From a virus: a stretch of DNA of 29,695 nt. The stretch lies in the IMG/VR virus record IMGVR_UViG_3300035698_004111, positions 1 through 29,695 of that record. One strand, written 5' to 3'. Below, piece by piece: positions 1 through 29,695 of the stretch (positions within the stretch are counted from its first letter, which is position 1; each line of letters starts with the position of its first letter). The notes under the pieces are model-generated. The model saw only the letters and a list, made by a program, of their open reading frames with translations, searched no databases and had not been told where the DNA came from. The position numbers were made by a program, and so were the translations under genes.

Positions 1-1
1 C

Positions 2-1216
2 GATTATATTCTTGAATTACAAGCCGGAACGACAGGCACAAATTTAATGCCTTCCCCGTTGCTGGGATGGTTGCCCCGCGCAACATTTGTAAACGGTATT
101 TATACGACGGGTGCGATAGTGTCGAACGGCTCAGACGCGCAAACAATAACCGAGGCTCTGGATGCGTCGGTGTCTACGTCTAATAACTTCGGCTCGTTTT
201 TGTTTTTAAATAATTTAAATTTAAGTTTAGCTAACGCGATTCTTGCGGCTACGTGGAATTTAGAAAAAAATAACATGTTTATGTTTTGTGCGCCTGTTAT
301 TCAAAGTAATTACCTGGCGTGGACAGACGACAGCACAGGCTTAGGATTGCTGGGAGGGACGGCTTTAACGCTATCGGGTTTATCTGTGTCTATTCCTGGA
401 ACCGTCACATCCGGGTCAGCGGGCATTACTGGGCTATCGAGTTCTACAGGTTTAAGCGTAGGGATGCCCGTTAGTGGCGACGGGGTACCCGAAGGCAGTG
501 TGATTGTAGCAATCGCGGCCTCGCCTAGCACTAACGTTACTATCTCCAACCTCGCTACGTCGTCGGGTACTGAGATGCTCGTTTTCACATTAAATCAATT
601 CCCTGAACAAATACCGATGATGGTAGAAGCGGCTACAGATTATTATGCAAATAATTCGGTTCAACATTACATGTTCCAGGGGCCTTTTGCTAACGTTCTG
701 CCTTCAGTTGTTACAGACGCGAGTAAAAACGCTTTTGATGCCGTGTCGGTTAATTACTATGGGAACACGCAACAAGCCGGAGAACCTGTTAATTTTTACC
801 AAAATGGCTTCTTACAAGGCGCATCTCCAAGCCCTCTCGATATGACAACGTATGTTAACGAAATTTGGTTGAAAGACGCGATTACAACCGAGATATTAAA
901 CCTGTTTGTTAATTCTACGCAGATACCCGCCAATACTTCAGGCCGGGCGCAAATACTCGCTAGCTTACAATCAGTAATAAACATAGCGTTAGCTAATGGG
1001 ACAATCAGCGCAAATAAAGTTCTATCTTCACAACAAATATTATTTATTACGGCGCAAACAAACGACCCTAACGCATGGTACCAAGTTCAGTCGATTGGCT
1101 ACTGGGTAGACTGTGCTATCATTGTTACCGCGGGGGTTTACAGCGCAACGTATACGTTAATTTATAGCAAAGATGACGTAATTCGGTTGGTCGAAGGCCG
1201 AGACATTTTAATTTAA
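2..1216 (+). CDS. Tail sheath protein, DUF3383 family (5' end outside window)
   Basis: Forms the contractile outer sheath of the tail. The reading frame is open from base 2, so the ATG at 47 is internal and the gene begins left of the window; about 404 residues are visible, and family members are usually somewhat longer. The C-terminal part carries the DUF3383 pattern: AVSVNYYGNTQQAG, then NFYQNGFL, NEIWLKDAI, ILASLQSVIN, WYQVQSIGYWVDC and YTLIYSKDD near the end. A Gly/Ser/Thr-rich stretch encoded at about 370-590 (GLSVGMPVSGDGVPEG, then VTISNLATSSGT) looks like an inserted beta module, also seen in the fibre at 8471. The tube gene follows 10 bases downstream with AAGGAA as ribosome site. Family call is confident; the sheath role rests on family knowledge and order. 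Confidence 0.85.
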   Translation, partial: DYILELQAGTTGTNLMPSPLLGWLPRATFVNGIYTTGAIVSNGSDAQTITEALDASVSTSNNFGSFLFLNNLNLSLANAILAATWNLEKNNMFMFCAPVIQSNYLAWTDDSTGLGLLGGTALTLSGLSVSIPGTVTSGSAGITGLSSSTGLSVGMPVSGDGVPEGSVIVAIAASPSTNVTISNLATSSGTEMLVFTLNQFPEQIPMMVEAATDYYANNSVQHYMFQGPFANVLPSVVTDASKNAFDAVSVNYYGNTQQAGEPVNFYQNGFLQGASPSPLDMTTYVNEIWLKDAITTEILNLFVNSTQIPANTSGRAQILASLQSVINIALANGTISANKVLSSQQILFITAQTNDPNAWYQVQSIGYWVDCAIIVTAGVYSATYTLIYSKDDVIRLVEGRDILI

Positions 1217-1226
1217 GGAATAAGAT

Positions 1227-1670
1227 ATGAATAATATTTCTAGTTTCGGCTTGGAGGTTAGGCTTCTTGCGTCGGTTACGTTCCCTCAAGGTATTTTAAT
1301 TACTCAATACGCAGACGACGAAGACGGCCTAGACGTTCCCAACTTACAGATTGGGGACTCTGCCATGGGGATTAACGGGGACTTAATTACCTGGTCGAAG
1401 GCTAACCCGATTAAAATCAATTTAAACGTTATTGCGGGGTCTCAGGATGACGCAAATTTATCCGTCTTACTCGAAGTTAACCGCCCGGGTCGGGGGAAAC
1501 TTTTACCTATCGACATTTTAACGATGAACATCACGTACCCCCAGGGTAATTTTGTACAGTTGATTAATGGCGCGATTACGGACGGTTCCCCGTTCAGCTC
1601 GGCATTAAGTAGCGGTCGGTTAAAAACCAAAATGTACGCCCTAACGTTTGAAAACAAAATAGGTAGTTAA
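1227..1670 (+). CDS. Tail tube protein (DUF3277-like)
   Basis: A 147-residue protein directly after the sheath, where contractile phages encode the inner tube. Visible patterns are FGLEVRLLASVTFPQG at the N-terminus, DVPNLQIGDSAMGINGDL, then WSKANPIKINLNVIAGSQDD and GAITDGSPFSSALSSGRLKTK near the C-terminus; I associate these with the tube-like family accompanying DUF3383 sheaths. No signal peptide or membrane segment. The start is preceded by AAGGAA. Expected to polymerise into the tube on the baseplate hub, with length set by the tape measure at 2199. Assignment rests on pattern and synteny. Confidence 0.7.
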   Translation: MNNISSFGLEVRLLASVTFPQGILITQYADDEDGLDVPNLQIGDSAMGINGDLITWSKANPIKINLNVIAGSQDDANLSVLLEVNRPGRGKLLPIDILTMNITYPQGNFVQLINGAITDGSPFSSALSSGRLKTKMYALTFENKIGS

Positions 1671-1672
1671 TT

Positions 1673-1987
1673 ATGTTAGAACCTAAAGAGATAAACGTTG
1701 ATAGTAAAACGTATCTAATTCATAAGTTCCCCGCGTGGCAGGGGATGCTTTTAGTCGGTCGTATACCTCAAGCCGTTTCGTTTAACGCTGAGAATTTACA
1801 AGCGAGTGGGGACGTGTGGGCCGAAGTGTTTAGCTATATTGCGATACCGATACCTAACAATAAGCCGCTATTTTTAACAACGCAGGACTTAATAAATAAC
1901 CATGTTAAAGGCTGGAAACAAATGCTAGCGTTATTTCGCGCAGTGATGGAGTACAACGACGGTTTTTTAGAGGATGGGAGCCGTTAA
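1673..1987 (+). CDS. Tail assembly chaperone, short (G-like) form
   Basis: A 104-residue protein (N-terminus MLEPKEINVDSKTYLIHKFPA) between tube and tape measure, the usual place of the lambda G / P2 E type chaperones. The end reads AVMEYNDGFLEDGSR; MEYN-x-x-F near the C-terminus is typical of these chaperones. The last codons contain a TTTTTTA slippery heptamer in the right phase for a -1 shift, and the -1 frame stays open to the tape measure start. This entry is the zero-frame product; the extended product is listed separately. The chaperone would coat the tape measure during assembly and is normally absent from virions. Confidence 0.75.
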   Translation: MLEPKEINVDSKTYLIHKFPAWQGMLLVGRIPQAVSFNAENLQASGDVWAEVFSYIAIPIPNNKPLFLTTQDLINNHVKGWKQMLALFRAVMEYNDGFLEDGSR

Positions 1988-2202
1988 AGTTCCCAGCGTG
2001 GAAAAACCAAACAGTCGCGGGTATTGATTTTAAAAACGTCGATTCGTTTTTAGCAACAATTATAGCTAACGGCAAAGCCACGCTGCACGAATTAAAAACG
2101 GTGTACTCGATTCAAGACGCTTACACGCTTTGGGAAATAATCGCGGTAACTAAATATAATGAATTTGTGACTATCGAAAATAGCAAAAAGGCGGGGCGAT
2201 GA
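1673..2202 (+). CDS. Tail assembly chaperone, frameshifted GT-like fusion
   Basis: A -1 shift at TTTTTTA (1963-1969) joins 99 zero-frame codons to 77 codons in the -1 frame, giving about 176 residues. After the slip the frame reads RGWEPLKFPAWKNQTVAG, then DSFLATIIANGKATLHELKT and VYSIQDAYTLWEIIAVTKYN, ending at TGA 2200-2202. The -1 part has no ATG or ribosome site of its own, yet it is open, looks protein-like and runs exactly into the next gene: its TGA overlaps the tape measure ATG as ATGA. In lambda-like and P2-like phages the T part recruits tube subunits to chaperone-coated tape measure. The fusion is inferred from sequence only. Confidence 0.8.
1963..1995 (+). promoter_or_regulatory. 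-1 ribosomal frameshift signal
   Basis: TTTTTTA at 1963-1969 lies in zero-frame phase T-TTT-TTA, an ideal X-XXY-YYZ slippery site. Five bases downstream TGGGA (1975-1979) can pair with TCCCA (1991-1995) as a short hairpin that may stimulate slippage; it is only 5 bp. The zero-frame stop TAA is at 1985-1987. Confidence 0.8.
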
Positions 2203-3380
2203 GTACCGAACTAGACACTTTATTTATTAGAATACAGCTTGAAACCGACGACGTTAAAAAGGGCGTGGAGCAAGCGTTAACACAAATTAAGAACCTCGAA
2301 AACGAGTTCGGAAAACTAAGCCGTTCAGGTGATGCAGTTAACGAATCGTTCCGCAAAATCGCTCGTTCGACGGTTGCGATGTTTGCAGGTTTTGCAAGTT
2401 TTAGCGCAGTTTTAAGCGGTGCAGCTTCCGCGATATCTGCCGTCCGGGACGTTGGAAAAGCCGCAAGCCAGTTAAACGTAGACGTTACCGCGCTAGACGC
2501 TTGGGGGCACGCTGTACAGCGAACAGGCGGGAGCGCTCAACAGTTTCAAACGTCACTTGCAAGCCTTGCAACGCATTTTCAAACGACTAACGACGTAGCG
2601 TTACGTTCTCTTCCTCGTTTAGCTAATCTATTTTCGAAATTAAACCCACGTCAAGCCCAGCTTTACGGAAAATCGTTAGGGTTAGACTTGCCCACGATTA
2701 TGTTATTGCAACAAGGGCGACGAGAAGTTGAGGCGGTCGTTTCGCAACAACAACGGTTAGGATTAGTCACAAAAGAACAAACCGAAATTACCCGTAAATT
2801 TGATAACGCGCTGTATGATGCGTCGAGAGCTTACCAAACGTTTTACCGCGAGTTAGCTATACCGCTGCTACCTGGGATAACTCAGGGGTTAGGGTACATA
2901 ATCGAACATAAAGACGTTTTAATCGATGCGTTTAAAGGTATCGCGCTGGCGGTAGGCGCGTTAGGCGTAGCGTTAATTAACATAAGCCCGATATTTAAAT
3001 TAGCGGCCGCAGTTACAGGAATCGCTACCGCCTACGGAATAATAAAAGAGGATATCGGTTTTTTTAAAGAGGGTAAGGACTCGTTATTTGGGCAAGTCCT
3101 GGGCGTAAAGCCCGACCCTAAAACCTCGAACGATTTTGTAAACAACGCGGTAGGCCGAGGCGCGGGGGGCGCGTTTTTAGATATCCCTAGCCAGTTTTTA
3201 AACTCGCTAACCGGAGGGTTTATCGGAGGCGGTAGCCAGAAAACAGAAGTGACAATCAACGAAGTTAATATTAATACCGCTGCAACCGATGCCGAGGGGA
3301 TAGCCGCAGCCGCGCGCGGTAGTTTACAGAACGCGCTAGGGCAGTTAACTAGTCAAGTTGATAACGGAGTATTCGCGTAA
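2199..3380 (+). CDS. Tail tape measure protein
   Basis: A 393-residue protein whose length should set tail length; at about 0.15 nm per residue this suggests a tail near 60 nm. The N-terminus (IQLETDDVKKGVEQALTQIK) is helical with coiled-coil character. Two hydrophobic stretches follow, FAGFASFSAVLSGAASAI (about residues 61-78) and a longer one around ALAVGALGVALINISP. These could insert into the host inner membrane at DNA entry, as known for tape measures. The end is Gly-rich and then Ala/Gln-rich. The start overlaps the chaperone fusion stop (ATGA). It is short for a tape measure but continuous, with no sign of truncation. Confidence 0.8.
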   Translation: MSTELDTLFIRIQLETDDVKKGVEQALTQIKNLENEFGKLSRSGDAVNESFRKIARSTVAMFAGFASFSAVLSGAASAISAVRDVGKAASQLNVDVTALDAWGHAVQRTGGSAQQFQTSLASLATHFQTTNDVALRSLPRLANLFSKLNPRQAQLYGKSLGLDLPTIMLLQQGRREVEAVVSQQQRLGLVTKEQTEITRKFDNALYDASRAYQTFYRELAIPLLPGITQGLGYIIEHKDVLIDAFKGIALAVGALGVALINISPIFKLAAAVTGIATAYGIIKEDIGFFKEGKDSLFGQVLGVKPDPKTSNDFVNNAVGRGAGGAFLDIPSQFLNSLTGGFIGGGSQKTEVTINEVNINTAATDAEGIAAAARGSLQNALGQLTSQVDNGVFA

Positions 3381-3940
3381 TGGCTTTTCCTGAAATTGCA
3401 AACCTTGCGACCTCTGTGCTATCGTCGTTTTTAGCTCGTGATACGGTAGCGGTTTTTACCTCTGAATTCGTTCAGATTTTCCGGGGGGCGAGAGCGATTA
3501 AAGCTGTTGTAAAAGAACAGGCGAAAGTAATGGAGCACCCCGTAGAAAGTGGGGCGGTTATTACAGACCACCGGATTATTATGCCTGTGGAAATCGAGTT
3601 ATCGCTGATACTCACGCCTGCGACGTATAAAGAAACTTACGAAGATATACGCCAGTACTATTTAGAAAGTACGTTAATTATTATTCAAACCCGTTCGGGC
3701 ATTTATTTAAATCAAATGATTAACTCGATGCCACACGAAGAAGACACTAATTTATTTAATACGATAACGTTAACGCTAGGGCTAAAACAAGTGCAATTTG
3801 TGACTGCCGAGTTTACAACAACGCCCCGAAATCCCAAAGACACCAGTAGCATACAACGGGGGGCGCAGCAACCGACAGCCGCGACAGGGCCGCAAACGTC
3901 AACCGCTCGCGATATTTCGCGCTACATAACGGGGGCATAA
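3380..3940 (+). CDS. Baseplate protein, Dit-like N-terminal family
   Basis: A 186-residue protein between tape measure and baseplate plug. Patterns include GAVITDHRIIMPVEIELSLI (about residues 57-76), TYKETYEDIRQYYLESTLII and IYLNQMINSMPHEEDTNLFN, a beta-rich arrangement I link to the Dit-like/LysM-like baseplate adaptor family of contractile phages. The C-terminal ~35 residues are Pro/Thr/Gln-rich and probably flexible. The start ATG overlaps the tape measure TAA (TAATG), which points to coupled translation. It likely lies at the tube-baseplate junction. The exact family name is from memory. Confidence 0.6.
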   Translation: MAFPEIANLATSVLSSFLARDTVAVFTSEFVQIFRGARAIKAVVKEQAKVMEHPVESGAVITDHRIIMPVEIELSLILTPATYKETYEDIRQYYLESTLIIIQTRSGIYLNQMINSMPHEEDTNLFNTITLTLGLKQVQFVTAEFTTTPRNPKDTSSIQRGAQQPTAATGPQTSTARDISRYITGA

Positions 3941-4254
3941 TGCTAGTTATACCTATTCAAGCCATTCCTAATCAATCGTTTTCCGCGCAGTTAGACGGGC
4001 AAACGTATGATATCCGGCTGCACGATTGCGGGGATATAACCGCAGCCGATATTTCTATAAATAATACGGTAGTAGTAACGGGAGTTAGAGCGGTTCCTGA
4101 TAACTTTTTGATACCCTATAGATATTTAGAAAACGGTAATTTTTTTATTACAAGCGACGACGACGAGTACCCCGATTGGCGACGATTCGGGTTAGACCAG
4201 TTTTTAGTCTATATATCACAAGCGGAGTTAAACACGTTTAGGTTTGCACCATGA
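3940..4254 (+). CDS. Baseplate plug-like protein (DUF6983 / Pam3 gp18-like)
   Basis: A 104-residue protein with FSAQLDGQTYDIRLHDC near the N-terminus, a central DISINNTVVVTGVRAVPDN, and IPYRYLENGNFFITSDDDEY followed by FGLDQFLVYIS. This series is typical of the small all-beta plug protein sitting between hub and spike in simple contractile tails. Neighbours fit: Dit-like protein upstream, hub downstream with a 4-base ATGA overlap. No signal peptide. The family is recognised; the plug role is taken from structural knowledge of related phages. Confidence 0.65.
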   Translation: MLVIPIQAIPNQSFSAQLDGQTYDIRLHDCGDITAADISINNTVVVTGVRAVPDNFLIPYRYLENGNFFITSDDDEYPDWRRFGLDQFLVYISQAELNTFRFAP

Positions 4255-5081
4255 GCGATGCGCTAGACCCTCGGATTATTAAAGTAAGTATTGAAGTTAA
4301 CGGGCGTTTAAAAACCTACTCTTCCCCTGCTTACATCCGAGCGACAGGCACAAAATACGGTAATCAGCTACAGAATGATTCCACTGTGACTATTAGCAAT
4401 TTAGACCGCGAGACACAGGATTTTATTTTAACTGAAACGTCGCCCTATTTACTTAATCGAACGCCAAAAACGTTAATACTCGAAGCGGGGCGGGAGTCCT
4501 ACGGAACATCAGTTATTTACCGTGGTAATATTATTAAATCCATTGTTTCGCAACCGCCCGATATTAACGTTACGCTAATGTGCTTAACTGGAAATTTCTT
4601 GAAAGGTAATATTGTAACACGCAGTCAACCCGGTTCAGCGACCCTTGAAGCGATATGTAGGGGCGTGTCTCAAGACACTGACACTATTTTAAATTTTCAA
4701 GCAACGAATAAAAATGTAGCAAATTATAGTTTCGGTGGGGGTGCGTTAAATCAAGTCGAATTGTTAAATAGTGTTGGGGGCGTTAATGCGTTTATCGATG
4801 ATGGCACGTTAATTGTAAAAGATGCGTTCATACCGTTAACTGGAATAACGCGCGTTTTATCCGCGGGTTCTGGAATGATTGGCATCCCCGAATTTACAGA
4901 GCAGGGAATTAAAGTTAAGATGCTTTTAGATAATCAAACTAAACTCGGGGGCGGTTTACGAATTAATAGCGTTCAATACCCCGCAAGCAATGGGGACTAC
5001 GTTATTTACAAACTAAGTTTTGATATAGCCTCTCGAGATATACCTTTCTATTATGTGGCGGAGGCAGCTAGACGCAGATGA
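4251..5081 (+). CDS. Baseplate hub protein (gp27-like)
   Basis: A 276-residue protein starting at an ATGA overlap with the plug gene. The N-terminus IIKVSIEVNGRLKTYSSPAY and the segment NDSTVTISNLDRETQDFIL are typical of hub proteins that form a trimeric ring joining tail tube and spike. Later GNIIKSIVSQPPDINVTLMC and GVNAFIDDGTLIVKDAF continue the tandem beta-barrel pattern of T4 gp27 and P2 gpD relatives. Its stop overlaps the spike gene start (ATGA), consistent with stoichiometric production. Assignment is by pattern and position. Confidence 0.65.
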   Translation: MSDALDPRIIKVSIEVNGRLKTYSSPAYIRATGTKYGNQLQNDSTVTISNLDRETQDFILTETSPYLLNRTPKTLILEAGRESYGTSVIYRGNIIKSIVSQPPDINVTLMCLTGNFLKGNIVTRSQPGSATLEAICRGVSQDTDTILNFQATNKNVANYSFGGGALNQVELLNSVGGVNAFIDDGTLIVKDAFIPLTGITRVLSAGSGMIGIPEFTEQGIKVKMLLDNQTKLGGGLRINSVQYPASNGDYVIYKLSFDIASRDIPFYYVAEAARRR

Positions 5082-5683
5082 ACAACAACCCTTCGTTAAA
5101 TCCCGCAGATAACGGAACGCTGGCCGGAGCGGTAACGTTTAGCTTTCAAAAAATGCTGCAAAGTGTTAACGGAATGCTACCCGCCAGCGTTGTTAGTTAC
5201 AACCGTTCTAGTAACCTCGCTACCGTACAGCTTTCAATTAATATTGTGGGAACGGACGGCACGCAATACCCCCGCCCTCAGCTCGCGGCTATCCCTGTTT
5301 TTGTGTTCGGGGGCGGGGGTTTTCGTTTAAGTTTTCCTTTAAAACCTGGAAACTTAGGGTGGGTAATGGCAAACGATAGGGATATATCCAATTTTTTAAA
5401 AAGCTATTCGTTAACAACGCCTAACACCACCCGAATTAAAAATTTCTCTGACGGGGTTTTTTTTCCTGACGTAATGCGCGGTCTGGACTCGATAGGCTCG
5501 ACTAATTCAGATAGCGTAGTACTTCAAAACGTGGAAGGAACCGTAACGCTTGCACTCAGTGATATGGGCGTGACTATTACCGCCCCAAACGTCACTCTGG
5601 ATTTAGGCTCACCGTTAAATTCTATTAACGTTAACGGAGGCATTACAGCGACCGGGGACGTTATCGCGCCTAACATACCTTAA
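5078..5683 (+). CDS. Baseplate central spike, Gp138 N-terminal domain
   Basis: A 201-residue puncturing spike. The N-terminal two-thirds carry the Gp138_N OB-like pattern: GMLPASVVSYNRSSNLATVQ, PQLAAIPVFVFGGGGF, FPLKPGNLGWVMANDRDISN and FFPDVMRGLD. The last ~50 residues (VTLALSDMGVTITAPNVTLD, then SINVNGGITATGDVI) look like repeated beta strands that form the trimeric needle. A metal-binding tip is not obvious. It presumably pierces the outer membrane on contraction. The start overlaps the hub stop by ATGA; the next gene has its own AAGGG ribosome site. Confidence 0.75.
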   Translation: MNNNPSLNPADNGTLAGAVTFSFQKMLQSVNGMLPASVVSYNRSSNLATVQLSINIVGTDGTQYPRPQLAAIPVFVFGGGGFRLSFPLKPGNLGWVMANDRDISNFLKSYSLTTPNTTRIKNFSDGVFFPDVMRGLDSIGSTNSDSVVLQNVEGTVTLALSDMGVTITAPNVTLDLGSPLNSINVNGGITATGDVIAPNIP

Positions 5684-5695
5684 GGGTTTTACACT

Positions 5696-6073
5696 ATGCG
5701 AATAACTCTATCATGTAACGTTAATAATAATTTGCTAGGCGTGTCGGATAATGATATTTATTTAAATTCGAGCGGAAATATTAGCGTAACTACTGGCATT
5801 GATGCGATATTAGAAAACTGCGCACAAGCCGCTAAAACTCGACTTGGAGATGAAATACTACACACAGAGCAGGGAATACCTTTTTTCACCGCGGTTTTTG
5901 TAGGCGTTCCGAATTTACAACAAGCACAGGCCGCTTTTAGGGCTGCGTGGCTGGCGGTAAGTGGGGTTATTGAAGTCGTTTCTTTGTTGTTTAATCAAGT
6001 CGATAATACGTTGTTTTATTCCGCCATTATAAGAACAACTGAAGGGGTAGGGGAGTTAAATGCCAGTATATAA
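5696..6073 (+). CDS. Baseplate wedge / sheath initiator, gp25-like
   Basis: A 125-residue protein of the gp25/W type. ISVTTGIDAILENCAQAAKT followed by RLGDEILHTEQGIPFFTAVF is the usual core of gp25-like proteins, in which the EILH-x-x-x-G-I-P segment is characteristic. Proteins of this family link the baseplate to the first sheath ring and nucleate sheath assembly. An AAGGG ribosome site lies upstream. Its 3' end overlaps the J-like gene by 14 bases, typical for the W-J pair. Confidence 0.75.
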   Translation: MRITLSCNVNNNLLGVSDNDIYLNSSGNISVTTGIDAILENCAQAAKTRLGDEILHTEQGIPFFTAVFVGVPNLQQAQAAFRAAWLAVSGVIEVVSLLFNQVDNTLFYSAIIRTTEGVGELNASI

Positions 6074-7811
6074 CTATGTTGTGAATTCGGGGGTTATTAC
6101 GCCCGATGCGTCATTTATCGAGCAGCAAGTAATCGACGAGTACCGAGCGTTGTTTGGAGCGGATTTAGTAGTAACGCCTAACACGCCTCAAGGATTATTA
6201 ATACAAGCCGAAGTACAATCGCGTATAGCCCTTGCGGATAATAACGCGCGTTTAGCGAATCAAATAAATCCTAATTACGCGGGAGGCGTTTCTCTCGACA
6301 GTATCTTAGCGTTAACCAACCCTTTCGGTCGTGCAGCGTCTACCCCCTCGATTGTTTTCGCGACAATATCGGGAACGCCGGGGACTATAGTACCCGAGGG
6401 TTCGGTAGTCTCTGAAACGTCTACAGGAAGCGCTAATTTATTCGCAACGGTACAGCAAGAGACTATACCCGCAATAGGTTTTTTATCGTCGGTTCAATTT
6501 AATTCGGTTAATCAAGGGCCGATACCCGCGCCCGAAGGAAGCCTAACTCAAATAGTTACCGCTGTGCTAGGCTGGGATAGCGTATACGATTCTACCGAGG
6601 CCATTTTAGGTAACTTAACGCAAAGTGATTTAGCTGCAAGAATATATCGTTTAAACACGCTAGCAACGCAAGGCGCGTCAGTGGCACAAGCGATTATATC
6701 GGGTGTTAGTGCGGTTTCTGGCGTTAAAAGCATGACCTTTTTAGAAAATACGCAATCGTCAACCGACACGGTAGAAGGCGTTTTGATGGTCGCAAATTCT
6801 ATCTATGCGTGCGTTCAAGCTACGGATATCGGAATAGGCACAAATTCAACAGTAATCGGCACCCTTACGGGTACGGCTGCCACGGTTGTTCCTTCAGGAA
6901 CACAGGTATCAAGCGACGGAAACGTATTCGAAACGGTTAACACTGTGACTATCCCCACCAGTGGCGTTATTGATGTTCTATTTCAAGCGTTGCAAACCGG
7001 AGCTATTTCTTGCCCCGCGGGAACGCTGATAACAATAGTGACCCCCGTCGCGGGTCTTACGTCTGTCACTAACGCATTTGATACGGCAAACGTTCAAACC
7101 GTAGTAATCGGCACGATTTCGGGAACACCGGCCACGGTTGTTCCTGCGGGGTCGCAAGCACGCAGCGGGGCTTCTACGTTTGAAACATTAGCGAGCGTTA
7201 CGATACCTGCTTCAGGATTCATACAAACGACGTTTCAGGCCGTGATGGCTGGAAATATTTTAGCTCCTGCGGGGACGTTAACGGTAATAGCTACGCCCGT
7301 AGCGGGGTGGGATTCGGTTACTAACGACAATAACGAAACGAGCACCGGAGCGGTTTCTGCTATTGCGCTCGCGCTCGTTGCGAAAAAAAGCGCGGGGGCG
7401 GCTTACAATAATGGCCCAGGCGTTAACATTAGCGCCCAGGTAGTCGTGCCATTTAGTAACCAGGTCATGACGGTTCTATTTGACACTCCCGCGCCCATTG
7501 AAGTTAATGTTATCGTTAACGTAAGTTTTGTAAATTCAGTGCAAAATATTGTTCCCGTCGTCACTAACGCGATTTTAGATTACGTTAATGGGAATATCCC
7601 AGGCGTCGCGGGGCTTACCGTCGGGCAAAACGTTTCTAGTTTTGAATTAGCGGGGGCCGTTACTCGCGTTAACCCGAACATCTACGTACAAAGCGTTTTT
7701 ATAGCCGAGGCCCCGACGAACCCGACGGCTTCCGCACAGATACCTATTGAAGCTTACGAAGTTGGCGTAATCGAGGCGTTTAATATTATAGTTAACGTGG
7801 TTCCGTCATGA
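6060..7811 (+). CDS. Baseplate J-like protein with duplicated internal domains
   Basis: A 583-residue wedge protein of the Baseplate_J family. The N-terminus has the family pattern LVVTPNTPQGLLIQAEVQSR with NPNYAGGVSLDSILAL (about residues 36-85). The C-terminus (NVSSFELAGAVTRVNPNIYV, then IEAYEVGVIEAFNIIV) also fits. It is longer than the roughly 350-400 residues I expect because an ~84-residue beta module (GT-x-x-GTPATVVPAG ... AGTLT-x-x-x-PVAGWDSV) occurs three times: about 6354-6585, 6852-7073 and 7104-7323. The last two are adjacent and very similar, suggesting a recent duplication. It would bridge wedge and fibre attachment. The stop overlaps the DUF2612 gene. Confidence 0.8.
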   Translation: MPVYNYVVNSGVITPDASFIEQQVIDEYRALFGADLVVTPNTPQGLLIQAEVQSRIALADNNARLANQINPNYAGGVSLDSILALTNPFGRAASTPSIVFATISGTPGTIVPEGSVVSETSTGSANLFATVQQETIPAIGFLSSVQFNSVNQGPIPAPEGSLTQIVTAVLGWDSVYDSTEAILGNLTQSDLAARIYRLNTLATQGASVAQAIISGVSAVSGVKSMTFLENTQSSTDTVEGVLMVANSIYACVQATDIGIGTNSTVIGTLTGTAATVVPSGTQVSSDGNVFETVNTVTIPTSGVIDVLFQALQTGAISCPAGTLITIVTPVAGLTSVTNAFDTANVQTVVIGTISGTPATVVPAGSQARSGASTFETLASVTIPASGFIQTTFQAVMAGNILAPAGTLTVIATPVAGWDSVTNDNNETSTGAVSAIALALVAKKSAGAAYNNGPGVNISAQVVVPFSNQVMTVLFDTPAPIEVNVIVNVSFVNSVQNIVPVVTNAILDYVNGNIPGVAGLTVGQNVSSFELAGAVTRVNPNIYVQSVFIAEAPTNPTASAQIPIEAYEVGVIEAFNIIVNVVPS

Positions 7812-8461
7812 GGATACAGGGCTTTAATAGATTTGAAATTGACGCGGAACTAGCGATTTTATGGCAATATGAAAACGCCACAAATTTAAGAACGCTCGTT
7901 AATAATAAACAAAATTGGCTTAGAGATAACCATCAATTTTTTTGGATAGACTGGACGCAAGATATTTTTAATCTAGCGACAGACGCGCCCAACGCCTTTG
8001 GGATGACTGTATGGTCAATTATTTTAAATACCCCTGTTTTAATCCCGGTAGGCGAAGAACCTACAGCTAAACCGATTTGGGGGTTTAATGAATTCGACCC
8101 GGTATACCCCGCTTTAGAAAACGATAATAGAAACTTCGGTACTACTATTCTTTTAAACCCAGGGAGCGGTAACTTTTCAACAAAAAATCAATTTTACGCG
8201 CTTACGGTAGAACAACAACAATTTCTATTAAGATTACGCTATTTTCAATTAACTAATTTAGGCGATATTAACGACATTAACACGTTTTTAAATCACTTAT
8301 GCGATACAAGTAACATAGATTACAATGGCACTATATACGTTATCGATAACTTAGATATGACTATATCGTATATATATACAGATGATTTTCCGCCCGCGTT
8401 GTTTCTCGCCATACGAGATTTAGACGTACTGCCTCGCCCTGCGGGCGTTGCGATAATATAA
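7808..8461 (+). CDS. DUF2612 baseplate / tail protein
   Basis: A 217-residue protein after the J-like gene, where P2-type phages encode gpI and this group encodes DUF2612. Supporting patterns are NKQNWLRDNHQFFWIDWTQD IFNL near residue 40, FGMTVWSIILNTPV, then FLLRLRYFQLTNLGDINDIN and FLNHLC and a C-terminal DLDVLPRPAGV. The last motif resembles the LPRPAGV ending common to the family. It probably connects baseplate wedges with fibres. The start overlaps the previous stop (ATGA). Confidence 0.75.
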   Translation: MRIQGFNRFEIDAELAILWQYENATNLRTLVNNKQNWLRDNHQFFWIDWTQDIFNLATDAPNAFGMTVWSIILNTPVLIPVGEEPTAKPIWGFNEFDPVYPALENDNRNFGTTILLNPGSGNFSTKNQFYALTVEQQQFLLRLRYFQLTNLGDINDINTFLNHLCDTSNIDYNGTIYVIDNLDMTISYIYTDDFPPALFLAIRDLDVLPRPAGVAII

Positions 8462-8470
8462 GGAATAGTT

Positions 8471-9577
8471 ATGGCTATAGCAAACCCGTTTTTTTTATTT
8501 CCGTTTGGCACAGATGGAGACCCGTCAGATATTACGCCTATTGATAACGAGGGAGGAATGACAGGCCCGTTAAGCTATCAATACGGTTTTACTCCAAATT
8601 ATGAAGAGGATTTAATCTCTATTCCTTCCGCGCTGCCTATCCCCCGGCCGGAATTTAACCAATTAATGTTTGATATTACTAGCGCGTTACGGCAATTACA
8701 ATTGCAAGGCGCACCGCTTTGGGTAACCCCCGCGGCTCCCCCTGCGCAAGGAGGCCCGGTTAGTTACCCCTTGTGGGCGCGTGTTAGTTACACCGCAGCC
8801 GCCCCTAACGGTTTACAGATTTGGGAAAGTCAGGTAAGCGGCAATACGTCGGTTCCTGGGGATGATTCGAATTGGTTAGTAGTTTCAGGCGGTCGAGGAA
8901 TCGCGCCTGGTACTTATATAGACTCGGCAAGCCCTAGAGGGTATCAGGGGGCGTTATTGTGTGACGGAGCATCCTACGCGCGTTTAGATTACCCCTTGCT
9001 TTTCCAAGCCTTGACGTATACCGCTACGTGCACCACCACGAGTTCTGTAACTGTGAACGTTCCGCCAGACGTTATTAATTTAGCCTCGGCAGGATGGCGA
9101 GTTGAGGGTAGTGGAGTAACGCCTGGAACGTTTATAACCGCGGTTGGGGCTACCACGTTGACATTAAGTGCGGCTACGGCTTCGTCCGGTTCGTTTGTTC
9201 TTACTTTTTTACCGTACGGCTACGGGGCAAGCGGTACTAACGTTCTAAATTTCGGGGTTCCTGATTGTAGGAGAAGGGTTAGCGTTGCCGCGGGCGGTTC
9301 AGGTAACACGATTTTAGGGAATAAATTAGCTGACCAGGGGGGAAGCGATACGTATTTTATGGAGCTAACAGACATCGCGAACCATACTCACTCATATGGT
9401 CAGAATCCGCCAGCGTTTACCGCAAATTTTGGATTCGATGCGGGTTTTGCGGTTCAAGGCGCTACATCCCTTGCTACCACGTCTCAAATAGACGGGAGGC
9501 CGTCGGGGCAAACAGGTCAAACTAATATGAATATCATACAGCAATCAAATATCGTTTTTAGGTATGTTAAATTTTAA
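8471..9577 (+). CDS. Tail fibre with phage tail collar domain
   Basis: A 368-residue receptor-binding fibre candidate. The N-terminal region (ANPFFLFPFGTDGD, then GPLSYQYGFTPNYEEDL and RPEFNQLMFDITSALRQLQL, about residues 30-80) is the attachment part shared by many proteobacterial phage fibres. A collar-domain pattern follows: GYQGALLCDGASYARLDYPL LF, and after an insert NFGVPDCRRRV and NHTHSYGQNPP. The end NIIQQSNIVFRYVKF is typical. The insert (about residues 180-255) holds WRVEGSGVTPGTFITAVGAT, similar to the insert in the sheath. No chaperone gene follows; the endolysin is next. Confidence 0.75.
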   Translation: MAIANPFFLFPFGTDGDPSDITPIDNEGGMTGPLSYQYGFTPNYEEDLISIPSALPIPRPEFNQLMFDITSALRQLQLQGAPLWVTPAAPPAQGGPVSYPLWARVSYTAAAPNGLQIWESQVSGNTSVPGDDSNWLVVSGGRGIAPGTYIDSASPRGYQGALLCDGASYARLDYPLLFQALTYTATCTTTSSVTVNVPPDVINLASAGWRVEGSGVTPGTFITAVGATTLTLSAATASSGSFVLTFLPYGYGASGTNVLNFGVPDCRRRVSVAAGGSGNTILGNKLADQGGSDTYFMELTDIANHTHSYGQNPPAFTANFGFDAGFAVQGATSLATTSQIDGRPSGQTGQTNMNIIQQSNIVFRYVKF

Positions 9578-9586
9578 GGAGCATCG

Positions 9587-10060
9587 ATGGCTACGTTAGA
9601 TTACGAAATTATAAAAATCGAAGGCGGCTATAGTAACGACCCAGACGACGCAGGGGGAGAAACTAACCACGGAATATCAAAACGGAGTCACCCAAAAGAA
9701 GATATAAAGAACCTTACGATTGAAAGGGCGTTACAAATATATAACGACAAATATTGGAAGCCTCACAGATTAAGCGAAATAGCCAATCAAACGACCGCTA
9801 ATATTATTTTTCGTTTTATCGTAAACGCCTCCGCGTCAACTGCGATTACTCGCGTTCAAAGGGTATTAAACCAATTCACGTTAGTTACAATTGACGGGAT
9901 TTTAGGGCACGAAACACTACGAGCGATTAACGCACAAACGCCTATTTTTTTACAGAATGCTTTACGTGTGTCTATTTGCAACTATTATTTAAGTATAGTT
10001 ACGCGTAAAAAGTCACAAAAAAAGTATTTTGAAGGCTGGATTAAACGCGCGTTAATGTGA
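9587..10060 (+). CDS. Endolysin, GH108 family lysozyme
   Basis: A 157-residue peptidoglycan hydrolase. The N-terminal motif IEGGYSNDPDDAGGETNHGI (residues 11-30) contains the catalytic Glu12 expected for glycoside hydrolase family 108. The middle has RALQIYNDKYW (Y-x-x-x-YW). The C-terminal half (RVQRVLNQFTLVTIDGILGH ETL) resembles the associated peptidoglycan-binding domain. Residues 70-90 read IIFRFIVNASAS, where relatives usually have FD-x-AVN-x-G, so the Asp position appears to be Arg. No signal peptide or membrane anchor, so export should need a holin. Ribosome site AAGGAG. A hairpin terminator follows at 10095. Confidence 0.8.
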   Translation: MATLDYEIIKIEGGYSNDPDDAGGETNHGISKRSHPKEDIKNLTIERALQIYNDKYWKPHRLSEIANQTTANIIFRFIVNASASTAITRVQRVLNQFTLVTIDGILGHETLRAINAQTPIFLQNALRVSICNYYLSIVTRKKSQKKYFEGWIKRALM

Positions 10061-10094
10061 AATACTAAACGTGCGAATCTCCACAAGATGACGT

Positions 10095-10125
10095 AGGGTA
10101 GTTTATATTTCTCGCTACCCTTTTT
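10095..10125 (+). terminator. Terminator after endolysin
   Basis: AGGGTAG (10095-10101) pairs with CTACCCT (10115-10121) around a 13-base loop, and the stem runs into TTTTT. This is a rho-independent shape on the plus strand. It lies before the small membrane ORF at 10144, which may thus depend on read-through or its own signal. Confidence 0.65.
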
Positions 10126-10143
10126 CAAACGGGGGGTTTAATT

Positions 10144-10278
10144 ATGAAATTCGACCCAGATGTAAAACTGCTAGTGCTCGCTATTATTGCAGAACTTGCG
10201 GCCCCAGGTAATACTCATTACGAGTTATTGGCATTAACTGCGCTAGTTTTATTTATCGTTGCGCTACGTAAAAAATAG
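10144..10278 (+). CDS. Small two-helix membrane protein, holin candidate
   Basis: A 44-residue ORF: MKFDPDVKLLVLAIIAELAA, a short PGNTHYE turn, then LLALTALVLFIVALRKK. It would form two hydrophobic segments with a basic C-terminus. A G-rich stretch (10131-10136) lies upstream of the ATG, at acceptable spacing. It follows the endolysin and ends in the stem of the hairpin at 10276. Position and hydrophobicity fit a very small holin, but such short proteins have no diagnostic motif and it could be another lysis accessory or an unexpressed ORF. Confidence 0.5.
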   Translation: MKFDPDVKLLVLAIIAELAAPGNTHYELLALTALVLFIVALRKK

Positions 10279-10310
10279 ACAGTAACCCCGCGTTAGGGTT
10301 AAACTGTCTA
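10276..10310 (-). terminator. Strong hairpin terminator between convergent operons
   Basis: TAGACAGT (10276-10283) pairs with ACTGTCTA (10303-10310), and inner AACCC pairs with GGGTT, giving a long stem with a single bulged A. On the minus strand the stem is followed by six T (complement of 10270-10275), an intrinsic terminator for the leftward operon. On the plus strand only a weak T-rich stretch follows, so it may also slow rightward transcripts. Confidence 0.75.
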
Positions 10311-10319
10311 AGATGATAT

Positions 10320-10478
10320 TTATTTATATTGATTAGTGATGCGGTATGCTTGTTTTATCTCGGTCGGAAACCCAAGCATTACCGCATTAAGCGTTTTATA
10401 CGCCTCAGAAAACGAAGGGTACTCTCCTAATTTTTTCCACCCCTTAGTAAACGATTTTTTCCTGTATAGTTCAAACAT
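10320..10478 (-). CDS. Small hypothetical protein, last gene of leftward operon
   Basis: A 52-residue ORF (MFELYRKKSFTKGWKKLGEY, then PSFSEAYKTLNAV and TEIKQAYRITNQYK). GAGGT lies 8-9 bases upstream of the ATG, a good ribosome site. Basic and aromatic-rich, no membrane segment. It sits 42 bases after the preceding gene and just before the terminator at 10276-10310. I recognise no family. The overlapping plus-strand ORF in the same place has no ribosome site and looks like its shadow. Confidence 0.55.
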   Translation of the reverse strand: MFELYRKKSFTKGWKKLGEYPSFSEAYKTLNAVMLGFPTEIKQAYRITNQYK

Positions 10479-10520
10479 TTTTAATACCTCATTAGTTTTA
10501 GTTAATTTTCGGTTGCGCGG

Positions 10521-10793
10521 TTATTTAAAAACTTTTTCTAAATTATCGGCCATAACTTCAATTAATACCGCTAAATCTTCAGGCGGTACGCCTTCGAGCA
10601 ATTCCCACGGCCACACCTCGGACGTGTCGCCAGTTCTCATTCGCTTCATTAAATCCTTGAAGCCGATACCTTCCGGCCATGAACTCAAAAAATGGTTCAC
10701 TGCGTATAATTCGTATTTATCCATTGCGTTTAGCTCTCTGTATAGAATCAATCTTTCTAAAACCCCGTCCCCTAAATTCGCTATATTGGCCAT
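10521..10793 (-). CDS. Hypothetical acidic helical protein
   Basis: A 90-residue protein when started at the ATG at 10793, which overlaps the upstream gene's stop as TAATG and has AGAGGA 9 bases before it. A longer version from 10832 would overlap that gene by 40 bases and is less likely. The sequence (MANIANLGDGVLERLILYRE, YAVNHFLSSWPEGIGFKDLM, VPPEDLAVLIEVMADNLEKV) is predicted mostly helical and acidic. I do not recognise a family. It belongs to the group of small genes behind the promoter at 11015-11043. Confidence 0.55.
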   Translation of the reverse strand: MANIANLGDGVLERLILYRELNAMDKYELYAVNHFLSSWPEGIGFKDLMKRMRTGDTSEVWPWELLEGVPPEDLAVLIEVMADNLEKVFK

Positions 10794-10984
10794 TAAATAA
10801 AATCCTCTCCAATCGTTAAAGTACCGTTGCAATCTTCAATAACTGAGCCGTCCTCAAACAAATAGCACGTCGTCCCCTTCGTATAGTTAGTGTGTCTTTC
10901 CTTCTCGCCAGCGCTAGTATCTAAATAACTCCTAGCGCTCCCTGTTTCTACCGCTTTTTTTAATACGTTTATGGCTATGCTCAT
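10793..10984 (-). CDS. Small hypothetical protein, first gene after promoter
   Basis: A 63-residue protein (MSIAINVLKKAVETGSARSY; later CYLFEDGSVIEDCNGTLTIG). The end reads as a short beta hairpin with two Cys residues. It is the first gene downstream of a good sigma70 promoter at 11015-11043. Weak purine-rich GAAGAG lies upstream of the ATG. No family recognised. Its stop couples to the next gene by TAATG. Location after the replication genes suggests an early accessory function such as host takeover, which is only an inference. Confidence 0.55.
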   Translation of the reverse strand: MSIAINVLKKAVETGSARSYLDTSAGEKERHTNYTKGTTCYLFEDGSVIEDCNGTLTIGEDFI

Positions 10985-11014
10985 TTTTTTTCTCTTCGTT
11001 AAGTTGATAAAGAG

Positions 11015-11043
11015 AGTATACCCGTTATTTACCTTAGTGTAAA
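11015..11043 (-). promoter_or_regulatory. Sigma70-like promoter for the three small genes
   Basis: On the minus strand: TTTACA (11043-11038), 17-base spacer CTAAGGTAAATAACGGG, TATACT (11020-11015). The spacer closely resembles that of the promoter at 14540-14568 (13 of 17 positions), well beyond what -35/-10 needs. This suggests a shared regulator binding site. Confidence 0.65.
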
Positions 11044-11046
11044 CAA

Positions 11047-13218
11047 TTATTTACCGTATCTTCTAGCTCTCCAGCCGCCCGATGCTTTCAGCGGCCAGTC
11101 TATAGCCCAACTCGGCATACCAGACATTAACCGCTCGAACTCGCCAACACTCCCGAAGCCTTGGGGTACTTCGCTTACTATTTCGTCGTGTACGTGCAGG
11201 ACAACAGGGTATCCCTTGCTCTCTAAAGTCACAATTGCATGCGCTAAGATATCGCGTGCTACTGCCTGAACTACGTTTTCAGTTAATTTACCGCTGTACG
11301 TATCCATCCGAACCCAGCCAGGAGCGCCATATTTCGGGTTACTGTTCCAGCCTTCAAAACTAATCGAATGGGTACCGTTCCTGCGCTCGCTTGGTCGTAG
11401 GCGCGGGTGGTGGTACGTGAGGTTACGCCCAGACAAGAGGGTGCAATATAAAATATCGTCTACAACTTGCCATTTAAAACCCCGACAATCGAAAATTTCA
11501 CCGGGGGATAAAATCGCTTGAACCGCTGCGCCTTCCAGGCCATAACACTCAGGGAACCATCCTCTTTGCTGCCCGCCCCAAAATTCAACAATAGAGGGGG
11601 AAGCGTCACGCCACGCAAGAATCGCTCGTTTAATTTCGTCTTCAGACATAAACGCATCGGCACCGAACGCCTTCCACGCGCCAATCCAGCCCCCATAGCC
11701 GGACGCTAATTCGGCCACTTTGCCTAATTTTCGGTCAATATGGTGAAGTCCTGTTTCTTTTTTATAATCTAAATAGAACTCAAGTGGCTTACCCGTTATT
11801 TTAGATGCCGATGTTTCGTAAATTTTCCCATGTGTTTTAAATACTTCCATCCGCCATTCCTCGCCCGAGATCGCAGCCAGGCACACAGCCTCGATTGCTG
11901 AATAGTCGCTACAGATGAAATCTTTGCCCTCGCTCGCTATAAACATCCCCCGGAGGCATCCAGAAACCGCGGCTATCGCGTTACCGCAATAGTACTCTAC
12001 GCAATCTAAATTCCCTGTTTTTATTATGCCTACCGTTTCGTTAACTGCATCCGCGCACCAATCAGCGGGGGCTAAATTCTTACTCGCGCAATACGTGCAA
12101 GACGGCAGGCGGATAGGGGTATACCGTCCGCACTGTGCGCATTTTGAAACGTTGGGGCCGGAGTTCGGGAAATTCTGAGGCTGCACCCCCGCGCCCGCAG
12201 CTCTTCCGGTTCTTGCTGCGTGGTATGTAAATAAATCGTGGAGCCTACCAGACGACGAAACCTGGTTAACCATCGCATATAATTTTTTAACCGCGGCAGA
12301 CGATAGTAACTCGCGTATTTGTAGCACTTCTTTTACGTTTTTCGACAGAAACTCATCGTTTAATAATTCTGTGACTTTTTGCGCGTCGAGTACCGGAACG
12401 TCTACGCCTTCGGTTTCGAGCCATTTTCGTATTTTCGCAAGTTCTGAAGCGCGTTGAACCGTGTTATTTGTAAGCACTTGTAACCGTTGGTTGTATCGAG
12501 CGTGTGCTTGCTCAACGATGCTAATAGCCGCTTTAATCGTGTCAATATCTATACGTATCCCCCGGGCGTTTATCGCTAATTCGCATTGCCAGAATTCTAA
12601 TTCCTGGGGGATTAAATCGGGTATCCGTTGCGATAATTCTAGCTCGGCTTGAATGTCTCGTATATTGTAATCATACAGACGTTGCGCGTCCTCGGGGTCA
12701 TCTTCGGGGCGTATCCGTCGGGAGGGGTTCGATTTTGTAGGATTACGCGGCATGCTAAATTTAGTAAGTAGCCGCTTACCGTCTTTATCTTTTTTCTTTA
12801 CTATGTCGAGCACCTCACCGCAGGGGTCGAGCGAGCGGGGGAGGGCGTGAGCTACGGCTTTCGCTGCCGCGTCGCGCCATTGGCTATCTTTAACGCCCGG
12901 CCATCCATATTTTTTTATACATACGTTTATCCAAATCCAACGTTCAAACTTAACGTTCCACGCTTCAACTAAACCCCCGGAATTAACGTAATCAAATAAA
13001 TCAAACGGGGGAGGCATTCCGGGGATCCAAAGTTTTTTAGTCACACTGTCTAAGCTGTACGCGCAGGATAAAACCTCGGTGCTTTCGTGCTCAGAGTACG
13101 CTACCGCGCCAATCGACGGCAGCCCTTTTTTCATAGCGTTAGGCGGGGATTTATATTTCTGTGACTGTTCATGCCAAATAAAACCCGCTTCGCTGTACGT
13201 TTCAAAATCTAACTCCAT
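11047..13218 (-). CDS. DNA polymerase, family A, with 3'-5' exonuclease
   Basis: A 723-residue replicative polymerase. Exonuclease motifs: LDFETYS with D4 and E6 (Exo I), AWNVKFERW around residues 86-94 (Exo II), YDYNIRDIQAE around 182-192 (Exo III). Polymerase motifs: HAARTGRAAG (about 333-342), motif A DYSAIEA (438-444), motif B RKLGKVAELASGYGG (496-510) and motif C HVHDEIVSE (about 675-683). A Cys4 element with C360, C363, C374 and C377 lies between the TGR motif and motif A and looks like a zinc ribbon insert. AGGAGG precedes the ATG. A hairpin separates it from the ssDNA-binding gene upstream. All catalytic residues are present. Confidence 0.9.
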   Translation of the reverse strand: MELDFETYSEAGFIWHEQSQKYKSPPNAMKKGLPSIGAVAYSEHESTEVLSCAYSLDSVTKKLWIPGMPPPFDLFDYVNSGGLVEAWNVKFERWIWINVCIKKYGWPGVKDSQWRDAAAKAVAHALPRSLDPCGEVLDIVKKKDKDGKRLLTKFSMPRNPTKSNPSRRIRPEDDPEDAQRLYDYNIRDIQAELELSQRIPDLIPQELEFWQCELAINARGIRIDIDTIKAAISIVEQAHARYNQRLQVLTNNTVQRASELAKIRKWLETEGVDVPVLDAQKVTELLNDEFLSKNVKEVLQIRELLSSAAVKKLYAMVNQVSSSGRLHDLFTYHAARTGRAAGAGVQPQNFPNSGPNVSKCAQCGRYTPIRLPSCTYCASKNLAPADWCADAVNETVGIIKTGNLDCVEYYCGNAIAAVSGCLRGMFIASEGKDFICSDYSAIEAVCLAAISGEEWRMEVFKTHGKIYETSASKITGKPLEFYLDYKKETGLHHIDRKLGKVAELASGYGGWIGAWKAFGADAFMSEDEIKRAILAWRDASPSIVEFWGGQQRGWFPECYGLEGAAVQAILSPGEIFDCRGFKWQVVDDILYCTLLSGRNLTYHHPRLRPSERRNGTHSISFEGWNSNPKYGAPGWVRMDTYSGKLTENVVQAVARDILAHAIVTLESKGYPVVLHVHDEIVSEVPQGFGSVGEFERLMSGMPSWAIDWPLKASGGWRARRYGK

Positions 13219-13233
13219 ATAACCTCCTAAGCT

Positions 13234-13250
13234 GCGCCCGTTAAGGGCGC
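13234..13250 (-). other. Hairpin between ssDNA-binding and polymerase genes
   Basis: GCGCCC (13234-13239) and GGGCGC (13245-13250) form a 6-bp GC-only stem with a 5-base loop. It lies just after the stop of the upstream gene and just before the polymerase ribosome site. There is no T-run, so attenuation or RNA processing is more likely than termination. Confidence 0.45.
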
Positions 13251-13257
13251 GGGAGTA

Positions 13258-14124
13258 TTAACTAGCGTGCATCATGCCGTGTTGGATCAATAGGTCTTCA
13301 TTCCATCCCGACGCGATTAATTGCTCATAGCTCGCACCGTTCGCTTTTTCTGTCATTTGCCTGACTGGGGGCGTGAGTATCTCAGGGTATGCCGGAGGTG
13401 CAGGTGGCGCAGGTGGCGCAGGTGGCGCAGGTGGCGCAGGTGGCGCAGCGCTTGCAACGTAACCAGGAACGGGCGCAGGTGGCGCAGGGGAAAACGAGGC
13501 GATAGGCGTTTTACTCGCCCCCGCGGGGAGTTTAGCATTTCCAAAACCTACGGTTCTAGGGTCTGCCCCTGCAACGATTCGAGCACCGAACGCGGAACGC
13601 GCGACCATCGACGGGTTTAAATATACCCCTGGGCGTTGCGTAGATTCGTTATCTTTTACTTCCGCCAGTATCTGAACATAATCCCCTAACTGAATTTCGT
13701 TTGGCTCAACTAACGCCCGTGTTCCATCTTCGTTATACAAAGAAGGCGCAAAAGAACAAGCGAATTTTAATACCCAGTGACCCGGAAACCCTTCATTGTC
13801 GCAAGGCTTATTTCCGATGGTGTTAGGTATAGAGCTGTCTCCATCAATTATTTTCCAGGCAAAATTAGGGCTATTCGCGGCACCGTTTGGAAAACCCGCT
13901 TGCCCGGCTTCCCAAATTTTACGCCCCCATTCGGTAGCGTTCCAATGGGTCTCTACACCTTTCTCAATAGCCACACTAAACCAAAATTGCACCCTTGGCT
14001 GTCCTGTGTTTTGCCCCGTTTTGTAAACTAACGGGCGGTTCTCTGCGTCAGTCGTTGCCCCCGTGTATAAACTCCCTTGCACTAAACGACCAACAGGGGT
14101 TAATAATTCTATCTTCGTACTCAT
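13258..14124 (-). CDS. ssDNA-binding protein, DUF2815-like, with Pro-Ala linker
   Basis: A 288-residue protein between the Cas4-like nuclease and polymerase genes, the place of DUF2815 ssDNA-binding proteins in many phage replication cassettes. The N-terminal ~190 residues look like an OB-fold domain (PRVQFWFSVAIEKG, FPGHWVLKFACSFAPSLYN, IQLGDYVQILAEVKDN, GVYLNPSMVARSAFG). A linker of repeated APP units follows, encoded by 9-bp repeats at 13394-13447. The C-terminus SYEQLIASGWNEDLLIQHGM M resembles a tail I associate with phage ssDNA-binding proteins, probably a partner-docking peptide. The start overlaps the upstream stop (ATGA). Function is inferred from these points. Confidence 0.65.
   Translation of the reverse strand: MSTKIELLTPVGRLVQGSLYTGATTDAENRPLVYKTGQNTGQPRVQFWFSVAIEKGVETHWNATEWGRKIWEAGQAGFPNGAANSPNFAWKIIDGDSSIPNTIGNKPCDNEGFPGHWVLKFACSFAPSLYNEDGTRALVEPNEIQLGDYVQILAEVKDNESTQRPGVYLNPSMVARSAFGARIVAGADPRTVGFGNAKLPAGASKTPIASFSPAPPAPVPGYVASAAPPAPPAPPAPPAPPAPPAYPEILTPPVRQMTEKANGASYEQLIASGWNEDLLIQHGMMHAS
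13394..13447. repeat. 9-bp tandem repeat (GGTGGCGCA)n
   Basis: Five perfect copies of GGTGGCGCA at 13403-13447, preceded by one imperfect copy. They encode, on the minus strand, the APP repeats of the linker. The 9-bp period keeps frame, so copy number can vary without disrupting the protein. Confidence 0.9.
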
Positions 14125-14510
14125 TCGCTAATCCTCACTTTTAATAAATCGCTATCAATCGGGGTACTGCAATAATTACTTATCGTGTCTGAACATACTC
14201 TAGGCGCTTTTCCATCGGTGCCGTCAAATATGGAAGCGTATATTTCTAATCGCAACATACACGATTGACCCGGTAACATTTTTTTTATTTCTAAACACGA
14301 TTCCCTGTTAAGTATCTGCGTTACTCCCCTTATAGGTCGCATAACTACGCCTAGGTATCTACCGGAAGTATTCATAACCCAATAAGTTACACGCGCTACC
14401 CCATTTCTTGGTATCGTAATGTCTACGGGAGAGGCCGGATAAATTTTAAATGGCTCTGCGTGAGATAGCGCAGACAGCGCGAGCAGTACGCCCGCTAGTG
14501 TTTTTTTCAT
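14121..14510 (-). CDS. Secreted protein resembling a Legionella/Coxiella-type domain
   Basis: A 129-residue protein with a clear Sec signal peptide: MKKTLAGVLLALSALSHA, likely cut after SHA (residue 18). The mature part reads DITIPRNGVARVTYWVMNTS, then VVMRPIRGVTQI, C-LEIKKMLPGQSCMLRLEI, and APRVCSD followed by YCSTP. The order (V-x-Y-x-V-x-N-x-S, PI-x-G-x-x-Q, C ... L-x-x-x-x-SC-x-L-x-L, VC ... C-x-x-P) is one I associate with exported proteins of Legionella, Coxiella and relatives. Four Cys residues may form two disulfides in the periplasm. It has its own consensus promoter and a GAGGAG ribosome site, and overlaps the next gene by ATGA. Role unknown; a moron gene acting in the host envelope is possible. 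Confidence 0.6.
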   Translation of the reverse strand: MKKTLAGVLLALSALSHAEPFKIYPASPVDITIPRNGVARVTYWVMNTSGRYLGVVMRPIRGVTQILNRESCLEIKKMLPGQSCMLRLEIYASIFDGTDGKAPRVCSDTISNYCSTPIDSDLLKVRISE

Positions 14511-14539
14511 TGTTTTAACTCCTCGACATAATCACAGTT

Positions 14540-14568
14540 ATTATACCCGTTGTTTATCCTAATGTCAA
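14540..14568 (-). promoter_or_regulatory. Consensus sigma70 promoter upstream of secreted-protein gene
   Basis: On the minus strand: TTGACA (14568-14563), 17-base spacer TTAGGATAAACAACGGG, TATAAT (14545-14540). Both boxes are perfect consensus. Transcription should begin near 14533, about 24 bases before the ATG. It would serve the secreted protein, ssDNA-binding and polymerase genes. The spacer is nearly shared with the promoter at 11015-11043. Confidence 0.8.
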
Positions 14569-14573
14569 CAGCG

Positions 14574-14807
14574 CTAAACAGGTATAAACGCTTCAAGCAA
14601 CGCTATTTGATAATTTACGGCATCTTCGATAGTCTCGAACAGCTCGTTTTCCGGTTTAAACGGGGCGGATACGTCTATAAATTGCGAGTAACTAAAGCCC
14701 TCTTCGGTTTGCCGTATCGTTAAAATTATAAAACTTTGCAAGTACGGGATATTTTTTAAATACATAAAATAATATACGGTTTGGTTCAAATCATATGCGT
14801 TCATCAT
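14574..14807 (-). CDS. Small hypothetical protein
   Basis: A 77-residue protein starting MMNAYDLNQTVYYFMYLKNI. The ATG immediately follows the TGA of the nuclease gene, with AAAAGGA a few bases upstream, so translation is coupled; the second ATG is equally possible. The sequence is rich in aromatic residues (YLQSFIILTIRQTEEGFSYS) and ends with an acidic helix (ETIEDAVNYQIALLEAFIPV). No membrane segment of full length. No family recognised. It is the last gene before the internal promoter at 14540. Confidence 0.55.
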   Translation of the reverse strand: MMNAYDLNQTVYYFMYLKNIPYLQSFIILTIRQTEEGFSYSQFIDVSAPFKPENELFETIEDAVNYQIALLEAFIPV

Positions 14808-15893
14808 TCAATCCTTTTTTTTAAACACTCTCGAGGCGTTGGCCTCTTCAATTAATTTAAGTTTTCCCGAGGTTTTTTGTGAATAGGCTTTTAAAATATC
14901 GTCACTTAAACCGAGGCTTCTAGCTTTTAAGGGAGTTATCGCTTCGGGGGGTTTCGCTAAATTTAAACCCATAAGCTCGCCTAGGGTGATTACTTCCGCA
15001 GCGTCTTTTATCCAAATTTCGCGGCCTTGCCCCGATTCTAATTTAAAACCCACGACTCGCTCGCCTCGAGTAATCATAGACCTCGCTTGTTCTTCTAGCC
15101 CCGTCGTTCTCGCATCGAGTAATTTAGCAACCGCCCGCAAGCGCGTTAATTCTAATCCCGTTTGAACGGGCGTTAATTCTAAATTACCGTACCCTTTAAT
15201 AACGTCTAAGTCTCTAGATACGGTACGCTGCAACGCTGTGCACGCATGCCGCCCTAGGCAGTGAGAGCATTGAGGACTAGGAACGCAAAGCGCGTTTTCT
15301 TGCGACGCTAAAAACTCAGCGTCTTTTAATTTATCAATGTAGACCTGTACCCCCAAAACGCTAATTGTCCAGGAGCGCACAGGCCCCCCAACCGTATAGC
15401 ATCGGGGCTGTATAATAGTCATTTGTATGGCGTTACATTCTACGTTTTGAGTTATACCCGCTGCGTATTCGAGCATTTGCCAATTCTCAAAAACGTCTAC
15501 ATACCCGTGGCCGTATTTATAATCAAACACGTGTAACGTGTCGTTAACCACCAGCCAGCAATCCGGTGTACCCCAACACTCGGGATGCACGTTTGAAATA
15601 TCGACGCGCTCTTCGATATGTAGCTGCCCAGGGTCGTTACAAATCCATTTAATTTCATGCTCGTATAAATCCGCTCCTTCCCTCATTTCTTTAGTTATAG
15701 GCTCACCGTTTGGAGCCGTTTCGTAGTGTTCATAGTCACCTAATAGGTATCGCTGCGCTAGCCAATGCGCGGCCGTTCCTTCTCGGGACGCTTCGGATTC
15801 GATTGTTTCAGGATATTTCGCTTCTAGAGCGCGAGAGCCAGGGCAAGCAACGCGACGCGCTGCGCTAGACGGGGGTAAATTACTGTGCGGCAT
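14808..15893 (-). CDS. DUF2800 family Cas4/AddB-like nuclease
   Basis: A 361-residue PDDEXK-type exonuclease candidate. The N-terminus SSAARRVACPGSRALEAKYP carries C17; H43 lies in REGTAAHWLA. The nuclease core shows IEERV (E94/E95), GTPDCWLV (D111), FDYKYG (D124 and K126) and NWQMLEYA (Q139). A cluster C209-x2-C212-x5-C218 (CSHCLGRHAC) with C17 is the four-cysteine spacing that binds an iron-sulfur cluster in AddB and Cas4. It may process DNA ends for recombination-linked replication. The start overlaps the upstream gene by 14 bases. DUF2800 next to an ssDNA-binding protein and PolA is a recurrent phage cassette. Confidence 0.8.
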   Translation of the reverse strand: MPHSNLPPSSAARRVACPGSRALEAKYPETIESEASREGTAAHWLAQRYLLGDYEHYETAPNGEPITKEMREGADLYEHEIKWICNDPGQLHIEERVDISNVHPECWGTPDCWLVVNDTLHVFDYKYGHGYVDVFENWQMLEYAAGITQNVECNAIQMTIIQPRCYTVGGPVRSWTISVLGVQVYIDKLKDAEFLASQENALCVPSPQCSHCLGRHACTALQRTVSRDLDVIKGYGNLELTPVQTGLELTRLRAVAKLLDARTTGLEEQARSMITRGERVVGFKLESGQGREIWIKDAAEVITLGELMGLNLAKPPEAITPLKARSLGLSDDILKAYSQKTSGKLKLIEEANASRVFKKKD

Positions 15894-16536
15894 TAATCAC
15901 CTCTAACAATTTAGCTTTGACGGGGGGAACTAAATCGAGGCGAGTAGCCAACAACGGCAACGCAGGGATATTAAACGGTTTTAAAATCCCCACGAGTTGA
16001 TCGCGTTTTAACGTCCCTTCGGTAATCGCTTTTGTGACTATCGCCATTAAATCCGCAAGCCCCGACGCTAAAGCAGGGTCGTTATTAACGAGCGGTGCAG
16101 GGGGTAAGTTTTTAATCGCGGTTAGCTCGGCTTGAACTTCTTTAACTGTATCCGGGCTAATACCTCGGAGCTTTTTCCACGTGCCGTCTTTCATTTTTGT
16201 TTTAGTTTTACCATGTATCCGAAAATCCCAGGGCATCCCGTCGGTGTCTAACTCAACGCCTGGTACACTCGGTGCGACTGGTACACTCGGTGCGACTGGT
16301 ACACTCGGTGCGACTGGTACACTCGGCACGCTCGGCACGCTCGGCACGCTCGGCACGCTCGGTACGCTCGGTACGCTCGGCACGCTGGGGAAACGGTCTA
16401 TACCCATCCTATCCGCTACCCGTTGGGTGTGGTCTTCAATCGCTCGGTATCGGCTTAAATTTAATAAATAATCGCCCGTTGCGCGTAACGCTTCAGGGTC
16501 TAAATTTTCAACGTCGGTAATCTCTATTTTAATCAT
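15880..16536 (-). CDS. Replication-module protein with PSV-repeat linker
   Basis: A 218-residue protein, first gene of the leftward operon. The N-terminal ~50 residues ([20 protein letters not shown]) are helical. A PSV repeat linker follows, changing to PSVPVA units. Then comes [28 protein letters not shown] with [12 protein letters not shown], a motif I recall from uncharacterised proteins in proteobacterial phage replication modules. The C-terminal part is helical ([20 protein letters not shown]). No catalytic motif seen. It may act as an adaptor that links replication proteins. The ATG is preceded by GAGGCGAG and lies about 30 bases from the promoter. Confidence 0.6.
16262..16386. repeat. 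9/18-bp tandem repeats encoding PSV linker
   Basis: Three copies of an 18-bp unit GGTACACTCGGTGCGACT (16262-16315) are followed by 9-bp units: GGTACACTC, four GGCACGCTC, two GGTACGCTC and one partial. All are in frame and encode the Pro-Ser-Val(-Ala) linker on the minus strand. The pattern indicates expansion by slippage. Confidence 0.9.
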
Positions 16537-16554
16537 GTCTCGCCTCGGTTAGTG

Positions 16555-16583
16555 TTGACAAAGATAAAGTATAAAGCTATATT
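16555..16583 (+). promoter_or_regulatory. Rightward sigma70-like promoter
   Basis: TTGACA (16555-16560), 17-base spacer, TATATT (16578-16583). It drives the helicase operon starting at 16616. It overlaps the leftward promoter: each -35 box lies beside the other's start region. Confidence 0.65.
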
Positions 16584-16597
16584 GCCCACCCTGTCAA
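16568..16597 (-). promoter_or_regulatory. Leftward sigma70-like promoter overlapping the rightward one
   Basis: On the minus strand: TTGACA (16597-16592), 18-base spacer, TATACT (16573-16568). It would serve the leftward replication operon beginning at 16536. Its overlap with the rightward promoter means one polymerase should block the other. Confidence 0.55.
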
Positions 16598-16615
16598 CAA
16601 CATAAAAAGAACCGT

Positions 16616-18232
16616 ATGCAGCTAAGGGGTTATCAAAAAAACATAGTACAGCAAACTCAGGAACTCTGGAACGCTGGAACCGTTAATGTGCTCGGACAGC
16701 TCGCGACAGGGGCGGGTAAATCAGTTATCTTAAGTACGCTAGTTCAGCAACACGCGGGATATTCGGTTGTAATTGCGCATAGAACCGAATTAGTTTCACA
16801 ACTATCTTTAACACTGGCTAGTTTCGGTATCCGACATAATATTATTGCTCCCCGGGGGACTATCCGCGAGATAATAGCAACCCATCATATAGCGCACCAA
16901 CGGAGTTTCTATGATCCGAATGCCTCTTGTTTTCTTGCGTCCGTTGATACGTTGTTACGACTGCCAACGACTACCCCCTGGTTTACTCGGGTAACGCTGT
17001 TAATCGTAGATGAAATGCATCATGTACAAAAAATAAACAAATGGGGCAAAGCGTGCGCATTATTTTCTAACGCGCGTGGGTTTTTTCCTACAGCTACACC
17101 GATTAGAGCAGACGGGCGAGGGCTAGGGAGACATTCAGACGGGCTAATGGATTGCATTATTTCCGGCCCTTCGATGCGTCAATTAATCACAGATGGGTTC
17201 CTGTGTGACTATAGAATATTTGCGCCACCTAATGACCTAGATTTATCGACTGTAACTAATTCGGCTTCGGGGGAGTTTAGCCCCGTACCGCTACGTACCG
17301 CTGTACATAAATCTAAAATTACGGGGGATATCGTAGAGCATTATTTACGCATAGCTTCGGGTAAACGGGGCGTTACTTTTGCGGTAGATATTAAAGCCGC
17401 TTCGGAAATAGCGTTAGAATTTCGTCAAAACGGGGTTAGAGCCGAAGTTATTAGCAGTCTAACGCCCCCGCTTTTACGGCAACACGCGATGAAACAATTT
17501 CGCGAAGGCGAATTGCTGCAACTCGTAAACGTTGACATCCTGGGCGAGGGGGTAGATGTTCCAGCCATTGAAGTGGTCTCGATGGGTAGGCCCACGCAAA
17601 GTTACGCTACTTACTGCCAACAATTCGGGCGGGCGTTAAGACCGCTACCGGGTAAACAAAACGCCATAATAATAGACCACGTTAACAACTACGCACGCCA
17701 TGGCTTACCCGATGCACCGCGAGTCTGGACACTGGACGCTCGCGAGCGTCGCAGTCGTTCAACGCTCGAGGACGTAATACCGCTTAAAACGTGCCTAAAA
17801 TGTCTCAGCGTGTATCCAAGGTTTTCTCGTGATTGTCCCTATTGCGGCCATTATTCACAACCCCAACAACGGGGAGCACCTCAATTTGTCGATGGGGATT
17901 TACTCGAACTTAACCCCGAAACGCTCGCAGCGTTACGCGGGGAAGCCGAACGAAACCTAACCGACGCGCCAAAATATCCTCCTAATGTCGAACCTTACGT
18001 TATCCGCGGTATACAAAATCGACACGCTGAAAAAATACGGGTACAACGTGAGCTTCGCGAGGCAATCGCGCAGTGGGCAGGGTATCACAAACACGCGGGG
18101 GCTTCGGATTCAGAGATTTATCGACGATTCTATCATGAGTTTAAAACGGATATTTTAACTGCTCAATCGCTTGGTTTAGCTGATTCTAATCTGCTATACT
18201 CGATGATTGTTGATAAGACAGGCAATAAATAA
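16616..18232 (+). CDS. SF2 DEAD/DEAH helicase, RadD-like
   Basis: A 538-residue superfamily 2 helicase. Motifs: RGYQKNIV Q-motif region at the N-terminus, Walker A ATGAGKS (residues 30-36), DEMH box (132-135), TATPIRADGRG (motif III region, about 159-169), GEGVDVPAIEVV (about 310-321) and motif VI QFGRALRP (336-343). A Cys4 zinc ribbon follows (C393, C396, C407, C410: CLKCLSVYPRFSRDCPYC), as in RadD/YejH. The C-terminal ~100 residues are helical. It probably remodels forks or recombination intermediates. It is first in the rightward operon; its TAA overlaps the nuclease ATG. The ribosome site is weak (AAAGAA). Confidence 0.85.
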   Translation: MQLRGYQKNIVQQTQELWNAGTVNVLGQLATGAGKSVILSTLVQQHAGYSVVIAHRTELVSQLSLTLASFGIRHNIIAPRGTIREIIATHHIAHQRSFYDPNASCFLASVDTLLRLPTTTPWFTRVTLLIVDEMHHVQKINKWGKACALFSNARGFFPTATPIRADGRGLGRHSDGLMDCIISGPSMRQLITDGFLCDYRIFAPPNDLDLSTVTNSASGEFSPVPLRTAVHKSKITGDIVEHYLRIASGKRGVTFAVDIKAASEIALEFRQNGVRAEVISSLTPPLLRQHAMKQFREGELLQLVNVDILGEGVDVPAIEVVSMGRPTQSYATYCQQFGRALRPLPGKQNAIIIDHVNNYARHGLPDAPRVWTLDARERRSRSTLEDVIPLKTCLKCLSVYPRFSRDCPYCGHYSQPQQRGAPQFVDGDLLELNPETLAALRGEAERNLTDAPKYPPNVEPYVIRGIQNRHAEKIRVQRELREAIAQWAGYHKHAGASDSEIYRRFYHEFKTDILTAQSLGLADSNLLYSMIVDKTGNK

Positions 18233-18600
18233 TGACCAGCGAATCAGGCGTATCTAGTGAAATTCGGTTGGAAGCGTCACAATTAGGCGCGAGGTTGTGG
18301 AGAAATAACGTAGGCGCGTTATTAACGCCCTCGGGGCAATTTATGCGATTCGGGCTTGCTAACGATTCGGCACAACTCAACCGCGTAATTAAATCCGCGG
18401 ATTTAATCGGGATCCGCCCGATAGTTATTACGCCTGAGCACGTGGGGCAAACTATCGGGCAGTTCATATCACGCGAAGTAAAAAACCCCGATTGGAAATA
18501 TACAGGCACAGATAGAGAACGCGCACAGCTAGCCTGGGCGGAGCTTGTCAACTCTTTAGGGGGCGACGCTTGTTTTACAACCGGAAGGGGCACGTTATGA
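18232..18600 (+). CDS. VRR-NUC domain nuclease
   Basis: A 122-residue stand-alone VRR-NUC protein. Key signs: an early helix with E (SEIRLEASQLGARLWRNNVG), the active-site pattern KSADLIGIRPIVI with D, and the later E-x-K in FISREVKNPDW. The end RERAQLAWAELVNSLGGDAC F is the usual closing helix. Phage proteins of this size resemble Holliday-junction or structure-specific nucleases. It is co-translated with the helicase (TAATG) and the next gene (ATGA), so branch migration and cleavage may be coupled. Confidence 0.8.
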   Translation: MTSESGVSSEIRLEASQLGARLWRNNVGALLTPSGQFMRFGLANDSAQLNRVIKSADLIGIRPIVITPEHVGQTIGQFISREVKNPDWKYTGTDRERAQLAWAELVNSLGGDACFTTGRGTL

Positions 18601-18815
18601 AACATATTATATCCATAACGGAAATAGAAAAAACATGGTGCGGAGAACCTATTTTTGTAACGTTCGGAGTGCCGCCTTTTAAATGTTTAGACCAAGCGGC
18701 ATTTAACGGATTGTTCCCCTCGGAGTCAAACAAACCCGTGTGTACGGATTGCATAGACCTTTGTGTGCAATCACTTTTAAAAAATATTGAGGGTAATAAT
18801 GAACACAAGAGCTAA
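18597..18815 (+). CDS. Small Cys-containing phage protein
   Basis: Starts at the ATG in the ATGA overlap with the nuclease stop, giving 72 residues; a longer version from 18570 would overlap more without a better ribosome site. The sequence has TWCGEPIFVTFGVPPFKC, AAFNGLF and PVCTDCIDLCVQSLLKN. A WCG-x-P start and a C-x-x-C near the end are typical of small uncharacterised phage proteins that may bind a metal. No catalytic motif. Its 3' end overlaps the TetR-like gene by 17 bases. Confidence 0.5.
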   Translation: MKHIISITEIEKTWCGEPIFVTFGVPPFKCLDQAAFNGLFPSESNKPVCTDCIDLCVQSLLKNIEGNNEHKS

Positions 18816-19119
18816 AGGCGCAAGAATGAACCCTTACGCACGAAAAGAACAAATCCTAAACACCGCTATAGATTTATCCATTGAAAACGGATACCAACAA
18901 TTGACCCGAAGGGCTATCGCTAATAGGATGCAATGCGCGAGCGCATTAATAAATCACTATTACCAGGGCATCGAAAGTTTACGACGACTTGTTTTATCAA
19001 CCGCGATTGAAAAGGAGATTTTACCAATAATAGCTCAAAATTTTGCTGTACGGGGAAACGAAACATCAGAATTACCTCAGCACCTAAAAGACAAGGTGAT
19101 TCAATATTTAACTAACTAA
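18799..19119 (+). CDS. TetR-type HTH DNA-binding protein, lacking a ligand domain
   Basis: A 106-residue protein. Residues 13-60 read YARKEQILNTAIDLSIENGY, then QQLTRRAIANRMQCASALIN and HYYQGIESLRRLV, the standard TetR N-terminal three-helix HTH. The remaining ~45 residues are too short for the TetR ligand/dimer domain (full-length TetR proteins are about 190-230 residues). Phages carry related short forms, so this may be a complete small regulator. The ATG at 18799 is preceded by GAGGG; upstream TTG at 18787 is less likely. It may control the divergent promoters or origin region, which is inference. Confidence 0.7.
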   Translation: MNTRAKGARMNPYARKEQILNTAIDLSIENGYQQLTRRAIANRMQCASALINHYYQGIESLRRLVLSTAIEKEILPIIAQNFAVRGNETSELPQHLKDKVIQYLTN

Positions 19120-19135
19120 AGGATTAATTAATCTC

Positions 19136-21331
19136 ATGATGAAACCACAAACAAATAGATATATTTTATGCCGGTATATCCCCACGCTTCAAGGAAAATA
19201 TAAGAAAGTCCCCCTGAACTCGTTAACACTCGACCCGCATAACCCCCTAGATAGTTCAATCCATTTAAACTACGACGACGCGCGAAACCGCGCAGAATCG
19301 CTAGGAGAGGGCTACGGTGTCGGTTTTGTGATTATGAAAGATGAAGGCTATTTTTTCATCGACTTAGATAACTGCTTAACGAACGAAAACACGTGGAGCG
19401 AAACGGCAATTAATACGCTTCAATATTACCCACAGGCATATATTGAGGTGTCGCACTCAGGGCGAGGACTGCATATAATAGGACGGTACGAAGGAACCGC
19501 CCCGTTTGACGGTAAACGGCTAGACGCAATAGGCGTTGAAATTTACACAGCCGGGCGTTTTTGCGCACTAACAGGCACACAAGCGCAAGGAAACGCTGAA
19601 ACGGTTCACACTGAACGGTTAACGCAGTATATAGACGCCCTGGGCATCAATACGAAACCAACAGCTAATAGTGACTGGACAACAGAAGACGAACCAGGAA
19701 GTAACGTACCCCAAGACAATAACGAGCTAATGACGTTTGTTTTAAATCGACGGCTTAGTAAAAATGAAGCGTTCGGAGGTACGCTATCTATTCGCGACCT
19801 GTGGGAAAATAATAATGAAGTGCTCGCTAAACACTTCCCAACACAAACCCCAGGGAACGATTACGACGCTAGCGCAGCCGATGCCGCCTTGGCGTATAGA
19901 TTACACTATTTTGCTGGGCGTAATTGCGAGCGCGTGCTTGAACTAATGAATTTATCAAAACTGAAGAGGGTTAAATGGGAACAGTCGTCTAACTATCTCC
20001 CCCGTACGATCGTAAACGCGCGGGGGGTCAAGCTCGATTTCTTTACTCATGCACGTTTACCACAAACGCCCGACTATACTAGCAAATCAAACGCGGTAGC
20101 GCAACAAGGCGTAAACAACCGAATGCTACAGGCTATGAATTACCCCGAAGTGTCGCCCCGTGGAAAAGTATTAGACACTGCCGTTAACCTTAAGTTACTA
20201 CTAGATATTTTTTCGATTTCTACGCGCTGGGATAATATGAAACGAGAACGCGAGATAATAATACCAAAATGCGAATTATTTGCAGAAGACCAGGAGAATT
20301 TCTCGCTTAACATCATTAAAGACCTGGCGTTAAATAACGAAATGCCGATTATGCGAATTGATGACCACTTAAACTATTTAGCGCAGAGGGATAGTTTTCA
20401 TCCTATTGTCGAAGGTCTAGCCGCGAATCCTTGGGACGGCGTTCCACGGCTAGACAAGTTCATAGATACCTTAGAAACAACGAACCAACCCTTAAGTCAA
20501 AAGCTCGTTAGACGGTGGATGATATCCGCAATAGCCGCAGCTCATGCGGAAAAAGGTTTTGAATCACACGGGGTACTCGTATTAGCCGGAGACCAGAATT
20601 TAGGTAAAACACGCTTCATAAAAGCCCTAGACCCCTTTAATTGCGATGCCGTTAAAAGCGGGGCATTACTAGACCCAAAAGACAAAGATTGCGTTAAAAC
20701 ACTGGCAAGCTTTTGGATAGCGGAGCTAGGGGAACTAGACGGTACTTTTAGGAAAAGCGATATGGCGCGGCTTAAAAGTTTCATCACGGAGAGCTTCGAC
20801 AAGTTAAGATTTCCTTACGCTCGAAAAGATAGCACGCTATACCGTCGTACCGTCTATGCGGCTACCGTAAATGACCCTAACTATCTTGTCGATGAAACAG
20901 GGAATAGGCGCTGGTGGACTATTCACGTGTTGTCAATCAACGAAAAACACGGGCTTGATATGGCGCAAGTATGGGCGGAGGTTTTCGCAATATGGAACGC
21001 AGGGGAACAGACGTGGATGACACCGCAAGAGTTTTCAGAGCTGAGCGAGCACAATAAGAACCATGAGCAGAATAACCCCCTAGAAGAGCTTCTGCATACG
21101 TTTTTTGACTTTTCCGAAGGATGGGATAGCCGAGAGATGGTAGGGTACTCCGCAACAGAGGTATTAAGGGTACTAGGCGTTACAAACCCTAACCGTTATC
21201 AAGCTACTCAAATGGGTAAGATACTCGCAAAAGTTACAGGTAAACTACCTCAAAGGACTAAAACTAGACGCCTTCATCATCTTGTGCCGGTAACGAATAT
21301 CAACAATCACCGACCAATTGTCAATCCTTAA
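19136..21331 (+). CDS. Primase-helicase: PrimPol-like and VapE-like domains
   Basis: A 731-residue replication protein. The N-terminal domain looks like an archaeo-eukaryotic-type primase: FFIDLDN with D76 and D78, SGRGLHIIG with H113, then VEIYTAGRFCALTG (134-147). A helical linker (ADAALAYRLHYFAGRNCERV, about 248-267) resembles the segment found after PrimPol domains. The C-terminal domain is VapE-like: Walker A GDQNLGKT (485-492), Walker B WIAELGELD (527-535), sensor region ATVNDPNYLVDETGNRRWW. It should load at the origin, unwind and prime. The gene ends at a terminator, next to the candidate origin. Two adjacent ATGs are possible starts. Confidence 0.8.
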   Translation: MMKPQTNRYILCRYIPTLQGKYKKVPLNSLTLDPHNPLDSSIHLNYDDARNRAESLGEGYGVGFVIMKDEGYFFIDLDNCLTNENTWSETAINTLQYYPQAYIEVSHSGRGLHIIGRYEGTAPFDGKRLDAIGVEIYTAGRFCALTGTQAQGNAETVHTERLTQYIDALGINTKPTANSDWTTEDEPGSNVPQDNNELMTFVLNRRLSKNEAFGGTLSIRDLWENNNEVLAKHFPTQTPGNDYDASAADAALAYRLHYFAGRNCERVLELMNLSKLKRVKWEQSSNYLPRTIVNARGVKLDFFTHARLPQTPDYTSKSNAVAQQGVNNRMLQAMNYPEVSPRGKVLDTAVNLKLLLDIFSISTRWDNMKREREIIIPKCELFAEDQENFSLNIIKDLALNNEMPIMRIDDHLNYLAQRDSFHPIVEGLAANPWDGVPRLDKFIDTLETTNQPLSQKLVRRWMISAIAAAHAEKGFESHGVLVLAGDQNLGKTRFIKALDPFNCDAVKSGALLDPKDKDCVKTLASFWIAELGELDGTFRKSDMARLKSFITESFDKLRFPYARKDSTLYRRTVYAATVNDPNYLVDETGNRRWWTIHVLSINEKHGLDMAQVWAEVFAIWNAGEQTWMTPQEFSELSEHNKNHEQNNPLEELLHTFFDFSEGWDSREMVGYSATEVLRVLGVTNPNRYQATQMGKILAKVTGKLPQRTKTRRLHHLVPVTNINNHRPIVNP

Positions 21332-21344
21332 ATCCGCTATAACA

Positions 21345-21368
21345 GGGGTGCGCAACCCCCGTTTTTTC
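21345..21368 (+). terminator. Terminator of the rightward replication operon
   Basis: GGGGT (21345-21349) pairs with ACCCC (21355-21359) around a 5-base loop, followed by CG and TTTTTT (21362-21367). It lies 14 bases after the primase-helicase stop. Confidence 0.7.
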
Positions 21369-21820
21369 TTCTCTAAACTTCTTATGCCGGTAATGCCTTA
21401 TACAATCCCGAGCTAAATTACCCGTACGCCCCCATTCATCAATAGGCACAGTATAGATACCCTAGGGATTTCATAAAAAAGTTAAGTGCCACCCTAGTGT
21501 CATCGGTACCTGTCACCGCTACAGACCGCGCCCCGCTTGACTTGGTGACACTTGTGACACTTGTGACACTGAATTGTATATACAGCGTAATAATAGCAAG
21601 CTGTAGCGTGTAGGATAGCTGTACAGCTGAAAAATACATGCTATATACGAATGGGGGCGTGGGTGTCACTCGAAAAACCGGAAAGCTATACTGGGCGCGG
21701 TCTGTAGCGTGGCGCCACCGGTTTTTTGATAGTGCCACTAAGTGTCGCAAAAATGTAAAACTGTACAACTATCGAACTTATATGTAGAATCACCTATATT
21801 TTTTTAGCTGTACAGCTATC
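21369..21820. other. Non-coding, repeat-rich region: candidate replication origin
   Basis: No convincing gene is visible. It holds three 9-bp direct repeats ending TGACAC (21543-21569). A perfect 30-bp inverted repeat (21599-21628 with 21806-21835) is present. A 16-bp inverted repeat (21517-21532 with 21694-21709) and a near-perfect 11-bp one (21671-21681 with 21718-21728) lie nested around it. TGTCAC/GTGACA boxes are frequent. With the adjacent iterons and primase-helicase gene, this is the best origin candidate. Confidence 0.55.
21543..21569. repeat. 9-bp direct repeats (TTGTGACAC-like)
   Basis: TGGTGACAC (21543-21551), TTGTGACAC (21552-21560) and TTGTGACAC (21561-21569) in tandem. A related palindrome lies at 22137-22149. 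Likely protein-binding sites. Confidence 0.75.
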
Positions 21821-21835
21821 CTACACGCTACAGCT
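21599..21835. repeat. 30-bp perfect inverted repeat
   Basis: The arm 21599-21628 (AGCTGTAGCGTGTAGGATAG, then CTGTACAGCT) is the exact reverse complement of 21806-21835, with 177 bases between. The right arm runs into the 30-bp iterons, which repeat part of it. Nested smaller inverted repeats lie between the arms. Confidence 0.9.
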
Positions 21836-22144
21836 CCAAGAGCTTAAAAGCTACACGCTACAGCTCCAAGAGCTTAAAAGCTACACGCTACAGCTCCAAA
21901 AGCTTAAAAGCGGTGCTAATAGATAGTGAATTTGTGACTATAGCCGCTAAACTTTTAAAGTTGGATACCGTCCCATGCATTCAGCTATATCATTTAACCG
22001 AGGCACAAAAAAAAGCGACTTAGACTTAAGCCTGACGATCTAAACGAGATACTAGGGGAAACGGATTTCGACCCTGGAACGCTAGATGAACAAGGAGCGT
22101 TAGACGTTTTGGAACCTAAGCAGGTATTTAATGCCCTTGTGTGA
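21808..22144 (+). pseudogene. Frameshifted remnant of a ParB-like domain protein
   Basis: Frame 1 is open from 21808 to 22020 and reads, after the iterons, VLIDSEFVTIAAKLLKLDTV then PCIQLYHLTEAQKK. At a run of eight A (22007-22014), dropping one base continues into RLRLKPDDLNEILGETDFDP and GTLDEQGALDVLEPKQVFNA LV, ending at TGA 22142. The pattern AAKLLKLDTVPCIQLYHLTE AQ matches the C-terminal half of ParB/sulfiredoxin-fold domains (AAK-x-LG-x-x-x-VP ... LTEAQ) found in phage ParB-methylase proteins. The N-terminal half, including the GHRR-type motif, is absent, and no ATG is present. The iterons may have replaced it. A sequencing error in the A-run, or slippage during expression, are alternatives. 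Confidence 0.5.
21821..21910. repeat. Three 30-bp tandem repeats (iterons)
   Basis: Units 21821-21850, 21851-21880 and 21881-21910 begin CTACACGCTACAGCTCCAA and end AGCTTAAAAG; the third differs by one base. Each unit ends in the near-palindrome AGCTTAAAAGCT. Iterons of this kind next to a primase-helicase gene suggest initiator binding. The 30-bp period is also in frame, encoding ATRYSSKSLK in the frame of the relic gene downstream. Confidence 0.9.
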
Positions 22145-22149
22145 CACAA
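22137..22149. promoter_or_regulatory. Palindromic site, possible operator
   Basis: TTGTGT-G-ACACAA is a perfect 13-bp interrupted palindrome. It resembles the TTGTGACAC repeats at 21543-21569 and lies upstream of the packaging operon. A binding site for the TetR-like protein is possible but untested. Confidence 0.4.
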
Positions 22150-22263
22150 TACGGAAAGATATACTTAAATTATCCAAGCCCTAAGCGCGTTACAAAGGCT
22201 AACTCGGGCGACCAGTTCGAGAGCGGCGGAGCGATACCGACCAGCGCGCTCCATATTAAATAG
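22141..22263 (+). CDS. Possible 40-residue ORF before small terminase
   Basis: A GTG-started frame overlaps the relic gene's stop as GTGA and reads TQYGKIYLNYPSPKRVTKAN, then SGDQFESGGAIPTSALHIK before TAG. It has no ribosome site, so it would depend on coupling. The composition is protein-like, and it may instead be a further piece of the broken upstream gene. No family recognised. Confidence 0.25.
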   Translation: MTQYGKIYLNYPSPKRVTKANSGDQFESGGAIPTSALHIK

Positions 22264-22273
22264 GGAAAAAACT

Positions 22274-22684
22274 ATGGCAAGACACGGAACCACCCCTACC
22301 TTTATTCCCGACGAGGATAAAATTAAAGAGGTCGAAATGCTCGCGGGTTTAGGGTTAACGAAATATTTAATTCAAAATTATTTTGGAGTAAGTGCCGACG
22401 TTTGGTTAAAAGCCGAAAAACGAGAGCCAGCTTTGCGCGTAGCGTTTAATCAAGGGCAAGCTAAAACTATCGCGCGAGTATCTAGAAAACTATATGACCG
22501 GATAATGGCGGGGGATATTAAAGCGATTATGTTCTATTTAAAAACTAGGGCGGGATGGTCTGAAAAATACAACCCCGCATTAGACCGTAATGTTATTGAA
22601 CCGATTATTAGCATAAATGCGACAGACCCCATCGAAGCCGCTAAGATATACCAACAGATCATGAAAGGGGGTTCTAAAAAATGA
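22274..22684 (+). CDS. Small terminase subunit-like HTH protein
   Basis: A 136-residue protein likely to recognise phage DNA for packaging. A helix-turn-helix lies in the first half: VEMLAGLGLTKYLIQNYFGV followed by SADVWLKAEKREPALRVAFN. Then QGQAKTIARVSRKLYDRIMA, with GDIKAIMFYLKTRAGWSEK, a motif common in small terminases and related HTH phage proteins. The C-terminal ~35 residues may contact TerL or the portal. It is the first gene after the origin-like gap, and its stop overlaps the next start (ATGA). TerL lies 2.5 kb downstream, past a fibre gene. Confidence 0.7.
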   Translation: MARHGTTPTFIPDEDKIKEVEMLAGLGLTKYLIQNYFGVSADVWLKAEKREPALRVAFNQGQAKTIARVSRKLYDRIMAGDIKAIMFYLKTRAGWSEKYNPALDRNVIEPIISINATDPIEAAKIYQQIMKGGSKK

Positions 22685-22869
22685 GCGTTACCGTAGCAAC
22701 CAGTACTATCGGGCAACTTCCGGTTGATGATTTGGCCAAAGTATTAACTTACGATGGGGACTTTGTAGAAACTATGACCGTGGTATATCAAGGCGTTACC
22801 TACGTTAAAACGTATACTAACGACGGTACGAATATCACGGCCATATCCGTATGGGAGGCGCAACCATGA
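22681..22869 (+). CDS. Small conserved hypothetical, fibre-associated
   Basis: A 62-residue all-beta protein (MSVTVATSTIGQLPVDDLAK, VETMTVVYQGVTYVKTYTND, GTNITAISVWEAQP). I recall similar small proteins beside fibre genes in proteobacterial phages, but no function is known to me. It overlaps the small terminase and the fibre gene by ATGA on both sides, so the three are translated as a unit. It could be a fibre chaperone or virion part. Confidence 0.6.
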   Translation: MSVTVATSTIGQLPVDDLAKVLTYDGDFVETMTVVYQGVTYVKTYTNDGTNITAISVWEAQP

Positions 22870-24938
22870 GTAGCCCAGACCAATGGTTAGAAAACGCGTT
22901 AATATTCGGGGTATACCCTAACGGGGGCGGTGGGGGCGGTGGAGTAACGCCCGCCCAGGTGCAATCATCGGCTTTTAATTACGAATCGGCTACAGGTGTT
23001 AACGATGCGTTCATCGTTAATTTAAGCCCGCCCGTTACGACGCTAACAGATGGCTTAATTGTGTCTATGTCGTCGGGGGCGTTAGAAAATCTTACCTCTT
23101 CCCCCACGCTACAAATTAACGCGCTCACACCCGTAGATATTTTAATTTGGGGCGGTTCTCCTGCACCTGGGGATATTCAGCCTAACTCTTCTTATCTATT
23201 TATTTATACCGATGCCCAAAACAGTTTTGAATTAATTAACCCTTCGACAAGTACGGCAAACACGTTTTTAACTCAAGCGGGGCTGTATAACTCGGGGGTA
23301 GATTTTGGCGCGGTTAACGCCTATGAAATTAATTTAACGCCCGAACCCATAGGGAGCACACCTGTAGGCTTCCCTCTTATAATGCGAGTGGGCGCAGCTA
23401 ACACAAATACAGGCGCATCGACTTTAACAGTTAATACCGTCACTAATGATATCGTACTAAACGGGGGCGTACCTTTGCCCGCAGGTGCGCTAGCAGGTGG
23501 ACAAATGGCATATTTATTATACAACGGTAGCGACTGGGTTTTAATGAATTACGCACCAAGCGCGACAGGCACAGAATATCAGGTTCTCGTTAATGGCACG
23601 GTCGCCATAAGACAGTACGGGGACGTGGTTCTTACTTTACCGCAAGATATAGACCCCACAAGTAGCCCTACTTTTGACGAGCTAACGCTAGACGGGGGGT
23701 TAATTCGGGACGTAAACAATAACGTAGCGCTAGCTTTCGCTACACAAGACGTATCTTCAATTAATTACCCGGCTGTAGTTAACGGGGGGGCCGGTTCGGG
23801 TGTTCAGTACACCGCAGCGGGGGGTAGTCCGAATATAGAGGTTTCTCTTCTTTCAAAAAACGAGGGTAAAATAGTCTTTGGTTCCGCAGCCGCAACTAAC
23901 CAATACGATTTTTTTAGCGGTCTGGGGCTACAGCACCAAACGATTTTTAATTTTTCGGACACCGCGAATAGCCGGACGGTAACCTGGCAAGATTCAAATG
24001 GAACCGTTGCATTCATTTCTGATCTTACGGCCGATGTCGAATCAGTTACAGGAACGACAAATGAAATTGAGGTAAATAATACAGACCCTCAAAATCCTAT
24101 AATAGAACTGCCGGATTCGATTAGAGTTGCAAGTTCTATTTTAGACACAAATTCAAATAGAATACTTCGATTTGTTCCGGCTACAACCCCCGTAAATTAT
24201 CTAGATATTCAAAACTCAGCCGCGGGATCACCTGCCCAAATTAGTGCCGAGGGAACGGATACGAATATAGTATTGAATTTAACGTCGAAAGGTGTATCTG
24301 AAATAAGATTATTGTGTGGAAACACGACACGTGGAATACGGGTATATAACGGCACTGGGCTACAGCATAATACATTATTTTCATTTGCAAATACTTTGGC
24401 TAGCCGAGTTGTTACGTTTCCCGATGCTGACGGAACGCTGTTAATGACGGGGCAATCGATAAATAGCGTGCCAAGCATTACGTTTAGTTCAACGTCGGGA
24501 ATAATCGGTACAACAACAAATAATAATGCAGCTGCCGGAAGTGTTGGTGAATTTATATCGGCTACGTTAACGTCCGCCTCTGCAATAGCGTTAACTACTG
24601 CAACACCTGCAACGATTACAAGTATTGAGTTGACGGCTGGCGATTGGGATATTTCCTGGGCGTTATCATTTGAAACCCAAGCAACTACGAGTATAACAAG
24701 AATTCAGGGTGGTAATGCGTTGACTACCCCGGCGCTTGCATCAAACACGATAAGTACATCTCAATTCTCGATGCAGTGGAGTTCTTTTGTGCCAGGCGTT
24801 GAAACATTTCAGCAAAATGGCGCACGAGCAAGGCAATCGTTATCAGCACCAACCACGATATATTTAAACGCAAATGCGGTTTTTTCAGTTGCGGGATTGT
24901 CGGCTTACGGCTGGATTTCAGCACGAAGGGTACGTTAA
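22866..24938 (+). CDS. Large tail fibre / appendage protein
   Basis: Starts at the ATG overlapping the upstream TGA (ATGA), with GGGAGG 8 bases before; an ATG at 22851 is less likely. About 690 residues, very rich in Ser/Thr/Gly/Asn. A Gly7 hinge lies near residue 20. Two related segments follow, around FGSAAATNQYDFFSGLGLQH and RGIRVYNGTGLQHNTLFSFA, each ending in a V-T-W/F-x-D-x-x-GT motif, suggesting repeated beta-helix units. The C-terminal domain (GTTTNNNAAAGSVGEFISAT, ELTAGDWDISWALSF, SAYGWISARRVR) is one I recognise at the end of fibre-like proteins. It probably binds a receptor. Its place between small and large terminase is unusual. Confidence 0.65.
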   Translation: MSSPDQWLENALIFGVYPNGGGGGGGVTPAQVQSSAFNYESATGVNDAFIVNLSPPVTTLTDGLIVSMSSGALENLTSSPTLQINALTPVDILIWGGSPAPGDIQPNSSYLFIYTDAQNSFELINPSTSTANTFLTQAGLYNSGVDFGAVNAYEINLTPEPIGSTPVGFPLIMRVGAANTNTGASTLTVNTVTNDIVLNGGVPLPAGALAGGQMAYLLYNGSDWVLMNYAPSATGTEYQVLVNGTVAIRQYGDVVLTLPQDIDPTSSPTFDELTLDGGLIRDVNNNVALAFATQDVSSINYPAVVNGGAGSGVQYTAAGGSPNIEVSLLSKNEGKIVFGSAAATNQYDFFSGLGLQHQTIFNFSDTANSRTVTWQDSNGTVAFISDLTADVESVTGTTNEIEVNNTDPQNPIIELPDSIRVASSILDTNSNRILRFVPATTPVNYLDIQNSAAGSPAQISAEGTDTNIVLNLTSKGVSEIRLLCGNTTRGIRVYNGTGLQHNTLFSFANTLASRVVTFPDADGTLLMTGQSINSVPSITFSSTSGIIGTTTNNNAAAGSVGEFISATLTSASAIALTTATPATITSIELTAGDWDISWALSFETQATTSITRIQGGNALTTPALASNTISTSQFSMQWSSFVPGVETFQQNGARARQSLSAPTTIYLNANAVFSVAGLSAYGWISARRVR

Positions 24939-24960
24939 TTACTAAGAAGGAAAATTAATA

Positions 24961-25128
24961 ATGAGTTTAACTAGTGACTTTTTAAAAAAACAATTAGCAG
25001 ACTTAGAGCAACAAAGGATATCCGCGGCTAACATGGTTCAACAATGTACCGGGGCTATCTACGTTATACAGAAACAAATAGAAACGCTAGAAAAAACACC
25101 CGATGTAGTTAAACCCGAAGATTGCTAA
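24961..25128 (+). CDS. Small coiled-coil protein
   Basis: A 55-residue ORF: MSLTSDFLKKQLADLEQQRI, then SAANMVQQCTGAIYVIQKQI and ETLEKTPDVVKPEDC. Heptad-like L/I/A spacing suggests a helical coiled coil. AAGGAAA precedes the ATG at good spacing. It lies between fibre and TerL in the same direction. Similar short coiled-coil proteins are frequent in phage packaging modules, with unknown roles. No family assigned. Confidence 0.55.
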   Translation: MSLTSDFLKKQLADLEQQRISAANMVQQCTGAIYVIQKQIETLEKTPDVVKPEDC

Positions 25129-25141
25129 AAAAAGGTAGACT

Positions 25142-26755
25142 ATGCCGTTACCTGTAGATTTTAATTTTAAAAAGCCCGATTACGTAGAGGTTTTTAATTT
25201 ACGACTTGAAAACCTCAAACGGTTACGAAAAAACCCAAAGGCCTTTAATGGGCTAAAAACGTTTTATAAAGAGAATCCCGCTCAGTTCATTATTGATTGG
25301 GGTGTGACTTTTGACCCGCGAAACGTTGAAATAGGGCTACCCACCTTAATGCCGTTTTTATTGTTCCCTCGCCAAGAAGAGTGGGTTAAATGGTTTATGG
25401 AACGATGGAAAAATAAAGAACCGGGCGTTACTGATAAATCAAGAGAAATGGGGCTTTCGTGGCTAACTATCGCGGTTTCGTGCACCTTGTGTTTATTTAA
25501 CGAGGGCGTAGTTGCGGGGTTCGGCTCTAGGAAAGAGGAATACGTCGACAAAAAAGGCGACCCAAAATCACTATTATACAAAGCGCGTCAATTTGTCGCT
25601 AACGTCCCCGAAGAATTTCGGCCAGGATATGAAGAACGTAAACACGCGCCTTACATGCGTTTAGAATTCCCGCACACGGGCAGCATAATAGCGGGCGAAT
25701 CAGGGGACGGCATAGGGCGCGGGGCGAGAGCTAGTTTTTATTTTGTTGATGAATCAGCTTGGATGCCGCGCCCGGAGTTAATCGACGCGTCTTTATCTCA
25801 AACAACGAATTGTAGAATAGACGTATCAACACCCAGAGGCACAAATAATCCTTTTGCACGTAAACGGTTTGGGGGCGCGATTAGTGTTTTTTCGTTTCAT
25901 TGGCGCGACGACCCCCGAAAAGACCAAGCTTGGTACGAAAAAACGTGCAAAGATATTGATAACCCCGTGGTTATCGCCCAAGAAGTTGATCTAGATTATA
26001 GCGCGTCGATTGAAGGAATAGTTGTACCGTCGGCATGGGTGCAATCTTCGGTAGATGCTCATATTAAATTAGGGATCATACCTTCGGGAGTACGAAAAGC
26101 GGGGCTAGATATCGCCGACGAAGGGTCCGATAAAAACGCTTATTGCGGTAGATTTGGCATCTTAATAGAATTTATAGAGATGTGGAGCGGTAAAGGGGAT
26201 GATATTTATCAAAGTGTGGAAAAAGCCTTTACACTATCCGACGTTTTAAATTACCCGGCAATAGATTACGATGCTGACGGCCTGGGCGCTGGTGCTCGAG
26301 GGGATGCTCGAAAACTAAACGAAAAGAGAATAATGAAAATAGACGTTAACCCGTTTCGAGGGTCGGGCGAGGTCATAGATAAAGACGGAGACCCGTTTAG
26401 TTCCAACAAATTAGAGCGTTTTAAGATACGAGAGAATACCAGGACAAACGGTAACTTTTTTAAAAATTTTAAAGCCCAAGCGTGGTGGTCGTTGCGTCAA
26501 CGATTCGAAAAAACCTACAAATGGGTTAAGCAGGGTATCCCCTGCGACCCAGACGAAATAATATCAATCTCTAGTAATATTCAGCATTTATCCGCGCTAC
26601 TTTCGGAATTATCGCAGCCGACCTATACAGAGGACAAGGTAGGAAAAATAATTATTGAAAAAAAACCAGACGGGGGTCGTTCACCCAATTTGGCGGATAG
26701 TGTTATGATAGCTTTTGCACCGAAAAAACGAGAGCGTCGGAGTGCTTTTATATGA
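25142..26755 (+). CDS. Terminase large subunit (TerL)
   Basis: A 537-residue packaging motor. Signs: an atypical Walker [10 protein letters not shown] (residues 99-107), Walker B FYFVDE with D203/E204, and [10 protein letters not shown] (motif III). The C-terminal nuclease has [14 protein letters not shown] (metal-binding Asp), [14 protein letters not shown] and a last acidic site in [11 protein letters not shown]. It cuts concatemers and pumps DNA into the prohead through the portal encoded next. The ATG has AAAGG upstream. The stop overlaps the portal start by 4 bases (ATGA). The family is clear; packaging mode (headful or cos) cannot be read from the sequence. Confidence 0.9.
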
Positions 26756-28260
26756 TTAAACATTGGTTTAAACGATTTAAAAAAACGGAAATAGAAGAAA
26801 AACCCCCCGTTGTACAAAAACGAGAGCGTCCGGCCTACAGGTATAACGCCCCGCTCGACACGTCCGAACATGAAAAACTAGAGGCGTTTTGGGAAGCGAA
26901 TTTTAAAAACGCGGTGCACCTTGAAATTATGACCGATAAAAAAACACCGTTTGCAATTGATAGCCAGATAAATACAAAAAGCGGTTGGGGCGTTAATTCC
27001 GTTTTGCCCGAAACTCAAATTTTATGGTATGCACAACAGACGTTTATAGGCTATCAACTATGCGCGATGCTTGCCCAAAATTGGTTAATATCCAAAGCGT
27101 GTTTAATGCCTGCGAAAGATGCGACGCGAAACGGATTTGAACTTAGCGTAAATGACGGAAACGAAACCCCCCCCGAAGTGTTAGAAGCAATTAAAAAACT
27201 CGACATTAAATATAATCTTAATAAAAACCTAATTGAATTCGTGCAAATGGGTAGAGTTTTTGGCATACGGATTGCAATGTTTAATGTAGAAATGGAAAAC
27301 GAAATATTGCAAGATGAATTTTACGAAAATCCGTTTAACATTGACGCGGTAACGCCTGGAAGTTACAAAGGAATATCTCAAATAGACCCTTATTGGATAA
27401 CGCCACAGCTAGACGCAGAAGCCGCAGGGAATCCCGCGTCTATTCATTTTTATGAGCCCACTTGGTGGATAGTAAACGGTAAAAAAGTTCATAGAACGCA
27501 TTTAGTAATTTTTAGAACCGAAGAAGTAGCCGACATATTAAAACCCGCCTATATATTCGGTGGCGTTCCTATCCCTCAAAAAATAGCGCAACGGGTTTAC
27601 GCTTCAGAAAAGACCGCAGACGAAGCGCCCATGTTAGCTATGACTAAACGCCTGGACGTTATTAAAATGGATCTAGCTAAAGCTGAGATGAACCCCTATT
27701 TAGTAGCTAGCCGATTAACTGAATTTACTAACCGTAGGGATAACTACGGAGTAAAAACGATAGATTTAGAAGATGAAATAAGCCAATTTGACACTAGCTT
27801 AACTGATTTAGACGCGGTCATCATGACTCAATATCAAATTGTTGCGGCAGCGTCTAACGTTCCAGCGGTTAAACTGTTAGGAACGCCCCCAAAAGGTTTT
27901 AATAGTACGGGGGAATTTGAAGAGGCGAGCTATCACGAAGAGTTAGAATCTATACAATGCCACGACTTAACCCCATTTGTCGAAAGGCACCATCAATTGT
28001 TAATACGTTCCGATATCGCGCCTATGTTTAACGTTGAGCCGTTCGATACCATAATAAATTGGAACGAACTTGATTCCATGACTAATAAAGAGCAAGCCGA
28101 AATTAATAAAATGAACGCGGAAACGGGCGTTTTATTAACAACTTCGGGGGCAATCGACGGGGAAGACGAAAAAAACCGTTTACGAAATGATAAAAAAAGC
28201 GGGTATTTAAATTTAGTTGACGAAGAACCCGACGAAGAAGATTTGTTTATAGGAGAGTAA
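26752..28260 (+). CDS. Portal protein, DUF1073 family
   Basis: A 502-residue portal. Patterns include [20 protein letters not shown] and [20 protein letters not shown] (about residues 83-120). Further on are [34 protein letters not shown] and [20 protein letters not shown], typical of DUF1073 portals. The C-terminus is acidic. It forms the dodecameric ring at the head vertex and binds TerL. It directly follows TerL with a 4-base overlap, the canonical order. Some databases link this family name to the anti-CBASS protein Acb1, but length and context here indicate a portal. Confidence 0.85.
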
Positions 28261-28264
28261 CGTG

Positions 28265-28522
28265 ATGGATTTTAGCGAAGCGTTAACACGTATTAAAAAT
28301 GGGGCTAAATTAAAGCGTAGCGGTTGGCCTGACGGGGTTTTTGTATTTTTAGTCCAAGGGTCAGAATTTGAAGTTAATCGGCTGCCTCTAACCACTATAT
28401 TTAAATTAGGGGAACGGGTGAGCTACTCCCCCCATATTGATGTATGCATAGGTAAAAATATTTCAGTATGGGACGCGCAAACGTTAGATATTTTAGCAAC
28501 GGATTGGGATATTTATGTCTGA
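28265..28522 (+). CDS. DUF2829 / Tad2-like anti-Thoeris protein
   Basis: An 85-residue protein started at the ATG 28265, with AGGAGAG upstream; the GTG three bases earlier is possible. The N-terminus MDFSEALTRIKNGAKLKRSG, GVFVFLVQGSEFEVNRLPL, PHIDVCIGKN and the end WDAQTLDILATDWDIYV match DUF2829: FSEAL-x-x-x-K-x-G, the F-x-V-x-G-S-x-F-x-V-x-R-P/L-P-L segment, and W-x-x-S/T-x-D-I/L-LA-x-DW. DUF2829 includes Tad2, which sequesters the cyclic ADP-ribose signal of Thoeris; some relatives bind CBASS cyclic dinucleotides. It acts in the host cytoplasm. It overlaps the next gene by 8 bases, inside the structural operon. Which signal it binds cannot be told. Confidence 0.75.
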   Translation: MDFSEALTRIKNGAKLKRSGWPDGVFVFLVQGSEFEVNRLPLTTIFKLGERVSYSPHIDVCIGKNISVWDAQTLDILATDWDIYV

Positions 28523-29408
28523 CGTAAAACTATCTAAAAAACGCGCTAAGTGGGTAAAAAATAGAAGCGTTGGTTTAAAAGGCACAAATTTAGTATATAA
28601 TGCGTCTATACAAGAACGATACGTAATTGCGTTAGAACGCTTAGTAAAACAAATGACAAAAGAAACTAGAAAACAATTAACCGCGTTATTTAAGGGGGAA
28701 GCGTCCAGTGAGTTTTTCGAAAAACAAAAAGAACTTGAAACGATGGACTCTTCTATTTCCTCTCAAGCTAGAATTCTGGTTAATTCTCTCTCTCGAACGT
28801 TTGAAAAACTTTTTAATTTACGAGCTAGTTCCTTGGCTAAGGCAATGGTTGCGGCCACTATTAAAACGAGCGGTACAACAGTTAAAGAAAGTCTTAAAAA
28901 ACTTACGGGCGGCCTTACGCTAAAAACTACCATTGTGACTGAAGGCCAAGAAGACGTAGCGACCGCTTTAATTGCCGAGAACGTTTCGTTAATTAAATCT
29001 ATCCCCGAAGAGTATTTCACGGATGTGAACGGGGCGGTTATGCGCTCAATAACGACCGGAAACGGGCTAGCCGATTTAGTACCAAGCCTTGCAAAATATG
29101 AAGGGATAACCTACCGACGCGCTAAAAACATAGCGTTAGACCAGACACGCAAAGCATACAACGGGATAAACCGCCAAAAGCTGTTAGATAATAATATAAA
29201 ACAATTTGTTTGGAACCATAGTGGAGGCAGTTTACAGCCCCGGGAGTCACACATAAATATGTCGGGCGTAACGTTTAGCTTTGAAAACATAGAAAAGCAA
29301 CAAGCGGCTTTAGGTGTTCCCGTCAATGATAGAGGTTTTCCGGGCGAACCTGTAAATTGTAGATGCACTATGATCCCGATTATCGTTTTTGAAACAGACG
29401 ACGATTAA
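28515..29408 (+). CDS. Head morphogenesis protein, Mu F / SPP1 gp7-like
   Basis: A 297-residue minor head protein. The C-terminal part has the family signature: RAKNIALDQTRKAYNGINRQ, FVWNHSGGSLQPRESHINMS and FPGEPVNCRCTMIPI, with the GEPVNCRC motif diagnostic. The N-terminal ~180 residues are long helices rich in Lys and Ser (YVIALERLVKQMTKETRKQL). Such proteins associate with the portal and enter the head, perhaps going into the host. It overlaps the Tad2-like gene and is followed by the non-coding parS array, not by the scaffold/capsid genes expected next. Confidence 0.8.
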   Translation: MSDVKLSKKRAKWVKNRSVGLKGTNLVYNASIQERYVIALERLVKQMTKETRKQLTALFKGEASSEFFEKQKELETMDSSISSQARILVNSLSRTFEKLFNLRASSLAKAMVAATIKTSGTTVKESLKKLTGGLTLKTTIVTEGQEDVATALIAENVSLIKSIPEEYFTDVNGAVMRSITTGNGLADLVPSLAKYEGITYRRAKNIALDQTRKAYNGINRQKLLDNNIKQFVWNHSGGSLQPRESHINMSGVTFSFENIEKQQAALGVPVNDRGFPGEPVNCRCTMIPIIVFETDDD

Positions 29409-29457
29409 ACGATTAAGCGAAGTCTAGGCCGGCCAGCCGAAAACACCATGAAGAAAC
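29409..29457. other. Short spacer before the array
   Basis: This stretch holds the 8-bp palindrome GGCCGGCC (around 29428-29435) and no gene. No terminator hairpin with T-run is seen after the Mu F-like gene, so transcripts from the head operon may run into the array. Confidence 0.4.
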
Positions 29458-29474
29458 TCACGAACCGCAACGAA

Positions 29475-29566
29475 TGTTCCACGTGGAACATAGTCAAACG
29501 AACCGCAACGAATGTTCCACGTGGAACATAATCAAACGAACCGCAACGAATGTTCCACGTGGAACA
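29475..29566. promoter_or_regulatory. Three perfect parS-like sites (TGTTCCACGTGGAACA)
   Basis: The 16-bp perfect palindrome TGTTCCACGTGGAACA occurs at 29475-29490, 29513-29528 and 29551-29566, spaced 38 bp apart. It matches the bacterial parS pattern TGTT(C/T)CACGTG(G/A)AACA bound by chromosomal ParB. I found no other copy in this window. Host or phage ParB should bind here. Confidence 0.75.
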
Positions 29567-29591
29567 TAATCAAACGAACCGCACGCCCTCT

Positions 29592-29670
29592 ACGTGGAAC
29601 ATAGTCAAACGAACCGCACGCCCTCTACGTGGAACATAGTCAAACGAACCGCACGCCCTCTACGTGGAAC
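29592..29670. promoter_or_regulatory. parS half-sites in 35-bp units
   Basis: In the 35-bp units the right half GTGGAACA is kept but the left half has changed, giving CCCTCTACGTGGAACA. The half-sites start at 29592, 29627 and 29662, with the beginning of a fourth unit at the window edge. ParB contact through one half only should be weaker. Confidence 0.6.
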
Positions 29671-29695
29671 ATAGTCAAACGAACCGCACGCCCTC

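Follow-up and report, generated by a model that had tools for sequence, protein, structure and literature searches.

The ParB–parS pair is usually discussed as a system of chromosomes and plasmids. Among phages, P1 and the mycobacterial extrachromosomal prophages encode their own ParA and ParB, which have their own site specificity. For chromosomes, we take the parS consensus to be TGTTTCACGTGAAACA (PMC10197239). SGI1 carries parS mimics that exploit the ParABS system of its helper plasmid (PMC10954446). For phages lacking a ParB of their own, the papers searched gave a single cited precedent: the phi29 genome becomes entrapped in spores through host Spo0J (PMC9437464, citing Meijer et al. 2005). 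Here, we describe an array of parS-type palindromes in the virus record IMGVR_UViG_3300035698_004111. The window analyzed is the entire record of 29,695 bp, which is incomplete and roughly 10 kb short in comparison with its relatives. The phage is myovirus-like, and its nearest cultured relatives are phages of proteobacteria.

A tandem array of parS-type palindromes in a phage structural module

At the 3′ end of the window, the 16-bp palindrome TGTTCCACGTGGAACA occurs as three exact matches at positions 29475..29490, 29513..29528, and 29551..29566 (no strand assigned). The initial annotation had described three perfect palindromes at 38-bp spacing, 3′ of a Mu-F-like head gene, and had equated them with the bacterial chromosomal parS consensus. 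Exact matching bears out both points, the 16-mer fitting TGTTYCACGTGRAACA, which is the chromosomal consensus. The window thus holds the 16-bp palindrome of chromosome-type parS in three exact copies, situated between phage head genes and not near a chromosome replication origin.

Tandem-repeat detection delimits three units of 38 bp each on the + strand (29461..29574), in which the palindrome is intact and extends to the 18-bp palindrome ATGTTCCACGTGGAACAT. An array of three copies had been reported initially; the three intact palindromes stand, but the array is longer, with four further, degenerate units. These 35-bp units, recognizable from the sequence, follow on the same strand (29575..29695); in them, the left half-palindrome is gone and the right half, ACGTGGAACAT, is kept. 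Every unit opens with CGAACCGCA, at positions 29461, 29499, 29537, 29575, 29610, 29645, and 29680. Units 4 to 6 are mutually identical, each 35 bp long with the right half-palindrome only (..CTACGTGGAACAT), and unit 7 is truncated where the contig stops, the array filling the sequence up to 29695.

With up to three mismatches allowed, only the three exact sites match anywhere in the 29,695-bp window. Shuffled windows contained a mean of 0.11 matches, and none of 100 reached three. Perfect TGTTYCACGTGRAACA sites are expected at ≈3e-5 per 29.7-kb sequence of the window's composition, an estimate for which the three tandem copies, being duplicates, were counted as one event. The exact array unit had no other copy in the viral contigs or bacterial genomes scanned, and when the array was compared by similarity with phage and plasmid sequences, the palindrome itself was the sole matching part.

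The genes upstream confirm the location in a phage structural module. A portal protein gene (26752..28260, + strand; PF06381, E 7.5e-83), which served as a query for finding relatives, is followed by a small gene (28262-28519, + strand; PF11195, E 3.2e-14) resembling Tad2 (Thoeris anti-defense 2) and then by the Mu-F-like head morphogenesis gene directly upstream of the array (28515..29408, + strand; PF04233, E 1.8e-11; phrog_324, E 1.4e-63). About 50 nt separate the stop codon of the head gene from the start of the array. Elsewhere in the window, 9- and 18-bp tandem repeats (16260-16386) lie in a minus-strand ORF (15880-16536) and encode a low-complexity stretch rich in VPS.

Between the head gene and the array, 22 nt on the + strand (TCTAGGCCGGCCAGCCGAAAAC, 29423..29444) match exactly the 5′ half of an int-alpA RNA in a relative, L004, where they occupy the equivalent position downstream of the same gene; the stretch was matched exactly in one other viral contig only. 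The 3′ half of the int-alpA RNA is not visible in the window, an Rfam scan of the window gave no int-alpA match, and the fold shows no closing stem. The window therefore has 5′ 22 nt only, and not the complete stem-loop of the int-alpA RNA (RF02996). The array may have interrupted or replaced an int-alpA-like RNA. We also considered the array itself as a terminator or regulatory RNA and rejected this, as no T-run follows the intact copies, the folding energy is ordinary, and the Rfam matches are meaningless weak microRNA hits.

The same gap in related phages

Related phages were gathered by similarity of the head and portal proteins. A scan of these relatives for the palindrome, which the initial annotation had proposed as a check, found one perfect site in the same gap of L145 (IMGVR_UViG_3300019872_000005; 43,086 bp), a phage from another sample whose portal protein is 75% identical to that of the window. 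The L145 site is the only one in the whole record with two or fewer mismatches, and it begins at the first base past the stop codon of the corresponding head gene, within an 81-nt gap in which ≈8e-8 sites are expected. After the gap come a DUF2213 gene, presumed to encode the prohead protease, and then other capsid-region genes. L145 also has a gene (7531-7800) at the same place as the Tad2-like gene of the window, matching the same PHROGs.

Four further relatives (L004, L005, L006, and L007) have no parS site even with two mismatches allowed, and the site is therefore dispensable in the lineage. A one-mismatch site in L141/L142 was set aside because it lies inside the coding sequence of the head gene and is probably due to chance. 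In L004, the gap equivalent to the array (6909-7314) holds the int-alpA RNA (RF02996), which scores 35.7 bits, slightly below the gathering threshold. After it comes a short, cysteine-rich ORF that resembles HNH proteins on visual inspection and has no Pfam match. The head/capsid gap may be an insertion hotspot. The content of the gap thus varies, and parS is found there in two or more phage lineages, which makes it unlikely that the contig end is chimeric. We propose that the interval from the head gene to the capsid-operon promoter is where this lineage gains, multiplies, and loses such sites.

Searches for ParB, ParA, and integrase

The absence of an intact ParB or ParA gene, noted initially, holds in domain searches: no ParB_N domain was found in the incomplete 29,695-bp record, and no ParA-type (AAA_31) domain in that record or in three long relatives. 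Within the incomplete record, then, neither the ParB gene nor the ParA gene of a complete ParABS system accompanies the sites on the same replicon. ParB_N proteins do occur in relatives, where they lie near the small terminase gene and are 171 or 428 aa long. Those of L145 and L004 have 171 aa and no second Pfam domain, and the ParB_N of L005/L132 is fused to a DNA methylase. We rejected these proteins as segregation ParBs, since they comprise ParB_N alone or a methylase fusion only. Nor are they the partner of the site, because L004 and L005 have the protein without having parS. The earlier suggestion that the ligand may be a host protein gains support from a record that has neither a ParB_N nor a ParA-type domain, and host ParB is the most probable ligand.

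No Phage_integrase match was found in eight records searched, and the genes listed for L145 serve replication, packaging, tail formation, and lysis; from these two observations, the phage looks lytic. Partition of an integrated or plasmid prophage is weakened as an explanation by the lack of an integrase in the eight records; as to the partition module that a plasmid prophage would have, no ParA was found in the window and three long relatives. When bacterial genomes were searched with the head protein, no prophage relative came up.

parS-type sites in other viruses

At least 119 viral contigs carry two copies of TGTTYCACGTGRAACA 8 to 38 nt apart, and the same paired search with a core-swapped pattern (CACGTG to GTGCAC) returned no viral contig. 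The cluster is intergenic in 81 of the 119 paired-site contigs listed, and any ParB_N match was present in 6 of the 50 paired-site records checked. In a sample of the contigs, the sites are flanked by genes typical of phages, namely those for the large terminase, phi29-like tail knob and connector, the major head protein, the tape measure, and DNA polymerase.

A search of 50,697 public phage records for stretches of 17 nt or more gave 41 records with ATGTTCCACGTGGAACAT and 198 with ATGTTTCACGTGAAACAT, some of them redundant; two core-swapped controls gave 0 and 0. The carriers include phi29-like Bacillus phages (such as B103), phages of Gordonia, Microbacterium, Listeria, Lactobacillus, and Ruegeria, microviruses, and a filamentous phage, and Pseudomonas phage XD2 is a cultured carrier of the site. 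Escherichia and Salmonella are absent from the top organism counts (raw counts) of the matching public records; E. coli is among the hosts without chromosomal ParB. The absence of core-swapped palindromes implies that the exact parS sequence matters, and not palindromy. In single-stranded phages, the parS palindrome may act as a hairpin.

Two small genomes carry many sites. The filamentous bajarodino virus 3 (L238, PQ006097.1; 6.2 kb) has six perfect copies of TGTTTCACGTGAAACA, at 704, 740, 3041, 3583, 4380, and 5921. A 7.9-kb viral contig, L112, has eight perfect copies of TGTTTCACGTGAAACA between 6137 and 6460, mostly 38 bp apart; the period is the same as that of the window's array, and the spacers are unrelated.

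A group test centered on the large terminase (TerL) approached the sites from the protein side. Terminase relatives were fetched by protein similarity alone, and 75 had readable upstream DNA. Within 180 nt upstream of the terminase gene, 37 of the 75 have a perfect parS, or 41 with one mismatch allowed; the TerL query came from a site-bearing contig, whose close relatives do not count as independent. None of three control palindromes with matching symmetry occurred upstream of any of the 75 genes. In L010 and 28 further contigs, a parS pair 24 to 25 bp apart lies ≈78 to 38 nt upstream of the large terminase gene and ends exactly 38 nt before its start codon. The other TerL relatives have their sites at distances of 32 to 158 nt. 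The parS upstream of TerL is thus kept or regained while its position shifts, as would be expected of a selected protein-binding site.

Discussion

On balance, we think the array is probably a cis-acting centromere mimic that loads host ParB in order to position or retain the phage genome. Its observed basis consists of the sites themselves, their recurrence in the L145 gap, the finding of no segregation-type ParB or ParA and no integrase in the records searched, and the strong, sequence-specific enrichment of the sites in phages. Host ParB binding, clamp loading, and a benefit to the phage are what we infer from these sequence observations. Host ParB dimers would recognize the palindromes and be loaded as CTP-dependent clamps, which would then spread along the adjoining phage DNA. 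Host ParA, and probably SMC too, would then handle the phage genome like an origin region, such that it might be held, positioned, compacted, or co-segregated and passed on. The likely setting would be a slow or arrested infection, as in a carrier state or starvation.

Spreading ParB clamps might instead form a roadblock or insulator at a capsid or terminase promoter and time expression to the host cell cycle. The L145 site stops 8 nt short of a TTGAAA −35-like hexamer, and the promoter-like stretch before the DUF2213 gene (GATTGAAA ... ATA) is conserved in five relatives; the promoter-like match alone, however, is near chance (1 found versus 0.6 expected). The constant placement of the pair in the 29 TerL contigs suits a transcriptional element as well, whereas the widely varying distances in the other TerL relatives speak against a fixed promoter element. 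In other phages the site lies inside coding sequence, as does the perfect site in gene 15 of B103, and no promoter was seen in the window. We consider a transcriptional role unlikely.

The sites could also be a decoy, with replicating phage genomes soaking up ParB and disturbing host segregation or ParB-dependent processes to the gain of the phage. Such a function would require no ParB of the phage's own. Late infection would yield many copies of a multi-site array, and several viruses have arrays of four to eight sites (L112 and L065, for example). Many phages, however, have one or two sites only, few for titration, and L145 has a single site in 43 kb, and we doubt that titration is what the sites are for.

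That the sites belong to another DNA-binding protein, or that they are hairpin palindromes merely resembling parS, seems improbable. Each unit is able to fold as a 7-bp hairpin, but the stability of that hairpin is ordinary (z −1.4) and the intact copies lack a following T-run. Core-swapped palindromes of the same composition and symmetry, moreover, are absent from phages.

The initial annotation had also allowed for a phage ParB encoded outside the window. The record is incomplete, stops in the array, and misses ≈10 kb relative to its relatives, which leaves room for such a gene. The near-complete, site-bearing L145, however, lacks ParA and a segregation-type ParB, its only ParB_N match being the 171-aa protein that it has in common with siteless L004. 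This weakens the idea to the point that we hold it to be quite improbable.

An assembly artifact, or a chimera with a host chromosome or plasmid, could be suspected from a contig that ends within the array, with a junction near the 22-nt stretch common with the L004 RNA element and a unit absent from the other viral contigs and bacterial genomes scanned, but it is very improbable given that L145, which comes from a different sample, carries a perfect parS in the equivalent gap and that the position of the 22-nt stretch after the same gene in L004 assigns it to the phage lineage. The L145 site and the many unrelated parS-bearing phages argue both against an artifact and against the site being unique to this phage.

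Beyond a centromere mimic for host ParB at this locus, we tentatively suggest, a little short of an even expectation, that host-type parS without ParB could be a common and repeatedly evolved strategy in unrelated viruses (tailed, filamentous, and microvirus-like). The sites would plug viral genomes into host ParB, ParA, and SMC, often beside a capsid or terminase operon, and the array in the window would be an amplified case. Apparently, parS is far commoner on phages than the literature we searched suggests. That literature, largely without subscription papers, yielded no survey of host-type parS sites on phages, and earlier reports may exist. If many phages indeed carry host-type parS, many viral infections involve host ParB, ParA, and SMC, and a single 16-bp site would offer a handle on phage genome location, on persistence in the carrier state, and on whether phages disturb chromosome segregation. 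The idea is testable in cultured site-bearing phages, including Bacillus phage B103 and Pseudomonas phage XD2.

Comparison with known systems

The array shares its 16-bp consensus, letter for letter, with chromosomal parS of ParABS systems. Chromosomal sites are origin-proximal, whereas those in the window form a tandem array with 38-bp spacing among phage structural genes and have no adjoining parAB. The parABS systems of phage-plasmids (P1 and the mycobacterial extrachromosomal prophages) resemble the array in placing centromere sites on a phage genome; they differ in having their own ParA and ParB, neither of which was found in the window record.

SGI1 offers a closer functional parallel, as an element without its own ParABS that carries parS copies and draws on the ParB of another replicon for stability (PMC10954446). 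There, however, the ParB is that of a plasmid and the sites match the IncC parS, whereas here the sites are of the chromosomal type and the carrier is a phage.

With phi29 and Spo0J, as described in PMC9437464 citing Meijer et al. 2005, the likeness is that of a phage relying on the host chromosomal ParB for handling of its genome, and the phi29-like phage B103 carries a perfect site. The arrangement of parS on a phage genome without phage parAB is found both in the window, as an incomplete record, and in L145. The difference is that the phi29 case, in that same account, concerns entrapment in Bacillus spores, whereas here a tandem array is found in a myovirus-like phage and no sporulation is implied. 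The principle is already known from phi29, and the array in the window is a variant of it. As far as the searched literature goes, what is new is the tandem array in a proteobacterial-type phage, the reappearance of parS where the head and capsid genes meet, and the wide range of phages that carry parS but no ParB.
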